DNA of 64,000 nucleotides, from positions 62,001 through 126,000 of the forward strand of contig JALHMC010000004.1 of NCBI GenBank assembly GCA_022844225.1, given 5' to 3'. The notes below the pieces were generated by a model. That model worked only from the letters and a program-made list of their open reading frames with translations. It had not been told where the DNA came from and searched no databases. The position numbers and the translations under genes were made by a program. The DNA comes from Hyphomicrobiaceae bacterium. GTDB lineage: Bacteria; Pseudomonadota; Alphaproteobacteria; Rhizobiales; Hyphomicrobiaceae. Below, piece after piece: positions 1 to 64,000 of the stretch. Each line of letters opens with the position of its first letter. Position 1 is the first letter of the stretch.

Positions 1-1
1 C

Positions 2-553
2 GCGCTCGAGCCGGTTTCACTGGCCGAGGCGAAAGCCCATCTGCGCGTCGACGGCACGGCCGAGGATGCCCTCATCCAAAGCCTGATCGTCACGTCGAGA
101 CTGCACATTGAGGCGGCACTCGGCCTCGCGCTCATTACTCAGAGCTGGTCCTACTTCCTCGATCGTTGGCCCAAAGGCGGTCGACTGGTTCTGCCGCTCG
201 GGCCCGTGGCGGCGATCAGCCATGTTCGCGTGTGGAACGAGGAGGGGGGTAGCGAGTCGCTTGCCCTTTCCGGCTTTCTCCTCGACGGACACGGCATGCC
301 ACCGAGGCTGGTCGCATTGGCGGGCGCGCTGCCGCTCACGCCGGGGCGGGTCGCCAACGGGATCGAGGTCGGTTTCACGGCCGGCTTCGGTGCCGCTTCG
401 ACCGACGTGCCGGCGACGATCCGGCATGCCCTGCTGCTGCTCGTCGCGCACTGGTACGAGCATCGTGAGCCGGTCGAGATCGGTGTCGGCGTCAACGCGG
501 TTCCGGCAATGGTCTCGGACCTTCTCGCGCCCTACCGGCGGAGACGCCTGTGA
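2..553 (+). CDS. GTA head-tail adaptor protein (g6-like), 5' truncated by window edge
   Basis: Open reading frame running in from the left edge with 183 codons before TGA at 551-553. The start lies outside the window. It opens with the EPVSLAEAKAHLRV signature typical of the phage head-tail connector family (phiE125 gp8/HK97 gp6-like) and is mostly helical around two beta segments. In RcGTA the equivalent g6 product forms the adaptor ring below the portal, joining capsid to tail. The stop overlaps the next gene by four bases (GTGA), so the two are probably translationally coupled. Family assignment rests on motif and gene order, and both agree. The capsid, portal and terminase genes should lie just upstream. 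Confidence 0.85.
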   Translation, partial: ALEPVSLAEAKAHLRVDGTAEDALIQSLIVTSRLHIEAALGLALITQSWSYFLDRWPKGGRLVLPLGPVAAISHVRVWNEEGGSESLALSGFLLDGHGMPPRLVALAGALPLTPGRVANGIEVGFTAGFGAASTDVPATIRHALLLLVAHWYEHREPVEIGVGVNAVPAMVSDLLAPYRRRRL

Positions 554-879
554 GCAAGCCACGTATCGGAGCGTTGCGGCACCGCATCGTGCTCGAAGGT
601 GCCGCCAGGGCGTCTGACGGGGGCGGTGGCGCGGTCGTCAACTGGCTGCCGGTTGCCGAGCTTTGGGCGTCCATCACGCCCTCGACGGGATCGGAGACGA
701 TCGTCGCCGAAGCCATCGCGGGGCGGATCACCCATGAAATCCTCGTCCGTCACCGCAGCGATATCGTGCCCGCCATGCGGTTTCGGTTCGGCGCGAGGAT
801 CTTCGAGATCAGTGCGGTTCTCGACGTCGACGAGCGTCGGCGCCAGTCGCGCTGTCTTTGCCGGGAGGAGCTGCTGTGA
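550..879 (+). CDS. GTA head-tail stopper / head closure protein (g7-like)
   Basis: 109 aa, GTG start inside the stop of the preceding gene. The N-terminus (IGALRHRIVLEG) and a central stretch with tryptophan (ELWASITP) match the phage head-tail joining family (Phage_H_T_join, SPP1 gp16-like). In RcGTA this protein is the stopper that closes the capsid-tail junction. The normal family length is about 105-115 aa, so it looks complete. Its own end overlaps a short downstream reading frame by four bases, keeping the tightly packed, coupled arrangement of the cluster. Confidence 0.85.
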   Translation: MSKPRIGALRHRIVLEGAARASDGGGGAVVNWLPVAELWASITPSTGSETIVAEAIAGRITHEILVRHRSDIVPAMRFRFGARIFEISAVLDVDERRRQSRCLCREELL

Positions 880-995
880 GTGCCATTCTTCGGATGCTGT
901 CGCCACTGCTGAGGCGTGTGCTCGTGCCGCTCGGCGGCGCAATCTTCGAGCGTGTCGCGGTACGGACCCGGCGCAAGACCGAGCGGAGGAACTGA
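876..995 (+). CDS. Possible 39-aa small protein between GTA g7 and g8
   Basis: Short reading frame of 39 codons beginning GTG at 876 within the TGA of the stopper gene and ending TGA at 993-995, just before the terminator gene. A near-perfect ribosome binding site (GGGAGGAG) sits about five bases before the GTG. The predicted peptide is basic at its C-terminus (several Arg/Lys) with a leucine- and valine-rich N-terminal half, possibly an amphipathic or membrane-touching helix. I do not recognise a family. Overlap and binding site favour translation. Against this, the same purine-rich bases encode the end of the stopper protein, so it may be only a coupling device. Confidence 0.45.
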   Translation: MSAILRMLSPLLRRVLVPLGGAIFERVAVRTRRKTERRN

Positions 996-997
996 TC

Positions 998-1405
998 ATG
1001 GCGAGTTCGGGCTGGGCCCTGCAGAAATCGATCTACGAGACGCTGGCCATTGATGCCGGCGTGATCGGCCTTCTCGGAAGTTCCCGGATCTATGACGATG
1101 CGCCGCAAAGGAGCGCGTTCCCCTACATCACGCTCGGCCAATCGACGTTGCGTGATTGGAGCACGGGTAGCGAGGACGGCGACGAGCATCTGCTGACGGT
1201 CCACGTCTGGTCTCGTGCCGAAGGTCGCAAGGAAGCGCACGAGATCATGCAGGCGTTGCGCGAAGCGCTGCATGAGCGCGCACTCTCCCTCGAAGGCCAC
1301 CGCCTGGTGAACCTGCGCCATGAGCTTTCGGAGGCGCGGCGCGAAGCCGACGGCGAGACCTACCACGGCATCGTGCGGCTTAGAGCCGTCACCGAGCCAC
1401 TCTAG
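998..1405 (+). CDS. GTA tail terminator protein, DUF3168 (g8-like)
   Basis: 135 aa, ATG at 998 preceded by GGAGGA at good spacing. An upstream in-frame extension is only the shadow of the stopper gene. The sequence has the DUF3168 pattern: an N-terminal helix with LQKSIYETL, then IYDDAPQ, FPYITLGQ, then a basic helical middle and a C-terminal strand ending GIVRLRAVTEPL. In RcGTA and siphophages this family caps the tail tube at the capsid side. Its length is typical. It is followed by a 72-base gap before the tail-tube gene. Confidence 0.88.
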   Translation: MASSGWALQKSIYETLAIDAGVIGLLGSSRIYDDAPQRSAFPYITLGQSTLRDWSTGSEDGDEHLLTVHVWSRAEGRKEAHEIMQALREALHERALSLEGHRLVNLRHELSEARREADGETYHGIVRLRAVTEPL

Positions 1406-1477
1406 CGAGAGCGAGGGCAAGCGCTGCCGAAGCAGCGCGCCATCCCATCACAAACCATTTGGTTCAGGAAAAATGCC

Positions 1478-1891
1478 ATGGCAGCGCAGAGAGGCAAAGA
1501 CCTTCTGCTGAAGGTCGATGCCGACGGATCGGGATCGTTCACGACGGTCGCCGGCCTCAGATCGCGTGCGATCTCGTTCAACACCGAGACCGTCGATGTC
1601 ACGCACTCGGAATCGGTCGGTCGCTGGCGCGAACTCTTGTCGGGGGCGGGCGCGAAGTCGGCGCGCGTCACCGGCGCCGGCATCTTCAAGGATGCCGCCT
1701 CCGACGAGATCGTGCGTGGCTACGTCTTCGCCGGCACCATTCGCAATTGGCAAATCGCGGTACCGGATTTCGGGGTCGTGTCTGGTCCGTTCCAGATCAC
1801 CGCCTTCGAGATCTCGGGACGGCACGACGGCGAGGTCGCCTTCGACATCACGCTCGAATCCGCTGGCGAACTGACGTTCGCGACTGCTTGA
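1478..1891 (+). CDS. GTA major tail (tube) protein, TP901-1 family (g9-like)
   Basis: 137 aa starting MAAQRGKDLLLKVD, the characteristic opening of TP901-1-type GTA tail-tube proteins, with ISFNTETVDVTHSES and the later GRHDGEVAFDITLESAG segment near the C-terminus. It polymerises as hexameric rings around the tape measure to make the tail tube. AGGAAAA lies just upstream of the chosen ATG. Length and order (terminator, then tube, then chaperones) agree with the RcGTA layout. Confidence 0.9.
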   Translation: MAAQRGKDLLLKVDADGSGSFTTVAGLRSRAISFNTETVDVTHSESVGRWRELLSGAGAKSARVTGAGIFKDAASDEIVRGYVFAGTIRNWQIAVPDFGVVSGPFQITAFEISGRHDGEVAFDITLESAGELTFATA

Positions 1892-1915
1892 GTCCCCAGA
1901 TAGGAAAACCGATCC

Positions 1916-2323
1916 ATGGCAAATCTGCACAGGGGCGAGATCGAGGCTGTTCTCGACGGTCAACCAATGGTCCTCTGCCTGACGCTGGGAGCGCTCGCCG
2001 AGCTCGAGGCGGCGTTCGGCGACGAGGACATGCTGGCGCTCGCCAATCGTCTTTCGTCCGGGCGCCTTTCCGCGCGCGATGCCATCCGCATTCTCGGTGC
2101 GGGGCTTCGCGGAGCTGGCAACGATCTTGTCGATGCGGATGTCGCCCGCCTCAAGGCCGACGGTGGCGCGGCGGGTTTTGTCGAGGTGGTCGCGCGACTT
2201 CTCACCGCCACGTTCGGAGCAGGTGAAAGTGCGCCGGTCCAAGGCTATGGCGGCGATCCGACCGGCGAGGTGCCAGCGACGAGCGAGGCGCGCGATCCCG
2301 GCCCTTTCCCTGGTCGGAGGTGA
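1916..2323 (+). CDS. GTA tail assembly chaperone-like protein (g10-like)
   Basis: 135 aa. Begins MANLHRGEIEAVLDG and contains LCLTLGALAELEAAFG, the signature of the GTA_gp10 family. The conserved domain fills about residues 1-100. The last 30 residues are a Gly/Pro/Ser-rich tail that looks like a linker. TGA (2321-2323) shares its A with the ATG of the next frame. A CCCTTTC heptamer in the correct phase lies five codons before the stop, which could divert some ribosomes into the next frame (see separate entry). The start has AGGAAAA upstream. The role, chaperoning the tape measure during tail assembly, is inferred from phage tail operons. Confidence 0.85.
   Translation: MANLHRGEIEAVLDGQPMVLCLTLGALAELEAAFGDEDMLALANRLSSGRLSARDAIRILGAGLRGAGNDLVDADVARLKADGGAAGFVEVVARLLTATFGAGESAPVQGYGGDPTGEVPATSEARDPGPFPGRR
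2302..2308 (+). promoter_or_regulatory. Candidate -1 ribosomal frameshift site CCCTTTC
   Basis: The heptamer is read as C CCT TTC in the g10 frame, which fits the X XXY YYZ slippery pattern exactly. A -1 slip continues as Pro-Trp-Ser-Glu-Val-Met into the g10.1 frame. This restores the FPW.E-type N-terminus I expect for the g10.1 family, which neither ATG 2323 nor GTG 2320 would include. Paired -1 frameshifted chaperones are common between tail-tube and tape-measure genes of siphophages. No stimulatory structure was computed, and CCC/TTT is not the strongest slippery site, so this is a hypothesis. Confidence 0.4.
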
Positions 2324-2490
2324 TGGCGGCCGGCCTCGGTCTCCTCCGTCTGCCGCCGGCCCAGTTCTGGTCCATGACCCCGCGTGAGCTTGCGGCAGCC
2401 TTGAGGGGCGGCCTGGGGCTCGGTGCGCGGTCGACGATGGTCCGCGGCGATCTCCTCAGCCTGATGAAGCGCTTTCCCGATCAGCACTGA
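2323..2490 (+). CDS. GTA phage tail assembly chaperone, rcc01693 family (g10.1-like)
   Basis: 55 aa from ATG 2323 (TGATG overlap with the preceding stop), rich in the family signature GLLRLPPAQFWSMTPREL, followed by a short helical end. In the R. capsulatus GTA the equivalent is rcc01693 between g10 and g11. The frame stays open upstream to a TGA at 2224-2226. Within this stretch only GTG 2320 and ATG 2323 are plausible starts, and both leave out the FPW motif encoded immediately before. Either the protein is made from the coupled ATG or it is also made as a -1 frameshift fusion with the preceding product. Confidence 0.8.
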   Translation: MAAGLGLLRLPPAQFWSMTPRELAAALRGGLGLGARSTMVRGDLLSLMKRFPDQH

Positions 2491-2522
2491 TCAGCGTAGA
2501 CCACGCTCCGACAGGACAACCC

Positions 2523-3086
2523 ATGCCCGAGACTTCCATGACGCCGGAGCCGTTTGCGAGCGCCGGTGAGATCGACGCGCTGCGCCTTCACATTGACGGT
2601 CTCAGCGAAAGCCAGCGTCGCTTTTCGACAGCGCTCGAAAGCTCGGATCGGATCGGTCGGCAGTTCGGCCGAACTCTGACCAATGCTTTCATTGGTCTCG
2701 CCGTCGAGGGCAAGAGCTTCGGTGCCGTTTTGAATACGCTCGTGATGAGCCTTTCAAGGATCGCACTGCGTGCCGCCTTCAAGCCCCTCGAGACGGCTTT
2801 CGGAAGCGCACTGCAGTCGCTGATCTCGGGGCCGTCGCTGTTCAGCGGCGCGAGCGTTGCCGCGCCTTCGGGTTTCCCCGTCGCTGCCGGCGTGCCGATC
2901 AGTGGCGGCTTGACGACCAGCAGCGGGGTCGTTGGCAGTGTCGCAGCGCCGAGCAGCATTATGGCCCCCGCCCCGAGCATCGTAATCAACGTCACGACCC
3001 CCGATGCGGAAAGCTTTCGCCGCTCCGAGACACAGCTCGCGGCGCTTCTCGCGAGGGCCGTGGGGCAGGGGCAGAGGAATCTCTGA
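2523..3086 (+). CDS. GTA tail tape measure protein, short (g11-like)
   Basis: 187 aa. The N-terminal third is helical and polar. It is followed by ALESSDRIGRQFGRTLTNAF and an alanine/glycine/serine-rich middle, then SIVINVTTPDAESFRRSE near the C-terminus, the conserved end of GTA and lambda-like minor tail proteins. The short length fits the short tail of GTA particles, whose length is set by this protein. AGGA precedes the ATG. The start has a second Met seven codons on, so either is possible. Confidence 0.85.
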   Translation: MPETSMTPEPFASAGEIDALRLHIDGLSESQRRFSTALESSDRIGRQFGRTLTNAFIGLAVEGKSFGAVLNTLVMSLSRIALRAAFKPLETAFGSALQSLISGPSLFSGASVAAPSGFPVAAGVPISGGLTTSSGVVGSVAAPSSIMAPAPSIVINVTTPDAESFRRSETQLAALLARAVGQGQRNL

Positions 3087-3145
3087 GAATTTGAGGCGAA
3101 CGCGGAAGTGCAAGCGCGAGCCCAACGAACGCAGTGCGAGGCACC

Positions 3146-3784
3146 ATGTCATTCCACGAGATCCGCTTCCCGACCCAGATTTCGCACGGGGCGACTGGCG
3201 GCCCCGAGCGACGCACGGATGTCGTGGTGCTGGGCTCAGGCTACGAGGAGCGCAACGCCCGGTGGGCGCATGCGCGACGCAGTTACAACGCCGGCTACGG
3301 CGTGCGGTCGCTCGACGATCTCCATGCCGTCATCGCTTTTTTCGAGGAGCGGCGCGGGCGGCTCTACGGCTTTCGCTGGAAGGATCAAGCAGACTGGAAG
3401 TCGTGTCCTCCGGAGCAGGCCATCGCGGCGACCGACCAGATCCTCGGCACCGGCGACGGGGCGAGGGCCCAATTTTCGCTCGTCAAGCGGTATGGCTCGC
3501 TGCACGCCCCCTACGAGCGGCCCATTGCGAAGCCGGTTGCCGGGACGGTGACGGTTGCCGTCGGTGGTGCTGAGGCGATCGAAGGCGTGGTCTTCGACGT
3601 CGACAGCACGACCGGTGTGGTTGCCTTCCGCTCGGGGTTCGTGCCACTGGCCGGCGCTGTCGTCACAGCCGGTTTCGAGTTCGACGTTCCCGTTCGCTTC
3701 GATACCGATCGCCTCGACGTCAATCTGACGGGCTTCCGCCACGGGGCTGTTCCCGCGGTTCCGATTATCGAAGTGCGGGTTTGA
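3146..3784 (+). CDS. GTA distal tail protein, DUF2460 (g12-like)
   Basis: 212 aa beginning MSFHEIRFPTQIS, the standard DUF2460 opening, with YNAGYGVRSLDDLHAVIAFFE and GRLYGFRWKDQADWKS, all strongly conserved in the family. A GTG twelve bases earlier is in frame, but GAGG spacing favours this ATG. In RcGTA the protein forms the hexameric distal tail ring that links the tube to the hub. The next cluster gene normally follows closely; here a 350-base gap holding an antisense gene intervenes. Confidence 0.9.
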   Translation: MSFHEIRFPTQISHGATGGPERRTDVVVLGSGYEERNARWAHARRSYNAGYGVRSLDDLHAVIAFFEERRGRLYGFRWKDQADWKSCPPEQAIAATDQILGTGDGARAQFSLVKRYGSLHAPYERPIAKPVAGTVTVAVGGAEAIEGVVFDVDSTTGVVAFRSGFVPLAGAVVTAGFEFDVPVRFDTDRLDVNLTGFRHGAVPAVPIIEVRV

Positions 3785-3800
3785 TCGGTCGATCGGCGGC

Positions 3801-4039
3801 TCAGACGCGGGGCGTGCCCACGTCGCGGGTTCGCCGCTCCGTAAGCGGGGACAACAACGCGAAGCCGTACAGCGCCGCGATGCCGACTATCACGAACACG
3901 ATGCGTGAAAGAGTGCTGTATGACGCGGCCGTTCCTCCAAACAGCGCGGCCACCAGGTCGAAGTTGAACAGGCCTACCAAGCCCCAATTCAAACCTCCGA
4001 CAATCAGCAGGACCAGGCGACAACATTGATGGTCTGCAT
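3801..4039 (-). pseudogene. DUF378 small membrane protein, frameshifted, antisense inside GTA cluster
   Basis: Minus-strand ATG at 4039, with GGGAGA upstream, encodes MQTINVVA and then meets a stop within four codons. One frame over, the sequence continues LVLLIVGGLNWGLVGLFNFD and a second hydrophobic helix (IVFVIVGIAALYGFALL), ending TGA at 3801-3803. Together they make a normal DUF378 protein of about 79 aa with two membrane helices, lacking one base. A missing G in the plus-strand GG at 4016-4017 would restore the frame. It lies between g12 and g13, opposite to the operon. It may be a true recent pseudogene or a homopolymer sequencing error. Confidence 0.75.
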
Positions 4040-4134
4040 GTCGATCTCTCCCATTCTTGACGTGTTCTGGCGCAACCGCCGGCGGGGCGCGAGGTTCCGA
4101 GCAGCGCGACAAACAGGCCTTAGGAAAACGTGAC

Positions 4135-4992
4135 ATGAGAGACCTTCCCGCCGGCCTGCAGGCTGCCCTCGACAGCGGCGCCACTACGCTCTGCTGGTGC
4201 TGGCGTATCGCCCCGCGGAACAGGCCGGCGCTCGGCTTCACCGATCACGACCGCGATCTGATGTTCGATGGCACGACATTCGAGGCGGCTTCGGGTTTTT
4301 CCTCGAGTGAGCTGCGTGAATCCGTCGGGCTCGCCGTCGACAATCTCGAGGTCGAGAGCGCACTGGTCTCACCGAGCCTCACCGAGGAGGCGCTCGCGGC
4401 TGGCGATTTCGACGACGCTCTCGTCGAGATCTTCCGCGTCGACTGGACGGACGTTGCCTCGCGCGCCCTCCTGAGACGCGGCTCGCTCGGAGAGGTGCGT
4501 CGCTCGGGTCATGCCTTCGCGGCCGAGGTTCGCGGGCTGGCGCATTACCTGCAGCAACCGCAAGGTCGCTTGTTCCAGTACGCCTGCGATGCCGAACTCG
4601 GTGATGCTCGTTGCGGAATCGATCTGACGAGTGGCCTTTATCGAGCGAGCGGCACCGTCACGGCGGGACTTGGCGATCGTTTGCTTTCGACTGTTGATCT
4701 CGCCGCATTCTCCGATGGCTGGTTCACGCGCGGTCTCCTTACGTTCACAGGGGGGGCTAACGTGGGGCGGGCCGTCGAGGTCAAGCGTCACCAGAAGCGG
4801 GCCGGAGAGACGACCATCGAGCTTTGGCAGGCGCCCGGCGCCGTCATCGTCGCCGGGGACGCTTTCACGCTCACCGCGGGCTGCGACAAGCAGCATGCGA
4901 CATGTCGCGAAAAATTTACGAACTCCGTCAACTATCGCGGCTTTCCGCATATGCCCGGGAACGACTTCCTCGCATCGCCCCCTTCGGGCTGA
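4135..4992 (+). CDS. GTA hub protein, DUF2163 (g13-like)
   Basis: 285 aa from ATG 4135 with AGGAAAA upstream. A longer in-frame extension starts in the antisense gene's leader and is unlikely. Motifs include TTLCWCWRI, LGFTDHDRDL, LEVESAL and the C-terminal CDKQHATC and GFPHMPGNDF, all hallmarks of the DUF2163/BR0599 family. In RcGTA this is the trimeric hub at the tail tip. The conserved cysteines near the end bind an iron-sulfur cluster in the RcGTA hub; the CDK-x4-C and the earlier QYACDAELGDARCG cysteines are present here. The NlpC/P60 gene follows after 27 bases. Confidence 0.9.
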   Translation: MRDLPAGLQAALDSGATTLCWCWRIAPRNRPALGFTDHDRDLMFDGTTFEAASGFSSSELRESVGLAVDNLEVESALVSPSLTEEALAAGDFDDALVEIFRVDWTDVASRALLRRGSLGEVRRSGHAFAAEVRGLAHYLQQPQGRLFQYACDAELGDARCGIDLTSGLYRASGTVTAGLGDRLLSTVDLAAFSDGWFTRGLLTFTGGANVGRAVEVKRHQKRAGETTIELWQAPGAVIVAGDAFTLTAGCDKQHATCREKFTNSVNYRGFPHMPGNDFLASPPSG

Positions 4993-5019
4993 ACCATCTT
5001 TTCTAACCGGGTGTCCCTC

Positions 5020-5508
5020 ATGTCCGACCTCATGTCCATCCGGCGCGAGGCGGTGGTCGCGCATGCACGCCGATGGATCGGCACGCCTTATCATCACCAG
5101 GCGAGCCGGCTCGATGTTGGCGCTGATTGCATCGGGCTCGTGCGCGGCGTGTGGCGAGATCTCTATGGCATGGAGCCCGAGGCGCTGCCGGGGTATGGCC
5201 GCGACTGGTCGGAGGCGTCGGGGCAAGAGACGCTGCTCGAGGCCTCCCGCCGCCATCTGATTGAGATCGCGCCGCAGGCTGTGCGGCCGGGAGACGTGCT
5301 CGTCTTTCGCTACCGGGCGCGCGCCACCGCCAAGCATGCCGGCATCGTTGGCGAGACGTTTAGTGCCGCGAACACTCCCCTCGATGCGCGGCCTCGGCTC
5401 ACGATCATTCATGCCGTCGAAGGCGCTCCGGTCAGTGAAGTGGCTCTGATCGGCTGGTGGTGGCGGCGGGTCGCTGCTGCATTCTCATTTCCCGGGATCA
5501 TCGACTGA
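5020..5508 (+). CDS. GTA cell-wall peptidase, NlpC/P60 family (g14-like)
   Basis: 162 aa from ATG 5020. A GTG nine bases earlier and an ATG twelve bases later are alternatives, and no strong ribosome binding site decides. The catalytic cysteine is in ADCIGLVRG (C37), the histidine in AKHAGIVG, and WIGTPYHHQ precedes them, the standard NlpC/P60 order. The protein sits at the tail tip and is thought to cut peptidoglycan during DNA delivery. The stop TGA overlaps the ATG of the megatron gene (TGATG), so the two are coupled. Confidence 0.9.
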   Translation: MSDLMSIRREAVVAHARRWIGTPYHHQASRLDVGADCIGLVRGVWRDLYGMEPEALPGYGRDWSEASGQETLLEASRRHLIEIAPQAVRPGDVLVFRYRARATAKHAGIVGETFSAANTPLDARPRLTIIHAVEGAPVSEVALIGWWWRRVAAAFSFPGIID

Positions 5509-8500
5509 TGGCAACACTCGCTCTTACCGTTGCTGGCGCCGCTGTCGGCGGAGCCTTGCTGCCCGCCGGCGTTTCCTTCCTGGGAGCCACCCTTTCCGGT
5601 ACGGCGATCGGCTCGCAGATCGGCGCGATCGCCGGCACGTTCGTCGATCAGGCGCTGTTCGGCTCGAGCCGGCGTGCTGTTGCCGGTCCACGGCTGTCGG
5701 ATCTCACGGTCACGACGTCGACAGAGGGGGCCGCCGTACCGCGGCTGTTCGGACGGGCGCGGCTCGGCGGCCAAGTGATCTGGGCGACCGATCTCGAGGA
5801 GGAAGCCGTCACAAACGGTGGTGGCGGCAGCTCGAAAGGGGCTCCGTCGGGCGGCTCCGCGATCAATCGCACGGACTATCGCTACTATGCCAACTTTGCG
5901 GTCGCTCTCTGCGAAGGGCCGATCACCGGGATCGGTCGCGTTTGGGCGGATGGGCAGGAACTCGATCTCGGACAGCACGTCTGGCGGCTCTACCACGGTA
6001 GCGAGACGCAGGAGCCAGACGGTCTGATCGTCGCGCGTGAGGGGGCCGATGCGGCGCCCGCCTACCGAGGTGTCGCCTATATCGTGTTCGAGCGCATGGC
6101 GCTCGACACCTTCGGCAATCGCCTGCCGCAGCTGTCGTTCGAGGTGCACCGATCCGTCGATGCCTTCGAGGATCTGGTTCGCGGCGTCGTCATGATCCCG
6201 GGGTCGGGCGAGTTCGTCTACGCCTCCGAGCCGGTCACGCGGCGGACCGGCTCGGTCAGCACCGCGGCCGAGAACACGAATACTCTCAGAGGAGGCACCG
6301 ACTGGGAGGTTGCGCTCGATCAGCTGGCCGAGACGCTCCCCAATGCGCGGTCGACGTCGCTCGTGGTGAGCTGGTTCGGCTCGGATCTCAGGGCCGGGCA
6401 TTGTCTCGTACGCCCAGCGGTGGATGCCACGGAGAAGCAGACCCCGCCGCTCGAATGGACTGTCGCGGGGCTCACGCGTGCGACGGCTCCGCTCGTTTCG
6501 AGCAACGACGGGCAGGCCGCCTACGGTGGCACGCCGTCCGATCAGACCGTCGTCTCGGCTATTCGCGATCTGAAAGCCCGCGGCCACAAGGTGCTGCTGG
6601 CCCCTTTCATCCTGATGGACGTGCCGCATGGCAATGGACTGCTCGATCCCTACACGGGTGTGGTCGGGCAGCCCGCCTATCCGTGGCGTGGGCGGATTAC
6701 TGTCGATCCTGCGCCGGGCCTGTCCGGTTCGCCTGACAAGACGGCGCTCGCCGCCACACAAGTTGCAAACATCGTCGGCGCCGCTCTTCCCGCGCACTAC
6801 GCGATAGACGGCGACAGCGTCGTCTATTCGGGGCCGGCCGAGTGGACGATCCGGCGCATGGTGTTGCACTACGCGCATCTCGCGGTTGCTGCCGGCGGTG
6901 TCGATGGCATCCTGATCGGAACCGAGCTCCGTGGCCTGACGCAGGTGCGGTCCGGGTCCTCGACGTATCCGTTCGTATCAGCCCTCGCCGCGCTTGCCGC
7001 CGATGTGAAGGCCGTCGTCGGACCTGCCACGAAGGTCACCTATGCCGCCGACTGGTCCGAGTATTTCGGCCATCAACCTGCTGACGGCTCGGGCGACGTG
7101 CACTTCCACCTCGATCCGCTCTGGGCATCGCCTGCGATCGATGCGGTCGCCATCGACTGCTACTGGCCGCTCGCCGACTGGCGCGACAACGACCATCTCG
7201 ATCGCACAGCCGGCGCTCGCTCGATCTACGATGTCGACTACCTGAAGGCCAATGTCTTCGGTGGCGAAGGCTACGACTGGTTCTACGCCTCGCCTGCCGA
7301 CCGCGCGGCTCAAATCCGCATACCGATCATGGACGGCGTTGCCGGCAAGCCTTGGGTGTTTCGCTACAAGGATGTGCGCAATTGGTGGTCGAACCCGCAT
7401 TTCGAGCGACCCGGTGGTGTGGAGGGCGCTACACTGACCGGTTGGGTACCGCAATCGAAGCCGATCTGGCTGACTGAGATCGGGTGCCCTGCGGTCGACA
7501 AGGGTGCCAATCAGCCCAACGTATTCGTCGATCCGAAGAGCTCGGAATCGTTCCTGCCCTATCACTCGAGCGGCGAGCGCGACGATCTCATGCAGCGCCG
7601 CTACCTGCAGGCCCTGCTCGAGGCTCTCGATCCGCTGCATCCGGGCTATGTCGACGGGGCAAACCCCGTGTCCGCGGGCTATGGCGGACGCATGATCGAT
7701 ATCGATCATATCTACGTCTACGCGTGGGACGCGCGTCCCTATCCGGCCTTTCCAAGTCTCGATCTCGTGTGGAGCGACGGCGCGAATTGGCGCCTCGGTC
7801 ATTGGATCAACGGACGCGTGACCGGCCAACAACTCGGCGCGGTTATCGCCGCGCTGCTCGAGGGGTATGGCTTTTCCGATTACGACGTCTCTGCGCTCGA
7901 CGCGCTCGTCACGGGCCTCGTCATCGACCGACCGATGTCGGCTCGCGATGCGATGCAGCCTTTGGAACTCGCCTATTTTCTCGATGCGATCGACGACGGC
8001 GGCGCGATCCGGTTTGCCCATCGCGGAGCCGAGCCGCCGCTTGTCGTGCTCACGATAGACGATCTGGTCGAGACCAAGCCCGGCTCCGATCTCGTGCGCC
8101 TCACCCGGGCCCAGGAGACGGACCTTCCCGCCGCGGCACGCGTCTCTTACTCGGCGCTCGAATCCGACTACCGGCAGGCCGTTGCCCAGTCGCGCCGCCT
8201 GGTTGGAGCATCCGGGCGCGTCGCAGACGCGCAACTCGCCCTCGTCATGGACGCCGGACAGGCGGTTCGCACTGCCGACACCTGGCTCTTTGAGACTTGG
8301 GCCGCGCGCGAGCGGGCTCGATTCCTGCTCCCGCCCTCGGCGCTGGCTCTCCAGCCCGGCGATGTGGTCGTCTTCGAGCATGCAGAACGTTCCCGCCTCT
8401 TCCGCATCATCGAGGTCGGTGACCATGGGGCGCGTGAGATCGAGGCGATCGCAATCGATCCGGCGGTTTACGCAGGAGGCAGCACCGTCGTCAGGCCCGA

Positions 8501-9458
8501 GAAGCCTCGAGACGACGGCACGATCGGTCCGGTTCTCGGCGTATTTCTCGATCTGCCCTTGCTCACGGGAGGGGAAGTGCCTGCGAACGGCTACGTGGTT
8601 GCGGTCCGGGAACCTTGGCCGGGCGGTGGCGCGGCATTCTACCGCTCGCCGACCGATGCAGACTTCACGCTCGCAGCGGTTGCGGGCCGCAAGGGCATCA
8701 CTGGTGTCCTTCTCGAAGACTTGGCACCGGGTCCCGAATGCCGGTTCGATTTTGCCTCGCGCATAAGAGTGCGTGTCGATTCCGGTATGTTGACGTCGAC
8801 CACGACACTCAACCTCCTGGCGGGAGGCAATGCGGCAGCCGTGGAAGGTCACGACGGCGAGTGGGAGGTCTTGCAGTTCGAGACGGCGACGCTCGTGGCG
8901 CCGGGCACGTACGAACTCGCGAAGCTTCTGCGCGGACAAGCCGGAACCGAACGGGCGATGCGTGCACCGATTGCGGCGGGGGCACGGTTTGTGCTGCTGG
9001 ACGGCGCCTTGACGCCTGTTCCACTCACGATGACGGACGTCGGGCTGCCACTCGTCTGGCGTTACGGACCGGCCGCCCGTGCGCTGGGCGACGCCTCGTA
9101 TCAAACAGAGATCCATGCTTTCCGCGGCCTCGGTCTACGGCCACTCAGCCCGGTGCACGTTCGTGGCCGACGCGATGGTGGTGACCTCACAATCACCTGG
9201 CTCAGGCGCACACGGATCGGCGGAGACAGTTGGACGTCGGTCGAGGTGCCTCTCGCCGAGGAAATCGAGCGTTACGAGGTCGACATCCTGTCTGCTGGAA
9301 CCGTTGTTCGCACGATGGTTACGAGCGAGCCGATTGCGACCTACTCGGCTGCCGAGCAGACGGCCGATTTCGGTCTGCCGCAATCCACGCTCTCCATCCG
9401 CGTGCACCAGGTCAGCGCCGTGATGGGACGCGGTGCGCCGCGTGACGCCGTCGTTTGA
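5508..9458 (+). CDS. GTA baseplate multidomain protein 'megatron' (g15-like)
   Basis: 1316 aa from an ATG overlapping the previous stop. An N-terminal glycine/alanine-rich segment resembles a membrane-interacting region (residues 1-50). Then come a hub-proximal domain, the GTA TIM-barrel domain with WLTEIGCPAVDKG and YVYAWDARPYPAFP around the middle, a phage tail-like domain near AQETDLPAAARVSY, and a C-terminal beta-rich host-contact region with LLRGQAGTE. This is the largest GTA protein and combines tail-tip, host recognition and DNA-passage roles. Length matches the roughly 1300 aa usual for the family. The frame is uninterrupted, so the gene looks functional. Confidence 0.92.
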   Translation: MATLALTVAGAAVGGALLPAGVSFLGATLSGTAIGSQIGAIAGTFVDQALFGSSRRAVAGPRLSDLTVTTSTEGAAVPRLFGRARLGGQVIWATDLEEEAVTNGGGGSSKGAPSGGSAINRTDYRYYANFAVALCEGPITGIGRVWADGQELDLGQHVWRLYHGSETQEPDGLIVAREGADAAPAYRGVAYIVFERMALDTFGNRLPQLSFEVHRSVDAFEDLVRGVVMIPGSGEFVYASEPVTRRTGSVSTAAENTNTLRGGTDWEVALDQLAETLPNARSTSLVVSWFGSDLRAGHCLVRPAVDATEKQTPPLEWTVAGLTRATAPLVSSNDGQAAYGGTPSDQTVVSAIRDLKARGHKVLLAPFILMDVPHGNGLLDPYTGVVGQPAYPWRGRITVDPAPGLSGSPDKTALAATQVANIVGAALPAHYAIDGDSVVYSGPAEWTIRRMVLHYAHLAVAAGGVDGILIGTELRGLTQVRSGSSTYPFVSALAALAADVKAVVGPATKVTYAADWSEYFGHQPADGSGDVHFHLDPLWASPAIDAVAIDCYWPLADWRDNDHLDRTAGARSIYDVDYLKANVFGGEGYDWFYASPADRAAQIRIPIMDGVAGKPWVFRYKDVRNWWSNPHFERPGGVEGATLTGWVPQSKPIWLTEIGCPAVDKGANQPNVFVDPKSSESFLPYHSSGERDDLMQRRYLQALLEALDPLHPGYVDGANPVSAGYGGRMIDIDHIYVYAWDARPYPAFPSLDLVWSDGANWRLGHWINGRVTGQQLGAVIAALLEGYGFSDYDVSALDALVTGLVIDRPMSARDAMQPLELAYFLDAIDDGGAIRFAHRGAEPPLVVLTIDDLVETKPGSDLVRLTRAQETDLPAAARVSYSALESDYRQAVAQSRRLVGASGRVADAQLALVMDAGQAVRTADTWLFETWAARERARFLLPPSALALQPGDVVVFEHAERSRLFRIIEVGDHGAREIEAIAIDPAVYAGGSTVVRPEKPRDDGTIGPVLGVFLDLPLLTGGEVPANGYVVAVREPWPGGGAAFYRSPTDADFTLAAVAGRKGITGVLLEDLAPGPECRFDFASRIRVRVDSGMLTSTTTLNLLAGGNAAAVEGHDGEWEVLQFETATLVAPGTYELAKLLRGQAGTERAMRAPIAAGARFVLLDGALTPVPLTMTDVGLPLVWRYGPAARALGDASYQTEIHAFRGLGLRPLSPVHVRGRRDGGDLTITWLRRTRIGGDSWTSVEVPLAEEIERYEVDILSAGTVVRTMVTSEPIATYSAAEQTADFGLPQSTLSIRVHQVSAVMGRGAPRDAVV

Positions 9459-9494
9459 CTTGGACTTATACAACTTCAGTAGGGAGCTAAAGCC

Positions 9495-10868
9495 ATGCGC
9501 CTCGGCGACATGCGCCAGCCCGCGTGGCTCGCCCATGCCTGGGCCCAACTCGGGCAGCGCGAGATTCCAGGGCCGAAGAGTAATTCCCGGATCGACGATT
9601 ACATCCGCGAGGTCGGCCACCCTCAACTGGCCGACGATGCGACGGCGTGGTGCGCGGCATTCGTCGGCGCCTGCCTCGAGCGAGCCGGAATAGCAGGGAC
9701 GCGATCGCTGATGGCGCGCTCCTATCTTGGTTGGGGACAGACGGCGACCGCGCCCGAACCGGGCGACATCGCGGTCCTGTCGCGCGGAGCCAATCCGGCT
9801 CTCGGACACGTCGGCTTCCTGGTGGGGTTCACCAACGAAAGCGTGATCCTGCTCGGCGGCAACCAGTCGGATGCGGTCACGGTGGAGGCCTTCGCCCGCA
9901 ATCGTCTGCTGGGGGTTAGGCGTCCTCCGGATCCGACCGGGGGCTCCCCGCGACCCGTCGTCCCCGATACCTCGGCCTTCGCGTGGTCGCTTGCTCGCAT
10001 TCTCGAGCATGAAGGCGGCTACAGCGACGACGCCTTCGATCCGGGCGGGCCGACGAACAAGGGCATCACGCTTGCGACTTATGCTGCCTTCACGGGGAAG
10101 TCGCTCGTGCCCGCTGTGCGCGAACGGTTGAAATCCGAGCTTCGCGCTATTCCGGACGAAACCGTCACGCGCATCTATCGCGAGCGCTACTGGCGCGCTG
10201 CGTACTGCCCAGCTCTGCCGGCGCCGCTCGCTCATTTCCACTTCGATGCAGCCGTCAATCAGGGTGTCGGTGGAGCGGCCCGGATGATGCAGGAGGCGCT
10301 GGGTGTCGCAATCGACGGCCAGATCGGCCCCATCACGCTGGCGGCCGCCACTCGCCTACCCGTGCGGGACACACTCAAGCGCTATGCGGACATCCGCCGG
10401 CGCCGGTATCGCGCACTCGGTCATTTCTGGCGCTTCGGCCGCGGCTGGCTTGCGCGCGTGGACAAGTCTCTCGCACAGGCGCTGAGCCTCGAGGACGGCC
10501 GCCTTTCCTTTTCGGACAGCACTCCGATTTCTCAAGTCGATTCTCTACCTTCTCAGAAAAGAAAGGATAAGAGCTTCATGCCCGAGTCACATCATCCCAC
10601 GACTGCACCCTCCGAGGCGGTCTCGAAGTGGTGGGGCAATTCCCTCACCATCTGGGGAACACTGATAACCGCCATCTCGACGGTCGCGCCGGCGGTCCTG
10701 TCGGCGTTCGGTTTGCATGTCCCGGGCGCCCTGATCGAGCAGCTCGGCAACGACGTCGTGGCTGTGGCGCAGGCTGTCGGAGGCCTCGTGGGAACCATCA
10801 TGACCGTTGTCGGCCGCTCACGCGCAGCTTTGCCCCTGGGCCGCCGACCGGTTTCGATCCGCGTCTGA
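9495..10868 (+). CDS. Lysin: TIGR02594 NlpC/CHAP-like domain + GH108 muramidase + holin-like C-terminus
   Basis: 457 aa, AGGGAG before the ATG. Residues 1-145 match the TIGR02594 family (AWCAAFVGACLERAG with the catalytic Cys, GHVGFLVG with the His). Residues 165-340 match glycoside hydrolase 108 muramidases: EHEGGYSDDAFDPGGPTNKG contains the catalytic Glu, then a peptidoglycan-binding segment (DGQIGPITLAAA). From Met362 the remainder looks like a separate 96-aa holin-type protein with two membrane segments (TIWGTLITAISTVAPAVL and VVAVAQAVGGLVGTIMTVVG). An AAGGAT box precedes the codon of Met362 (10578), suggesting internal initiation. It probably lyses the producing cell or opens the wall for GTA release. 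Confidence 0.82.
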   Translation: MRLGDMRQPAWLAHAWAQLGQREIPGPKSNSRIDDYIREVGHPQLADDATAWCAAFVGACLERAGIAGTRSLMARSYLGWGQTATAPEPGDIAVLSRGANPALGHVGFLVGFTNESVILLGGNQSDAVTVEAFARNRLLGVRRPPDPTGGSPRPVVPDTSAFAWSLARILEHEGGYSDDAFDPGGPTNKGITLATYAAFTGKSLVPAVRERLKSELRAIPDETVTRIYRERYWRAAYCPALPAPLAHFHFDAAVNQGVGGAARMMQEALGVAIDGQIGPITLAAATRLPVRDTLKRYADIRRRRYRALGHFWRFGRGWLARVDKSLAQALSLEDGRLSFSDSTPISQVDSLPSQKRKDKSFMPESHHPTTAPSEAVSKWWGNSLTIWGTLITAISTVAPAVLSAFGLHVPGALIEQLGNDVVAVAQAVGGLVGTIMTVVGRSRAALPLGRRPVSIRV

Positions 10869-10937
10869 AGCCGCCGACGGGCATTCATCAGGGGTTCAGT
10901 CCGTGTGCCCTATGTTCCCATTACTGGAGCCCCCGCA

Positions 10938-11252
10938 ATGTCACGTCGATCCGCCCTCAGTCTCGCCGCCATAGCTTCCGCCGCCGTTTTGGCGGCGACA
11001 TTTGGCGGCCGGGCTTCCGCGGAGGACCGCTGCTACGGCGAGTGGTCGGACGCGGCTCCCATCGTCGCACGCGAAAAGCTTAGGTCCGCCCGGGACGTCC
11101 AGGACATGGCGCGGGACGAGATGGCTGGCGACGTGGTGCGCATCCTGCTGTGTGAGGGCGATAGCGGGTTCGTCTACCGCCTCGTTCTGCGTCGTCTCGA
11201 CGGTCGCATCGGTACCTTGACCGTCAGTGCACAGCCGCGCACGCAACGATGA
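10938..11252 (+). CDS. Small exported hypothetical protein
   Basis: 104 aa. Residues 1-28 form a clear signal peptide (two Arg, hydrophobic AAIASAAVLAATF, cleavage after ASA). The mature part has two cysteines (CYGEW and LLCEGD) that could form a disulfide and ends in a PepSY-like pattern (FVYRLVLRRLDGRIGTLTVSA). I do not recognise a precise family. It follows the lysin by 69 bases on the same strand, but there is no evidence that it belongs to the GTA. An in-frame upstream GTG or ATG would spoil the signal peptide, so ATG 10938 is chosen. Confidence 0.65.
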   Translation: MSRRSALSLAAIASAAVLAATFGGRASAEDRCYGEWSDAAPIVAREKLRSARDVQDMARDEMAGDVVRILLCEGDSGFVYRLVLRRLDGRIGTLTVSAQPRTQR

Positions 11253-11447
11253 CGTTGGTTGCCGAGTCATGCCATCCAGCGTGCATCACGCCTTCTCTAT
11301 CGAGCTGACTTGATCCGGGCCCAGCACCTGCCGCGGACGGCCTGTTCGCAGGAGGATCGCCGTTTGCTCCTGACCCACGGGTGTGAAGACGACGTAAGCT
11401 CAATTCTCAGAACATCGTTGTCTGGCAACGCCGGCAGGACAACGAAA

Positions 11448-11477
11448 TGGGGGATGAAGGTTGCCCTTCATCCCCCA
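11448..11477 (-). terminator. Perfect 13-bp hairpin, probable terminator of the 11503-12741 gene
   Basis: A stem of 13 perfect base pairs with a TTGC loop (left arm TGGGGGATGAAGG, 11448-11460; right arm 11465-11477). It lies 25 bases beyond the stop of the minus-strand gene. Read on the minus strand it is followed by TTTCGTTGT, a weak U tract, so it should stop minus-strand transcription. It could also insulate the plus-strand gene upstream. Confidence 0.7.
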
Positions 11478-11502
11478 AACAATGATCAACCAGGGGCGTG
11501 GA

Positions 11503-12741
11503 TCAACGGCGGCGCGAAGCCGGCTCTCCGTAGATGCTCACCAGCGCACGGCCCCTTTGTCCGGGCAACTTACGCTGCGTGACTTCGATCTCCCGGAGGT
11601 AGCTGCGATTGCCGGGCAGGTCGATGGAAAGCTCGGCGCCGGCGCGGATCAGCCGGTCGACGCGAATGTGCTCACCGTAACCGTTCTGATAGACCACGCG
11701 GATCGACATCAGATGTACGTCGGCGTTCTCGGACACGAAGTGCAATGCGTCGAGCCCCCGATCGCGATAGAAGTCTTCTGATTGTTCGACGCGAATGACG
11801 TCGCGGTCGCCGCGAACGCCCACCGCCTGCTGGCCGAGCAGTTTCCAAGCCGCGTTGCTCGGGCGATAACCGCCCCCGCCGCGCGGGCCGTCGCTGTCGC
11901 CCCGTCCCGGGCGCTCGGTGCCGAGCAGCGCGACCTCGGCAGGGACGTCTCGGCGACGAGGATCAAGCACGATGCTGACGCTGCGCAGGAACCGCTGGTC
12001 GCCCTCGAGATCGATCGGCCGCGTCTGCTCACCGGGCTCCAAACGCTCGCTGACGCGCACGCGCTGGCGCTCACCATTGCCATACTCGGCGACCACCTCA
12101 ACCAAGTTGAAGCGCTCGCTGCCGACGTTGCTCAGGCGGATCTGACCGAACCGGCCCTCACGGCGCCCGACGCGAATGTCGACGCGATTGTCACGCGTGT
12201 TGAAGCGCTCGCGAGCGATCTCGTCGAAGCCACGACCGCCGCCGCCGGGGCGACCAGCAAAGGGTGGTGCTGGCGGAGGTCCGCCGCGCGCGTTCTCTCC
12301 GAGGACGCGAATCGTCGCCTGATTGAGCCGGATGCCGCCGCCGCCGAGCGAAAGCCCGAGCTTGCCGCTGTAGCTCATCTCGATCTGGCGCAGATAGCTG
12401 CGCTCGCCGCGCAAATCGAGATCGACTTCTTCACCGGGCCTCAGCGTCCGGCTGACGTCGATGTCCTCGCCGTGGCCGTTCAGATAGACGAGGCGCACGG
12501 ATTTCATCCGGACTTCGCCACCATCCGCTTCGAAGCGCAGCCTGCGATAGGCCTTGTTGCGATAGAAATTCTCATCGTGATTGAGACGGATCACATCACG
12601 TTCGTTGCCCAGGTTGACCTGATTTTCACCGAGCAGTTCCCAGTTTCCGGCGCCTCCGCCTCCGCCGCCGCGCTGTGCCTGTGCCGGCAAGACGGCGGCT
12701 AGCGCCAGGGAAATCCCCAGAGCTAGTGTCTTGAAATTCAT
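11503..12741 (-). CDS. Exported protein with three tandem DUF2541-like domains
   Basis: 412 aa from ATG 12741, which has GGGGAG upstream. Residues 1-23 are a signal peptide (LALGISLALAAVLPAQA). The mature protein has three related units of about 100 aa separated by Gly/Pro-rich linkers. Units 1 and 3 open with W(E/K)LLG..(Q/A)V..(N/R).(R)DVI and share SYLR(Q/E)IE; the middle unit begins around ERFNTRDNRVDIRVG. The pattern resembles the small secreted DUF2541 (YaaI-like) family, but triplicated. Function is unknown; it is likely a periplasmic or surface beta-sandwich protein. It diverges from ruvB across 224 bases in which I see no clear regulatory site. Confidence 0.7.
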   Translation of the reverse strand: MNFKTLALGISLALAAVLPAQAQRGGGGGGAGNWELLGENQVNLGNERDVIRLNHDENFYRNKAYRRLRFEADGGEVRMKSVRLVYLNGHGEDIDVSRTLRPGEEVDLDLRGERSYLRQIEMSYSGKLGLSLGGGGIRLNQATIRVLGENARGGPPPAPPFAGRPGGGGRGFDEIARERFNTRDNRVDIRVGRREGRFGQIRLSNVGSERFNLVEVVAEYGNGERQRVRVSERLEPGEQTRPIDLEGDQRFLRSVSIVLDPRRRDVPAEVALLGTERPGRGDSDGPRGGGGYRPSNAAWKLLGQQAVGVRGDRDVIRVEQSEDFYRDRGLDALHFVSENADVHLMSIRVVYQNGYGEHIRVDRLIRAGAELSIDLPGNRSYLREIEVTQRKLPGQRGRALVSIYGEPASRRR

Positions 12742-12965
12742 AATTTTACTCCCCTTCCATGCCACCGGCGATCGTTGTCCGCGACTGGCCCGCCGGGCGC
12801 GGGTCTACTAGCACAACTATGGTTCGCCGCATGAACTGTCTGTGAACGTACGTCACAACTTTCGTTCATCGCACGCCTGTGCCGATAGCTCCGCGCAGGG
12901 TTGCCAATCACGCTGCCGTCCGGCAATCAGACACGAGGAAGTAGCCGAATCGGAGGCAGCGCGAC

Positions 12966-14039
12966 ATGACGGCTGAGCGGCTCGTCACGGGAGAGCGCAA
13001 CGAGGCTGATGCCTTCGAGGCTACGATCAGGCCGCAGTCCCTCGACGACTTCGTCGGGCAGGAACAGGCGCGCGCCAACCTCAAGGTTTTCATTCAGGCT
13101 GCCAGAGGACGCGGTGACGCGCTCGATCACGTGTTGTTCGCCGGGCCGCCCGGTCTCGGCAAGACTACCCTCGCCCAGATCATGGCCAAGGAAATGGGCG
13201 TTGGTTTTCGTTCGACGTCCGGACCCGTCATCGCCAAAGCGGGCGATCTCGCGGCGCTGCTCACCAATCTCGAAGAGCGCGACGTTCTGTTCATCGACGA
13301 GATTCATCGGCTCAACCCGGCTGTCGAGGAGATCCTCTACCCCGCGATGGAGGATTTTCAGCTCGACCTCATCATCGGCGAGGGACCTGCGGCGCGTTCC
13401 GTGAAGATCGATCTCGCCAAGTTCACGCTGGTCGGAGCAACGACGCGCGCGGGGCTTCTGACCAACCCGCTGCGTGACCGATTCGGCATTCCGGTGCGTC
13501 TCAACTTCTATACGCACGAGGAGCTGGAGCTCATCGTATCGCGGGGTGCCCGCGTGCTCGGCGCACCTATGTCGAAGGATGGCGCCATGGAGATCGCGCG
13601 CCGATCACGAGGAACCCCGCGCATCGCCGGCCGGCTTTTGCGCCGCGTCCGCGACTTCGCTTCCGTGGGTGGCGCCGCCGTGATCGACGCGCCTGTCGCG
13701 GACAAGGCTTTGCGCATGCTCGAGGTCGACAACGAGGGTCTCGATGCGCTCGATCACCGCTACCTCGCGTGCATCGTCAAGAACTACGATGGTGGTCCAG
13801 TCGGCATCGAGACGATCGCCGCCGCACTTTCCGAGCCACGCGATGCTCTCGAGGAGATCGTCGAGCCCTACCTGTTGCAGCAGGGGTTCATCGGTCGCAC
13901 GCCACGTGGGCGTATCGTGACGTTGAAAGCCTATCGACACCTTGGTGTGGCGGGACCGGCACGAACGTCCGTTGCGGAACTTCCGTTGTTCGATGAGGAC
14001 GACACCCGCGATGGTGGAGGGCGAAACCCAGCGCGCTGA
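12966..14039 (+). CDS. ruvB: Holliday junction branch migration helicase RuvB
   Basis: 357 aa, normal length. Opens with the RuvB arginine-rich stretch and [12 protein letters not shown]. Walker A is GPPGLGKT (residues 60-67), Walker [10 protein letters not shown], sensor 1 [11 protein letters not shown], arginine finger region PLRDRFG, and the winged-helix end has [10 protein letters not shown]. RuvB forms a hexamer that pumps DNA through the RuvA-bound junction. ruvC and ruvA normally sit just upstream in alphaproteobacteria. Here the upstream neighbour is an unrelated divergent gene, so ruvB stands alone in this window. Confidence 0.97.
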
Positions 14040-14055
14040 TCAGGCGCGACCGCGT

Positions 14056-15171
14056 TCAAGCGAGCGGTGCTGTCTGGAACAGCCAAATACGTAGCCCGCC
14101 GTGAAGGACAGGTTGTGACGGGGCAGAAAACGGAAGTCCCGTGGCTTCGGCAAGTGCCGCTTCGCTGGTCACCAGTCCGACGCGCCAGCCCGGGAAACGC
14201 GACAGCAGCGCGGCGCCGAGGCTCCGATAGAGCGCCTGCAGCTTTCTCTTGTCACCAATGCGGTCGCCGTAGGGCGGATTGACGATGACGAGGCCGGGCG
14301 GTCCAGGGGGCGCGGTGAGGTCTTCGACCGAACACTGGCTGAAGTTGGTGATGTCGCCGACGCCGGCGCGTTCGGCATTGGCGCAGCTCATGCGGACCGC
14401 GCCCATGTCCAGGTCGCTGCCGTAAAGGCGAACAGTGATTGGCGCAATGCCTCCAGACTGACGCATCTCCGCCCAGGCCTTTTGGTCGAAGTTGGCGAGG
14501 TGCTCGAAGGCGAAGCGTCGCCCGCGCCCGGGCTTCAATCCCCCGGCAATCTCGGCGGCCTCGATGACGAAGGTGCCCGAGCCGCACATCGGATCGAGGA
14601 CGGGCTCGCAGCCGTCGTAGCCGCATTGGCGCAGGAACATGGCAGCCATGGTCTCGCGCATCGGTGCCTTGGCGACGGCCTCCTTAAACCCGCGCTTGTG
14701 GAGCGACTCGCCTGAGGTATCGACCGCGATCGTGCAGATGTTGCGCTCGATGCGCGCCTTGATGCAGACGATAGCGTCGGGAGACGGGGACGCACCCAGT
14801 TCCTCGCTGATGGCGCGTTCGATGCGCTCCGCAGCAGCCCCGGAATGATAGATCTTGGATGCTTTGCAAGAAGCCTCGACGCGAAACGGCACGTCACGGC
14901 GGAGGACCTTGCCCCAGGCCAGTTTGCGGGCGCGCTTGTCGAGTTGCGACAAGTGGATGACCGGGAAGGTCGCGACGCGAGCCAGAACGTGCCCGGCTCC
15001 GCGCAACTCTAGATTGGCGCGCCACACGTCGAGCCAGCGGCCCTTGATCGTGACGCCACCGGGAACAGTCTTAGGGGCCTTGAAGCTCCGCGCGATAGCT
15101 TCCGCGCAGAGTGGTGCCTCCAGGCCGGGGGTCGCACTCAAGAAAATCTCGAACTCCGCGCTTGTGCTCAT
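14056..15171 (-). CDS. THUMP-domain class I SAM-dependent RNA methyltransferase (RlmL N-terminal/YpsC-like)
   Basis: 371 aa. The N-terminal ferredoxin-like/THUMP part (residues 1-160) has SATPGLEAPLCAEA. The Rossmann methyltransferase part has VLDPMCGSGTFVIEAA (SAM-binding motif I), the acidic GSDLDMGAV, and the catalytic NPPYGDRIG, typical of N2-guanine methyltransferases acting on 23S rRNA or tRNA. Length matches the single-domain YpsC group rather than the fused enterobacterial RlmKL. Seventeen bases separate it from the convergent end of ruvB. Confidence 0.88.
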   Translation of the reverse strand: MSTSAEFEIFLSATPGLEAPLCAEAIARSFKAPKTVPGGVTIKGRWLDVWRANLELRGAGHVLARVATFPVIHLSQLDKRARKLAWGKVLRRDVPFRVEASCKASKIYHSGAAAERIERAISEELGASPSPDAIVCIKARIERNICTIAVDTSGESLHKRGFKEAVAKAPMRETMAAMFLRQCGYDGCEPVLDPMCGSGTFVIEAAEIAGGLKPGRGRRFAFEHLANFDQKAWAEMRQSGGIAPITVRLYGSDLDMGAVRMSCANAERAGVGDITNFSQCSVEDLTAPPGPPGLVIVNPPYGDRIGDKRKLQALYRSLGAALLSRFPGWRVGLVTSEAALAEATGLPFSAPSQPVLHGGLRIWLFQTAPLA

Positions 15172-15259
15172 GGCGCCTGCTTAGCGGGAAGCGGCGCGGT
15201 GTTCGAGGGCATTCTTGTGCCGTATGGGGTTATGCTCCGGCCTGGCGCCAGATCTCCAT

Positions 15260-15667
15260 CTATGCGTCGACTTGGTGGACCTCGACGACGTTGCCGTCCG
15301 GGTCGTGGAAGAATATCTGCTGCCAACCCTTCATGGCCCAGGCGCCGAAGTCGGAATACGGGATGCCTTTTTCCTCGAGGCGCTTCTTGAAGGCGGCGAT
15401 GTCGTCGGTACGGAAGGCGATGTGGCCCTTCTCCAGGGGGTTGATGGCCTGTCCGGTTTTGAAACCGATCTGGAGATCCCGCTCGGCCAGGTGCACCTCG
15501 GACTGGCCATCGGTCACGAAAGCGACCTTGCCAGAGTAGCCTTGCGAGGTGTCGCGCGTCGCATTGCGCGATGGCTCCGACTGCATGTCGAGCACTTTAG
15601 TATAGAACTCGTCCATGGCGGCGACATTGTTCGTGCACAGGTTCAGATGGTGCAGTTTCAGCTTCAT
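15260..15667 (-). CDS. VOC family protein (glyoxalase/bleomycin-resistance fold)
   Basis: 135 aa. Two beta-alpha-beta-beta-beta modules are visible: KLHHLNLCTNNVAAMDEFYTKVL opens the first (metal-ligand His in HLNL), and GHIAFRTDDIAAFKKRLEEKG opens the second (His), with the final glutamate in DPDGNVVEVHQ. This arrangement is that of metal-dependent VOC enzymes. The substrate cannot be deduced. It may share transcription with the RNA methyltransferase gene 88 bases downstream on the same strand. Confidence 0.85.
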   Translation of the reverse strand: MKLKLHHLNLCTNNVAAMDEFYTKVLDMQSEPSRNATRDTSQGYSGKVAFVTDGQSEVHLAERDLQIGFKTGQAINPLEKGHIAFRTDDIAAFKKRLEEKGIPYSDFGAWAMKGWQQIFFHDPDGNVVEVHQVDA

Positions 15668-15693
15668 CGTCGGGCGTCCTTTGTTCTTGCTAG

Positions 15694-17112
<1,419 letters not shown>

Positions 17113-17240
17113 CCGCACGGGTGTCTGCTCACGGAAAATCACGACCGATCACGAAATGTTTGATCGAGCCAGGAGCGGACCTGAATTAACGGTTGAGCGA
17201 GTCCGCGATATGGGCGGAAGGCGGACTGCAGGGAGTTTTC

Positions 17241-17696
17241 ATGTCGAAATCAAACGTTTTGGCCGGCTTGTCACTACTGGCTGCCGTTGCGGTGGTCGCG
17301 TCAGGGGCCGCGATCGCACAGGACGCCATCGCGAAGCGCAAGGAAGTGATGAAGGCCGTCGGCGGCGCCACCAAGACCGGCTCGCAAATGGTGAAGGGCG
17401 AGCTTCCCTTCGAGGCGGACAAGGCCAAGGCCAGCATGGATACGATCGCCAGTGCTTGGGGTGAATTCGCCAAGCTCTACCCCAAAGGGACTGAGACGGG
17501 TGGCGAGACAACGGCTGCTCCCAAAATCTGGGAAACGTTCGAGGATTTCGACACCAAAGGCAAGCGGATGGCTGCTGACGCAGCCAAAGCCAGCGCCGCG
17601 GCCGCGCAAGGCCTGGAGCCGTTCAAGGCGGCTTTTGGTGAAGTTACGAAGAGCTGTAAGAGCTGCCACGACGACTACCGCGTCAAGAAGAACTAG
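17241..17696 (+). CDS. Cytochrome c' (periplasmic, class II c-type)
   Basis: 151 aa from ATG 17241 (GGGAG upstream). A signal peptide occupies residues 1-27 (LSLLAAVAVVASGAAIAQ). The mature part begins DAIAKRKEVMKAVGGATK, typical of the four-helix-bundle cytochromes c', and the haem-attachment motif CKSCH is at residues 139-143 near the C-terminus, as the class II fold requires. Such proteins bind NO or act as electron carriers. A link to the micro-oxic regulators elsewhere in the window is plausible, but I see no FNR box in front of it. Confidence 0.92.
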   Translation: MSKSNVLAGLSLLAAVAVVASGAAIAQDAIAKRKEVMKAVGGATKTGSQMVKGELPFEADKAKASMDTIASAWGEFAKLYPKGTETGGETTAAPKIWETFEDFDTKGKRMAADAAKASAAAAQGLEPFKAAFGEVTKSCKSCHDDYRVKKN

Positions 17697-17810
17697 TGGT
17701 TGGCTGTCGGACGGATTGTTTCGCGGGAGGGTGATTTACCCTCTCGTTTCCATTTTTGTGCTGCAGTCGTGTTCCACGAACAGTCAACGCAACCCGGATT
17801 GCAGGTGACG

Positions 17811-17924
17811 ATGACATTCACCGACCGGCTTCGCGATGCAAGGGCTTGCGCGACGTGTCGCCGTTACCGCCGCATGACGCTGGTCGTGCTCGGCTTGATC
17901 GTCGTCAATTGGGCTGTCGGTTGA
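17811..17924 (+). CDS. Possible 37-aa single-pass membrane protein
   Basis: ATG 17811 with AGGTG at suitable spacing. The peptide has a basic, cysteine-containing N-terminal half (ARACATCRRYRR) with one CxxC, then one hydrophobic stretch (MTLVVLGLIVVNWAVG) running to the stop. No family recognised. The charge pattern suggests the basic half stays in the cytoplasm. It lies 114 bases after the cytochrome c' gene on the same strand. Confidence 0.45.
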   Translation: MTFTDRLRDARACATCRRYRRMTLVVLGLIVVNWAVG

Positions 17925-18084
17925 CGGTCGCCGAATTGAAGATGTGCGGCTGAGGATATGCGGGAGGCCCGCGCCGTCCCGGCCCAGATCCTCAGAATCT
18001 CGATCGTTTGTAGATCGCCTCGGAGCAGACGGCTTCTCAATGCCCGGTGTGTCCCGCGAGGGACCCACCCGGCTCCGAACCAAT

Positions 18085-18318
18085 CTAAGCCGGTTGACGC
18101 CAACCGGAGCCAGCCCAGTAGCCCTTGGCCCAATTTGTCAGGTTGGCCACGGTTTCGCTCGGGCTCAATTTAAGTGCAGGCTCTGCCACGACCACTGCGC
18201 GGGACGGGGCGGGCACAACCTCGACCTCCGCACGTGTCTGGACGACCCCGTCTTCGTCAGGGGTCGCCATCGCGTACCCTGCCGCACTCGCAGCCTTATT
18301 CAATTGCTCGATGCTCAT
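18085..18318 (-). CDS. Hypothetical small protein
   Basis: 77 aa, beginning MSIEQLNKAASAAGYAMATP, with an alanine/valine-rich middle and a tryptophan-containing end (NWAKGYWAGSGW). No family recognised. AAGG lies upstream at slightly long spacing. Compositional bias and lack of a known homologue leave the coding status uncertain, though no competing gene occupies the stretch. Confidence 0.45.
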   Translation of the reverse strand: MSIEQLNKAASAAGYAMATPDEDGVVQTRAEVEVVPAPSRAVVVAEPALKLSPSETVANLTNWAKGYWAGSGWRQPA

Positions 18319-18669
18319 AACAGCTGCCTTCGTGTTTACGCTCAGGCTGCGGGGTCAACGTCCGCCACCCGGGCTTGGATCCCGGATGCGACAATTATTC
18401 CTCAATTATATTGATGAGGCATAAATGCCCATGTCAAGACGAAAGTCGTTGGTCCTGTGGGGGTTTCTGGGGATGGATTGTGGATAAGCGCGTACGCTCG
18501 TTTTTTTCACGCTTCACATGAACCCAAGGTTGCCACGCCTTGATCGCAATCGGCGATTTCTTGGCCCATTCGTCGGCTCGGTTGCCGCAGCCCTGGCGGC
18601 GATGTTGTGTTTTTGCTGTGCCGGCCCCGTTGCGGCCGTGCCGGTCGCGGGCTATGGTCCCGCCCCTCA
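18319..18669. other. Intergenic stretch before tRNA-Gln
   Basis: About 350 bases without a supported gene. The left part, near 18395-18430, is AT-rich and may hold the promoter of the small minus-strand gene. A short AGCG/CGCT stem followed by seven T residues (18487-18510) is a weak plus-strand terminator candidate. Nothing else stands out. Confidence 0.4.
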
Positions 18670-18744
18670 TGGGGCGTAGCCAAGTGGTAAGGCAGCGGAT
18701 TTTGATTCCGCCATGCGGAGGTTCGAACCCTCCCGCCCCAGCCA
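18670..18744 (+). tRNA. tRNA-Gln (UUG anticodon)
   Basis: Cloverleaf folds by eye: acceptor stem TGGGGCG pairs with CGCCCCA, D-arm with GCC-AAGTGGTAA-GGC, anticodon arm GCGGA/TCCGC around a seven-base loop with TTG at the anticodon position, T-arm GGAGG/CCTCC with GTTCGAA-type loop. Discriminator G at 18741 and an encoded CCA at 18742-18744. It is followed by the convergent MFS transporter gene. Confidence 0.96.
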
Positions 18745-18833
18745 AATCAATCTCCAGAGAAGAGATCCGAAGCCCTTGATCCGGAGTGACGAGGGCGTCG
18801 TCACACTGCCGGACCCTTCGATAACGGCAACGC

Positions 18834-20057
18834 TCAGGGCCCGGTTGCCAGGCGCGGGACGGGGCGCTCCCGAATGGGCCAGTGAACGGCAGCTGCCGTG
18901 AGGCTCAGGCCGATCGATATCCACCACATCGTGTCGTAAGATTGGGTGATGTCGTAGAGAATGCCGGCCAGCCACACGCCGACGAACGACCCTGTTTGAT
19001 GCGAGAGCAGGACAAAGCCGAAGAGCATGGACAGCCAGGCGGTACCGAAGAAGGTCGCAACGAGACTGCTCGTGAGAGGAATGGTCGCCAGCCAAAAGAA
19101 CCCGAGAATTGTCGAGAGCACGATGATTGTCGGTCCATTTGGTGGCAGGTAGAGGAGGCCCAGAAACACGAAGCAGCGGGCCAGATAAATGATGGTCAGA
19201 GCCAAGCGCTTTTCAATGTAGCGGCTCGACTGCCCGGCGATATAGGTGCCGATGATGTTGGCGATCCCCACTGCCGTGAGCGCCCAGACCGCGACGGAGG
19301 ACGGCAGACCCTGCGAGGCGACGAAAGCCGGTAAGTGCACCGAGTAGAAGGCGACGTGGAAACCGCATACGGAGTAGCCGATCGTGAGCAGCCAATAGCT
19401 CGGCAGGCGAAAGGCTTCGCGAAAGGCCTCCCCGAAGGCTTGTGACTTGGCCCCCACCATCGGTTGCGTCTTGCCGCTGACCAGCCAGACGCACGGTAGC
19501 ATCAGGGCCAGAGTGGCGATCACGGCCAGTATGCTAGCGCGCCAGCCCATCGTTTCCATGAGCAGGTGCGTATAGGGAAATGCGAGAAAATTGCCGATGC
19601 CGTTGGCCATGCCGAGAGCCGCAATCGCGGCTGTTCTGCGGGTGGGTGGCGCAGCGCGGCCAACAACGCCGACCATCACCGAGATACCGCAGGCACCGAC
19701 ACCGAATCCCAGAGATATGCCGCTCCACATCAAGTCTGGTCCGGTCTGGGCCAAGTAAAGCATGTAGTAGCCGATGATGATCAAGACGAGGCCCAGCAGC
19801 GTAACGCGTCCCGCCCCGTATCGATCGGCAATGGCACCGGCGACGACGCCGCCGACTCCCCACAGCAGGTTCGCTACGGCCATGGACGTCGAGAAGGGCT
19901 CGACGCCCACGCCAAGGCTCTCGCTCACGGGTGGCAGGTAGAGGCCGACCACTTGACGCAGGCCGGCTGTGGTTCCCACGATCAATCCGGCCGCGGCGAT
20001 CACGGCCCAGAGGGGTAGACCGGTGCGCGGGGAGGAATCGCTAGACAACGTCGTCAT
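18834..20057 (-). CDS. MFS transporter
   Basis: 407 aa from ATG 20057. Twelve hydrophobic segments are visible. After the first helices comes the MFS loop motif as GAIADRYGAGRV (residues about 75-86), with a weaker repeat SRYIEKR in the second half. The central cytoplasmic loop lies around residues 190-215. The overall look is that of the oxalate/formate-monocarboxylate group of the superfamily, but the substrate is not evident. No enzyme gene adjoins it in an operon. An in-frame upstream extension lacks membrane character and is not used. Confidence 0.88.
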   Translation of the reverse strand: MTTLSSDSSPRTGLPLWAVIAAAGLIVGTTAGLRQVVGLYLPPVSESLGVGVEPFSTSMAVANLLWGVGGVVAGAIADRYGAGRVTLLGLVLIIIGYYMLYLAQTGPDLMWSGISLGFGVGACGISVMVGVVGRAAPPTRRTAAIAALGMANGIGNFLAFPYTHLLMETMGWRASILAVIATLALMLPCVWLVSGKTQPMVGAKSQAFGEAFREAFRLPSYWLLTIGYSVCGFHVAFYSVHLPAFVASQGLPSSVAVWALTAVGIANIIGTYIAGQSSRYIEKRLALTIIYLARCFVFLGLLYLPPNGPTIIVLSTILGFFWLATIPLTSSLVATFFGTAWLSMLFGFVLLSHQTGSFVGVWLAGILYDITQSYDTMWWISIGLSLTAAAVHWPIRERPVPRLATGP

Positions 20058-20162
20058 GGGCGTTGATCCCTCGGACCGACGAGCGGCAGATCGACCAAGA
20101 GAAACGCACTTTACTCGTCCGTAGTCCACCCCAAGTCTATTCCGTCCTGACCGACGGACGCA

Positions 20163-20429
20163 TCACCAGCGAATGTCGCCGCTGTAAAAGGGGACGCGGA
20201 TGCGCACGTGACGGTGCTCGGTGTCCACATCGACCTTGGTCGCCGGAGCGCGGACCTTGACGCGGGTGTCACCGGTATCCTCGTCGACGCGGACCCGCGT
20301 GGTTGGGGCGTCGACACGGGTGACACCATTTTCCCGAGTGACCACGTCGCGAGCGGATACCGCAACCGTACCCAGTGTTGCTACAAGGATGGCGCCTGTA
20401 CCGACGGCGATGGCTTTCCTCAAACTCAT
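20163..20429 (-). CDS. Small exported protein with repeated TRVxV/VRV strands
   Basis: 88 aa from ATG 20429. The signal peptide spans residues 1-26 (AVGTGAILVATLGTVAVSA). The mature part is a run of short alternating strands (TRVDAPTTRVRVDEDTG, TRVKVRAP, TKVDVDTEHRHVRIRVP) ending in FYSGDIRW. The pattern suggests a small periplasmic beta-structure or surface-attached peptide. Family unknown. It is transcribed toward the MFS gene 105 bases away. Confidence 0.65.
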   Translation of the reverse strand: MSLRKAIAVGTGAILVATLGTVAVSARDVVTRENGVTRVDAPTTRVRVDEDTGDTRVKVRAPATKVDVDTEHRHVRIRVPFYSGDIRW

Positions 20430-20607
20430 GATGCAACTCCCTGTCATTGAAGATCATTTGGTCGGCGCGGGCATTCTGCCGATGAGAGGTGGTAAGGCAA
20501 CTCGAAAGTTCTCCGGCCTTGGCGTCTAAGCTGACCCGATGCAGAACGGTCGATATAGTCGCCTCGTTTGCGGGCCTTGAACCGCTCATCACATCCCGGA
20601 GTCTTCG

Positions 20608-21735
20608 ATGAAAGTGAAAGGTGCCGTCCTTTACGAGCAAGGACTGCCTCGCCCCTACGCCCAAAGCCGGCCGCTCAGAATCGAGACGCTCGACCTTGAG
20701 GGGCCACGCGCGGGCGAGGTGCTGGTCAAGGTGCGGGCCGCGGGGCTCTGCCACTCGGACCTTTCAACCATCGAAGGCGCTCGGCCGCGTCCTCTACCGA
20801 CCGTAATCGGCCATGAAGGGGCCGGCGAGATCGCGGCTCTGGGTGAGGGCGTGACCGATCTCGCCGTCGGCGATCATGTCGTCTTCATCTTCGCGCCGAG
20901 TTGTGGGGCGTGCCGTCAATGCGTGAGCGGGCGCCCAAACCTGTGCACCACGTTCAATGCTGCCAAGCAGAAGGGCGATCTCGCAACCGGAGGTCGGCGG
21001 TTGCAGCTCGCCGGCAAGGAAGTCGCGCATTACGCGGGGCTGTCGTGTTTCGCAGAGCAGGCCGTGGTGCCGCGCAACTCAGTCCAGAAGATTCCGAAGG
21101 ACGTGCCGTTCGCCGATGCTGCTCTCTTCGGCTGCGCTGTCGTGACGGGTGTCGGTGCGGCCGTGAATACGGCCGAGACCAAGCCAGGCGACGTCGTCGC
21201 TGTCGTGGGGCTCGGTGGCGTAGGGCTCTCGTGCCTGCTCGGAACCATCGTTGCGGGGGCCGGCCGCATCCTCGCGGTCGACGTGCATGACGATAAACTG
21301 GCATTGGCTCGGCAGCTGGGAGCCACCGAGACGTTCAATGCGCGGGAGCCGGATTGCATTGAGCGCATTCTGAAAGCGACCGATGGCGGCGTCGATGCGG
21401 CGTTCGAAATGGCCGGCACGGTCAAGGCGATGGAGCTCGCCTACAAGATTACGGTGCGAGGGGGCAAGACGGTATCGGCGGGCCTGTCACCAGCAGCGGC
21501 GCAACTGACGTTACCGCATTACCAGATGGTGCAGGACGGTCGTCAGGTCCTGGGTAGCTACATGGGCGGTTGCGTCATTGCCCGCGACGTGCCCCGGTAC
21601 ATTGGGCTCTACAAGGACCGCAAGCTCCCGGTCGATCGCCTGCTTTCGGCCCGCATCGGCCTCGACGAGGTCAACGAGGGCTTCGATCGCCTCGCGGATG
21701 CGGCGGTGGTGCGTCAGGTGATCCTGTTCGACTAA
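20608..21735 (+). CDS. Zinc-dependent alcohol dehydrogenase, MDR superfamily
   Basis: 375 aa. Catalytic zinc ligands lie in GLCHSDLS (Cys) and IGHEGAGEI (His, Glu). The structural zinc cluster CGACRQCVSGRPNLC has all four cysteines. The NAD-binding Rossmann motif is VVGLGGVGLS followed by AVDVHDDKLALA (Asp favouring NAD). This is the class of long-chain zinc dehydrogenases that oxidise primary alcohols or S-hydroxymethyl thiols; substrate not determined. It diverges from the small exported protein and ends just before the convergent coiled-coil gene. Confidence 0.9.
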   Translation: MKVKGAVLYEQGLPRPYAQSRPLRIETLDLEGPRAGEVLVKVRAAGLCHSDLSTIEGARPRPLPTVIGHEGAGEIAALGEGVTDLAVGDHVVFIFAPSCGACRQCVSGRPNLCTTFNAAKQKGDLATGGRRLQLAGKEVAHYAGLSCFAEQAVVPRNSVQKIPKDVPFADAALFGCAVVTGVGAAVNTAETKPGDVVAVVGLGGVGLSCLLGTIVAGAGRILAVDVHDDKLALARQLGATETFNAREPDCIERILKATDGGVDAAFEMAGTVKAMELAYKITVRGGKTVSAGLSPAAAQLTLPHYQMVQDGRQVLGSYMGGCVIARDVPRYIGLYKDRKLPVDRLLSARIGLDEVNEGFDRLADAAVVRQVILFD

Positions 21736-21796
21736 GGTTGAGAAGTTGGGGCCGGACCGCCGGACGCGTTCGGAACAGTCCGGCTGTCCCGGTTCC

Positions 21797-24241
21797 TCAA
21801 GCCTCGGGACGACGTTTCTCGCGCGCGTCACGAATGCCCTGGCGCATCCGGTCGACCTGTATGTTGGACTGGCGGTTCGCGGTGGCAACGCTCGACGTGC
21901 CGAAGAGCCAATACCAGAAGCCGCGATCCGGCTCCGACGGAAGCGCATAGTCGTCGGCACTGATGCCGCTGATACGGGGGGTGCCGTTCTGCCGTGCCGC
22001 GCCGTTCACGACAATGTCGACGCCGTCTTTGGGCTTGATGGCGGCGGGCAAGTCGAAGGCCTGGGTCGTCGGGCCCGTGTCGCGTGAAGACATATCGGAG
22101 CCGACCGAGACCACATGCGACTGACCCAGTTTGTCGAGGCGGGATGCGATTGCGCCGAAGTGCTCCTGGCTTTCCGTGCGCCAGTCGCTGACGGCTGAAT
22201 TCAGCGTCGCTTGGCTTTGGGCGACCTGTTTGATCTCATTGTAGATGAAATCGAAGTCCTGATCGCGCCCGCGCAACGCCTCTTCGGTCACAAGCGCTTC
22301 TGAGCGCATCCGCTCATCGAGCTGTTCGAGGCGCGTCGTAAGCGCCTCGATACTGGTTTGCACGGCCTCCACTCGGGTGAGACTCGAGCCTTCCAAAGAG
22401 ACGAGGCGCTGTTCGATCGGTGTCGCCCACGCCGTCGTGTCGACAGCGAGTTGCGCCTCCGTCACGGGGCGCTGCTCGAGCGAGCGAAGGCGCTCGACGA
22501 TCTCACCCGTTGCAGACAGTGTCTGCTGGCTGCGCGACTCCAGCATGCGATCTAGTGCCGATAGTCGATCGCCAATCGCCAGCAAGGTTGCGTCATCGTC
22601 CTCGCGAGGCCGCTCCTGAACGGCACGCTCCACTGTGATGAGGCGTTCCACCATCTGGCTGGTCGCAGCAGAGGCATCGCCGAAGCCTGCTCGAACGGCG
22701 CGCTCGAGACCACCCACGCGCTCATTGAGTTCTCGAAAGGCCGGGTCATTGGGAGCCTGAGCCGACATCGGGGCTTCGGCCAGATAACTCTCGATTGCCG
22801 AGAGCCGATCCGCCACATCGCCGCGGACTCTGTCGGCCTCGCCACGGCCTGCTTCGAGGATCTTGCCGACCTCCTGCAGATGGAGAGCGACCTCGGTCTG
22901 ACGACGCTGGCTTTCTTTACCGGACTCTTCGAGGCGCCGCTCGATCGCGACAAGGCGCGGCTCCAGGGTTTCGACGATCGGAGCTATTCCGGCACCGGCG
23001 ATCGACGATTCGAACGCGGTGAGACGTTGGCCGATCTGGCCGAAACCGCGTGCTCCCTCAGCAAGGCTTGCCTGCACGGCGTCCCTCAGGCCCGCAATGC
23101 GCTCCATGACTGGGTCGAGCACTATTGTCTCGCGGGGCCCACTGATAACTGCCTCGAGCTGCGCCAAGCGCTGACCGAGATTTGCCCAGTTGCGTGCCCC
23201 TTCGCTCAAACCGCCATGGACGGCCTTCTCCAGTGCCGTCATCCGTTCGACGAGAAGGCCGGAGCCGGGGACGGCCTTCGCATCAGACACAACGGCCTCG
23301 AGTGCGCCCAACCTCTGGCCGATCTCTCGCGTGCCACGAAGCGTCTCGCCCAAGCCTCCTTGCACGGACTGCTCGAGATGGGAGATGCGCTCGGCAAGTA
23401 GTGCCTGTGAGCGACCGTTATCCGTACGAAGCGCCACGGCGCGTTCGAGGCCCTCCAGCCGCTGACCAAGGTCGCCGCGGAAAGCAGCGCCGTCGCCGCG
23501 CTGGGCGACGACGTCTCGCTGAATGTCGCGAACGAGGTCCATCAGCAGCTTGCGCTCCTGTGCGAACTCGGCCTGCATAAGACGGAGGCTGTCCTCGATA
23601 CTGGACATCCGTGCCTGCTCGTTTGCCACGAGCTGGACCGGAACGGGGCGGGGCATGGGTTCCGGCATCTGGGGTTCGCGAATCCGGGCCCAATCAGACC
23701 GCTGCCATTCAGGAGTGAGGCGGCGAAGCAACTGCACGACGGGCAGGTCGCGGTTGTAGTGCAAGAGCACCCAGAGCACGTCGTCTACAGTGGCAGGCGA
23801 ACCGCGGCGATGAGCAATCTCGGAGGCGCGCCGTAGCACGTCCTCCAAATCGCCCGAGCGGCGCGGAGCCATGGCCTCGCCAGCATTGGCAGCGGGAATC
23901 TCGCTGGCGATTAGAGCTGCGCTCTCGCGTCTCAGGTGTCCTTCGCGGACTCCACGAGTCTCAAGCGTCCTGGCGGCGGCATCAACTCTCGTCAGCGCGT
24001 TGACGAGATGCTCCAGGTCAACTTCGGCGGCGCCATTGGCCTGCGCGACGTCGAACGCGTAATTGCAGCAAGCCAGGAGCACCTCATCGACCCACAGGGG
24101 CTCACCGTTGACGGTCGCGAACGACGGCCCTCGAGACCAGCGCCCGTTGGGGGCGGCTGCCTCATAATCGGACCCATAGATCTCGCGTGGGGCCCGACCA
24201 TGGGGCACGCGCAGGTCCAGATCCTCACCCTTGTACTGCAT
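21797..24241 (-). CDS. Large Clp-N-domain and coiled-coil protein
   Basis: 814 aa. Residues 45-185 contain two helical units that resemble the Clp N-terminal repeat: VLLACCNYAFDVAQANG..EVDLEHLVNALTRVD and, later, LRRASEIAHRRGSPATVDDVLWVLLH. Residues 200-690 are predicted coiled coil built from an imperfect repeat, visible as GQRLEGLERAV, GQRLGALEAVV, GQRLAQLEAVI and GQRLTAFESSI, with linker pattern GGL(G/S)E. A short hydrophobic segment (FWYWLFGTS) lies near residues 780-788, possibly a membrane anchor, followed by a basic tail. No AAA+ ATPase or protease domain is present. It may be a scaffold that uses Clp-N-like modules to bind partners. Promoter region is the 312-base gap upstream. Confidence 0.8.
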   Translation of the reverse strand: MQYKGEDLDLRVPHGRAPREIYGSDYEAAAPNGRWSRGPSFATVNGEPLWVDEVLLACCNYAFDVAQANGAAEVDLEHLVNALTRVDAAARTLETRGVREGHLRRESAALIASEIPAANAGEAMAPRRSGDLEDVLRRASEIAHRRGSPATVDDVLWVLLHYNRDLPVVQLLRRLTPEWQRSDWARIREPQMPEPMPRPVPVQLVANEQARMSSIEDSLRLMQAEFAQERKLLMDLVRDIQRDVVAQRGDGAAFRGDLGQRLEGLERAVALRTDNGRSQALLAERISHLEQSVQGGLGETLRGTREIGQRLGALEAVVSDAKAVPGSGLLVERMTALEKAVHGGLSEGARNWANLGQRLAQLEAVISGPRETIVLDPVMERIAGLRDAVQASLAEGARGFGQIGQRLTAFESSIAGAGIAPIVETLEPRLVAIERRLEESGKESQRRQTEVALHLQEVGKILEAGRGEADRVRGDVADRLSAIESYLAEAPMSAQAPNDPAFRELNERVGGLERAVRAGFGDASAATSQMVERLITVERAVQERPREDDDATLLAIGDRLSALDRMLESRSQQTLSATGEIVERLRSLEQRPVTEAQLAVDTTAWATPIEQRLVSLEGSSLTRVEAVQTSIEALTTRLEQLDERMRSEALVTEEALRGRDQDFDFIYNEIKQVAQSQATLNSAVSDWRTESQEHFGAIASRLDKLGQSHVVSVGSDMSSRDTGPTTQAFDLPAAIKPKDGVDIVVNGAARQNGTPRISGISADDYALPSEPDRGFWYWLFGTSSVATANRQSNIQVDRMRQGIRDAREKRRPEA

Positions 24242-24553
24242 CGTCGTCGACTCCTCGGCGCGCCGGTCCCGCCGGTGCGTTGAAAATCCATCGGTACGCG
24301 AGCCATTCCCGCAGCCCGCGCTCCCGTCCCGATTCCCCAGCCCGCCTCGATACTTACGTCAGCAGCCAGAATATTGCCGGCTACCGTCGTCGTGTCCCAG
24401 TTCCCGTAGCGTTAACGCAAACAGCGATGCGCTAACGGGGCTCCGTTTTTGCGGCAGCTGTTGCACAATAGCCTCTTCATAAGACCTTTTCGAGACCTGA
24501 CGAGGGTAGAGCCCTGCTGTGACAAAGGGTTGCGCCTTCTGCAAGGGGCCTCT
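24242..24553. other. Intergenic region upstream of the coiled-coil gene
   Basis: About 310 bases without a supported gene. It includes a perfect 10-base palindrome, GCGTTAACGC, near 24408 and a related GCGCTAAC 13 bases further on, which together could be a protein-binding site. The rest is unremarkable. The minus-strand coiled-coil gene must be transcribed from here. Confidence 0.35.
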
Positions 24554-25234
24554 TCAAAGTAGGCGAGGGGTTGGCGACCGCAGGAGTTCAGGACCTTCGC
24601 GGTCCGCCCGATTGAGTTCAGGATTCACGTCGAGGCATTCAAGCGTGGGACCTTTAGGGGCAGTGAGAAGGTCGCCGATGGATGTCGTTTCGCCCGACCT
24701 GCAATCCAGCCATCGGTCGAAAGCCTCCGAGACTACGATCAGCGGCATCCGATCGTGGAAAGGTGCCACGGTGGAGTTCGCCGACACAGTGAGGATCGCC
24801 ATCGTCTCCATTTCGCTGCCATCTGCGCCAAGCCAATGCTCGGCAACGGCTCCGAATGCCATAAGGCTTCCCGTCACTGGTCGGAATAAGAATGGTGTTC
24901 GGGCTCTGGGTGGACCCGTCCACTCGTAGAAGCCGTTCGCTGGTACGAGGCATCGTCGGTGACGCAGTGCACCACGGAACGACGGCTTCTGGGCAGCGGT
25001 TTCGACGCGAGCATTGACGATCAGGGCGAAGTCGCGCGGGTCCTTAACCCAGCCGGGAATCAGGCCCCAACGGACAAGTCGAAGCTCTCGGATGCCGGCC
25101 GGTGAATGGCGTACGATCGCCACGGGCTGGGTCGGCGCAATATTATATCGGGGCGGGAACGTGTCGCTTTCGGCGAGCCCGAAGTAGGCTCGGACCGCGT
25201 CGGGCGGAGATGTCAGATTATAGCGCGAGCACAT
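24554..25234 (-). CDS. SOS response-associated peptidase (SRAP, YedK/HMCES family)
   Basis: 226 aa starting MCSRYNL. Cys2, exposed after removal of Met1, is the catalytic residue that forms a covalent link with abasic sites in single-stranded DNA. Other family residues are PRYNIAPTQ, NARVET, CLVPANGFYEW (catalytic Glu) and PFHDRMPLI (His). An in-frame upstream extension would bury Cys2 and is rejected. It shields abasic sites at stalled forks and may act in DNA damage tolerance. The gene is monocistronic, diverging from the Nudix gene 127 bases away. Confidence 0.93.
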   Translation of the reverse strand: MCSRYNLTSPPDAVRAYFGLAESDTFPPRYNIAPTQPVAIVRHSPAGIRELRLVRWGLIPGWVKDPRDFALIVNARVETAAQKPSFRGALRHRRCLVPANGFYEWTGPPRARTPFLFRPVTGSLMAFGAVAEHWLGADGSEMETMAILTVSANSTVAPFHDRMPLIVVSEAFDRWLDCRSGETTSIGDLLTAPKGPTLECLDVNPELNRADREGPELLRSPTPRLL

Positions 25235-25361
25235 GCAACCAGTCGCTCCTCGGCGGCGAACGATCATAGAGCTTGTAAGTCAGGTTGACGATTGGCCTCC
25301 GGCTCGCGACACATGACGCGGGGCTGGGCGACTGGCAACGCGGGCCTTGGGGCAAAGCGAT

Positions 25362-25811
25362 ATGGCAATCACAGTGGAGCAGCGCCCGTACTGGCCGCGT
25401 CTCGGGGCGAGTGCGGCGATCTTCCGGAACGGGACCGTTCTGCTGGGCGAGCGTGGCAAGGGAGCCCTTGCGGGCATGTGGAGCCTTCCCGGTGGTCATG
25501 TCGAGCCTGGGGAGCGGGTGGCCGGTGCAGCCCGTCGGGAAGTGTTCGAGGAAACGGGGGTCGTCGCGGAAATCCTCGGTCTGGTCGACCTCCACGAGGT
25601 TATTCGCCGGGAAAGCCCTGGTGGAGAGGTTTCGTGGCATTACGTGATTGCGGTGCACTATGGTCTTTGGCGGAACGGCGAGCCGATGCCGGCCAGCGAT
25701 TGCCGGGCAACGCGCTTTGTCGCCCTTGACGCGCTTCATTCGGTGCCTTTGACCGAGGGCGCGGAGACGATCATTCGGCGGGCGCATCGGCTGCTCGGTG
25801 GGGCGCAGTGA
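25362..25811 (+). CDS. Nudix hydrolase
   Basis: 149 aa from ATG 25362. The Nudix box is complete: G45, E51, then [11 protein letters not shown] with REVFEE matching the REUXEEXGU core. The preceding strand pattern ([21 protein letters not shown]) and [16 protein letters not shown] resemble ADP-ribose pyrophosphatase or MutT-like housecleaning enzymes. The substrate is not clear. It follows the SRAP gene in divergent orientation, and both could belong to nucleotide or DNA damage control. Confidence 0.9.
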
Positions 25812-25896
25812 GGCGCGAAGGATCCGCCTGGATCATCGAGACGCCCCGAATCCGTGCATTATCGGACGAATGAGGGTGCCGAAGGAGCATTCGGGT

Positions 25897-26373
25897 ATGC
25901 GGTGGTTGAGCAATCAACGTCGGTATGATGTCGACAGCCGCCGACTTGGTTTCGTTGCGGCGACACTGACGATGTTGGCAATTGGGGCGACTCAGGCCAT
26001 CGCACAGGGCTCGCCGGTTACACGGTCCGAGTTCGATGGTTCGCGTGGGGGCGGCAATGTGAAGCCTGAAGATGCCAAACCGTATGACGACAAGTTGGTT
26101 CGGCTGTCCGAGATCCTCGGCGCGGTGCATTACCTGCGCGAGTTGTGCGGGCAGAACGACGGGCAACGGTGGCGCGATCAGATGCGCGAGATTCTGACGG
26201 CAGACGGCGGATCGGCCTTGCGCAAAGCGATGCTGACGCGAAGCTTCAACAACGGCTACCGCAGTTTCGGGCGCACTTATCAAGCCTGCACACCGAGTGC
26301 ACAGACGGCCATTGGACGGTTTCTCGCCGAAGGCGCGCAACTCGCGGATGGTCTGGTGAAGGCCGTGCCTTGA
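25897..26373 (+). CDS. TIGR02301 family exported protein
   Basis: 158 aa from ATG 25897, chosen for AAGGAG about ten bases upstream; in-frame starts at 25798 and 25870 lack such a site. Residues 1-37 are a signal peptide with hydrophobic VAATLTMLAIGATQAIAQ. The conserved part carries LVRLSEILGAVHYLRELCG, QRWRDQM and FNNGYRSFGRTYQACTPSA, diagnostic of TIGR02301, a small alphaproteobacterial exported family with no known function. Two cysteines may form a disulfide. It is 85 bases after the Nudix gene on the same strand. Confidence 0.88.
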   Translation: MRWLSNQRRYDVDSRRLGFVAATLTMLAIGATQAIAQGSPVTRSEFDGSRGGGNVKPEDAKPYDDKLVRLSEILGAVHYLRELCGQNDGQRWRDQMREILTADGGSALRKAMLTRSFNNGYRSFGRTYQACTPSAQTAIGRFLAEGAQLADGLVKAVP

Positions 26374-26393
26374 CGATCGTCTTGTGTGCCGCT

Positions 26394-27155
26394 TCACCCC
26401 GTCCTGCGTAACCGCTCGGGGCGCCACCGCGAGGGGGCGTGGCCGAGGATGCCGTGCGCGGGACCGACGGCAAGGTCCTCCAGTGCGGTCGGGTCGAGGC
26501 TCCACTTCGAGGCGAGCTTCATGATGTGCTGCTCGGTCGGATAGAGGACGAGTTCGCCGGCTGCGTCATCCTTCCTCCGCTTCACGCCGCGCACCTCGTA
26601 GAGCTTGATGCCGAGGGTCTTTTCCTCCTTCATCGGCTTGGCCTTGCTCCAAATCACGCCCTCGTCGTTGATGGCGTAGGCGCGCACCAGCTTGCCGTCG
26701 ATGACGCGTGCCCAGGCGAAGGCGTCGAGGGCCGGGTACGCGAGGAAGTACTGAACCTCGATGAACTGACTGCCCAGGTCGAGCATTAGGGGGACGGTCT
26801 TGTCGACAAACGCCTTGCTGATCGGCTGAGGAAGAGCCAGGCCAACAACGAAGGTCCAGCCATTGACGGGCGGCGAGACGAAGACCGACGAGTCCTCGTG
26901 CGCTTCGTCATATACGGTACCGATGCCATTGTTCCAGTTGGCGGTGACAGGATCGATTAAGCCCAGCCGCTCGACGACGCCCTCGGTGTCGCGAGTGCGG
27001 ATGGCGAGCCAGCACATCCGATAGCCGAATGCCTTGGGTCGGTCAGGATCGGCCGCATATACGACCACCGGCGCGGCAATTCGCGGTGCAAGATAGAAAG
27101 CGGCAGCACCCACCGTTGCGGCGATCAGGAGCAGGATGATTGCGATCTCGAGCAC
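26394..27155 (-). CDS. Membrane-anchored hypothetical protein
   Basis: 253 aa from GTG 27155 (GAGG upstream); a TTG at 27215 is an in-frame alternative. The protein begins with a hydrophobic helix (LEIAIILLLIAATVGAAAFYL) and is otherwise soluble, with alternating strands such as VNGWTFVVGLALP and IEVQYFLAYPALDAFAWARV. No cysteine motif or known catalytic signature seen. I do not recognise the family. It is convergent with the TIGR02301 gene and diverges from rplY across a 325-base region containing a strong hairpin. Confidence 0.65.
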   Translation of the reverse strand: MLEIAIILLLIAATVGAAAFYLAPRIAAPVVVYAADPDRPKAFGYRMCWLAIRTRDTEGVVERLGLIDPVTANWNNGIGTVYDEAHEDSSVFVSPPVNGWTFVVGLALPQPISKAFVDKTVPLMLDLGSQFIEVQYFLAYPALDAFAWARVIDGKLVRAYAINDEGVIWSKAKPMKEEKTLGIKLYEVRGVKRRKDDAAGELVLYPTEQHIMKLASKWSLDPTALEDLAVGPAHGILGHAPSRWRPERLRRTG

Positions 27156-27425
27156 GGATGGGTGCCTCGGCTGGTCGTTCCTTTCTCGTATCGACGGGAT
27201 TCGGCTGGTAAACAAGGTGTAAACGAGAGGCCGAACCTGTGCGACCGCAGATTGCAGGATGGCGTGGTGCGGGTGCCCACTGGCCTAGGCAAAGAGGCCG
27301 TTGCCCGGTGCCACGTGTCTCTATATAAGGGCGGTCTCATGAACACAGGGCGTGGGGCGAAGCTCGCGTGCGGCAGGCATGCCGGCACTGGGGCCAAGCG
27401 GGCCTGACCTCGCCCAGGAATCAAA

Positions 27426-27465
27426 GGCCCCGCGCGAAGACCGCGGCCGGGGCCCTTATCGTTTT
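27426..27465 (+). terminator. GC-rich hairpin with T tract in the rplY leader
   Basis: GGCCCCG (27426-27432) pairs with CGGGGCC (27448-27454), and an inner CGCG/CGCG stem extends it. The stem is followed by CTTATCGTTTT. It lies 16 bases before the ATG of rplY. It could be a transcription terminator or attenuator, or a leader hairpin for feedback control of the L25 protein. Confidence 0.5.
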
Positions 27466-27480
27466 GGGAGACTGGGAAAC

Positions 27481-28161
27481 ATGGCTGACACGCAAGTCAT
27501 CAAGGCAGTGGGACGCCCCTCGAACGGCAAGAGCGGCGCTCGGGCCGTAAGGCGCGAAGGTCGTGTGCCCGGCATCATCTATGGCGGGGATCGAGCCGAG
27601 CAAGAGACGATTTCGCTCGATGCCAAGGAACTCGGCCTGTCGATCACCCGCGGCCGGTTTCTAGCCAGCGTCTTCGAAATCGAGGTTGACGGCCGCAAGA
27701 CCAAGGTGATCCCGCGCGACGTCCAGCTCGATCCTGTGCGCGACGTGCCGCTGCACGTGGATTTCCAGCGCATCGGCGGCGACAATATGGTGCGCCTGCG
27801 CGTACCCGTGCGCTTCTTCAACGAACTGCTGTCGCCGGGCTTGAAGCGCGGTGGTGTGCTCAATGTGGTGCGTCGTGATATCGAGGTGTGGGCGCCCGCA
27901 GACAAAGTCCCCGAGGTATTCGAGATCGACCTCGAGGGCCTGGATATCGGGCGCTCAATTCATATTTCCGCCGTAACGCTTCCGGACGGGGTCAGGCCCA
28001 CGATCCAGGGCCGAGATTTCACGATTGCCACCATCGCCGGCTCGTCCGCGAAGGGTGATGCGGAAGAGGAAACGGCTCAGGCAGGTGCGGCTCCGGCTGC
28101 AGCGGCAGGCGACGCGAAGGCCGCGGCTCCTGCAGCGAAGGCGCCGGCCCCCAAGAAATAG
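27481..28161 (+). CDS. rplY: 50S ribosomal protein L25/general stress protein Ctc
   Basis: 226 aa, the long (Ctc) form. Residues 1-95 are the L25 domain that binds 5S rRNA (GRPSNGKSGARAVRREG, VPGIIYGG). The second domain (Ctc/TL5 C-terminal) reaches about residue 190, and the final part is an alanine/proline/lysine-rich tail. ATG 27481 is preceded by a GGGAG box. A TTGCCC/TATATA pair near 27301-27327 is a possible promoter, with short spacing. pth follows after 50 bases, the conserved rplY-pth-ychF order of this order of bacteria. Confidence 0.95.
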   Translation: MADTQVIKAVGRPSNGKSGARAVRREGRVPGIIYGGDRAEQETISLDAKELGLSITRGRFLASVFEIEVDGRKTKVIPRDVQLDPVRDVPLHVDFQRIGGDNMVRLRVPVRFFNELLSPGLKRGGVLNVVRRDIEVWAPADKVPEVFEIDLEGLDIGRSIHISAVTLPDGVRPTIQGRDFTIATIAGSSAKGDAEEETAQAGAAPAAAAGDAKAAAPAAKAPAPKK

Positions 28162-28211
28162 CCTGACGCAGCGTGCATGGACGCGGCGACCGGGACTCAT
28201 GAGGGCTTGCA

Positions 28212-28964
28212 ATGAAGCTTTTCGTCGGTCTCGGCAATCCCGGCGCCAAATATTCGCGAAACCGTCACAACGTCGGCTACATGGCCGTCGACCGGATCGC
28301 GTCGGGGCACGGTGCTGGGCCTTGGCGGAAGAAGTTCCAGGGGCAGGTGTCCGAGGCGATGATCGCGGGCGAGAAGGTACTCCTTCTCAAGCCTGAGACT
28401 TACATGAACGAAAGTGGCCGATCAGTCGGAGAGGCGGCGCGATTTCTCAAGCTGCCGATAGGCGACGTTGTCGTGCTTTACGACGAGATCGACCTCGCAC
28501 CCGGCAAGTTGAAGGTCAAGGTAGGTGGAGGCAACGCGGGCCACAACGGCTTGCGATCGATCTCTGCGCACCTCGACAATGACTACGTGCGCGTGCGTAT
28601 CGGTGTTGGCCACCCGGGACACAAGGACCTCGTCGCCAATTTCGTGCTCAATGATTTCGCCAAGGCGGACCAGCTTTGGCTCGATCCGCTGCTCGATGCG
28701 ATCGCTGGCGCGGCGGGGCGGCTGGTCACGGGCGGCAACGAGCGCTTCTTGACTGACGTTGCGCTGGCGCTGGGGCAGGACGCACCGAAGGTCGAGACCA
28801 AAACCGACAGGCTAAGGAAAGACCGGGACGCCGGTGAAGCTTCCGCGAGCCCTCTCAAATCCGGCGGTCATCCGGCGGGCGAGCGGGCGGGAAAACGGCA
28901 GTCGGCGCTCGCCGACAATCTCAGGAAATGGATGGAAGGGAGGAGAAAGGGCAATAGTGAGTAG
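28212..28964 (+). CDS. pth: Peptidyl-tRNA hydrolase
   Basis: 250 aa. Starts [11 protein letters not shown], with NRHNVGY (catalytic His), [18 protein letters not shown] (Asp) and [12 protein letters not shown], all canonical. It releases tRNA from prematurely dropped peptidyl-tRNAs. The core ends near residue 190. The last 60 residues are a Lys/Arg-rich, probably disordered extension, longer than in enteric Pth. In a conserved operon between rplY and ychF. Confidence 0.96.
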
Positions 28965-29020
28965 GTAGTCGACAGTGGGGACGATGCCACATGGCGCTGG
29001 ATCGCGCGCACCCCTGCTAT

Positions 29021-29043
29021 CTACTGCCTATTGCCTATTGCCT
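29021..29043 (+). repeat. Heptamer repeat TA(C/T)TGCC, three tandem copies
   Basis: Copies at 29022-29028 (TACTGCC) and 29029-29042 (TATTGCC twice) lie directly before the ychF start. A related pair, AACTGCC and TACTGCC, occurs at 37213-37230 downstream of tRNA-Asp. Short imperfect heptamer arrays of this kind may be a genome-wide intergenic repeat, but two sites are too few to prove it. Confidence 0.45.
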
Positions 29044-29051
29044 CGCACATC

Positions 29052-30149
29052 ATGGGCTTCAAATGCGGCATCGTCGGCCTGCCCAACGTCGGCAAGTCGA
29101 CCCTCTTCAACGCGCTGACGCAGACTGCGGCGGCCGAGGCAGCCAACTATCCCTTCTGCACCATCGAGCCAAACGTCGGTGAAGTCGGCGTACCCGACGA
29201 GCGGCTGACCAAGCTTGCCGAGATCGGCAAGTCGGCGACGATCCTGCCGACCCGGCTGACGTTCGTCGATATCGCTGGGCTCGTCCGAGGCGCGTCGAAG
29301 GGCGAAGGGCTTGGCAATCAGTTTCTCGGTCATATCCGCGAGGTCGACGCCGTCGCCTACGTGCTGCGCTGCTTCGAGGACGACGACATCACGCATGTCG
29401 AGAACCGAATTGATCCAGTCGCAGATGCCGAGACGGTCGAAACGGAGCTGATGCTCGCCGATCTCGATAGCCTCGAGAAGCGCCGCACCAACATCGAGAA
29501 GAAGGCCAAGTCTGGCGACAAGGATGCCAAGACGCAGGTTGCGTTGATGGACAAGGCGCTGGTGTTGCTGCGCGAAGGCAAACCCGCGCGCCTGGCCGAT
29601 ATCGCGTCCGAAGAGCGCGCTGCCTTCGATGCGCTTCAGTTGTTGACTGCCAAGCCGGTGCTCTATGTGTGCAACGTGGACGAGGCATCGGCGGCCAACG
29701 GCAACGCGCTCTCTGCAAAGGTGTTCGAGCGCGCCAAGGCGGAAGGCGCCGGCGCTGTGGTAATCTCGGCCAAGATCGAGGCCGAGCTCGCCAGTCTGCC
29801 CGAGGATGAGCGGCAGGCCTTCCTCTCCGATCTCGGCCTCGAGGAAGCCGGCCTCAATCGGCTGATCCGTGAGGGGTACAAGCTGCTCGGCCTCGTCACG
29901 TACTTCACGGTCGGGCCGAAAGAAGCGCGGGCCTGGACGATCACCAAAGGCACTAAGGCGCCTGCGGCCGCGGGGGTGATCCACTCGGATTTCGAGAAGG
30001 GCTTCATTCGCGCCGAGACCATCGCGTACGAGGACTACGTGCGGCTCAATGGCGAGGCCGGCGCACGTGAGGCCGGCAAGATGCGCCTCGAGGGCAAGGA
30101 GTACGTCGTCGCCGATGGCGATGTGATGCACTTCCGGTTCGCGAATTGA
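29052..30149 (+). CDS. ychF: Redox-regulated ATPase YchF (Obg family)
   Basis: 365 aa. Begins MGFKCGIVGLPNVGKST (G1 loop), followed by the YPFCTIEPNVG switch I, FVDIAGLVRGASKGEGLGN (G3), and the C-terminal TGS-like domain with EARAWTIxKG and DVMHFRFAN. YchF (OLA1) binds ATP rather than GTP and associates with ribosomes, acting in translation and stress control. I see no Shine-Dalgarno motif before ATG 29052; the heptamer repeat sits there. An in-frame upstream start at 29031 is less likely because the family opening is at 29052. Confidence 0.96.
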   Translation: MGFKCGIVGLPNVGKSTLFNALTQTAAAEAANYPFCTIEPNVGEVGVPDERLTKLAEIGKSATILPTRLTFVDIAGLVRGASKGEGLGNQFLGHIREVDAVAYVLRCFEDDDITHVENRIDPVADAETVETELMLADLDSLEKRRTNIEKKAKSGDKDAKTQVALMDKALVLLREGKPARLADIASEERAAFDALQLLTAKPVLYVCNVDEASAANGNALSAKVFERAKAEGAGAVVISAKIEAELASLPEDERQAFLSDLGLEEAGLNRLIREGYKLLGLVTYFTVGPKEARAWTITKGTKAPAAAGVIHSDFEKGFIRAETIAYEDYVRLNGEAGAREAGKMRLEGKEYVVADGDVMHFRFAN

Positions 30150-30207
30150 TTTCTGCTTCTGCCCCGGCAAACACTGCAACTGCCGAGTAGGGTGCTCGAG
30201 GTCGTGC

Positions 30208-31074
30208 TCACCACTCGAGCGAACGCATGGCTGCCGCGGGCGGATGCGCGTGGCCAGCAAATAGGTCCGCAACGTGGCCCGAGTCGAATTCGCGCCGATG
30301 GTCGACGTGGAGTGCGCTCGCGATGAATAGGCATGGCAGCGCTTCGCGCCCTGCGCCTTCGACGTCGGTGCGGATCCCGTCACCGATGGCGAGGATGCGT
30401 TCCTTCGCTGGAAGGCGTCCGCGCGCTCGTTCGATCTCTGCGTAGGCGCGTGCGTAGATGGCGGGGTAAGGCTTGCCCGCGTAGAGAACGGGCCCGCCAA
30501 GGGACTTATAGATCTCGGCGAGGGCGCCAGCGCACGGGATGAGCTTCGGCCCGCGCTCGACGACCAAATCCGGATTGGCGCAAATGAGCGGTACATGCCG
30601 GCTCGCTAAAGCCGCAAGACTTGGCCGGTAGTCCTCGGTCTGCTCGGTCTCGTCGTGCAAAAGGCCCGTGCACAGCACGACGTCGGCCGCCTCAGCGGGA
30701 CCGATCCGGATGTCGAGCCCATCGAGGATTCCAGCGTCGCGATCGGGGCCGAGATGGTGGACGTGACGGCCGGAAAAATCGGCGAGCAGTCCGCGGGAGA
30801 CGTCGCCCGATGTGACGATGGCGTCGTAGGCCGCACTCGAGATGCCCAGGCGATCGAGCATGCGGACGACCGCGGCTGCCGGGCGCGGGGCGTTGGTCAC
30901 GAGCACAACCGTCCCGCCCATTTCGCGAAAGCGCATGCACGCGGGAGCTGCGCCGGGAAAGGCGGTGAGCCCGTTATGCAGGACTCCCCAAATGTCGGAG
31001 ATCCAGGCTTCCGCTGACGAAGCGAGCCCCGCAACGGAGTCCAGGACGACGATGTCGTGCGAATTGGGGGGCAT
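30208..31074 (-). CDS. HAD hydrolase class IIA, TIGR01459 family
   Basis: 288 aa. HAD motif I is ISDIWGVLHNG, motif II LVTNAPRP, motif III/IV AGKPYPAIY (Lys) and LAIGDGIRTDVEGA (Asp). The C2 cap is between. The TIGR01459 family is common in alphaproteobacteria and related to the NagD/p-nitrophenyl phosphatases. The substrate is unknown; sugar or nucleotide phosphate is likely. Convergent with ychF, 58 bases apart. Confidence 0.9.
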   Translation of the reverse strand: MPPNSHDIVVLDSVAGLASSAEAWISDIWGVLHNGLTAFPGAAPACMRFREMGGTVVLVTNAPRPAAAVVRMLDRLGISSAAYDAIVTSGDVSRGLLADFSGRHVHHLGPDRDAGILDGLDIRIGPAEAADVVLCTGLLHDETEQTEDYRPSLAALASRHVPLICANPDLVVERGPKLIPCAGALAEIYKSLGGPVLYAGKPYPAIYARAYAEIERARGRLPAKERILAIGDGIRTDVEGAGREALPCLFIASALHVDHRREFDSGHVADLFAGHAHPPAAAMRSLEW

Positions 31075-31187
31075 TGAGCTTTCCCATCGAGCGGGGAGGG
31101 CGGCACCGTTCCCGAGTTTGGCATGGTCTGCCGGTCGGGCCTAGGACGCCATATGCACCATTGCACACCCGTTCCTCGTTCGCCGGA

Positions 31188-33281
31188 TCAAGCCGCGTGA
31201 CGCTCCCGTTCTAGTTCGACGCATCTCGGTCCACCGAACAGCGTGCCTTGTCCGAGCAGTGCGCCGAAGCCGAGGACGCGGGCAAGATCCTTCTCAGCAA
31301 CGATGCCACCGACGATGAGCGCAAGTCCCAGGTCGGAGAGATGCCGACAGATGTCTGCAGCGGGTATGTGGCCGCTCGGCGTGGGTAGGCCCTCGAGGAA
31401 GACCGAGGCGTCGAGTTTGATGAAATCGAAGCCATGACGCTTGAGAACCTCGAAGTCCATGTCGAGATCGGTGACGTCGGTCAGTGCGAATTTGAGGCCG
31501 ACCCGATTCAGATCGGAAACGGCGCGCCAGTGCGCGGCGGTAAAGTTGCGGGCCTCAGATTGGGCGAACGTCAAGACGAGGCGCGTCGCCTGACCTTGCT
31601 CTGCCTCGAGTAAGTCCACAAATGCATGCGCAAAATTGTCATCGGAGAGAGATTCACCGGCCACTGCCGAGAAAAGCGAAGCAGCTGAACCGCGAACTCT
31701 CAGTCCTTGCAGCACATTGACCGCGCCAGCCAGCTTGGCGGCGTCGATACGGCCTAGCAGCCCGGTACCGGCTGCCGCTCGCCGATACTCCGTCAGATTT
31801 AGATCCGCGCCGTCTTCACTGATCAACCGTACGGACAGCTCGAAGTGCCGTGCCCGCCGATCGGCAAGTCCGAGGATGGGATCGAGCATCACGTCCATTC
31901 GCTTGGCTTCGAGTGCTTCGGCGATGAGGGCTAGATGACCGAATGGGGCTAGGTCGTCGCGAGCGGCAGGTGGACTTGATGAGGTTGCCATTGTTGCTTG
32001 AGGAATCGCGCGCTGCGGAAGTCTCGGGGGGACACGTGAACCGGCCGCCGCAGCAGTAGTTTTTGCTCCGGTGGGGGCTGCCGTGGTGCTGCCTTCGGCG
32101 CCTGAGCTATTGGTCGTCGGATCAAGTTGGCCGGAGAGTTGCTCGATCAGGTTCTGCATCGTTCCGAGATCGAGTGGAGCCGTGGGCGTCTTTGGCACGG
32201 CTTGAGGCCATGCGCCGGTGTCGGGGCGGGACATGGCTCGGGGTGCGCCGTCGGATTTTGGCATCCGCAGGTCGTCGAGAAATGATCCGGAACCCGACGG
32301 CGTTGCTTCCTCGATAGGCAGTGCCAGATCCGATGAGGAGAACCGATCGGGCGACGCAAAGGCCGACCCAAGTGTCGGCTGCATCGTTGGGGCTGCCGCA
32401 GCCTCGGTTGATGCCGTTGGTTCTGTCGCCTCGGGACTTGGACGCAGAATCGGGACCTCAAACTGCTCGATATGATCGGCAGTCGTCGCTGGCTGGCTCA
32501 GCCGTTGATCAACAGGGAGGCGATGAGGCTCGATGAGCGGCAATGGTCCGGTGGCTACCGAATTCGGCGCCACTTCTGAAATCGGTGCCGTCGGCTCTCG
32601 ATGGGTGCCAGGCCGTAGTGACCAGTCGAGAGCGCCGCCGGACTCGATTCGCGTATCTTGGCCAACCGCCTGCGATGGCCCCTGCATGGCGTCGGGCCAC
32701 GGCACTGGCGCTGGCTTTGCTGCCGCTGCAACTGGCGACATCGCTATCGATCCTGCGACGGTCCCCGCTGGATAGGCGGGACGGTACGAAGGCACCGTTT
32801 GCCGATTGGCTGGACCAGGGATCGAGTGTCCTGGGTAGGCGGACGATGCGCTCTGGCCACCGGCTTGGGGAATGCCCGGCCGCGGCTCGTGCGGAGCACT
32901 CATCGAGTACGGAGCTGGTTCGATGCCGGCGATGGCACCCCCGGCGGGGGCGTGGGCGGAAGGTGGCGGCCGCGAGATCGCGCCCGAGTGAGGGGTCGTT
33001 GCACGGGCGCTGCGAAGCCCCATAATCTCGGAGCGCAGATCTTTGATCTCAGCGTTGAGCGCGGCGACCGTCGTCGCGCGCCTCACCATTGCGTTCGCGG
33101 CGAGCAGAATTGAGAGGCAGGCCAAAGCGGTCAGCGCGGCCGTGGCAGGCGGGACGTCAGCAACGAAATGCAACAGGCCGGCCAATACACTGCACAGGAT
33201 CGTGACCGAGACCAGGAGCAACACCTCCGTACCTTTTCCGGTGTCTGGTTGGCGGGTGGGAAGTTTTGGCGGCTCGATCAT
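31188..33281 (-). CDS. Membrane protein with degenerate EAL domain
   Basis: 697 aa from ATG 33281. Two adjacent hydrophobic helices (residues about 20-60) anchor it, then a short coiled segment, a long Pro/Ala/Ser-rich linker (residues 90-430), and an EAL-like domain over the last 250 residues. Most catalytic landmarks are lost: EAL is FELS, the LExTE position reads LVLTF, and the DDFGTG position reads TDVTD. The DFIKLD lysine and the LGQGTLFG region remain. It probably binds c-di-GMP, or has lost that too, rather than cleaving it. Similar inactive EAL membrane proteins serve as receptors or scaffolds. Confidence 0.78.
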   Translation of the reverse strand: MIEPPKLPTRQPDTGKGTEVLLLVSVTILCSVLAGLLHFVADVPPATAALTALACLSILLAANAMVRRATTVAALNAEIKDLRSEIMGLRSARATTPHSGAISRPPPSAHAPAGGAIAGIEPAPYSMSAPHEPRPGIPQAGGQSASSAYPGHSIPGPANRQTVPSYRPAYPAGTVAGSIAMSPVAAAAKPAPVPWPDAMQGPSQAVGQDTRIESGGALDWSLRPGTHREPTAPISEVAPNSVATGPLPLIEPHRLPVDQRLSQPATTADHIEQFEVPILRPSPEATEPTASTEAAAAPTMQPTLGSAFASPDRFSSSDLALPIEEATPSGSGSFLDDLRMPKSDGAPRAMSRPDTGAWPQAVPKTPTAPLDLGTMQNLIEQLSGQLDPTTNSSGAEGSTTAAPTGAKTTAAAAGSRVPPRLPQRAIPQATMATSSSPPAARDDLAPFGHLALIAEALEAKRMDVMLDPILGLADRRARHFELSVRLISEDGADLNLTEYRRAAAGTGLLGRIDAAKLAGAVNVLQGLRVRGSAASLFSAVAGESLSDDNFAHAFVDLLEAEQGQATRLVLTFAQSEARNFTAAHWRAVSDLNRVGLKFALTDVTDLDMDFEVLKRHGFDFIKLDASVFLEGLPTPSGHIPAADICRHLSDLGLALIVGGIVAEKDLARVLGFGALLGQGTLFGGPRCVELERERHAA

Positions 33282-33458
33282 AGGGCGACTCGCAATCCGT
33301 TGATTGCGACAATGACAGGTGGATTCTCTCGTTGGTTCAATGCGAAGCTGAAATAAATCTACAGGATTTTCACAATCTGGCTCGTTCTGTCTTATCGGGG
33401 AGGCCCAACAGACACGCTCGGCCACCGCGTGGTTCCGCAATTGCTTTTCCCGACCCAG

Positions 33459-33498
33459 AAAAATGATCGGGGCGGCAGACCTGCGCCTCCGCCCCGAT
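33459..33498 (-). terminator. Rho-independent terminator after the class III aminotransferase gene
   Basis: Ten perfect base pairs (33466-33475 with 33489-33498, arms ATCGGGGCGG and CCGCCCCGAT) around a 13-base loop. Read on the minus strand, the stem is followed by CATTTTTCT. It begins 28 bases after the stop of the minus-strand gene. Confidence 0.85.
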
Positions 33499-33525
33499 AT
33501 CTCTTCGCTCGCGTTGGCCGATGCG

Positions 33526-34854
33526 TCAGGCGACGGCCTTGATCACGCGCGAGAGGCGATCGGTGATCTCGCCGATTTGCGCCTCGCTGACGATCAACGG
33601 GGGCGCCACGACCAGGGTGTCGGCAGTGACGCGAACGTAGAGGTCGTGCTCATGGTACATGCGCTCGATGGCATCGTACCCGCGCACTCCGGGCTTTCCG
33701 GCAATGGGCTCGAGATCAATGCCGCACATCAAGCCGATGGGGCGGATATCGACCACGTTCGGCAAGCCCTTCAGGCTCAGCATGGCTTCGGCGAACTTCG
33801 GCTCGAGACTGCGGGCCCGCTCGAACAGGCCCTCGTCCTTGTAGATGTCGAGCGTCGCGAGGCCGGCGGCAACAGCGAGCGGATGGCCGGAATAGGTGTA
33901 GCCGTGGAACAGCTCCACCATGTGCTCCGGCCCATTCATGTGAGCCTCGTAGATACCCTTCCTCACGAGCACGCCCGACATGGGCGCGGCCGCATTCGTC
34001 ACTCCCTTCGCGAAGGTGATCATGTCCGGAACAATGCCGTAGCGCTCGGCAGCGAAGCAGTAGCCAAGCCTGCCGAAGCCCGTGATGACCTCGTCGAAGA
34101 TCAGCAGGATGCCGTGCTTTTCGGTGATCTGGCGGAGCTTCTCGAGATAACCCTTGGGCGGGGGGATGCAGCCGGTCGAGCCGGCGGTCGGCTCGACGAT
34201 GACAGCCGCGATGGTGGATGCGTCGTGCAGCCCGATCAGACGGGTGAGTTCGTCGGCGGTTTCGGCGCCCCACTCCGGCTCTTGATTGGAAAAAGCCTGC
34301 CTGGACCGATCGTATGTCGTCGGCAGGTGGTCAACGCCGGCAAGCATATTGCCGAACATCTTCCGATTCGCGACCATGCCGCCGACCGAGATCCCGCCAA
34401 AGCCGACGCCATGGTATCCGCGCTCGCGACCAATGAAGCGGGTGCGGCTGCCTTCACCGCGATTGCGATGGTAGGCCAGTGCCACCTTCAGCGCGGTGTC
34501 GACGGCCTCGGAGCCAGAATTGGCAAACAGGCAATAATCGAGATCGCCGGGCGCGAGCAGGGTGAGGCGGCTCGACAACTCGAAGACGCCCGGGTGCGCG
34601 TATTGGAAGGGCGGTGAGAAATCCAGCGTGGCGGCGGCGTGCTGGATCGCTTTAACGATCGTCTCGCGGCCGTGGCCGGCATTCACACAAAACAGGCCCG
34701 AAGTCGCATCAATGACTTTGCGCCCGTCCGGGGTCAGATAGTGCATATCCTTGGCGCCTGAGAACAGGCGGGGCCGCTTCTTGAACGAACGGTTCGGTGT
34801 GAACGGCAGCCAATAAGGCTCGAGTTCGTTGGGCTTCATATCGAGCGGCGCCAT
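33526..34854 (-). CDS. Class III aminotransferase (omega-amino acid:pyruvate type)
   Basis: 442 aa. Key residues are visible: NSGSEAVDTALKVA (PLP phosphate), ERGYHGVG, ILLIFDEVITGFGRLG (the Asp that contacts the PLP ring nitrogen), the Schiff-base lysine in MITFAKGVTNAA, and HGYTYSGHPLA (phosphate Thr). It resembles beta-alanine:pyruvate aminotransferases, which move an omega-amino group to pyruvate. Substrate range not certain. The gene is monocistronic, bounded by a strong terminator downstream. Confidence 0.93.
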   Translation of the reverse strand: MAPLDMKPNELEPYWLPFTPNRSFKKRPRLFSGAKDMHYLTPDGRKVIDATSGLFCVNAGHGRETIVKAIQHAAATLDFSPPFQYAHPGVFELSSRLTLLAPGDLDYCLFANSGSEAVDTALKVALAYHRNRGEGSRTRFIGRERGYHGVGFGGISVGGMVANRKMFGNMLAGVDHLPTTYDRSRQAFSNQEPEWGAETADELTRLIGLHDASTIAAVIVEPTAGSTGCIPPPKGYLEKLRQITEKHGILLIFDEVITGFGRLGYCFAAERYGIVPDMITFAKGVTNAAAPMSGVLVRKGIYEAHMNGPEHMVELFHGYTYSGHPLAVAAGLATLDIYKDEGLFERARSLEPKFAEAMLSLKGLPNVVDIRPIGLMCGIDLEPIAGKPGVRGYDAIERMYHEHDLYVRVTADTLVVAPPLIVSEAQIGEITDRLSRVIKAVA

Positions 34855-35013
34855 TTGTATCTCCTGGGTCTCGTTAGGTTGGCTCGGCCGACCTTACGAG
34901 CGAACGGCCTCGCGTGGCAATCGCGCCCGGTGGAAGTCTGAACGAGAAGGGCCAACCGACAGTCGGTGACCCTTGCAAGCAGTCCCGGAGTTCAGGCGTT
35001 TGCGAGCCCCTGT

Positions 35014-35751
35014 CTATTTCAGAGGCTCGTACGCCGGAGCGGGACGGCTCAACTGGAAATTGAGCCGAGCACTGACACTGTGGATCTGACCCTCAGTGGC
35101 AAAACGCTCGTCGCCACCGAGCGTGTTGGAAGCGATCAGCGTCTCGGACTGCAGGTCGATGTAGCTGTAATCAATGCCGATGCGAACGCCTTCGAAAAGG
35201 GCGTATTCTAGGCCCGCACCAACGGTGTAGCCACTCACCCAGTGGTCGTTGTTCCTCAAGCCGACGCCGAATATGCTATCGAAGGCGTTGAGTTCAACAT
35301 TGGCTCCAGCATAACCGCCTTTGGCGTAGATCAGCCAGCGGTCCCAAGAATACCCAAGGCGAGCCGTTGCAGTGAGGATCGGGCTGATCCGGAGAGATAC
35401 TGTGTCGGAAGCCGGGAAATAAGGGCTCACCTGCTTCTCGTTGAGGTCTGCCCACGTGCCTGCGACTTCAGCCCCAATCACCCAGTTACCGAACTGATGC
35501 TGGTAGCCGAGCTGTCCGCCACCGGCAAAGCCACTCGATTCGAAGCTGAATGAGTTCCCGGTCGGCGTAAAGTAGCCGCCTGCTGGTGGCAACACATCCG
35601 TCGCCGTCGCCTCGCTCCAGGCGCCACCGATGTGCGCGCCGAAGTAAAGGCCGGTCCAATTGTAGGTCTGGGCCTCAGCTTTTCCTGCTTCAGTGAACAG
35701 GCCCGTACCCGCAACTACCAACGCACACCCGAAACTCCTGAACCACTTCAT
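35014..35751 (-). CDS. Outer membrane beta-barrel protein (Omp25/RopB-like)
   Basis: 245 aa with a signal peptide (residues 1-27, cleavage after AEA). The mature sequence begins YNWTGLYFGAHIGGAWSE and continues with alternating short strands (FAGGGQLGYQHQFGNWVIGAEV, TATARLGYSWDRWLIYAKGGY), the eight-strand barrel pattern of alphaproteobacterial surface proteins. It ends not in a terminal Phe but in a PAYEPLK tail, also seen on the OmpW-like protein at 60343. Monocistronic. Confidence 0.88.
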   Translation of the reverse strand: MKWFRSFGCALVVAGTGLFTEAGKAEAQTYNWTGLYFGAHIGGAWSEATATDVLPPAGGYFTPTGNSFSFESSGFAGGGQLGYQHQFGNWVIGAEVAGTWADLNEKQVSPYFPASDTVSLRISPILTATARLGYSWDRWLIYAKGGYAGANVELNAFDSIFGVGLRNNDHWVSGYTVGAGLEYALFEGVRIGIDYSYIDLQSETLIASNTLGGDERFATEGQIHSVSARLNFQLSRPAPAYEPLK

Positions 35752-36254
35752 TGCCTGAACTCCCCAGAATACATCAACGTGTATGCAACGCCCGATGATG
35801 CCATTTGCGGCATCGTCCCACTTCTCGAATCAAAAAACAGCCGCTCGACAGCTTGTCAAAGCTCACATCGAGATATCCCAGTCGTTATTTATTGGCCGTG
35901 CTATTTTTCCCACAATTTCGACTTGCAGTCGGTTGCTTGGAGCGCAATAGGCAACCTGAGGGGTCAGTTTGGGGTCGAGCATTGGCCGTGTTGCGGTCTG
36001 CGAACAGGGCGTAAGTCGCCGGCTTGTGCCGCATTCGACCATGAAGGTCACGGCTCCGCCCGATTCCCGTCCCGCCCGCACCCGAATCGGGGGTGATCTA
36101 GGCGAGAGTTGCAAGCGTGATGGAGCCGACCCCGAAAAGGCGTTCGGGCGGGGGTCGAGTTCAGCACTCGTTAGGAGTGAATCGCGTCTTGTCGGTTTGT
36201 CGGCGGCGCGTCGAAAGTGATCTGCGCCGCGCATCATGCGTGGAGGAGACGCCC
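35752..36254. other. Intergenic region, 500 bases
   Basis: No supported gene. The left 180 bases are AT-rich and probably carry the promoter of the outer-membrane protein gene (minus). The right part is GC-rich with scattered short inverted repeats near 36050-36110. It contains no tRNA, repeat or complete open frame that I would call a gene. The ribosome binding site GGAGGAG for the next gene is at its end. Confidence 0.4.
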
Positions 36255-36980
36255 ATGTTGATTGGCACGCTCGATGAGGTCGAGTTCGCCCCAGAGTACC
36301 CCGAGCTGGCCGGTAAGCGTGTGCTCGTGACGGGTGTCGCCGGTCCACTCGGCGTCGACGTGGTCCGTGCGTTCGCCGAGGCCGGCACCCGGCTCGTCGT
36401 GCAGGCGGTCGATGATGGCCCCGAGACGCAGGCACTCGCTGAGATCATTGCACCGCATGCCATGGACGTACGCCTCTTTCCTGGTGCCCTGGAGGGAGCT
36501 GATGCGATGTTGCGCTTCACACGCGAAGCGGCACAAAAATTCGGGGGGCTCGATATTGTCGTCAATCTGGCGCGGACAGCCGAGCCGTCGCCGGAGGCAG
36601 ACGATGGTGAGATCGAGAGCATGGTCGCTGATAGCCTGGCGATGCCGGTTCTCGCGACACGCGTGGCCATCAATCGAATGCGTACAATGCTCAGCGAAGG
36701 CTCGATCGTGAACATTGTTGTGGCGCCTCGCGACGCCTCTCCTGCCGGTGATATGCTGGCCGTCATAGCGCGTCATGCGCTGGCCTCATTTACGCGGTCG
36801 GAGGCTGCCGCCGCTGCCAAAGATGCAATTCGAATCAATGCGATCGTTCCTGCCGCTGCGGCGCCCGGCTTCGGCCAAGTGCTGAGCGGTACGGCGGACG
36901 TCGCCACCTTGGCACTGCATCTCGCCAGTGGTCGTGGCCCGGAGCTATCCGGTCTCGTTTTCGAGGCTTGGTGCGGCTGA
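36255..36980 (+). CDS. SDR-family protein lacking the usual catalytic Tyr-Lys motif
   Basis: 241 aa from ATG 36255, preceded by GGAGGAG. Rossmann opening VLVTGVAGPLGVDVVRAF (TGxxxxxG) is present, and DIVVNLART replaces NNAG. At the place of YxxxK there is RHALASFTRSEA with no Tyr and no Lys. The remaining sequence follows the SDR fold to the end (IRINAIVPAAAAPG). It may have lost dehydrogenase activity and act by binding, or may use a different residue. No operon partner: tRNA-Asp follows. Confidence 0.75.
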   Translation: MLIGTLDEVEFAPEYPELAGKRVLVTGVAGPLGVDVVRAFAEAGTRLVVQAVDDGPETQALAEIIAPHAMDVRLFPGALEGADAMLRFTREAAQKFGGLDIVVNLARTAEPSPEADDGEIESMVADSLAMPVLATRVAINRMRTMLSEGSIVNIVVAPRDASPAGDMLAVIARHALASFTRSEAAAAAKDAIRINAIVPAAAAPGFGQVLSGTADVATLALHLASGRGPELSGLVFEAWCG

Positions 36981-37125
36981 CCCGGAGATCGGGAATGGGT
37001 GAGGCCGTAGCGGCGTCCGACCGCGCAGATCCTGAAAGCTCTCGATCCTGTATCGTCGTTCTTGACACCGGCGCTTCGAGCACGTAGCAGAAAGGCCTCG
37101 ACGGGCTTCGCGCCCGCCGCAATGC

Positions 37126-37202
<77 letters not shown>

Positions 37203-37413
37203 CTTTCCTTAGAACTGCCTAACTACTGCCTCCAGCGCCGTGGATCGCAGCTGACATCGCCGTCGGGTCGAAGGTCCGGCGTCAGAGCCGGTCAGCCCTT
37301 CGTGCGATTGGGCGGTATACCGCACGATAGCCAGCCGTACCTGTGACACTCGCAGATTTGCGATGCCTGGCGTCGGCGTCTGAATGCGCTCCGCATTCTT
37401 GCCGGGCGTCGAG

Positions 37414-38343
37414 CTACTTGCCCCACCGTAGTGCCAAGGGATTGGCCTCCCGGACCAATTCCATCAGTTCGGCCTTCGTTGCCGACGACAATGGCGGTTG
37501 CGGATGGCGTACCGCGTCGCTCTTGATCACGCCACCCTCCATCATCACCGTCTTGGTCCCGCGCAGGCCACATTGGCGGTTCTCGAAATTGATCAGTGGC
37601 AGCAGTCTTCCGTAGAGTGCCGCAGCTTGCTGGCGCCGCCCCGAGGCATGCGCTTCGACAATCGGTTTGACGAGATCCGAATACATGGCACTCGTCATCG
37701 ATCCCGTTGCGCCTGCGTCGAGGTCGGCCATAAGGGTTATGCCTTCCTCGCCGTCGAAGGGGCCATCAATGATATTGCCAGCTGCCGCAAGCAACGCGCG
37801 AAGCTTTGCGGCTGTGCCCGGCACCTCGATCTTGAAGTAGCGCACCAGCGGCACCTCCCGAGCGAGGCGGGCGAGAAAGGGGACGGTGAGTGTAACACCC
37901 GACAGTGGGGCGTCCTGAACCATGATCGGCAATCTGCCGGTGTCAGCGACCGCAGCGAAATGCTCGAGCATCCCTTGCTCGTCCGCACGCAATCCCATTC
38001 CGTGATAGGGCGGCATCATCATGACCATGGCGGCACCCGCTGCGGCGGCGCGCTTTGCACGTTCTGCCGCGATGCGCGTCGAGAAATGGCTGATGGTTGC
38101 AATAATCGGAACTCGGCCGGCCACATGTTCAGAAGAGAGCTGGAGCAGCGTTTCCCGCTCTGCGTCGCTCAATACGAATTGCTCCGAATAATTTGCGAGA
38201 ATGCAGATGCCATCGACGCCCTGGTCGATCATGCAGTCGAGGACACGGCGCATGCCATGGAGATCGAGGTCGCCGTTGTCGTGAAACGGGGTAGGGGCGA
38301 TCGGCAGTACGCCCTTCAGGGGTGCGCGCAAGGCATTCGTCAT
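37414..38343 (-). CDS. Dihydrodipicolinate synthase/N-acetylneuraminate lyase family aldolase
   Basis: 309 aa. The (beta/alpha)8 pattern begins KGVLPIAPTPF; the active-site lysine is in VRYFKIEVP, and the catalytic Tyr in MMPPYHGM. The GTTGE motif of true DapA is replaced by LANYSEQ, so it is not the lysine-pathway enzyme; other keto-acid aldolases or dehydratases share this trait. The neighbours give no pathway. An isolated gene between tRNA-Asp and the DnaJ pair. Confidence 0.87.
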   Translation of the reverse strand: MTNALRAPLKGVLPIAPTPFHDNGDLDLHGMRRVLDCMIDQGVDGICILANYSEQFVLSDAERETLLQLSSEHVAGRVPIIATISHFSTRIAAERAKRAAAAGAAMVMMMPPYHGMGLRADEQGMLEHFAAVADTGRLPIMVQDAPLSGVTLTVPFLARLAREVPLVRYFKIEVPGTAAKLRALLAAAGNIIDGPFDGEEGITLMADLDAGATGSMTSAMYSDLVKPIVEAHASGRRQQAAALYGRLLPLINFENRQCGLRGTKTVMMEGGVIKSDAVRHPQPPLSSATKAELMELVREANPLALRWGK

Positions 38344-38434
38344 GGCAGTGATCCTGGTTGGGCGTTTGCCTGGAAGTCAGTCCGATCCGCCGGAGGGCAC
38401 AGAGTGCTGCATCTGTCAGAAAGTGACGCCCACC

Positions 38435-39085
38435 TCACCGACGATCAAGTGGGATCTCCGCCACCGTTCCGGCTTTGGCACCCAAACCGCCCGATGCCTG
38501 GGTGTCGGAGCATGCGCCGAGCCGCACGGTGTCCCCGAAGCCAGCGTCGGACAGGCTCGGAACCTTCCCCACAAGAAGGTTGAGCGCGAGGTCACCGGCA
38601 TTGTTGCGGCGCGAGAGAGCGAAGGCACCGCCATCGCATTCGGTACGGCATACGATGATGTCACCCTGCCAAGGTCCGCAGACGGCTCTATCCTCGACGT
38701 GGATGCGACCGGCCGCCGCCAGGATCAGTTCGGCCTCGAACAACACGGTCAATTGTCCCGGGCGGTCGAGCCCCGGTGCAGCCAGCGCTGCATCGAGCGG
38801 TTGCCCGCCAGATCCGCGAAGGCGCAGCACGAGGTCGGAGACGGGTTTGCGTACGGTCTGGGTCCAGTGGGCCCCAGGCGAGCGCGGCTCGAGTGCCTCG
38901 AGACGGCTCGTGTCGCGTCCGTTGAAGGTGATCACTTCAGGTTGGCCCCCGCGCCGAGCGATGGCGTCGTGGCTCGACAGGGCTAGTGTCGCGGCGATTA
39001 CGATATATCCGAGCAGAGGGCTCAACCAAGCCGGGACAGAACATTGCCGGATGTCACGGGCCGCGTAGATGGAGTTCTGTCTCAT
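38435..39085 (-). CDS. Membrane-anchored hypothetical protein
   Basis: 216 aa from ATG 39085. The N-terminus has one hydrophobic helix (LLGYIVIAATLALSSH), followed by a soluble exported region with cysteines at VCGPWQGDIIVCRTEC and GACSDTQ. The predicted strands (TVLFEAELILAAAGRI) suggest a beta-rich fold. Family not recognised. It starts 7 bases after the J-protein gene on the same strand, so they likely form an operon. Confidence 0.6.
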   Translation of the reverse strand: MRQNSIYAARDIRQCSVPAWLSPLLGYIVIAATLALSSHDAIARRGGQPEVITFNGRDTSRLEALEPRSPGAHWTQTVRKPVSDLVLRLRGSGGQPLDAALAAPGLDRPGQLTVLFEAELILAAAGRIHVEDRAVCGPWQGDIIVCRTECDGGAFALSRRNNAGDLALNLLVGKVPSLSDAGFGDTVRLGACSDTQASGGLGAKAGTVAEIPLDRR

Positions 39086-39092
39086 CGCCACC

Positions 39093-39980
39093 TCAGGGGC
39101 GCTCCGGCTCGTAGGCATTCTTTTTCCGCCATTCTGTCAGGAAGTACGCCAACGAGTCGTCGATTGTGTCCGGCAGAACGATGCGCACGGTGACTATCTG
39201 ATCGCCATAGGCGCCGGTGGACGAATTGCGGGCGCCTTTGCCCTTCAAGCGGAAGGCGCGTCCCGAACTGGTGCCCTTGGGCAAGGTCAATGAGACGCGG
39301 CCGCCAGTGGTGGGAACCTCGATCTTCCCCCCGAGCACGGCTTCGTCGATGGTGATCGGCACGTCCAGCAGTATGTCATCGCCCTGGCGCTTGAAGTGTT
39401 GATGCGGTCGCACCCTGACTTCGACCAGGGCGTCGCCTGGCTCGCCGCCGCGAATACCCGGTCCGCCCTTGCCTTTCAGCCTGAGGACCTGTCCGTCGGT
39501 CACACCTTCGGGCACATTGAGGTCGAGTTGGCCGCCCTCGGGCATGGTGACGCGCTTACGGGCTCCTAACGCGGCCTCCATGAAGTCGACGTCAAGAGTG
39601 TAGCGCATATCTTGGCCGCGCAGGCTGAAGCCTGCTCCCGGACCCCGAGGCGCGCGCTGGCCGAACAGGTCCGAGAAAATGTCTCCGAAGCCGAACTCGG
39701 GTCCTGCTCCTCCTGCCGGCCCTCTACCACCGGCGTGCTGGCGGGTGCGCCGCGGCTCGCCGGAGGCATCGATCTCGCCCCTGTCGTAGGCCTGCCTTCG
39801 CGCCGGATCACCCAGCAGTTCATAGGCGGTGGAGACTCGTTTGAAGCGCTCCATCGCCTCAGGATTGTCTGGGTTGACGTCTGGATGCAGCTCTTTCGCC
39901 AGCCTGCGGAACGCGCGTCGGATGTCATCTTCGGTCGCGGTCCGCTGGAGGCCCAGGGTGGAATAGGGGTCTTCGGCCAT
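39093..39980 (-). CDS. DnaJ-like protein, class B (CbpA type)
   Basis: 295 aa from ATG 39980. J domain residues 4-65 with the ELHPDVNP (HPD) motif, then a Gly-rich linker with FGDIFSDLFGQ, and two beta-barrel client domains (MRYTLDVDFMEAALG; DILLDVPITIDEAVLGG). The CxxCxGxG zinc repeats of DnaJ are absent, which places it with CbpA/DNAJ class B. It stimulates DnaK and hands over clients, and may also bind DNA. It diverges from the ABC exporter gene, separated by 265 bases. Confidence 0.9.
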   Translation of the reverse strand: MAEDPYSTLGLQRTATEDDIRRAFRRLAKELHPDVNPDNPEAMERFKRVSTAYELLGDPARRQAYDRGEIDASGEPRRTRQHAGGRGPAGGAGPEFGFGDIFSDLFGQRAPRGPGAGFSLRGQDMRYTLDVDFMEAALGARKRVTMPEGGQLDLNVPEGVTDGQVLRLKGKGGPGIRGGEPGDALVEVRVRPHQHFKRQGDDILLDVPITIDEAVLGGKIEVPTTGGRVSLTLPKGTSSGRAFRLKGKGARNSSTGAYGDQIVTVRIVLPDTIDDSLAYFLTEWRKKNAYEPERP

Positions 39981-40245
39981 GGTGGTGTCCGGGTCTCGGT
40001 GCGATGCCAGCAGATCACGTATGCCAAACACGCTTATGGCTCAATTTTGTCAAACACGCGCCCATCCTTTGTGCTCCACACCGCAAGTTGTGGGCGTCAA
40101 GTTGCGCCGATCGTCGTTGGACGCGATCGCGCAGCCGCAAAATGCGTACTTGAGCCTCGCCGTGGTCTCGGGCATCGAGAGATCGGCATTCAAGATCTGA
40201 CAGCGAGAGGCCCAGGTGAGGCGGCGACCGACGCAAGGCACTGAC

Positions 40246-42030
40246 GTGAGCGAGAGATCGGATCAGCCGGCAAAAGCCCGTTCGCTGAAGCCGCTGGCTG
40301 GTCTCGTCTCTCACCTCGCGGGCCACGGCCGTATGCTGGCGCTAGCCGGCACCGCGTTGATCCTGTCGGCTCTGGTCCTGCTGGCGGTTCCATTGGCGGT
40401 CCGTCACATGGTGGATTTTGGCTTCTCCGGTGGCGACGGGGGCGCGATCGATCGGTACTTCGTCGGGTTGATCGGTCTCGGCGCCGCGCTCGCGGTGGCC
40501 AGTGGAGCCCGCTTCTATGCCGTCAACTGGCTTGGAGAGCGGGTCGTTGCCGATTTGCGCGCCAAGGTGTTCGCGCATTTGGCGACTCTCGATGCCGCCT
40601 ATTTCGAGCGGCAGCGGTCGGGTGAGTTGATGAGCCGCATCACGGCCGACACGACGCAGATCACAGCGGCTGCCGGAGCCGCCTTATCGCAGGCGATCCG
40701 CAATACCATCATGCTATTTGGTGCGCTCGCCATGATGGTGGTGACGAGTCCGCGCCTGTCGGGGCTGGTGCTTGTCGCGATTCCGGTGATTGTGCTGCCG
40801 CTTGTGGCCTACGGGCGCTCGGTCAGACGGCTTTCACGATCGGCGCAAGATACTCTGGCAGATGCCGCGGGGTATGCGGCCGAGCATCTCGGTGCCTATC
40901 GCACCATGCAGGCATCGACAGCCGAGCCGGTCGTGATTGGCCGCTATCAGCAGGCCGTCGAGCGTTCGTTTGCCGCGGCGAGATCGCGATTTCTGGCGAG
41001 AGCGGCTCTCACGGCTCTCGTTATCCTGCTGGTGTTCGTCGGGGTTGTCGGGGTCATGTGGCATGGTGCTGGGCTCGTGACCGGAGGCGACATAACCGTC
41101 GGCACGCTCAGCCAGTTCGTTCTCTACGCTGTGTTTGCCGGCAGCTCGCTCGCCGGCCTTTCCGAGGTCTGGGGCGAAATCCAACAGGCGGCTGGCGCAG
41201 CGGAACGGCTTACCGAAATGATGGCCGTTCGTCCCGACGTCGTCTCGCCCGAGACGCCCGTGGCGCTGCCCAACCCTCCCCAAGGGCGACTCGCCTTCGA
41301 AGACGTCTCTTTTCGCTACCCCACGCGTTCCGAATTGCCGGCACTCGATGGTGTCTCGTTCAGTGTCGCGGCTGGTGAGACCGTGGCGATTGTTGGGCCG
41401 TCGGGGGCCGGGAAGAGCACGATCCTCGCGCTCGCTCTGCGCTTCTTCGATCCCACCGGAGGCCGGGTTCTGATCGATGGGGTTCCATTGGCTCAGGCCG
41501 ATCTGCAGGCTGCCAGGCGACGCATTGCGCTCGTGCCTCAGGACGTGGCGTTGTTCGCGGACACGGTTGCCGAAAACATTCGCTATGGGATGCCGGGCGC
41601 CTCAATTGCAGATATCGAGCGTGCGGCGGTCACGGCACAGGCCGACACCTTCATCAAGGCGCTGCCTCTCGGATACCAGACGCAGCTCGGCGAACGGGGC
41701 GTTTCCCTGTCCGGCGGGCAAAGACAGAGGATTGCGATTGCGCGCGCAGTTCTGAGGGATGCTCCCATCCTGTTGCTCGACGAAGCGACCAGTGCGCTCG
41801 ATGCAGAGAGCGAGGTCGCCGTGCAACGCGCGCTAGATGCTCTACGGGTCGGCCGGACGACATTAATCGTGGCGCATCGGCTGTCGACGGTACTCAGGGC
41901 CGACCGCATCCTGGTCATTGATGCTGGACGGATCGCAGAAGAAGGGACGCACCAGGCTCTGGTTGCGCGTGGGGGGCTTTATGCTCGTCTGGCGGAACTT
42001 CAGCTCCACGTCCCCGAAGCGGCTCAATAA
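40246..42030 (+). CDS. ABC transporter, fused permease and ATP-binding (MsbA-like exporter)
   Basis: 594 aa from GTG 40246 with AAGG upstream. Six membrane segments lie within residues 30-310. The nucleotide-binding domain has Walker A GPSGAGKST, Q-loop LVPQDVALF, signature LSGGQRQR, Walker B ILLLDEATSALD and a switch His in VAHRLST. It functions as a homodimer or heterodimer in the inner membrane. The substrate could be lipid, peptide or drug. No partner gene is next to it. Confidence 0.93.
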   Translation: MSERSDQPAKARSLKPLAGLVSHLAGHGRMLALAGTALILSALVLLAVPLAVRHMVDFGFSGGDGGAIDRYFVGLIGLGAALAVASGARFYAVNWLGERVVADLRAKVFAHLATLDAAYFERQRSGELMSRITADTTQITAAAGAALSQAIRNTIMLFGALAMMVVTSPRLSGLVLVAIPVIVLPLVAYGRSVRRLSRSAQDTLADAAGYAAEHLGAYRTMQASTAEPVVIGRYQQAVERSFAAARSRFLARAALTALVILLVFVGVVGVMWHGAGLVTGGDITVGTLSQFVLYAVFAGSSLAGLSEVWGEIQQAAGAAERLTEMMAVRPDVVSPETPVALPNPPQGRLAFEDVSFRYPTRSELPALDGVSFSVAAGETVAIVGPSGAGKSTILALALRFFDPTGGRVLIDGVPLAQADLQAARRRIALVPQDVALFADTVAENIRYGMPGASIADIERAAVTAQADTFIKALPLGYQTQLGERGVSLSGGQRQRIAIARAVLRDAPILLLDEATSALDAESEVAVQRALDALRVGRTTLIVAHRLSTVLRADRILVIDAGRIAEEGTHQALVARGGLYARLAELQLHVPEAAQ

Positions 42031-42256
42031 CGCATCCCTCTATTCCACCGCTGGTGCGAGCCGGCCTCCTGTCTCGCGGACCTGTTCATCATCGGCTGGA
42101 CGACGGTTCGACCGACGACTTTGCCGCCGGCCGGCTTGACCTCGATCAAGCGCAGCGGCGGCGACCCAGGACAATTGCGAGCGCGAGGGAATCGACCAAG
42201 TCGACGATTCGCGGCGTCGTCGGGACCGGCGCCCTGCTGCCGATCATGGGGGACAC

Positions 42257-42874
42257 ATGCTCGATCTCGATGCCATGCGGCGTTCGGCCGTCGCCCGCGA
42301 GCCATTCTCGTTCTTTCAGACAACTGGAGTTCTCGACGCTTCGTCGCTGGCGCGGATCTCCGCGGATTTTCCGTCGATCTCTCAGCCCGGTATCTTTCCT
42401 CTGGAGGAAGTTTCCGGAGGCTGCGCCTTCAATTCCCTGATCGACGAGATCCGAAGTGCCGAACTCGAGGCTCTGCTCGAGGAAAAACTAGACGTCGCGC
42501 TTTCTGATCTACCGTTGATGGTCACGGTCCGAGGTCACTGTCATCGACGCGATGGTCGCATTCACACCGACTCGACCGACAAGGTCGTGACGTGTCTGCT
42601 CTATCTCAATCAACCCTGGGTGAGCGGGGGCGGTCGGCTCCGGCTACTGCGTAGCGAGAGCGATATCGAGGACTACATCGTCGAGGTTCCGCCCGACGGC
42701 GGGACGCTGGTCGCCTTCAAGCGCTCCGACAACTCGTGGCATGGCCACCTGCCCTTCGAGGGGCAGCGGCGGTACATCATGTTCAACTGGGTTCGATCGA
42801 GTGCAGCGTTGTCGCGCAACGTGCTGCGACATCGCGTTTCGGCCAGTCTCAAGCGCCTCAATCCATTTCGGTGA
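42257..42874 (+). CDS. 2OG-Fe(II) oxygenase family protein (first of a tandem pair)
   Basis: 205 aa. The iron triad is present: HTD in GRIHTDSTDK (His, Asp) and the distal His in NSWHGHLPF, followed by an Arg (QRRYIMFNW) that may hold 2-oxoglutarate. The strand order fits the prolyl-4-hydroxylase-like group (VVTCLLYLNQPW; GGRLRLL). Function may be hydroxylation of a peptide, lipid or sugar; not determined. It is followed after ten bases by a second, diverged oxygenase gene, so both are probably cotranscribed. Confidence 0.83.
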   Translation: MLDLDAMRRSAVAREPFSFFQTTGVLDASSLARISADFPSISQPGIFPLEEVSGGCAFNSLIDEIRSAELEALLEEKLDVALSDLPLMVTVRGHCHRRDGRIHTDSTDKVVTCLLYLNQPWVSGGGRLRLLRSESDIEDYIVEVPPDGGTLVAFKRSDNSWHGHLPFEGQRRYIMFNWVRSSAALSRNVLRHRVSASLKRLNPFR

Positions 42875-42884
42875 GGAACTTTCC

Positions 42885-43535
42885 ATGGATCAATTGATCG
42901 CGCCAAATGCCGTCGCACTGCAATTTCTCCATTGCCTTGCTAATTCCGAACGGAGAACGACCCCATTCCGTTACTGGCTGCTTGCTGGTGCACTTCCCAC
43001 GTCTGTGGTCGATGCTATCGTGGGCTTGCCATTCCTGCCGCCAGGAGAAGCGCATTTCGACGGGCGGCGTGAAACCAACAACTCGGCGCGGGTTTATTTT
43101 TCGCCGGAGAACCAGCGACGATTTCCAGTTTGCCGAGACTTGGCAGACGCGTTCAAGCATGCGCTTGTGACTTCGGCGATCGAGCGCGAGACGGGAACCG
43201 ATCTTTCGCAAGGGCAACTGCGCATCGAATACTGCCAGGATGTCGATGGGTTCTGGTTGGAGCCGCACGTCGACATTCCTGTCAAGCTCTTCACGATGCT
43301 GGTCTACCTTTCGGCAGAGCCAGAGCTGAGGGAAGCCGGCACGGATATCTACGACGCGACGCCGGAACACAGACGCGTCGGTACGGCGCCTTACGAGCGC
43401 AACAAGGGGTTGATCTTCATTCCCGGCAAGGACACTTGGCACGGGTTTTCGCCACGCCCGATCACGGGGGTGCGGAAGTCAATTATCATCAATTACGTCG
43501 CGCCGACTTGGCGAGATACGTTCGAGCTCGCCTGA
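42885..43535 (+). CDS. 2OG-Fe(II) oxygenase family protein (second of a tandem pair)
   Basis: 216 aa from ATG 42885 with GTGAGGAA upstream. Iron ligands: EPHVDIPVK (His, Asp) and TWHGFSPR (His), with the likely cosubstrate Arg in VRKSIIINYV. The strand pattern LFTMLVYLSAEPE corresponds to the equivalent strand of the neighbour. Identity between the two is low beyond the ligand motifs, pointing to old divergence or to independent recruitment. No signal peptide seen. Possible paired action on one substrate. Confidence 0.83.
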   Translation: MDQLIAPNAVALQFLHCLANSERRTTPFRYWLLAGALPTSVVDAIVGLPFLPPGEAHFDGRRETNNSARVYFSPENQRRFPVCRDLADAFKHALVTSAIERETGTDLSQGQLRIEYCQDVDGFWLEPHVDIPVKLFTMLVYLSAEPELREAGTDIYDATPEHRRVGTAPYERNKGLIFIPGKDTWHGFSPRPITGVRKSIIINYVAPTWRDTFELA

Positions 43536-43619
43536 CATGTTCGCAGAAGCTGCGCTCGCGGCGTGGTCTTTTCGCTGGGGCTCAAGTCAGAAATCTGGTT
43601 CTGCAGGGCAGATCGAACT

Positions 43620-44103
43620 CATTTCTGCGCTAGCGGCGTGTCTGACCGTCTGCATTCTTGCTGTCCAGAGTCTGTGTCCAGCAGCACTATGGAAAGATCG
43701 CCCCTCTCGGCATGTCGAGCACGACGATCAGCGGGCTGCTCAATTCGAGCGACGAGATGCGGTTGCAAACGAGGTTCGATACCGGGGAGGAGAGGCGCTG
43801 ACCGCATTCTATGGAGGGGCGCAGTACACTTATCCGAGCCATGTGCGGATCCAACGGCCGGGCACGGATCTGACTCTTCACAATCTGCCCTGGGAAGGCC
43901 GGCCATTTGACCATCCGATCTACTACGGCCGCTGCATTACCGGGAGACGAAATCGCTCTTTTCCGACTTGGCACATCAATTCTTGCGTTGGAGAAGCGGA
44001 AAGGAGCCTGAGGGCGGCTGGGCAACGACCCGTCTCGCCAGCCACCAAGTCGTCTCTGGAATGGGTTATCGAACGATGCCTGTCGCCGCTGGTCATTGAT
44101 TGA
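43620..44103 (+). pseudogene. Probable relic of an outer-membrane/lipid-A-modifying barrel gene
   Basis: The stretch 43800-43960 encodes, in one frame, LTAFYGGAQYTYPSHV, then LTLHNLPWEGRPFDHPIYYG, which resembles the first strands of small outer-membrane barrels related to rhizobial lipid A oxidase. The remainder breaks up: the expected following strand appears only in another frame (LAHQFLRW), and the upstream signal-peptide-like segment (ISALAACLTVCILAVQSLC) has no clear start. Thus at least one frameshift and a missing start. The assignment is an inference from motif memory. If real, it is a decayed gene downstream of the oxygenase pair. Confidence 0.35.
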
Positions 44104-44142
44104 AGCGGGGGACTTGGCGTGACGAGCCAGTGGCAACGGAAC

Positions 44143-45483
44143 TCATATCGCAACCGAATGAGTGGCCGAGCCGTCGAGATAGCTGTCGAACCTGGTGCAG
44201 ATGCTGCGTACAAAGTGTCGGCCCAGGTCGGTGATCTCGAGGCCGTCATCGGTGACGGCAACCAGCCCGTCGTCATCCCGACCGACAACGCTGGCCGCCA
44301 CATTGAGAACAGGACGCGCGGCTTCGCCGAAGTTCGCGACGAGATCGCGGGTCGACAGGCGGAAATCACACATCAGGCGTTCGATGACGTAAGCTCGGAT
44401 GCGGTCCTCCTGCGAGAGGGCTATGCCGCGTGCCGTGGCTAGGCGCCCGGCCGCTAACCGCCGCTCGTAGTCCGGCGTCGAGACGGCGTTCTGTGCATAG
44501 CCTCCGGCGAGCTTGCCAATAGCCGAAGCGCCAAAGCCGATCAGCGCATCTGCAGCATCGCTGGTGTAGCCTTGGAAATTGCGTCGAAGGGGCTTCTGAG
44601 CCAAACCATCGGCGCTTCTTGCGAAATGGTCGATGCCGATCCTTCGGTAGCCGGCATTCTCCAGAGTCGAGACGATGAGGGCAGATTGCTCGAAGCGGGC
44701 GCAAGTGCCCGGCAAAGCCGTGGCATCGATCAGGCGCTGTGGTCTCACGCGCTGCGGCAGGTGAGCATACCCGAACGCTGCGATACGGTCAGGCTTGAGC
44801 AGCATTACTTGCTCGATGGTGCGTCGCAGGCTTTCGACCGTCTGGTGGGGCAGGCCGTAGACGAGGTCGATGTTGATCGATCCTATTCCTTCGTCGCGGA
44901 AGCGGGCGACGACGTCGTGCGTCAGCTCGAAGCTCTGCTCGCGACCGATTGCAGTCTGGACGCGCGGGTCGAAGTCCTGGACGCCGAGCGAAACACGATT
45001 GACGCCGGTTTCGGCAAAGGCCTCCACTTTTTCTGACGTGATGTTTCTCGGGTCGATCTCGACCGCGAACTCCGCCCCTTCGGTGATGGCATAGTTCCGG
45101 TTCAGTGCGCCGGCGAGTTGCCGAATGTCTTCGGGAGCGAGGATGCTGGGCGAACCTCCACCCCAATGGATGTGCGTGACGGGGAGCTGTGGCGGCAGCA
45201 GTGAGGCGACCATCGAGATCTCCTCGCCCAGGGCCTCGACGTAGCGCTTCACGGGCTCATATCTGCGCGATGCCTTGGTGCTGCACGCACAGTAAAAGCA
45301 AAGCGTCTCGCAGAACGGAATGTGCACATAGAGCGACAGGGACGTATCGCGAGGCAGGGCAGACAGCCAGTCCTCGTAGCGATCGGCGTCAATGGCCGCC
45401 GTGAAGTGGTTGGCCGTCGGGTAGCTCGTGTAGCGTGGTGCTGGTCGTGCATGCCGTTCAATCAGCTCCGCACTTGCCGCCAT
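44143..45483 (-). CDS. hemN: Oxygen-independent coproporphyrinogen III oxidase HemN
   Basis: 446 aa from ATG 45483; a longer in-frame start adds an unlike leader. Radical SAM cysteines C58, C62 and C65 are in CETLCFYCAC, with the additional C67 typical of true HemN. RYTSYPTA at the start, HIHWGGGSPSIL and FGYAHLPQR also match. It oxidatively decarboxylates coproporphyrinogen III without oxygen, allowing haem synthesis in low oxygen. The intergenic FNR box lies 182 bases upstream, and the divergent gene is an FnrL-type regulator. Confidence 0.95.
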   Translation of the reverse strand: MAASAELIERHARPAPRYTSYPTANHFTAAIDADRYEDWLSALPRDTSLSLYVHIPFCETLCFYCACSTKASRRYEPVKRYVEALGEEISMVASLLPPQLPVTHIHWGGGSPSILAPEDIRQLAGALNRNYAITEGAEFAVEIDPRNITSEKVEAFAETGVNRVSLGVQDFDPRVQTAIGREQSFELTHDVVARFRDEGIGSINIDLVYGLPHQTVESLRRTIEQVMLLKPDRIAAFGYAHLPQRVRPQRLIDATALPGTCARFEQSALIVSTLENAGYRRIGIDHFARSADGLAQKPLRRNFQGYTSDAADALIGFGASAIGKLAGGYAQNAVSTPDYERRLAAGRLATARGIALSQEDRIRAYVIERLMCDFRLSTRDLVANFGEAARPVLNVAASVVGRDDDGLVAVTDDGLEITDLGRHFVRSICTRFDSYLDGSATHSVAI

Positions 45484-45665
45484 GGTCGCTCTCCTCGCCG
45501 CTCCGACGACTTGTCTAGGCGCTGATGCCATCAGTTGCGTTGCGCTGGCGCAATGCGTGGAACCGGCCCTCCCGCGGCTGCGAAGTCGCGTTCCTCAGGT
45601 GAGAGGTCCTCGCCAATGGGGCAACTGCGACTCGCTGAAAGGTCGATCGTGGGCGCGCGGCGCGC

Positions 45666-45679
45666 TTGATACAGATCAA
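45666..45679. promoter_or_regulatory. FNR box (TTGAT-N4-ATCAA) between hemN and fnrL
   Basis: The sequence TTGATACAGATCAA is an exact match to the FNR/FixK consensus. It lies 115 bases before fnrL and about 182 bases before hemN, so it can serve either promoter or both. FnrL-type proteins bind this site when oxygen is low and their [4Fe-4S] cluster is intact. Confidence 0.88.
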
Positions 45680-45793
45680 AGAAAACTGCGACCGATAGCG
45701 TCTTTGAACGGAAGTGGTTTGCCGGGCGGAATGACGGTGTCTGCGTCGTGATCGGTGTTGCGATTCTAGCGAAAGACGACCAAGGGGCGACCT

Positions 45794-46507
45794 ATGCGTC
45801 TTACATGCCGGTCCTGCTCGATCCGATCTCGGGCGCTCTGCCGGGCGCTTCCGGAGGCGACCCTCGACCAGATCAACAGGCTTGCACGACGGCGGAGGGT
45901 GCCGGCCGGCCGAGCACTCTTCAACGAGGACGAGGCGAACAACGTCGTCGCGACCGTCCTCGCCGGAGTGGCGAAAGTGTCGGTGTCTCTGGCCGATGGG
46001 CGGACACAAGTGGTCGGCCTGCACTTCCCATCGGATTTCATCGGGCGTCCGTTCGCGGCGCCAGTGGCTCCACTCGCCGAAGCTGCGACTGACGTTGAGC
46101 TTTGCTTCTTCGACCGACCAAGGTTCGAGGCACTCCTGGTGGAGCACAAGGGGCTGGAGGAAGTATTTGTTCGCCAGGTGACGGCAGAGCTGGACGCCGC
46201 GCGAGAGTGGATGCTGCTTCTTGGCCATAAGACTGCGGAGGAGCGTATGGCCAGTCTCATTCTGCAGTGCCTGACGCGACTCGAGCCATCGGACTGCGTA
46301 GCCCATGTGCCGGCTACGGAGGTGCGGATCGAGTTGCCGCTATCTCGAACGGAGATCGCTCAGTTTCTTGGTCTCACCATCGAGACGGTGAGCCGCATGT
46401 TGAAGAGACTTTCGACGGTAGGGGTGATCGCGATCGAGTCCGGACGCGGCATTCGCGTCAGGGACCGGGCAGGGCTCGAGCGTCGCGCCGAGGCGGGCAA
46501 AGTCTGA
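45794..46507 (+). CDS. fnrL: FNR-type oxygen-sensing regulator (FnrL)
   Basis: 237 aa from ATG 45794, AAGGGG upstream. Cluster cysteines: C5, C8 and C16 (CRSCSIRSRALC, the x2-x7 spacing of FnrL) and C104 in VELCFF. The cNMP-like jelly roll follows, then the dimer helix and a helix-turn-helix with recognition residues LTIETVSRML (Glu, Ser, Arg as in FNR). It should lose its [4Fe-4S] cluster in oxygen and bind TTGAT-N4-ATCAA sites when reduced. Its own FNR box suggests autoregulation, and hemN is the obvious target. Confidence 0.93.
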   Translation: MRLTCRSCSIRSRALCRALPEATLDQINRLARRRRVPAGRALFNEDEANNVVATVLAGVAKVSVSLADGRTQVVGLHFPSDFIGRPFAAPVAPLAEAATDVELCFFDRPRFEALLVEHKGLEEVFVRQVTAELDAAREWMLLLGHKTAEERMASLILQCLTRLEPSDCVAHVPATEVRIELPLSRTEIAQFLGLTIETVSRMLKRLSTVGVIAIESGRGIRVRDRAGLERRAEAGKV

Positions 46508-46515
46508 GCCTGATC

Positions 46516-47544
46516 TCAGCGGTTGGTCAATTTCAGCTCGATGCGCCGATTGCGGCGGAGTATCTCATCGGTTGATCCGACCTCGAGTGGAGCGAACTCA
46601 CCGTAGCCGGCGGCAACCACGCGGTGGGGCGAAACGCCCCTGCTGATGAGGTATTTGACGACAGATATGGCGCGCGCCGACGACAGCTCCCAGTTCGACG
46701 GAAACTCGCGGCTTGCGATCGGGCGCTGGTCGGTGTGTCCATCGACTTGGATGACCCAATCGACCTCGGCCGGGATCTGGCGCTCGACCTCGACGATGGC
46801 CTGGGCCAGCTGATCGATCGCCGCGAGCCCCTCGACCGTCATCTGGGCCTGGCCGGAAGGGAAGAGCACCTCGGACTGGAATACGAAACGGTCGCCCACG
46901 ACCCGGATGTCTTTGCGGTCACGAAGCAGTTCGCGAAGTCTGCCAAAGAAGTCCGAGCGGTAGCGCTGCAGCTCCTGCACCTGGCGGGCAAGCACGAGGT
47001 TCAATCTGGCACCGAGATCCGTGATGCGGGCCTGAGAATCCTTGTCCTTTGCCTCGGCCGCCTGCAGGGCCTCATTCAAGGCGGCGATCTGCCTGCGCAG
47101 CGCCAGAAGCTGCTGATTGAGCAAATCGACCTTGGCCAGTGCCTCACCGGAGACGTTCTTCTCGTCGGCCAGTTCCTTGCTCAAGATTGCTATGCGGGAT
47201 TCTGCAGTCTGGACGCGGCTGTCGCCCAGACCGGCGATGTTGCTGAGGCGATCGGTCTCCGCGAGGGCGGAAGCGAGGGACGCCTTGAGGGCCGCGAGTT
47301 CGTCCTCGAGCGATTTGCCTTTGCCTTTCTCGAGGGAGAGCAGGCTCGTCAACTCGGCGATCTGGCGGGTTAGCCGCTTCAGTGCGTTGTCCTTTCCGGA
47401 CGATTCCTGGCCAACGAAATACTGGGAGATCATGAAAATCGACATCAGGAACGTGACCGTGAGCAGAAGCGTCGAAAGGACGTCGACGTAGCCCGGCCAA
47501 AACTCACCGTGCTCTCCTCCGCGCCTGGACCGTCCTCGCGCCAT
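46516..47544 (-). CDS. OmpA/MotB-like peptidoglycan-associated protein with long coiled coil
   Basis: 342 aa. One membrane helix (residues 20-45) contains the Asp in YVDVLSTLLL, positioned as in MotB stator proteins. A coiled coil covers residues 55-185. The C-terminal OmpA domain has VDGHTDQRPI and NWELSSARAISVVKYL, with RRIELKL at the end. It probably forms a proton-driven or structural complex with the MotA/ExbB-like protein encoded just upstream (gap 3 bases). Flagellar genes are absent nearby. Function unknown; envelope integrity or a motor-like role is possible. Confidence 0.85.
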   Translation of the reverse strand: MARGRSRRGGEHGEFWPGYVDVLSTLLLTVTFLMSIFMISQYFVGQESSGKDNALKRLTRQIAELTSLLSLEKGKGKSLEDELAALKASLASALAETDRLSNIAGLGDSRVQTAESRIAILSKELADEKNVSGEALAKVDLLNQQLLALRRQIAALNEALQAAEAKDKDSQARITDLGARLNLVLARQVQELQRYRSDFFGRLRELLRDRKDIRVVGDRFVFQSEVLFPSGQAQMTVEGLAAIDQLAQAIVEVERQIPAEVDWVIQVDGHTDQRPIASREFPSNWELSSARAISVVKYLISRGVSPHRVVAAGYGEFAPLEVGSTDEILRRNRRIELKLTNR

Positions 47545-47547
47545 GGA

Positions 47548-48585
47548 TCAGGCCTCTCTGCGCGCCATGGTCTGGGCGAGATCCTTCAACACGGTCGCGA
47601 CCTCGGTCTGGCGTGTCGCTTGATCGTCGATCCACTCGCGGACGACCTTCTGTTCGGCGCGCATCTGCCGCACGAGTTGATCGACGCCCTGTGCGAGCTC
47701 CTTCACCGGTTGGCCCTGGGCGTCGAGTCCCTCCGCTCCGCCCTGGACGCGGTCGCCAAGTTCCGTGACAGCGCGGTTCAAGTCGAGAATCGCCAGTTGA
47801 AGCTGGTGGGTGGCCGCGTCACTGCCGAGCCCAGCTGCGGCCGGCGAGAGATCGGTGATGCCAGAGAGCCATTCTTCGAGTTCGTTGTAGAAGCGGTTGT
47901 GGGCGTGATTGGCCTGAAGCTCCAAGAAACCGAGCACGAGGGAGCCGGCCAGCCCAAGAAGTGAGGCCGAGAAGGCAGTTCCCATGCCGCGCAACGGCGC
48001 TGCGAGCCCGTTCTTTAACTCCTCGAAGACGAGCACGCTGTCCGACTGCCGCGTGTCGAGGCTATTGATCACCTTGCCGACGGATTGGATCGTTTCGAGG
48101 AGGCCCCAAAAAGTGCCCAGCAGTCCAAGGAAAACGAGCAAGCCCACGAGATAGCGCCCGGTCTCGCGGGATTCGTCGAGCCGCCCGCCAATCGAATCCA
48201 TGATCGAGCGCATCGTCTGCGCGGAAAGGGAGAGAGCCCCAGTGCGATCGCGCAGCATCGTTGCCATTGGCGAAAGCAGGACCGGTTTATGCTCGATCGC
48301 GAGGCCCGGGTCTGCGATGCGGAAAGCGTTGACCCAGCGGACCTCGGGATAAAGGCGGACGACCTGCCCAAGCGCTCGCAGCATGCCGATCAGCAGCACG
48401 GCGACGATAAGCCCGTTCAATGCAGGGTTGTTCCAGAACGCGACGATCAAGTCCTTGCTGACAATCGCGACGAGAAATCCGACCAGAACAATAAAGACAA
48501 CCATGCCGCGGAGGAAGCGCCCCGGGGTGTTGAGCGTCCGCGAGAATGGTCGTGATGCGGCCTCAGCTGTTCGAACTCTCGCCAT
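47548..48585 (-). CDS. MotA/TolQ/ExbB-like membrane protein
   Basis: 345 aa. Two membrane helices near the N-terminus (residues 25-70) are followed by a cytoplasmic loop. A MotA/TolQ-type segment with GRYLVGLLVFLGLLGTFWGL and GMGTAFSASLLGLAGSLVLG supplies two more helices. The C-terminal 100 residues are coiled. The gene is cotranscribed with the OmpA/MotB-like gene (3 bases apart). Such a pair would make a 5:2-type stator complex. It differs from flagellar MotA by its long C-terminal coil. Confidence 0.83.
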   Translation of the reverse strand: MARVRTAEAASRPFSRTLNTPGRFLRGMVVFIVLVGFLVAIVSKDLIVAFWNNPALNGLIVAVLLIGMLRALGQVVRLYPEVRWVNAFRIADPGLAIEHKPVLLSPMATMLRDRTGALSLSAQTMRSIMDSIGGRLDESRETGRYLVGLLVFLGLLGTFWGLLETIQSVGKVINSLDTRQSDSVLVFEELKNGLAAPLRGMGTAFSASLLGLAGSLVLGFLELQANHAHNRFYNELEEWLSGITDLSPAAAGLGSDAATHQLQLAILDLNRAVTELGDRVQGGAEGLDAQGQPVKELAQGVDQLVRQMRAEQKVVREWIDDQATRQTEVATVLKDLAQTMARREA

Positions 48586-48689
48586 CGTTTCCCTCCGCTT
48601 CCGGCGTAGAGTTTAGACACGGATCATGGCAGCACAACACAGTGTGCCAATCGAGCTTACCGTTGGGAACGCATGTCAGATGAACGCCG

Positions 48690-49478
48690 TTAAGTCGATT
48701 TCAGTAGTGACATCATATGTTTCTGGATGGAACCGTTGGCGGCTAGCACACTGCCGCTTTCGAGCATGGTGGTGCCGCCGTCCACATCGGTGACGATACC
48801 GCCCGCCTCGCGAACCATCAGGATGCCGGCTGCGATGTCCCAGGCCTGGATGGCATGCTCCCAATAGGCGTCGAACCGACCGGCGGCGACCCAGGCGAGA
48901 TCCAGTGCTGCAGATCCCAAACGGCGAACGCCTGCCGTTTCCCGCATGGCCGCCTCGCATTCGGCGAGGAAACGCTTGTGTCCGGGGCGGCCTCGATGCG
49001 GGATGCCTGTCACAACCAGGCAATCAGCGAGCGCGCGCCGGTTGGCAACCCTGAGGCGACGGTCATTGACGAAGGCGCCCTTGCCTTTCTCGGCGGTGAA
49101 CAGCTCGTTGGTGGCGGGATTGTAGATCACGCCCGCGACCATCTCTCCATCGCGCTCGAGGCCGACCGAGATGGCGAAATGGGGAACCCCGTGAAGGAAG
49201 TTCGTCGTGCCGTCGAGTGGGTCGACGATCCAGCGGTGGGACTTGTCGGGACCTTCAACGAGGCCACGCTCCTCCATGAGGAAACCGTAGCCGTGGCGGG
49301 CGCGGGACAGCTCCGCATAAAGGATGTCCTCAGCCTTGTGATCGGCTGCGGAGACGAAATTGGCGGGGCCCTTCACCGAGACCTGAAGCTGCTCGACCTC
49401 GCCGAAATCGCGGGCGAGGCTGCGACCAGCCTTGCGGACGGCCGCGACCATCACGTTCATGAGTGCGGACGAAGGCAT
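48690..49478 (-). CDS. suhB: Inositol monophosphatase family protein (SuhB-like)
   Basis: 262 aa. Metal-binding sites: Glu in FLMEERG (residues 69-70), WIVDPLDGTTNF (Asp86, Asp89) and the C-terminal QAWDIAAGILMVREAGG (Asp). This is the Mg-dependent, lithium-sensitive phosphatase fold acting on inositol 1-phosphate and related substrates; SuhB also affects RNA processing in other bacteria. About 104 bases separate it from the MotA-like gene on the same strand. No typical suhB-linked small RNA was recognised upstream. Confidence 0.92.
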   Translation of the reverse strand: MPSSALMNVMVAAVRKAGRSLARDFGEVEQLQVSVKGPANFVSAADHKAEDILYAELSRARHGYGFLMEERGLVEGPDKSHRWIVDPLDGTTNFLHGVPHFAISVGLERDGEMVAGVIYNPATNELFTAEKGKGAFVNDRRLRVANRRALADCLVVTGIPHRGRPGHKRFLAECEAAMRETAGVRRLGSAALDLAWVAAGRFDAYWEHAIQAWDIAAGILMVREAGGIVTDVDGGTTMLESGSVLAANGSIQKHMMSLLKST

Positions 49479-49723
49479 CTGACTCTCTTTCGCGTGTTAC
49501 ATCTCGGGTACGCCGAGGCGCGTATGCGGGGTGGCACTCGGTCTCGACCCGGCTAGCGCTTGAGTTGAAGCATTAATGCAGTGCACTATCAGTCGCCCGG
49601 CCCGGATGGCAAGTGTGCCATGATACGGGCATCAGGTTCCGGCAGGCTAGGTCGGCCTATCGCATTGGACCGAAGCCCTTCTACGGTACTGGAAGGCGCG
49701 CCGATACCGGACGAGGTCATGTG

Positions 49724-49969
49724 ATGCTGAAACTGAAGCCGAATTGCGAATGCTGTGACGTTGATCTCCCGCCAGATTCTGCCGACGCTCGGATCTGCTC
49801 TTTCGAGTGTACGTTCTGCCGGGACTGTGCCGAGACGAGGTTGCCGGGAGGACGATGCCCCAACTGCGGGGGTGAACTCGTGCGGCGTCCCGTTCGGCCG
49901 GCCGATCGCCTCGGGCGATTTCCAGCGTCGGGCGAACGTGTCGTGAAACCTCATGCCTTCTGTTCGTGA
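49724..49969 (+). CDS. DUF1272 zinc-ribbon-like protein
   Basis: 81 aa from ATG 49724 (GAGG upstream). Almost every cysteine of the DUF1272 family is present: CECC, ICSFECTFCRDC and CPNCGGEL, which should hold one or two zinc ions. The family is small and of unknown role. The gene overlaps the start of the GNAT acetyltransferase by 17 bases, so the two are probably coupled. Confidence 0.88.
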   Translation: MLKLKPNCECCDVDLPPDSADARICSFECTFCRDCAETRLPGGRCPNCGGELVRRPVRPADRLGRFPASGERVVKPHAFCS

Positions 49970-50465
49970 CCTCTTGGCACGCTCAACCGTGGTTCTGCGC
50001 GAACCTCGACCGGGTGATATTGGCTGGGTCGTGCATCGGCATGGCGTCCTCTACAACCTAGAGTATGGCTGGGATTGGACGTTCGAGGCGCTCGTCGCGA
50101 AAGTGGCGGCCGAGTTCGTCGATACGTTCGAGCCAAGCAGGGACTATTGCCGAATCGCTGAAGTGGATAATCGGGTGGTCGGTTCGGCGTTCGTGGTGCG
50201 TACCGACGTACCGGATGTCGCCAAGTTGCGGCTCGTCTATGTGGAGCCCGGGACGCGGGGGGCGGGCCTGGGACGCCGTCTCGTCGAGGACTGCCTGGCT
50301 TTCGCGCGCGGCGCGGGTTATCGGCGCATGACTTTGTGGACCAACGATCCGTTGATAGCGGCACGCGGCCTCTATCAACGTCTGGGTTTTGCAATGACCG
50401 CTTCCCAGCCGGTCATCGCGTTCGGATACAAGATGATGAGCGAGACGTGGGAGCGCGATCTGTAA
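49953..50465 (+). CDS. GNAT N-acetyltransferase
   Basis: 170 aa. The acetyl-CoA-binding segment RGAGLGRRLVEDCLAFARGAGY (Q/RxxGxG/A) is visible. The N-terminus (RPGDIGWVVHRHGVLY, GWDWTFEALVA) matches the acetyltransferase half of MarR-GNAT fusion proteins. Here the MarR DNA-binding half is absent and the preceding gene encodes a DUF1272 protein. Substrate unknown. The coding region starts inside the DUF1272 gene. Confidence 0.9.
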   Translation: MPSVRDLLARSTVVLREPRPGDIGWVVHRHGVLYNLEYGWDWTFEALVAKVAAEFVDTFEPSRDYCRIAEVDNRVVGSAFVVRTDVPDVAKLRLVYVEPGTRGAGLGRRLVEDCLAFARGAGYRRMTLWTNDPLIAARGLYQRLGFAMTASQPVIAFGYKMMSETWERDL

Positions 50466-50470
50466 CCCGG

Positions 50471-51295
50471 TCAGAGTGGGCGCCGCACAAGGGCCTGCAT
50501 CGAGCCGATAGACCCTTCTTCCTCACTCCTGATGACATTGAGTTGGAGCTCTTTCATGCGGGGGCCCATGACCAGATGGGCACCGAGGACAGGCGCGGTT
50601 CCAGCCTCGAGGCGCTGGGCGTGGGCGCGGCGGACACCGCGTGAGCGCTCGGTCGTGTCCTCGATCTCGATTATCTCGAAGCCCTCCGCGAGGAGATCGG
50701 CGCGGGTTTCTTCGAATGTGGCAAGGAAGCTCGTTGCGGAGCTTGCGGCCCACGGCGCCGGATAGTGGGGTCTGCCGACGGATCCAGCGATGAGGTTCAA
50801 GAGCGCGAGAACGCCGCCGGGCTTCAGAACGCGCCGTGCCTCGCGATAAAACGCGCTCTTGTCGGAGATGTTCATGATGACGTTGTGCGAATAGGCGCGA
50901 TCAAATGTTCGATCGGCGAACGGCAGAGAAGTGGCACTGCCATGGACGATGCTTACGCGGTCCGTGAGAGCCGTGGCGCGGTTCAGCTCGTCGGCTGCCT
51001 CGCAGAAGGCCGCGGTCAGGTCGATCCCCGTGACGTGGCAGTTGAACTTGGATGCTATCCATCGCGCGGGACCGCCCACGCCCGATCCGATGTCGAGAAT
51101 GTGCTCGCCTGCCTTCGGATCGAGTAACGCCGCCAGTTCCTTCGTCGCATCAAGCCCACGTCCGTGAAGCTGGTCGGCTGCTGCGAGCAGCTCGGCCGTC
51201 AATGGCGTCCCCGGAGCCAGGGTGGCCGTCACCGCCGAAAGGATCCGTTCGGCGATCCCGTCATTGGCGTAGTGCTCCGCGATTCTGTCGGTCAT
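50471..51295 (-). CDS. Class I SAM-dependent methyltransferase
   Basis: 274 aa from ATG 51295, AGGAGCG upstream. The motif I stretch is HILDIGSGVGGPARWIA, followed by CHVTGIDLTAAFC (acidic loop), LPFADRTFDRAYSHNV and RVLKPGGVLAL. This is the typical small-molecule or ubiquinone/sterol-type methyltransferase layout. It is probably the last gene of the seven-gene minus-strand run that begins with the enolase-superfamily gene. The acceptor is unknown. Confidence 0.87.
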   Translation of the reverse strand: MTDRIAEHYANDGIAERILSAVTATLAPGTPLTAELLAAADQLHGRGLDATKELAALLDPKAGEHILDIGSGVGGPARWIASKFNCHVTGIDLTAAFCEAADELNRATALTDRVSIVHGSATSLPFADRTFDRAYSHNVIMNISDKSAFYREARRVLKPGGVLALLNLIAGSVGRPHYPAPWAASSATSFLATFEETRADLLAEGFEIIEIEDTTERSRGVRRAHAQRLEAGTAPVLGAHLVMGPRMKELQLNVIRSEEEGSIGSMQALVRRPL

Positions 51296-51387
51296 ATGGG
51301 TCGCTCCTGGCTCGGACACCACGATCGGTCTCGCCATCGCGAATGAGAGGCACGTTCGCCTCTCACCGTTGCGGCTAGCCGCTTCCG

Positions 51388-51963
51388 TCAGCGCGGCTCG
51401 GTCCAGCTTTCCGAGAAGGCAAGCGCGGAGGTCGAGAACGGGCGGCCTTCGCGCTGCAGCGGCCAAGCCTTGCCGGATGCGACGACGCCATTGTGAATAA
51501 GTCGGGCGCCGAGTGCCGGGATCAGCACGGTATTCAGCCCGTACTTGCGGCCATTGTGGCCCGGCTGGTGATGGATCATCAGCGGGTCGCCGATGTCGTA
51601 CCAGGTGAGCGAGATTTCCTCGGTGCTGGTGACGACGCGCTCGGTCCAGAAGGTCCGGGGATCGCCCTCCTTCTCGAACTCCGCATCGAGGACGGGAATG
51701 TCCTTGTCCGCCAGCTCGGCGTTGAGCATGCCCTGCACCGTATCCTGCAGCCATCGCGTCATGGAGATGTTGTCGGAGTAGATGCGCCATTTGTTGTCGG
51801 CGACGTCGCTCTTCAAGTAGAGCACATGGCCTGGGCCCATGGGCGACAAGTAGATGCGCCAGAAACTGGCGTTGGTCGTCAGCGGACCGCCATCCGTCGC
51901 CGATAGGCGAAGGAACGGATTCTCACCGGTGAGGATGGTCTTATTCGGATCGGTAATCGACAT
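51388..51963 (-). CDS. Hypothetical protein in catabolic run
   Basis: 191 aa from ATG 51963. No signal peptide or helix; the protein is soluble and beta-rich, with SFWRIYLSPMGPGHVLYLKS, NISMTRWLQDTVQG, ISLTWYDIGDPLMIHHQPGH and LIPALGARLIHNG. The two-His HHQPGH element may hold a metal. Family not recognised. It lies 20 bases downstream of the RidA gene and is followed by the methyltransferase after 92 bases, so it probably takes part in the same pathway. Confidence 0.65.
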   Translation of the reverse strand: MSITDPNKTILTGENPFLRLSATDGGPLTTNASFWRIYLSPMGPGHVLYLKSDVADNKWRIYSDNISMTRWLQDTVQGMLNAELADKDIPVLDAEFEKEGDPRTFWTERVVTSTEEISLTWYDIGDPLMIHHQPGHNGRKYGLNTVLIPALGARLIHNGVVASGKAWPLQREGRPFSTSALAFSESWTEPR

Positions 51964-51983
51964 GGCAAACTCCTTTTGCGGAA

Positions 51984-52379
51984 CTAGATGACGGCGATGG
52001 CTTCGACCTCGATCAGCCAACCTGGCAGCGCGAGCGCGGTGACGCCGACGAGTGTCGACGCCGGGGCCTTCTTCCCGAAGACCTCTTCGCGGATTGCCGC
52101 AAGCTCGGTGCGGTGGCGGACGTCAACGAGATAGGTGTTGAGCTTGACGATGTTGGCGACGGTGCCGCCAGCGGCCTCGACCTGCGCCTTCAGGGAGGCG
52201 AATGTGGCGCGAGCCTGGGCCGCGAAGTCGCCGGGATGGCCGACTTGACCCTTCTCATCGTAATCCACCTGCCCCGAGATGAGGACGATGGATTGCGCGC
52301 CCGTCACCTTGATGGTCTGCGTATATCCCGGCGGGTCGAATACGCCCTTTGCCGCGATCTGCTCGATCTTCAATGGCAT
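51984..52379 (-). CDS. RidA/YjgF family protein
   Basis: 131 aa. Follows the RidA pattern: GVFDPPGYTQTIKV, VLISGQVDYDEKG, ANIVKLNTYLVDV, RTELAAIREEVFG and STLVGVTALALPGWLIEVEAIAV (the Glu near the end). The Arg that holds the imine carboxylate in classical RidA (often PxRxxV) is replaced by STLVGV, so it belongs to a different RidA subgroup. The role may be deamination or hydrolysis of a pathway intermediate. It follows the gamma-glutamyltransferase gene by 36 bases. Confidence 0.85.
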   Translation of the reverse strand: MPLKIEQIAAKGVFDPPGYTQTIKVTGAQSIVLISGQVDYDEKGQVGHPGDFAAQARATFASLKAQVEAAGGTVANIVKLNTYLVDVRHRTELAAIREEVFGKKAPASTLVGVTALALPGWLIEVEAIAVI

Positions 52380-52415
52380 GGCATTCCTCCTGATAATGGT
52401 GAGAGCCTGGGCAGA

Positions 52416-54017
52416 CTACACGTCATCCTCGCTCACGGCCTCACTCCAATGTTGCTGCGGCTCGGTCGCTCCTTCGTTGATCGCGCCTGTCCTGCGCACA
52501 GCGCCAGCAATGGTGAAGTTGACGGGATGTGGCAGCGGATCAACCTCGACCGTGTCGAAAGCGGAGGCGAGCTTGACCTTGGTCTCGGGCGGGAGATTGC
52601 GGTCGATGGTGACCGCGGCACCTCCGGAGACGTCGATGCGGGGCTGATGAAAAGTGCGGTCGAGGTCCCAGCCGAAGTCGGCCATCTGGGCGAGAAGCTG
52701 GAATACGGCCGGGATGATGCGCCGGCCGCCGCAGCCGCCAATTCCTACGGCGATGCCGTCTTTCTCCATGATGGTCGGTACGTAGTTGGAGAGCCCGCGC
52801 TTGTCGGGCGCGAGGCCGTTCGGGCCTTGGGGGCGCGGATCAAACCAATTGATGCCATTGTTCATGAGGATGCCGGACTGGGGCAGGACCACGCGGCTGC
52901 CGAAGAGCGAGAGCAGCGTCTGTGTCAGCGTGACAATGTTTCCTTCCGCATCGACGACCGATAGGTGGGTGGTGGACGTGGGCAGGCCGCGCTCGCCGGC
53001 ATCGCCCATGCGTTCGAAGCGGTCCCTCCAGGCGAAATCAAGGGCCTTGGCGTAGGCGAGGAAGCGGTCGCCATCGGGCGCGTCTGCGGGACTGCCGCCG
53101 TTCATAGCGAGATGCTCGAAGGCGAGAAGGAGTGTCGGGCCGCCGTTCAGCTCCGGAAGGACGGTGATCTTCTGGCCCCGATAGGTGCGGGACAGCGGTT
53201 CACGCTCGACCGGGGCCACGGCGGCGAGGTCATCGGTCGAGAGATAACCGCCCATCGCCTGGACATCCTCGGCCATGGCACGGGCAAGGGGTCCCTTGTA
53301 CATGACCTCAGCGCCATCGGACGCGATGGCTTTAAGCGTCCGGGCCAGAACCTTGCAAGGAAGGCGCAGCACCTCGAGTCCGGTTTGCGGGGCTGGTGCG
53401 ATCGGGGGAAGGCCGCCACGGAGGAAGCGGTCCGCGCAGCCCGGATCCTTCTGGAGATCGGCGAGCGCATTAGCGACCATCAGAGTCGTGTGGAAGTCGA
53501 CAACGAGGCCCTGATCTGCCAGTTCGATGGCCGGGGCGAGCAGGCGACTCCAGGCTTTCGACCCGAGCAGGCGATGAGCTAGCGCGAGGCCGGCGGGTTG
53601 CGTTGGAGCAACAACGGCTTTCGGGCCGACCGTGTTGACGTTGCCGACGACGGAGGGCCAACCGAAAAGATTGTGCTCGTCCTTCCCGCCCGCAAGCTTG
53701 AAGTCGGCCATGTTCAGGCCCTTCGGTGAGCTGCCGCCGAAGTCTATTGCGGTGACAAGGCCCGTCCGGACGCTCCGGTGCAGCAGTGCGCCGACGCCGC
53801 CGATACCACTCATCCACGGCTCAACGACGCCCACGGCGAACGCGGCGGCGACGGCCGCATCCATAGCATTGCCGCCCTCCTTCAGGACACGGGCACCGAC
53901 CTCGGAGGCGATTCGATTTTGAGTGACGACGATGCCACCCTTCGAGCGCGTCGACGGTTTCGAGACCTGACGCTTAAGCGAGATGTTCGGAGAGCAGAGA
54001 TTGCGGGCGGTGGGCAT
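52416..54017 (-). CDS. Gamma-glutamyltransferase-family protein
   Basis: 533 aa. N-terminal region GGIVVTQNRIASEVGARVLKEGGNAMDAAVA is the typical family opening. The autoprocessing Thr is in LPTSTTHLSVVDAEGN. The small-subunit glycines GGRRIIPAVFQ and the end of the fold follow. No signal peptide is evident, so it may be cytoplasmic, unlike exported Ggt proteins. Enzymes of this superfamily cut gamma-glutamyl amides or act as acylases (cephalosporin acylase-like). Substrate not determined. Confidence 0.88.
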   Translation of the reverse strand: MPTARNLCSPNISLKRQVSKPSTRSKGGIVVTQNRIASEVGARVLKEGGNAMDAAVAAAFAVGVVEPWMSGIGGVGALLHRSVRTGLVTAIDFGGSSPKGLNMADFKLAGGKDEHNLFGWPSVVGNVNTVGPKAVVAPTQPAGLALAHRLLGSKAWSRLLAPAIELADQGLVVDFHTTLMVANALADLQKDPGCADRFLRGGLPPIAPAPQTGLEVLRLPCKVLARTLKAIASDGAEVMYKGPLARAMAEDVQAMGGYLSTDDLAAVAPVEREPLSRTYRGQKITVLPELNGGPTLLLAFEHLAMNGGSPADAPDGDRFLAYAKALDFAWRDRFERMGDAGERGLPTSTTHLSVVDAEGNIVTLTQTLLSLFGSRVVLPQSGILMNNGINWFDPRPQGPNGLAPDKRGLSNYVPTIMEKDGIAVGIGGCGGRRIIPAVFQLLAQMADFGWDLDRTFHQPRIDVSGGAAVTIDRNLPPETKVKLASAFDTVEVDPLPHPVNFTIAGAVRRTGAINEGATEPQQHWSEAVSEDDV

Positions 54018-54048
54018 CGGAACTCCGTCAAGTGCAATGGATTTGGTT

Positions 54049-54849
54049 TCAAGATCTGCTGCCGAAGTGCCCGATCAGGGCGTCGAGTGTGGCGTCGGGC
54101 TTCTCCTGCATCATCATGTGCCCACAGCCACGCAGCGTCACGCACCTAGCGCCGTCAATGAGGCTTCCCAACTCCTGCCCCTTGCGGGCGGGGGTCATGA
54201 CGTCGGCGTCGCCGAGCACGAGGACGGTCGGGACTTTCACTGAGGCCGCCGATTGCGTGGCCGACATCCACGCATTGCAGGCAGCGAGATCAGCGGCAAG
54301 CGCGCCATCATGGCCTCTCGCGAACAGTGCGCGTGCTCCGCCGGTCATCCACATGCCGGGCACGGAATTGCCGCCGATCTTGGCTGGATTGGCGAAGCAC
54401 CAGCCCGTCATCATGTCATAGGCGCGCTCGGGCGTTTCCTTGGCGGCGGTGAGCAGTGCCGGATGCACGGGCATCGCAGAGGAGATCCCGAGGAGCCCTA
54501 GCCCCGTGACGCGCCCTGGACTTTTCGCTGCCGTCTCGAGGGCGATCACGGCGCCCATGGAATGGCCGACAAAGGCGGCGCTGCCGACATTGGCAGCATC
54601 CATCACGGCCAGGACCCAGCCGCACATCGCTTCAATCGTGTCGAGCGGCGACCCGTCGGAACGGCCATGCGCCGGGAGATCAACAGCGAGTGGGGACCAG
54701 CCGTGCCAAGCGAACCAGCGGCTCTGGAGTTGCCAGCAGGTGTGATCGAGACCGGCTCCGTGAATGAAGACGATTACGGGTTTCGAGGAATCGAATTCGC
54801 GTCCGCCGGTCGCAGCATAGGCGATTTTACCATTGACGGTGAGCTGCAT
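54049..54849 (-). CDS. Alpha/beta hydrolase
   Basis: 266 aa. Oxyanion-hole motif VFIHGAGLDH, nucleophile elbow FVGHSMGAVIALE (Ser), acid in VLVLGDADVMTP (Asp) and His in RGCGHMMMQEKP: a complete triad. The length suits small esterases, C-C hydrolases or lactonases. Its ATG lies four bases after the MetY-like stop, and the gamma-glutamyltransferase gene follows after 31 bases, so it is part of the run. Confidence 0.87.
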   Translation of the reverse strand: MQLTVNGKIAYAATGGREFDSSKPVIVFIHGAGLDHTCWQLQSRWFAWHGWSPLAVDLPAHGRSDGSPLDTIEAMCGWVLAVMDAANVGSAAFVGHSMGAVIALETAAKSPGRVTGLGLLGISSAMPVHPALLTAAKETPERAYDMMTGWCFANPAKIGGNSVPGMWMTGGARALFARGHDGALAADLAACNAWMSATQSAASVKVPTVLVLGDADVMTPARKGQELGSLIDGARCVTLRGCGHMMMQEKPDATLDALIGHFGSRS

Positions 54850-54853
54850 CGGC

Positions 54854-56149
54854 TTAGCCCTTCTGCGAGGCCTTGAGGGCCTGGTCGAGATCCTCCGTCA
54901 GATCCTTCGGATCCTCGAGACCGATGGAGAGACGGACGAGTTCCTCGCCGATCCCGGCGGCCGTGAGTTCGGATGCGGTCATCTGCTGGTGCGTGGTCGA
55001 TCCGGGATGGATGACGAGCGATTTGGCGTCCCCGACGTTGGCGAGATGCGAGAAGACACGCAGTCGCTCGATCAGTTTGGCACCGGCTGCGCGGCCACCC
55101 TTGATGCCAAAGCTCATCATGGCGCTCGCGCCGCGTGGAAATTGCGCTTTCGCCAGGGCATGGTCTGGATGGCTTTCGAGTCCTGGGTATTTGACCCAGG
55201 CGACGGCCGAGTTCAGCTCGAGGAATTTAGCCACCGTTTGCGCATTCTCGACATGACGGGCCATGCGGACTGGCAAAGTTTCCAGGCCCTGCAAAAGATA
55301 GAACGCGGTCTGTGGAGCCATCGCGGCGCCGAAATCGCGCAGGCCTTCTGCTCGTGCTCGCATAATGAAGGCGGCTGGGCCGTACTCCTCGGCAAAAGCA
55401 AGCCCGTGGTAGCCGGCGTAAGGCTCGGTCAACGTCGGGAACATCTTCGATCTCGACCAGTCGAAGCGTCCGCTGTCGACGACGACCCCGCCGATGGCGA
55501 TGCCATGGCCCCCGATGAACTTGGTCGCCGAATGCATAACGATGTCCGCGCCCCATTCGAATGGGCGGTTGAGGTAGGGCGTCGAGAACGTGGAGTCGAT
55601 CATCAGGGGTAAACCCGCGGCATGGGCGACATCGGCAACGGCACGAATGTCCAGAACCTCGAGGCCGGGGTTGCCGAGGGTCTCGGCAATGACGAGACGC
55701 GTCTCGGGGCGGATCGCTCTGGCAAACGATTGCGGATCGCGCGGATCCACCAGCGTCGCGGTAATGCCAAATCGAGGCAGGGTGTGCACAAGCATGTTGT
55801 GCGTGCCGCCGTAGATGCGAGATGAGGCCACGATATGGGCGCCCTGACCCATGAGCGTTGAGACAGCGAGGAACAGGGCCGCTTGCCCACTGGCGGTTGC
55901 GACCGCGCCGACGCCACCCTCCAGAGCAGCCATCCGCTCTTCGAAAACGGCAACCGTCGGGTTGGAGATCCGGGAGTAGATGTGTCCGGCGCGCTCGAGG
56001 TTGAATAACCCGGCAGCTTGCTCGGTGTTTTCGAACACATAAGACGTGGTCTGGTAGATCGGCACGGCGCGAGCACCCGTTGCCGTGTCAGGTCGCTGCC
56101 CAGCGTGGAGAGCGAGGGTATCGAAGCGCGGGTACTGGTCGGCGGTCAT
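54854..56149 (-). CDS. metY: O-acetylhomoserine aminocarboxypropyltransferase / cystathionine-gamma-synthase family (MetY)
   Basis: 431 aa. PLP lysine in [34 protein letters not shown] and [13 protein letters not shown] at the N-terminus, [24 protein letters not shown] at the C-terminus: the standard MetY pattern. It would make homocysteine from O-acetylhomoserine and sulfide, or act on a related substrate. Within a run of catabolic genes the role might be sulfur handling. GAGG precedes the ATG. I see no SAM riboswitch in the 80-base gap upstream. Confidence 0.9.
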
Positions 56150-56229
56150 GATGGGCCTCGGTCGAGAGCTTGCGCGAACCTATGCGAGACAGTGACGTGA
56201 AGCCAGGGTCTCGGGTGGTCGGGCATGCT

Positions 56230-57366
56230 TTACACCGCGACTGCGACGCTGAATTGCTCGATCACCGGCAACGGGTTCGTAATGCCGAGGCCTGGGGCGT
56301 CGCCCAGTTCGATATGGCCATCGATGACGGTCTCACAAGCCTGTGCGATCGCCGAGCGCAAGGGGTTGGGGTTCGAGTCGATCTCGAGGGCGCCGTCACC
56401 GCCGACTGCGGCCAGCAGATGCCCCGAGGCCAGGAGCCCGATACCACCGCCCAGGTAATGCGGGCAAAATCGCAAGCCAGCGGCCATGATTCCGCGCGCG
56501 ACAGGCAAGCAGGCGGATAGTCCGCCCCATTTGGCGAGATCCGGCTGAATGACACCAAGCGTCCCTGATGAGATGGCGGCTGCGAAAGCATTGGTGCCGA
56601 TGACGTTCTCGCCCGCGGCGAGCGGGATCGACGTCGCGGCAGCCAGGCGTTTCCATTCTGCCAACGGACGGTCAGCCCGTAGCGGCTCCTCGAGCCAATC
56701 CAGATCGAACTCAGCAAGTGCCGGCAGCGCGGCCAGCGCATCATCGATGCTCCAAGCCTGATTGGCGTCGACCATCAGGCGCGTCTCGCGGCCGACCAAG
56801 TCGCGCAGTGTCTGAAGGTTGGCGACGTCGCGGTCGCGTCCGAAGCCGATTTTCAGCTTGAACGCACGGTAGCCAGCGGACAGCTTCTCGGCCGCGAGCT
56901 TTTCCGGTTCGGTCGGATTGAGGCCGCTGGCGTAGACGGCGATACGTCCGCTCTTGCCGCTGAGATGCTTCCACAGCGGGAGACCCGCGCGCCGGGCGCA
57001 AAGGTCGTGCATTGCAGTGTCGATACCGGCGATGACCTGCGCGAAGGGACCCGGCTCGGCGCACTGAATCGCCATAACTGCGGTTGCGGCAGTCAGTTTT
57101 TCGAATGCGTCTTCGGGGCTTTCGAATGCTCGCGTCGTGACCAGTGGTGCGAAGATGCTGGCAGTCAGACGTGCACGATGCTCAGCACCCACGGCTGGGA
57201 AATTGCACCAGATCTCGCCCCAGCCGACGATGCCGTCCCGATCGGTGACGCGCACCAGCACCATGGGGCGATCGAGCATCAAGCCAAACGACGTTTGAAC
57301 TGGCGATGCTAAAGGCGCGCGAAAAACAAACGTCTTCAACTCCGCAATCTGCAGGCAGTCGCTCAT
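56230..57366 (-). CDS. Mandelate racemase/muconate lactonizing enzyme family protein
   Basis: 378 aa. Enolase-superfamily residues: the KLKIGF lysines, the metal ligands in LMVDANQAW, DLDWLEEPL and AAGENV, and the end motif GVIQPDLAKWGG (catalytic Lys side). It could racemise, cycloisomerise or dehydrate an acid substrate. It would be the first gene of the seven-gene minus-strand run. The intergenic stretch of 178 bases to the divergent SMP-30 gene probably carries both promoters. Confidence 0.87.
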   Translation of the reverse strand: MSDCLQIAELKTFVFRAPLASPVQTSFGLMLDRPMVLVRVTDRDGIVGWGEIWCNFPAVGAEHRARLTASIFAPLVTTRAFESPEDAFEKLTAATAVMAIQCAEPGPFAQVIAGIDTAMHDLCARRAGLPLWKHLSGKSGRIAVYASGLNPTEPEKLAAEKLSAGYRAFKLKIGFGRDRDVANLQTLRDLVGRETRLMVDANQAWSIDDALAALPALAEFDLDWLEEPLRADRPLAEWKRLAAATSIPLAAGENVIGTNAFAAAISSGTLGVIQPDLAKWGGLSACLPVARGIMAAGLRFCPHYLGGGIGLLASGHLLAAVGGDGALEIDSNPNPLRSAIAQACETVIDGHIELGDAPGLGITNPLPVIEQFSVAVAV

Positions 57367-57544
57367 TCCTGGTCTCCCTGTAGACTTGCGCCTCCGGCGG
57401 CTGTCGAGTGATGGTTATGCTGCCCGGTCGCGGGCCGCTCGGCAATGACACAGGGTTGCGAATGGAGTCCGAGTTGCTCTGGACGCCGGCCGGACCTTCG
57501 GATCATGCTGACCGCCCATGACAATGATACGTAAGGACCTCGTT

Positions 57545-58498
57545 ATGACAGAGACACCGCTCATTCCACTTTCCGCAGTCACCTGGGTGGGGGAGGGGTT
57601 GGCGCGGCCAGAGTGCGTTCTGACGACGATGAAGGGCGAGGTGTTCGTCGGCGACCATCATTCGGGCATCGCGGAGATCGGCAAACCTAAGCGCAAGATT
57701 ATCGGCGCACCACCGGGTTTTCTGCCGAATGGTGTTGCTATGATGGCTGGCCGCGAGTTTTTGCTCGCGAACCTCGGGCCTCCGGGCGGGGTGTGGCGTC
57801 TCGACCAGGACTGGCGGCTCTATCCGCACGTGTTCGAAGCCGATGGGGAGCTTCTGCGTGTGTGCAATTTCGTCGGTGTCGACAAGACAGGAGTCGAGTG
57901 GATCTCGGTCTCGACCCGCGCCTATCCCCGAGAAATCTCCTTTCATCCGCGGCACGCGGATGGCTTCATCGTTCGGCGTGACGGCATCAACGCTCACATC
58001 GTCGCCGACGGCATCGGCTTCACCAACGAGTGCCGCGTCGACCCTACGGGTTACTGGCTTTACGTCAACGAGACGTGCGCGAAGCGCGTGTCGCGTTTTC
58101 CCATCAAGGGGCGGGAACTCGGCAAGCGCGAGACCGTGCACGAATTCGGGCCCGGTGAATTCCCTGATGGCTTCGCTTTCGACAGCGAGGGAGGCGTCTG
58201 GGTGGCTTGTGTTTGCTCCAACCGCCTTATTCGGATCGAGACCAACGGTCGGCGAACGCTGATCCTGGACGACAGCGATCCCGACGACATCATGTGGGCC
58301 GAGGACTACTTTCACTCCGGCCGGCGTGGTCGAGCGCATATCGAGATCGGCGCGCGCCGGTCGCTGCGCAATATCGCCAGCGTGGCGTTCGGTGGACCTG
58401 ACCTGAAAACCGTTTACATGGGCAATCTTGCAGGGACGAGCATCGCGACATTCCGCTCGCCTATCGCAGGGGCGGAGCCGGTCCAGTGGCGGTTCTAA
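57545..58498 (+). CDS. SMP-30/gluconolactonase-family protein
   Basis: 317 aa from ATG 57545 (AAGGAC upstream); an ATG nine codons earlier is the alternative. The six-bladed propeller pattern is visible as WVGEGLARPECVLTT (metal-binding Glu), NGVAMMAGREFLLANLG, ADGIGFTNECRVDPTG (Asn), and GEFPDGFAFDSEGGVWVAC (metal-binding Asp). It probably opens a lactone or hydrolyses a related ester. It is the first gene of a three-gene plus-strand run, divergent from the enolase-superfamily gene. Confidence 0.86.
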   Translation: MTETPLIPLSAVTWVGEGLARPECVLTTMKGEVFVGDHHSGIAEIGKPKRKIIGAPPGFLPNGVAMMAGREFLLANLGPPGGVWRLDQDWRLYPHVFEADGELLRVCNFVGVDKTGVEWISVSTRAYPREISFHPRHADGFIVRRDGINAHIVADGIGFTNECRVDPTGYWLYVNETCAKRVSRFPIKGRELGKRETVHEFGPGEFPDGFAFDSEGGVWVACVCSNRLIRIETNGRRTLILDDSDPDDIMWAEDYFHSGRRGRAHIEIGARRSLRNIASVAFGGPDLKTVYMGNLAGTSIATFRSPIAGAEPVQWRF

Positions 58499-58598
58499 CG
58501 CAAGCAATCGAGGGTTCGACTTCAACCTGAACCGGATCGACAGGCAAGCAAACTGCAGCTCGACCCGGAAAGCGCTCGGCGATCCAAGAGGACTACTC

Positions 58599-59654
58599 AT
58601 GCGCGTCATCACGCAAATCCCGAACAACGACCTCAAGGCGGCGCAAGCGGTGGCTCAGCTAGCCGAGCGGACTGGTTTTGACTCGGTTGTCACGGCGGAA
58701 AACGCGCATGGACCGTTCCTGCCACTCGCGGCCGCAACCCTCGTCACGGATCGCATTCAACTCGGTACGGCGGTCGCGATGGCCTTCCCGCGCTCGCCAA
58801 CGATCATGGCGCACAACGCGTGGGATGTGCATCTCGCCTCCAATGGACGGTTTTATCTGGGGCTCGGTGCACAGGTGAAGCAGCACAACGAGCGCCGCTT
58901 CGGTATTCCGTGGACACCTCCGGCACCGCGCATGCGCGACTACATCGCCGCCATGCGGGCGGTCTGGCACGCGTGGGAGACGGAGAGCCAGATCGACTTT
59001 CACTCCGACACCTACAACCTGACCCTTGTCACGCCGAATTTCTCGCCGCGGCCCTGCGGGCTCCCGCGCATTCCGATCTCGATCGCAGCCGTTGGGCCGG
59101 CCATGCTCAAACTCGGCGGCGAGGTGGCGGACGGGGTGCGACTGCATCCATTCTCGACGCGGCGCTATCTGGATGAGGTTTCGGTTGCGCGCATCTCGGA
59201 AGGCCTCGCGAAGACGGGTCGCAAGCGCGAGAACGTCGAAGTCATCGCTGGCGGCTATGGCTTCATCGGCACGGGCAAGAACGCCGAGACGGTCGCCAAG
59301 GCGCGGGCCTATGTGCGATTCCGCATCGCGTTCTATTGCTCAACGCGGGCCTACTGGGACGTGTTGCGGCTTCATGACATGGAGTGGCTCGGGGAGAAGG
59401 TAAATCCTCTACCGCGTGCCGGCCGCTGGAGCGAAATGGCCGAGCAGATTCCGGAGGAGCTGATCGATCTCTTCGCGACGGTGGTGGACTACGAGGCCCT
59501 GCCTGAGGCCATTGCCAAGCGCTACGGCGGATCCGCCGATACGGTGCTCTTGCAGATCGGCGCGGACGAAGACGAGGCGCGGCTGGCGAAGTGCGTTGCC
59601 GAGATCCAGAAGATCGCTTCGCCGTTCACGGGCTTCGAGGAAAAGAAGGTCTAG
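58599..59654 (+). CDS. LLM-class F420-dependent oxidoreductase (TIGR03617 type)
   Basis: 351 aa from ATG 58599 with AAGAGG upstream. TIM-barrel pattern: GFDSVVTAENAHGPFLPLAAA, IQLGTAVAMAFPRSP, HLASNGRFYLGLGAQVKQHNERRFG, and AAVGPAMLKLGGEVADGVRLHPFS near the middle. These match F420-dependent and flavin-dependent luciferase-like oxidoreductases of the TIGR03617 group. Whether this organism makes F420 cannot be told here. Second gene of the plus-strand run; a VOC gene follows after 128 bases. Confidence 0.85.
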   Translation: MRVITQIPNNDLKAAQAVAQLAERTGFDSVVTAENAHGPFLPLAAATLVTDRIQLGTAVAMAFPRSPTIMAHNAWDVHLASNGRFYLGLGAQVKQHNERRFGIPWTPPAPRMRDYIAAMRAVWHAWETESQIDFHSDTYNLTLVTPNFSPRPCGLPRIPISIAAVGPAMLKLGGEVADGVRLHPFSTRRYLDEVSVARISEGLAKTGRKRENVEVIAGGYGFIGTGKNAETVAKARAYVRFRIAFYCSTRAYWDVLRLHDMEWLGEKVNPLPRAGRWSEMAEQIPEELIDLFATVVDYEALPEAIAKRYGGSADTVLLQIGADEDEARLAKCVAEIQKIASPFTGFEEKKV

Positions 59655-59782
59655 GCGCGGTCGTCGGGCCGAAGCAGGGCTTTTTGTTGCGAGGGTGTCG
59701 GCTCGGCCTCGGACCATACGTCCTTGGAGAACTGCGCCTGCGATATTCCCTGATCTTCCGAGTCACTCGAGCGAGGTGCGCC

Positions 59783-60256
59783 ATGGCCAAGAACACGATC
59801 TGCCTGTGGTACGACAAGGACGCCGAGGCAGCGGCGCGCTTTTATGCCAGTGCGTTTCCGGACAGCCGCGTCAATGCGGTGCATCGGGCGCCGAGTGATT
59901 ATCCGTCGGGCAAAGCCGGCGACGTGCTGACGGTCGAATTCACGGTGTGCGGCGTGGCGTGCCTCGGCCTCAATGGAGGACCCGCGTTCACGCACAACGA
60001 AGCCTTTTCGTTCCAGATCGCAACCGATGATCAGGAGGAGACCGATCGCTATTGGAACGCGATCGTCGGCAACGGTGGTGAAGAGAGCGCGTGCGGGTGG
60101 TGCAAGGACAAGTGGGGCATTTCCTGGCAGATCACCCCGCGCGTTCTCACCGAAGCCATGGCTGCTGGCGGTGCCGAGGCCAAGCGTGCATTCGAGGCGA
60201 TGATGTCCATGCGTAAAATCGACGTCGCCATGATCGAGGCGGCCAGGCGAGGCTGA
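59783..60256 (+). CDS. VOC family protein, PhnB-like
   Basis: 157 aa from ATG 59783 (GAGG upstream). Two beta-alpha-beta modules: AKNTICLWYDKDAEAAARFYASAFPDS and AFSFQIATDDQEETDRYWNAIVGNGG, with CGWCKDKWGISWQITP near the end. This is the PhnB/3-demethylubiquinone methyltransferase-like subgroup, found in many bacteria and of unknown enzymology. Metal ligands are less obvious than in glyoxalases. It may close the catabolic plus-strand run or be independent. Confidence 0.85.
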   Translation: MAKNTICLWYDKDAEAAARFYASAFPDSRVNAVHRAPSDYPSGKAGDVLTVEFTVCGVACLGLNGGPAFTHNEAFSFQIATDDQEETDRYWNAIVGNGGEESACGWCKDKWGISWQITPRVLTEAMAAGGAEAKRAFEAMMSMRKIDVAMIEAARRG

Positions 60257-60289
60257 CATGGGCCGCGATCGAACCCGAGCAACAAAGAA

Positions 60290-60312
60290 GGGCCGGGCAT
60301 CGAGCCCGACCC
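60290..60312 (-). terminator. Candidate bidirectional terminator between VOC and OmpW genes
   Basis: A stem of CGGGC/GCCCG, extended by GGG/CCC across one mismatch, around an ATCGA loop. Read on the minus strand it is followed by CTTCTTTGTT, so it can end the OmpW transcript (stop 31 bases away). Stem strength is moderate. Confidence 0.5.
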
Positions 60313-60342
60313 TGCTCGCCCCATCCGTGCGAGTGTTGCGCC

Positions 60343-61089
60343 TTACTTGAGCGGCTCGTAGCTGGTGCGGCGGCCGAAGATGTCCTCGAGGTTGAAGCGG
60401 TAGCCAAGCCCCGCGGAGACGATCAACGGATCGAGGTCGACTTTGGCAACGATATCACCGCCGGTGACTGCCGAATTGCGCCAAGTGGCCGTGGTGTCGA
60501 GCCACGTCTTCTTGATGTCGGCGTTTAGATACCAGCCGCCGCCCATGGCGATATCGACGCCGGCCTGGATCGTGGCTCCGAAGGCGCCGTCGATGTCGAC
60601 GCTCGAGGCCTGGAGCGTGTTGCTGGCTGTTTTCTCGCTGAAGAAGGCAATGTATTGAACGCCCCCGCCAATGTAGGGCTTGATTGGGCCCATGCCATCG
60701 AAGTGGTATTGCAGCGTCACGGCCGGGGGGAAGATCCAAGTCTCGGCGACAGACCCCGAGAGAGCTGCGAACCCAGCCGGTGCTTTCAGGTCGACACTGT
60801 GCTTGGCGAAGCAGCAGAAGAGTTCGAGAGAGAAATTCTTGTTCAGGAAGTAGGTGAGTGTTGCCCCGGGAATGACCTCGTTGCTGACTTCGGCATCGAA
60901 CCCGGCAGCTTTCAAGTCCGATACCGGAACGCCCGAAACCGACCGCAGAGACGACAAGTCATCCTGAGTGATGACGCTGGCTCCAAGCACGCGCACCATG
61001 AAGTTCCCGTTGTTGTCGCCCGCAGCAGTCGTCTGCGTCAGGCCGACGGTCATTACAAGCGCGGCCAAGGCCGTTCTCATCGTCTTCAT
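60343..61089 (-). CDS. OmpW-family outer-membrane protein
   Basis: 248 aa from ATG 61089. Signal peptide residues 1-23 (ALAALVMTVGLTQTTAAG). Family features: NFMVRVLGASV, EVIPGATLTYFLNKNFSLELFCCF, PAVTLQYHFDGMGPIKPYIGGGVQY and LDPLIVSAGLGYRF, an eight-stranded barrel with a hydrophobic lumen for small apolar compounds. The C-terminus carries an extra stretch ending TSYEPLK. It is divergent from the Crp/Fnr-like gene, with a perfect FNR box between them; ompW of other bacteria is known to respond to oxygen. Confidence 0.92.
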   Translation of the reverse strand: MKTMRTALAALVMTVGLTQTTAAGDNNGNFMVRVLGASVITQDDLSSLRSVSGVPVSDLKAAGFDAEVSNEVIPGATLTYFLNKNFSLELFCCFAKHSVDLKAPAGFAALSGSVAETWIFPPAVTLQYHFDGMGPIKPYIGGGVQYIAFFSEKTASNTLQASSVDIDGAFGATIQAGVDIAMGGGWYLNADIKKTWLDTTATWRNSAVTGGDIVAKVDLDPLIVSAGLGYRFNLEDIFGRRTSYEPLK

Positions 61090-61425
61090 TTCATTCTCTC
61101 CCATCCTCGGTGCGGCGAGATCACTCGCCTAACCGTCAGGACTGAAATCATCCGGTACAGGGACGATTCGCGAGAGGAATGGCGGGCCAGTGTCTGACGG
61201 TGGTCAGCTTCGGCGTAAATGCCGAGGCCTCTGTTGCAGCGACGGCACGCACATTCTTGATCTGGATCAAAAGGGAGCTGAAGCGCGGCTCCGGCACAGC
61301 GGGCGCGACGGTGGCACCGGGCGAGTCTTGATCTTTCTCAAGCAGATCGGAGCCGGACAGGCGCAGTGTCTATGTTCAAATCTCGGCTTGAACGCTTCAT
61401 CTATGACAGCAAGGAGACCCTCTCG
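61090..61425. other. Divergent promoter region with FNR box
   Basis: 336 bases between ompW and the second Crp/Fnr gene. The only feature clearly recognised is the FNR box at 61257-61270. The remainder shows no tRNA, repeat or gene. Upstream in-frame codons at 61366 and 61372 are not used as starts because AAGGAG sits before 61426. Confidence 0.5.
61257..61270. promoter_or_regulatory. FNR box (TTGAT-N4-ATCAA) between ompW and the second Crp/Fnr gene
   Basis: TTGATCTGGATCAA is an exact consensus match, 155 bases before the plus-strand regulator and 168 bases before ompW. Together with the box at 45666 it suggests that FnrL controls this second regulator and the OmpW porin. Confidence 0.88.
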
Positions 61426-62136
61426 ATGACAGTGCGTGCGCACAGGTCCGCGCGGGGCGCCGTGTCGTCAGTTGCGGCGAGCGGACGTTTCCAGATGCGC
61501 CGCGGTCAGAGCTTGCCGTTAGATCGTCTCGGAACAAACGAGATCATTCGTGTGGAGCGAGGTTGCCTTGTCGTGCAGGCGCCCCGTGCCGAGGGAGGCA
61601 GCCGGGTTGCTCTTCTCCTCTTTCCAGGGGACGTGTTCTCACGTGATGCGGCGCCGCCGCTCAACGCACTGAGCCTTGCGGCGGCGACGGCGGTTACGCT
61701 CGTCCGGTCTGTGCCGAATGCAGCATCCTCCGCATCGGGCGAGGCGTGTGTATCGGTGGCGTTCGCGCGGCTCGCAGCGAGGACGGCATTGCATGCGATG
61801 ACACTCAACGAGCTAACGGCCGAGCAGCGGGTTGCGACGTTCCTCGTCGAGCTGGCGCTACGTTTCGGCAACTGCACGGCGGCGGGATGCTCATTCGACC
61901 TGCCACTCTCGCGGACTTACATGTCGCACTATCTGGCGCTCAATCCCGATACGATGAGCCGTCTGATGTCGCGATTGAAAGCACAAGGGCTGGTCATTAC
62001 GCCGACGAGAGGACGCGCAACCATTCCCAGCCTTGCGCGCTTGGCGGCCCTCAGTCCGTTGGCCGGAGCGCTGCGGCGGTACTGGCCCAGTGGTGAATGC
62101 GGCCTTACCCTCGACCTGGCAGCAGAAACTGCCTAG
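61426..62136 (+). CDS. Crp/Fnr-family regulator without FNR cluster cysteines (FixK-like)
   Basis: 236 aa from ATG 61426, chosen for AAGGAG at suitable spacing. Residues 45-100 form a reduced cNMP-like fold (IIRVERGCLVVQAP, LLLFPGDVF). The DNA-binding half has LNELTAEQRVATFLVELALRFG and the helix-turn-helix LPLSRTYMSHYLALNPDTMSRLMSRL, which keeps Ser and Arg of the FNR recognition helix but has Asp for Glu. No Cys cluster at the N-terminus, so it is not itself an oxygen sensor. This layout is that of FixK-type relays downstream of an FNR. Confidence 0.88.
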   Translation: MTVRAHRSARGAVSSVAASGRFQMRRGQSLPLDRLGTNEIIRVERGCLVVQAPRAEGGSRVALLLFPGDVFSRDAAPPLNALSLAAATAVTLVRSVPNAASSASGEACVSVAFARLAARTALHAMTLNELTAEQRVATFLVELALRFGNCTAAGCSFDLPLSRTYMSHYLALNPDTMSRLMSRLKAQGLVITPTRGRATIPSLARLAALSPLAGALRRYWPSGECGLTLDLAAETA

Positions 62137-62178
62137 GCCCTCTAGCGCGCAGGGACGGTGAGGTAGTCAGGCTGGGCG

Positions 62179-63051
62179 TCAGAGGACAACGCCCAAGCGA
62201 CCGGCGAGGTCTTGGATATACTGCCAAGCGACGCGACCGGATCGGCCACCACGTGTGACACTCCATTCAAGGGCATCGCGCACGAGTTCGTCTTCCTTGA
62301 TGGCCAGCTTGTGGTGACGGGCATAGCCACGCACCATGTCGAGGTACTGGTCCTGGGTGCCGTTGTGGAATCCCAGCCAGAGACCAAAGCGATCCGAGAG
62401 CGACACCTTTTCCTCGACCGCCTCGGAGGGGTTGATGGCCGTCGAGCGTTCGTTCTCCATCATGTGCCGGGGCATAAGATGGCGCCTGTTGGAGGTCGCA
62501 TAGAACAGGACGTTGTCAGGGCGGCCTTCGATGCCACCTTCGAGCACAGCCTTGAGCGACTTATAGGATGTGTCGTCGTGATCGAAGGACAGGTCGTCGC
62601 AGAACACGATGAAGCGATGTGGTGCGGTGCGCATATGGAAGAGACACCGCGGCAGGGCGTCGATGTCCTCACGATGGATCTCGACAAGCTTCAAGTCGTC
62701 TCTTTCAAGCTTCTTGCCGAGGCGGTGGCGCACGTCGGCGTGGGAGGCCTTCACGAGACTCGACTTGCCCATGCCTCGGGCGCCCCAAAGCAGCGCGTTG
62801 TTGGCGGGGAACCCCTTGGCGAAACGCAAGGTATTTTCAAGGAGCTGGTCGGCGGCGCGCTCGATGCCCTTGAGCAGTGCCAGCGGCTGGCGATTGACGC
62901 GCGGCACGGGAATGAAGGCCTCGGGTGCCGTTTGCCAGACGAAAGCCTCGGCAGTGGAGAAGTCTATTGCAGGCGCAGGCGGAGGGGCCATGCGCTCCAA
63001 TGCGGCTGCGAGGCGCTCGAGACGGTCGATGAGGTTCGGGTCGGCGGACAT
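62179..63051 (-). CDS. DUF815 AAA+ ATP-binding protein
   Basis: 290 aa. Walker A GARGMGKSSLVK, Walker B HRFIVFCDDLSFD, sensor FYATSNRRHLMP, and C-terminal SVTRGGRSGRVAWQYIQDLAG: the DUF815 pattern. The family is widespread in alphaproteobacteria. Its exact role is unknown; a chaperone- or DnaA-like loader function has not been established. The start matches the usual family length. It diverges from yajC across 252 bases. Confidence 0.9.
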   Translation of the reverse strand: MSADPNLIDRLERLAAALERMAPPPAPAIDFSTAEAFVWQTAPEAFIPVPRVNRQPLALLKGIERAADQLLENTLRFAKGFPANNALLWGARGMGKSSLVKASHADVRHRLGKKLERDDLKLVEIHREDIDALPRCLFHMRTAPHRFIVFCDDLSFDHDDTSYKSLKAVLEGGIEGRPDNVLFYATSNRRHLMPRHMMENERSTAINPSEAVEEKVSLSDRFGLWLGFHNGTQDQYLDMVRGYARHHKLAIKEDELVRDALEWSVTRGGRSGRVAWQYIQDLAGRLGVVL

Positions 63052-63303
63052 GAGGTCTGGAGCTCCGTCGGAGGCTAGGCAGGAAAGGCGGGTCTCTATA
63101 GTGGACTAGAGCCTTCGCGTCACTGCGGCTGGTTGCAGGGTGGTTAGGGGCGCGGCCTGTCGCTTGCGTTCCGGTTGCAAACGGAGCGGCGAACACTATA
63201 GTCCGCCGCGCAGCCGACGCCGGAGAGGCGTCGTGCGATCGCCATCGGCGGGATGACACGCCTGCCAACGTACTCGCTGCGCCACTCGAGGACCTCCAAG
63301 CCG

Positions 63304-63636
63304 ATGCTTTTCATCACTCCGGCCTACGCCCAGGCGCCCGGCGCCGATCCCTTCACCAGCATGCTGATCCCGCTGGCGTTGATGATCCCGATCTTTTACT
63401 TCCTGGTGATCAGGCCCAACCAGCAACGCGACAAGCAGCGGCGGGAATTGATCTCCGCCGTCCGGCGCGGCGATACGGTCGTTCTCGGGAACGGCTTCAT
63501 CGGCAAAGTCGTCAAAGCAAAGGATGGCGACAATGAGCTCGAGGTCGAACTCAACGAGCAGATGAGGGTTCGCGTGACACGCGGTGCGGTGGCCGAAGTG
63601 CGCGGCAAAGGCGAGCCGGTGAAGGACGCTACCTGA
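63304..63636 (+). CDS. yajC: Preprotein translocase subunit YajC
   Basis: 110 aa from ATG 63304, beginning MLFITPAYAQ, with one membrane helix (SMLIPLALMIPIFYFLVIRP), the conserved NQQRDKQRR and the GDTVVLGNGFIGKVV beta-barrel end. YajC accompanies the SecDF complex in the inner membrane. An in-frame upstream codon at 63253 would add a non-family leader. secD follows after 78 bases on the same strand. Confidence 0.96.
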   Translation: MLFITPAYAQAPGADPFTSMLIPLALMIPIFYFLVIRPNQQRDKQRRELISAVRRGDTVVLGNGFIGKVVKAKDGDNELEVELNEQMRVRVTRGAVAEVRGKGEPVKDAT

Positions 63637-63714
63637 GGTCCGGTGCGGTAGCGCCCTTTCGAGCGAACCGCGCCTAGACACCCGTCCGTCACCAATATGA
63701 AGGGCTAAAGCCCC

Positions 63715-64000
63715 ATGCTGCATTTCTCGCGCCTGAGCACGATTGCGATCATCGCGACATGCTTGTTGAGCTTTATCTTCGCGTCTCCCAACTTCTTCTC
63801 GCGCGAGACGGTGGACAGCTGGCCCACATGGATGCCTCGCAAGCAGATTCCACCTGGGCTCGACCTTCAGGGCGGTGCCCACCTTCTGCTGGCAATGGAC
63901 TCCAACCAGCTGCGTAACGACTGGCTTCAGGGGCTCAGGGACGACGCGCGACGTGTTCTGATCAATGATGCCAAGATCGCCGCAAGTGTCACGATCCAAG
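63715..64000 (+). CDS. secD: Protein translocase subunit SecD, 3' truncated by window edge
   Basis: 95 codons of SecD: an N-terminal membrane helix (STIAIIATCLLSFIFASP), then PPGLDLQGGAHLLLAMD, the diagnostic motif of the first periplasmic segment. The rest lies beyond the window. SecD drives late steps of protein export using the proton motive force. It forms the yajC-secD(F) operon common in the Hyphomicrobiales. Confidence 0.95.
   Translation, partial: MLHFSRLSTIAIIATCLLSFIFASPNFFSRETVDSWPTWMPRKQIPPGLDLQGGAHLLLAMDSNQLRNDWLQGLRDDARRVLINDAKIAASVTIQ

Follow-up and report, generated by a model that had tools for sequence, protein, structure and literature searches.

A conserved −1 frameshift in the tail chaperones of long-tailed dsDNA phages was reportedly described by Xu, Hendrix and Duda in 2004. 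The heptamer of phage lambda is GGGAAAG. The roles of the lambda G and GT proteins in tail assembly are described in passages of PMC5009743, and a cluster of phage tail chaperones related to HK97 is reported in a section of PMC3711429. According to excerpts of PMC4066793, motifs of the H_HH.U_UU.Y type are among the efficient slip classes in E. coli, C_CC.U_UU.C shifts there at a high level, and SD sequences upstream of heptamers were searched in the range of 6-17 nt. A tail-gene frameshift is mentioned for Rhodobacter phages in parts of PMC4882933 and PMC8601537, and a +1 shift was proposed in another gene of a Wolbachia element in part of PMC10299305. The initial annotation of the DNA studied here was aware of no g10/g10.1 frameshift in a GTA, and in agreement with this none was found in the searched portions of the literature on GTA frameshifts and tail chaperones (PMC8601537, PMC9765227, PMC10299305, PMC8718954, PMC11409702, PMC9022992, PMC10127595, and PMC4882933), most subscription papers and Sharma 2011 lying outside the scope of this search. 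The word "frameshift" is absent from the paper on the RcGTA structure (PMC7296036).

The window, that is, the whole stretch of 64,000 nucleotides that was analysed, begins inside an RcGTA-like GTA head-tail cluster. The genes follow in the order gp8-type connector, head closure protein, tail completion, g9, g10, g10.1, short tape measure, distal tail, hub, NlpC peptidase, and a 1316-aa megatron, and the GTA-type baseplate genes are present (GTA_megatron with 1800 bits, the TIGR02218 hub, the Rcc01695 family, and NlpC). The two small genes g10 and g10.1 are thus located between the tail tube gene g9 and the tape measure gene g11, as in the G/GT type. The features of the locus are collected in Table 1. 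The g11 product, which has no Pfam match, is shorter than the RcGTA_tape model (length 220), so that the tail may be shorter than that of RcGTA. It should be mentioned that a DUF378 gene (PF04070, 74.2 bits; 3801-4241, minus strand) lies on the opposite strand, flanked by the GTA genes for the distal tail and the hub; on visual inspection, the reading frame of its N-terminal part appears to be disrupted.

Table 1. Features of the g10/g10.1 locus (positions are those of the window)
Feature	Position	Strand	Evidence or remark
g9, major tail (tube) protein, upstream neighbour	1478..1891	+	PF06199 152.6 bits; TIGR02126 110.8 bits
g10, 0-frame product, 135 aa, 13.7 kDa, G-like tail assembly chaperone	1916..2323	+	PF11836 Phage_TAC_11 102.5 bits
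Stronger SD-like stretch GCGAGGTG, 29 nt before the heptamer	2265..2272	+	-9.1 kcal/mol
SD-like stretch GAGCGAGG, candidate stimulator, ending 13 nt before the heptamer	2281..2288	+	-6.6 kcal/mol with CACCUCCUU; enrichment at group level
Slippery heptamer CCCTTTC, read C CCT TTC (-1 slip gives CCC TTT)	2302..2308	+	
g10.1 domain (PFPW...), -1 frame, T-like chaperone domain, Phage_TAC_6, rcc01693 family	2302..2490	+	PF09550 73.4 bits; TIGR02216 69.9 bits
Second slip-phase heptamer TTTCCCT (T TTC CCT), overlapping the first	2305..2311	+	
Predicted g10-g10.1 fusion by slip	1916-2308 then 2308-2487	+	191 aa, 19.8 kDa (computed)
Rival internal starts GTG-ATG, sharing bases with the g10 stop TGA (2321-2323); FPWSE would be lost	2320..2325	+	
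g11, short tape measure protein, 187 aa, downstream neighbour	2523..3086	+	NF058675 RcGTA_tape 69 bits, below the cut-off of 220

The initial annotation had proposed that a programmed −1 frameshift on CCCTTTC joins g10 and g10.1. The codons of g10 at this site are CCT (2303-2305) and TTC (2306-2308), which confirms that the heptamer is in the X XXY YYZ phase of g10; it lies 12 nt before the g10 stop. Translation after a −1 slip gives CCC TTT followed by CCC TGG TCG GAG GTG ATG, so that the reading continues into g10.1 as F-P-W-S-E-V-M, in the way that had been claimed. An open stretch of the −1 frame begins at 2227, behind the TGA at 2224-2226, and extends to 2487. Its first possible starts are the GTG at 2320 and then the ATG at 2323, both of which are 3' of FPW; the statement that no separate start includes the FPW N-terminus therefore holds. 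The PF09550 and TIGR02216 models match g10.1 from its first residues, (P)FPW. The motif alone is weak evidence. The X XXY YYZ pattern occurs in slip phase at 11 of the 2906 codon positions of the 11 GTA genes in the window, and one case near a gene end therefore proves nothing. At this rate, the chance expectation for the g10/g10.1 overlap of about 32 codons is about 0.1. A further slip-phase CCCTTTC is present at 6602, inside the megatron gene, and is probably due to chance. The case against chance rests on the comparison with relatives.

We consider it highly probable that g10 and g10.1 are a chaperone pair of the G/GT type, which is expressed through programmed, SD-assisted −1 ribosomal frameshifting. 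Most ribosomes would translate g10 to the stop at 2321, giving the G-like protein of 135 aa. A minority would pause, presumably because the 16S rRNA pairs with the SD-like stretch that ends some 13 nt before the heptamer. On CCU UUC, the paused ribosomes would slip by −1 with tRNA-Pro and tRNA-Phe, both of which can re-pair with CCC UUU, and would then read on as PW..., producing a G-T fusion of 191 aa. If the roles are as in lambda, the tape measure protein would be coated by the G part and the tail tube protein recruited by the T-like g10.1 part, with the slip rate setting the G:GT ratio. What the sequences show directly is the site, the frame, the absence of a start, the conservation, the frozen synonymous codons, and the SD enrichment in relatives; the slip itself, how efficient it is, any effect of the SD-like stretch on it, and the part that the products play in assembly are inferred.

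Relatives were gathered by PF09550 searches of the genome itself, of its relatives, of the class, and of selected families, together with named genomes. One search included 122 of 123 matching genomes (G131 and weak second matches were left out), several further searches were limited to the best 30 matches at most, and the named loci are the best 80 of 372 and are not counted among the 59 loci known to be of the window's own family. Among 315 loci, both genes were recognised in 311; the four without a recognised g10 (L122, L149, L172, and L289) were left out. After removal of 15 loci with an identical junction stretch, 296 distinct junctions remained. An own start was defined as an in-frame ATG, GTG, or TTG no further than 75 nt upstream of the F in FPW. 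A slip-phase X XXY YYZ was counted as a heptamer when it fell at most 75 nt from the g10 stop and within the open overlap.

g10.1 is in the −1 frame at 270 of the 296 distinct junctions, and 144 of these 270 loci have no own start within 75 nt. A slip-phase heptamer is present in 132 of the 144 start-less loci; in the control phases, the pattern occurs in 8 and 7 of them. When an own start exists, the heptamer is found in 26 of 126 loci (control phases, 9 and 3). The association of the heptamer with the absence of an own start is strong by Fisher's test (p 4e-35), a value calculated on related sequences and uncorrected for kinship. Since the FastTree tree of the 296 loci has long branches, only change counts and independent pairs were taken from it. 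Among 18 independent tree pairs, a mean of 6.9 differed in the expected way, 1.2 against it, and 9.9 showed no difference (median p 0.07); with relatedness corrected for, the mutual exclusion of start and heptamer in these sequences thus seems to have modest support. The state with the heptamer at FPW requires 11 changes on the tree, or 8 when only supported branches are considered. Twelve of the 144 start-less loci have no counted heptamer, and L012 among them has CCCTTTC just beyond the 75-nt limit. Homologues that lack the heptamer and have a good g10.1 start of their own, named in the initial annotation as what would refute the proposal, do occur in other lineages (100 of the 126 own-start −1-frame loci). 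The frameshift is therefore not universal in GTAs; the claim for this locus stands.

The tail of g10 beyond its domain has a median length of 26 aa in loci with the heptamer at FPW, 19.5 aa in those with the heptamer upstream, and 4 aa in those with an own start. A longer tail in heptamer loci is as expected if it serves as a linker in a fusion. This agrees with the linker role assigned earlier to the g10 C-terminus; the wording "flexible Gly/Pro linker" has to be changed, as the tail is a low-complexity stretch of Gly, Pro, Asp, and Glu.

In the window's own family (f1, which we take to be Hyphomicrobiaceae), conservation of the heptamer and of the FPW codons is strong: CCCTTTC is located at FPW in 57 of 59 distinct loci and in 17 of 18 genera. 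In 54 of these 57 loci, no in-frame ATG, GTG, or TTG is present within 75 nt upstream, and the remaining three have a TTG. The two exceptions are L019, with GGGAAAC upstream, and L028, from the window's genus, which has CCCTTCC and thus neither heptamer nor start. L028 keeps PFPW and a modest SD-like stretch, and may represent a decaying GTA or another kind of slip. In the 58 own-family loci with FPW overlapping g10, the Pro codon is CCC in all 58 and the Phe codon is TTT in 57. At another invariant Pro of the same proteins, the codons are CCG 29, CCC 16, CCT 7, and CCA 6, and at the Phe of FW they are TTC 45 and TTT 5. Furthermore, conservation of the −1-frame protein in this family starts at P-F, with little upstream of the heptamer, which is expected if ribosomes enter the frame there.

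TTT at the FPW Phe was rejected as stand-alone evidence, since loci that have no heptamer at this point often carry it too: in own-start loci this Phe is TTT 53 times and TTC 24 times, with other Phe residues TTT 93 times and TTC 167 times. It was weighed only against Pro and Phe codons elsewhere in the same proteins of the own family. The excess of TTT in own-start and upstream-heptamer loci is perhaps a relic of an ancestral CCCTTTC.

In addition, an SD-like stretch, overlooked in the initial annotation, lies 9-25 nt upstream of the heptamer and is enriched over codon-permuted controls in four groups of loci. SD cores in the region from −25 to −9 were found in 44 of 57, 16 of 24, 12 of 13, and 28 of 40 loci, with permuted means of 17.5, 4.7, 4.5, and 9.8, respectively, and the counts exceeded all 200 permutations in each group. 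Over the 132 loci, the cores GGAG, GAGG, and AGGA number 67, 83, and 68 in the 5-nt bins from −25, −20, and −15, and 21 in bin −30, with at most 15 in every other bin back to −80. Pairing with the anti-SD sequence CACCUCCUU, whose letters we take to be the standard ones, is best about 21 nt before the heptamer in the 54 own-family loci (mean −5.7 versus −2.08, sd 0.37, for codon-permuted copies). In 38 other loci that carry the heptamer at FPW, the mean is −5.5; for the 40 upstream-heptamer loci, the best mean, −4.8, is reached at 15 nt. A search for the 16S 3'-end pattern, in sequences from which rRNA stretches may be missing, gave no match in genome G000 or in any of 7 relatives, some of them complete. 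The match of GAGCGAGG in the window itself is modest (−6.6 kcal/mol versus a group median of −9.5 kcal/mol; spacing, 13 nt). This placement makes the SD-like stretch a candidate frameshift stimulator. The best SD energy anywhere within 40 nt was dropped as a statistic, since codon-permuted copies also score well, and the position-specific counts were used in its place.

Downstream folding of the window's RNA (2309-2375) gave a z of −0.96 in a model that leaves out pseudoknots. No consistent downstream structure was found: in 50-nt windows around the heptamer, the group mean z ranged from −1.05 to +0.22 with no shared pattern, for the first 40 of the 57 own-family loci, 30 of the 40 other heptamer-at-FPW loci, all 40 upstream-heptamer loci, and 40 own-start loci.

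The model of g10.1 (mean pLDDT of 84.9) has its helix 1 at residues 4-14, beginning at the W of FPW. Internal starts would therefore be predicted to cut into helix 1. The model of g10 (mean pLDDT of 86.9) resembles predicted phage tail assembly chaperones. Three of its 196 matches in BFVD were at E ≤ 0.001, one of them a named tail assembly chaperone, with a TM of about 0.7. No solved structure matched g10 at a Z of 2 or more, and nothing usable was obtained for g10 from the PDB sequence search and VIA-align, or for g10.1 from the PDB sequence and Foldseek searches.

The leading alternative, which we regard as very unlikely, is translational coupling, in which a separate, shorter g10.1 would be made by reinitiation at the GTG (2320) or the ATG (2323). 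The overlap of GTGATG with the g10 stop accords with this, as do the GGAGG at 2316-2320, the retention of Val in 57 and of Met in 56 of 58 own-family loci, and the fact that g10.1 is annotated from an internal ATG in two phages and in both GTA-like records. However, the product would lose FPW and the start of predicted helix 1, yet W4 is kept in 285 of the 296 loci, in all classes. (Alignment A3 was drawn from loci having the FPW tryptophan, and its invariant W was not used as evidence.) Neither would such a start be available in 25 of the 97 heptamer-at-FPW loci, 20 of them in f56 and only 1 in the window's family, which have no ATG, GTG, or TTG from −75 to F+24. The GGAGG is only 2 nt from the ATG, and in the window about 34 nt separate this ATG from the conserved SD-like stretch, too far for initiation there. 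SD pairing 4-10 nt before the internal ATG has a median of −3.9 in 64 relatives versus −5.7 for coupled ATGs in 57 own-start loci; the same −3.9 compares with −9.5 upstream of the heptamer, in windows of unequal number. Coupling also leaves the frozen CCC TTT unexplained, and V-M may be kept simply as residues. Reinitiation at 2320 or 2323 could add a minor separate product.

It is very improbable that the heptamer arose by chance, or simply because P-F is encoded in GC-rich DNA, with g10.1 otherwise expressed or decaying. The other occurrences of the pattern in the cluster, including that at 6602, speak for this reading, which is already disfavoured by the phase control in the start-less loci, the frozen synonymous sites, the placement of the SD-like stretch, the same arrangement in several families, and the heptamers in phages. 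Transcriptional slippage, which also gives mixed frames at repeats, is the least probable source of the −1 product, since CCCTTTC contains no long homopolymer and the X XXY YYZ phase with an SD-like element is a set of ribosomal features.

CCCTTTC at FPW was also found in three other families of the class (f56, f177, and f61). The heptamer is at FPW in f56 as CCCTTTC 13, CCCTTTT 8, and CCCTTTG 2 of 30 loci, in f177 in 5 of 5, and in f61 in 8 of 29. The remaining heptamer loci have candidate sites upstream, of which AAACCCT is the commonest, with GGGAAAG, CCCTTTG, and similar ones besides. The AAACCCT sites are doubtful; they are less certain because A_AA.C_CC.A is listed among the motifs below threshold in E. 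coli in an excerpt of PMC4066793. In L140, GGGAAAG occurs three times in the slip register, 24-60 nt before FPW (two of them in the counted zone), possibly as a tandem slip region. In f74, which we take to be Rhodobacteraceae and in which g10.1 reads FDWP..., an own start is present in 30 of 31 loci, 18 of them with an ATGA overlap; no locus of the 31 is heptamer-only, and L257 has neither start nor heptamer. Both the frameshift and the ATGA overlap keep the same −1 frame, and switching between them would be easy.

Among phages, the g10.1 of the window matched no record of the phage collection at E 1e-3, and its g10 matched two. A query with the divergent g10.1 of L062 matched 7 of 50,697 phage records at E up to 1, including both g10 matches. 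A slip-phase heptamer is present near the g10 end in all six records of the collection examined (RHph_Y3_56_1 was left out): AAACCCT in two, GGGAAAC in three, and GGGAAAG in one. In RHph_Y3_1, an ATG lies just before the g10.1 domain, and a separate start is possible there. In both GTA-like records, in ctuI7215, and in the Desulfofustis phage, g10.1 is annotated from an internal ATG, without FPW-type residues. These internal-ATG annotations are L316 1905-2063, L317 1884-2063, L320 1243-1407, and L321 1216-1401; such mis-annotation may be widespread.

On balance, we lean towards the view that GTAs inherited an SD-stimulated −1 frameshift, setting the ratio of two tail chaperone forms, from a phage ancestor, and that lineages repeatedly replaced it by ATGA stop-start coupling and moved the slip site. 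If so, the G-T fusion would have become less necessary with domestication in some GTAs, among them perhaps the RcGTA model, and not in others. The mixed states within one gene family make it possible to follow how frameshift and stop-start coupling replace each other. If the frameshift is used by most of the window's family and by several others, g10.1 is likely to be mis-annotated, either with FPW missing or as too short to be called. Proteomics would then miss the fusion, and the G:GT ratio would be a testable control on particle yield. The frozen synonymous codons argue for selection on these GTA clusters to work. The heptamers with their upstream SD-like element also provide natural material for work on SD-stimulated slipping at CCCUUUC/U.

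When the locus is compared with known systems, the E. coli dnaX and IS911-type sites resemble it in having an SD-like stretch ahead of an X XXY YYZ heptamer. The shift product of dnaX is shorter, whereas that predicted here is longer, and no consistent downstream hairpin was found here. RcGTA of Rhodobacter capsulatus agrees with the locus in gene order and, by name, in gene families (rcc01693 family, TIGR02216); a likely difference is the own g10.1 start, judged via f74 (30 of 31 loci) and not from the RcGTA sequence itself. GTA work leans largely on this one model, and its relatives seem to make the two chaperones separately. In Rhizobium phage RHph_Y3_1 and Sinorhizobium phage phi2LM21, a g10-like gene is followed by a g10.1-like gene in the −1 frame, with a slip-phase GGGAAAC or GGGAAAG near the g10 end; unlike in the window, these other heptamers lie upstream of the domain, and the genes are annotated as two separate CDS. 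With lambda G/GT, the locus shares a pair of chaperone genes that overlap and stand between the genes for the tail tube and the tape measure; close to where the first of them ends, a −1 slip on X XXY YYZ would give access to the second part. The differences from lambda are the domesticated GTA setting, CCCTTTC instead of GGGAAAG, the SD-like stretch upstream, and the Pfam families TAC_11 and TAC_6; in addition, the slip site here falls on the very residues with which the T-like domain begins. Judged from sequence, the system is very probably of the known G/GT kind, distinguished by its slip site, its SD-like stimulator, and its home in a GTA.
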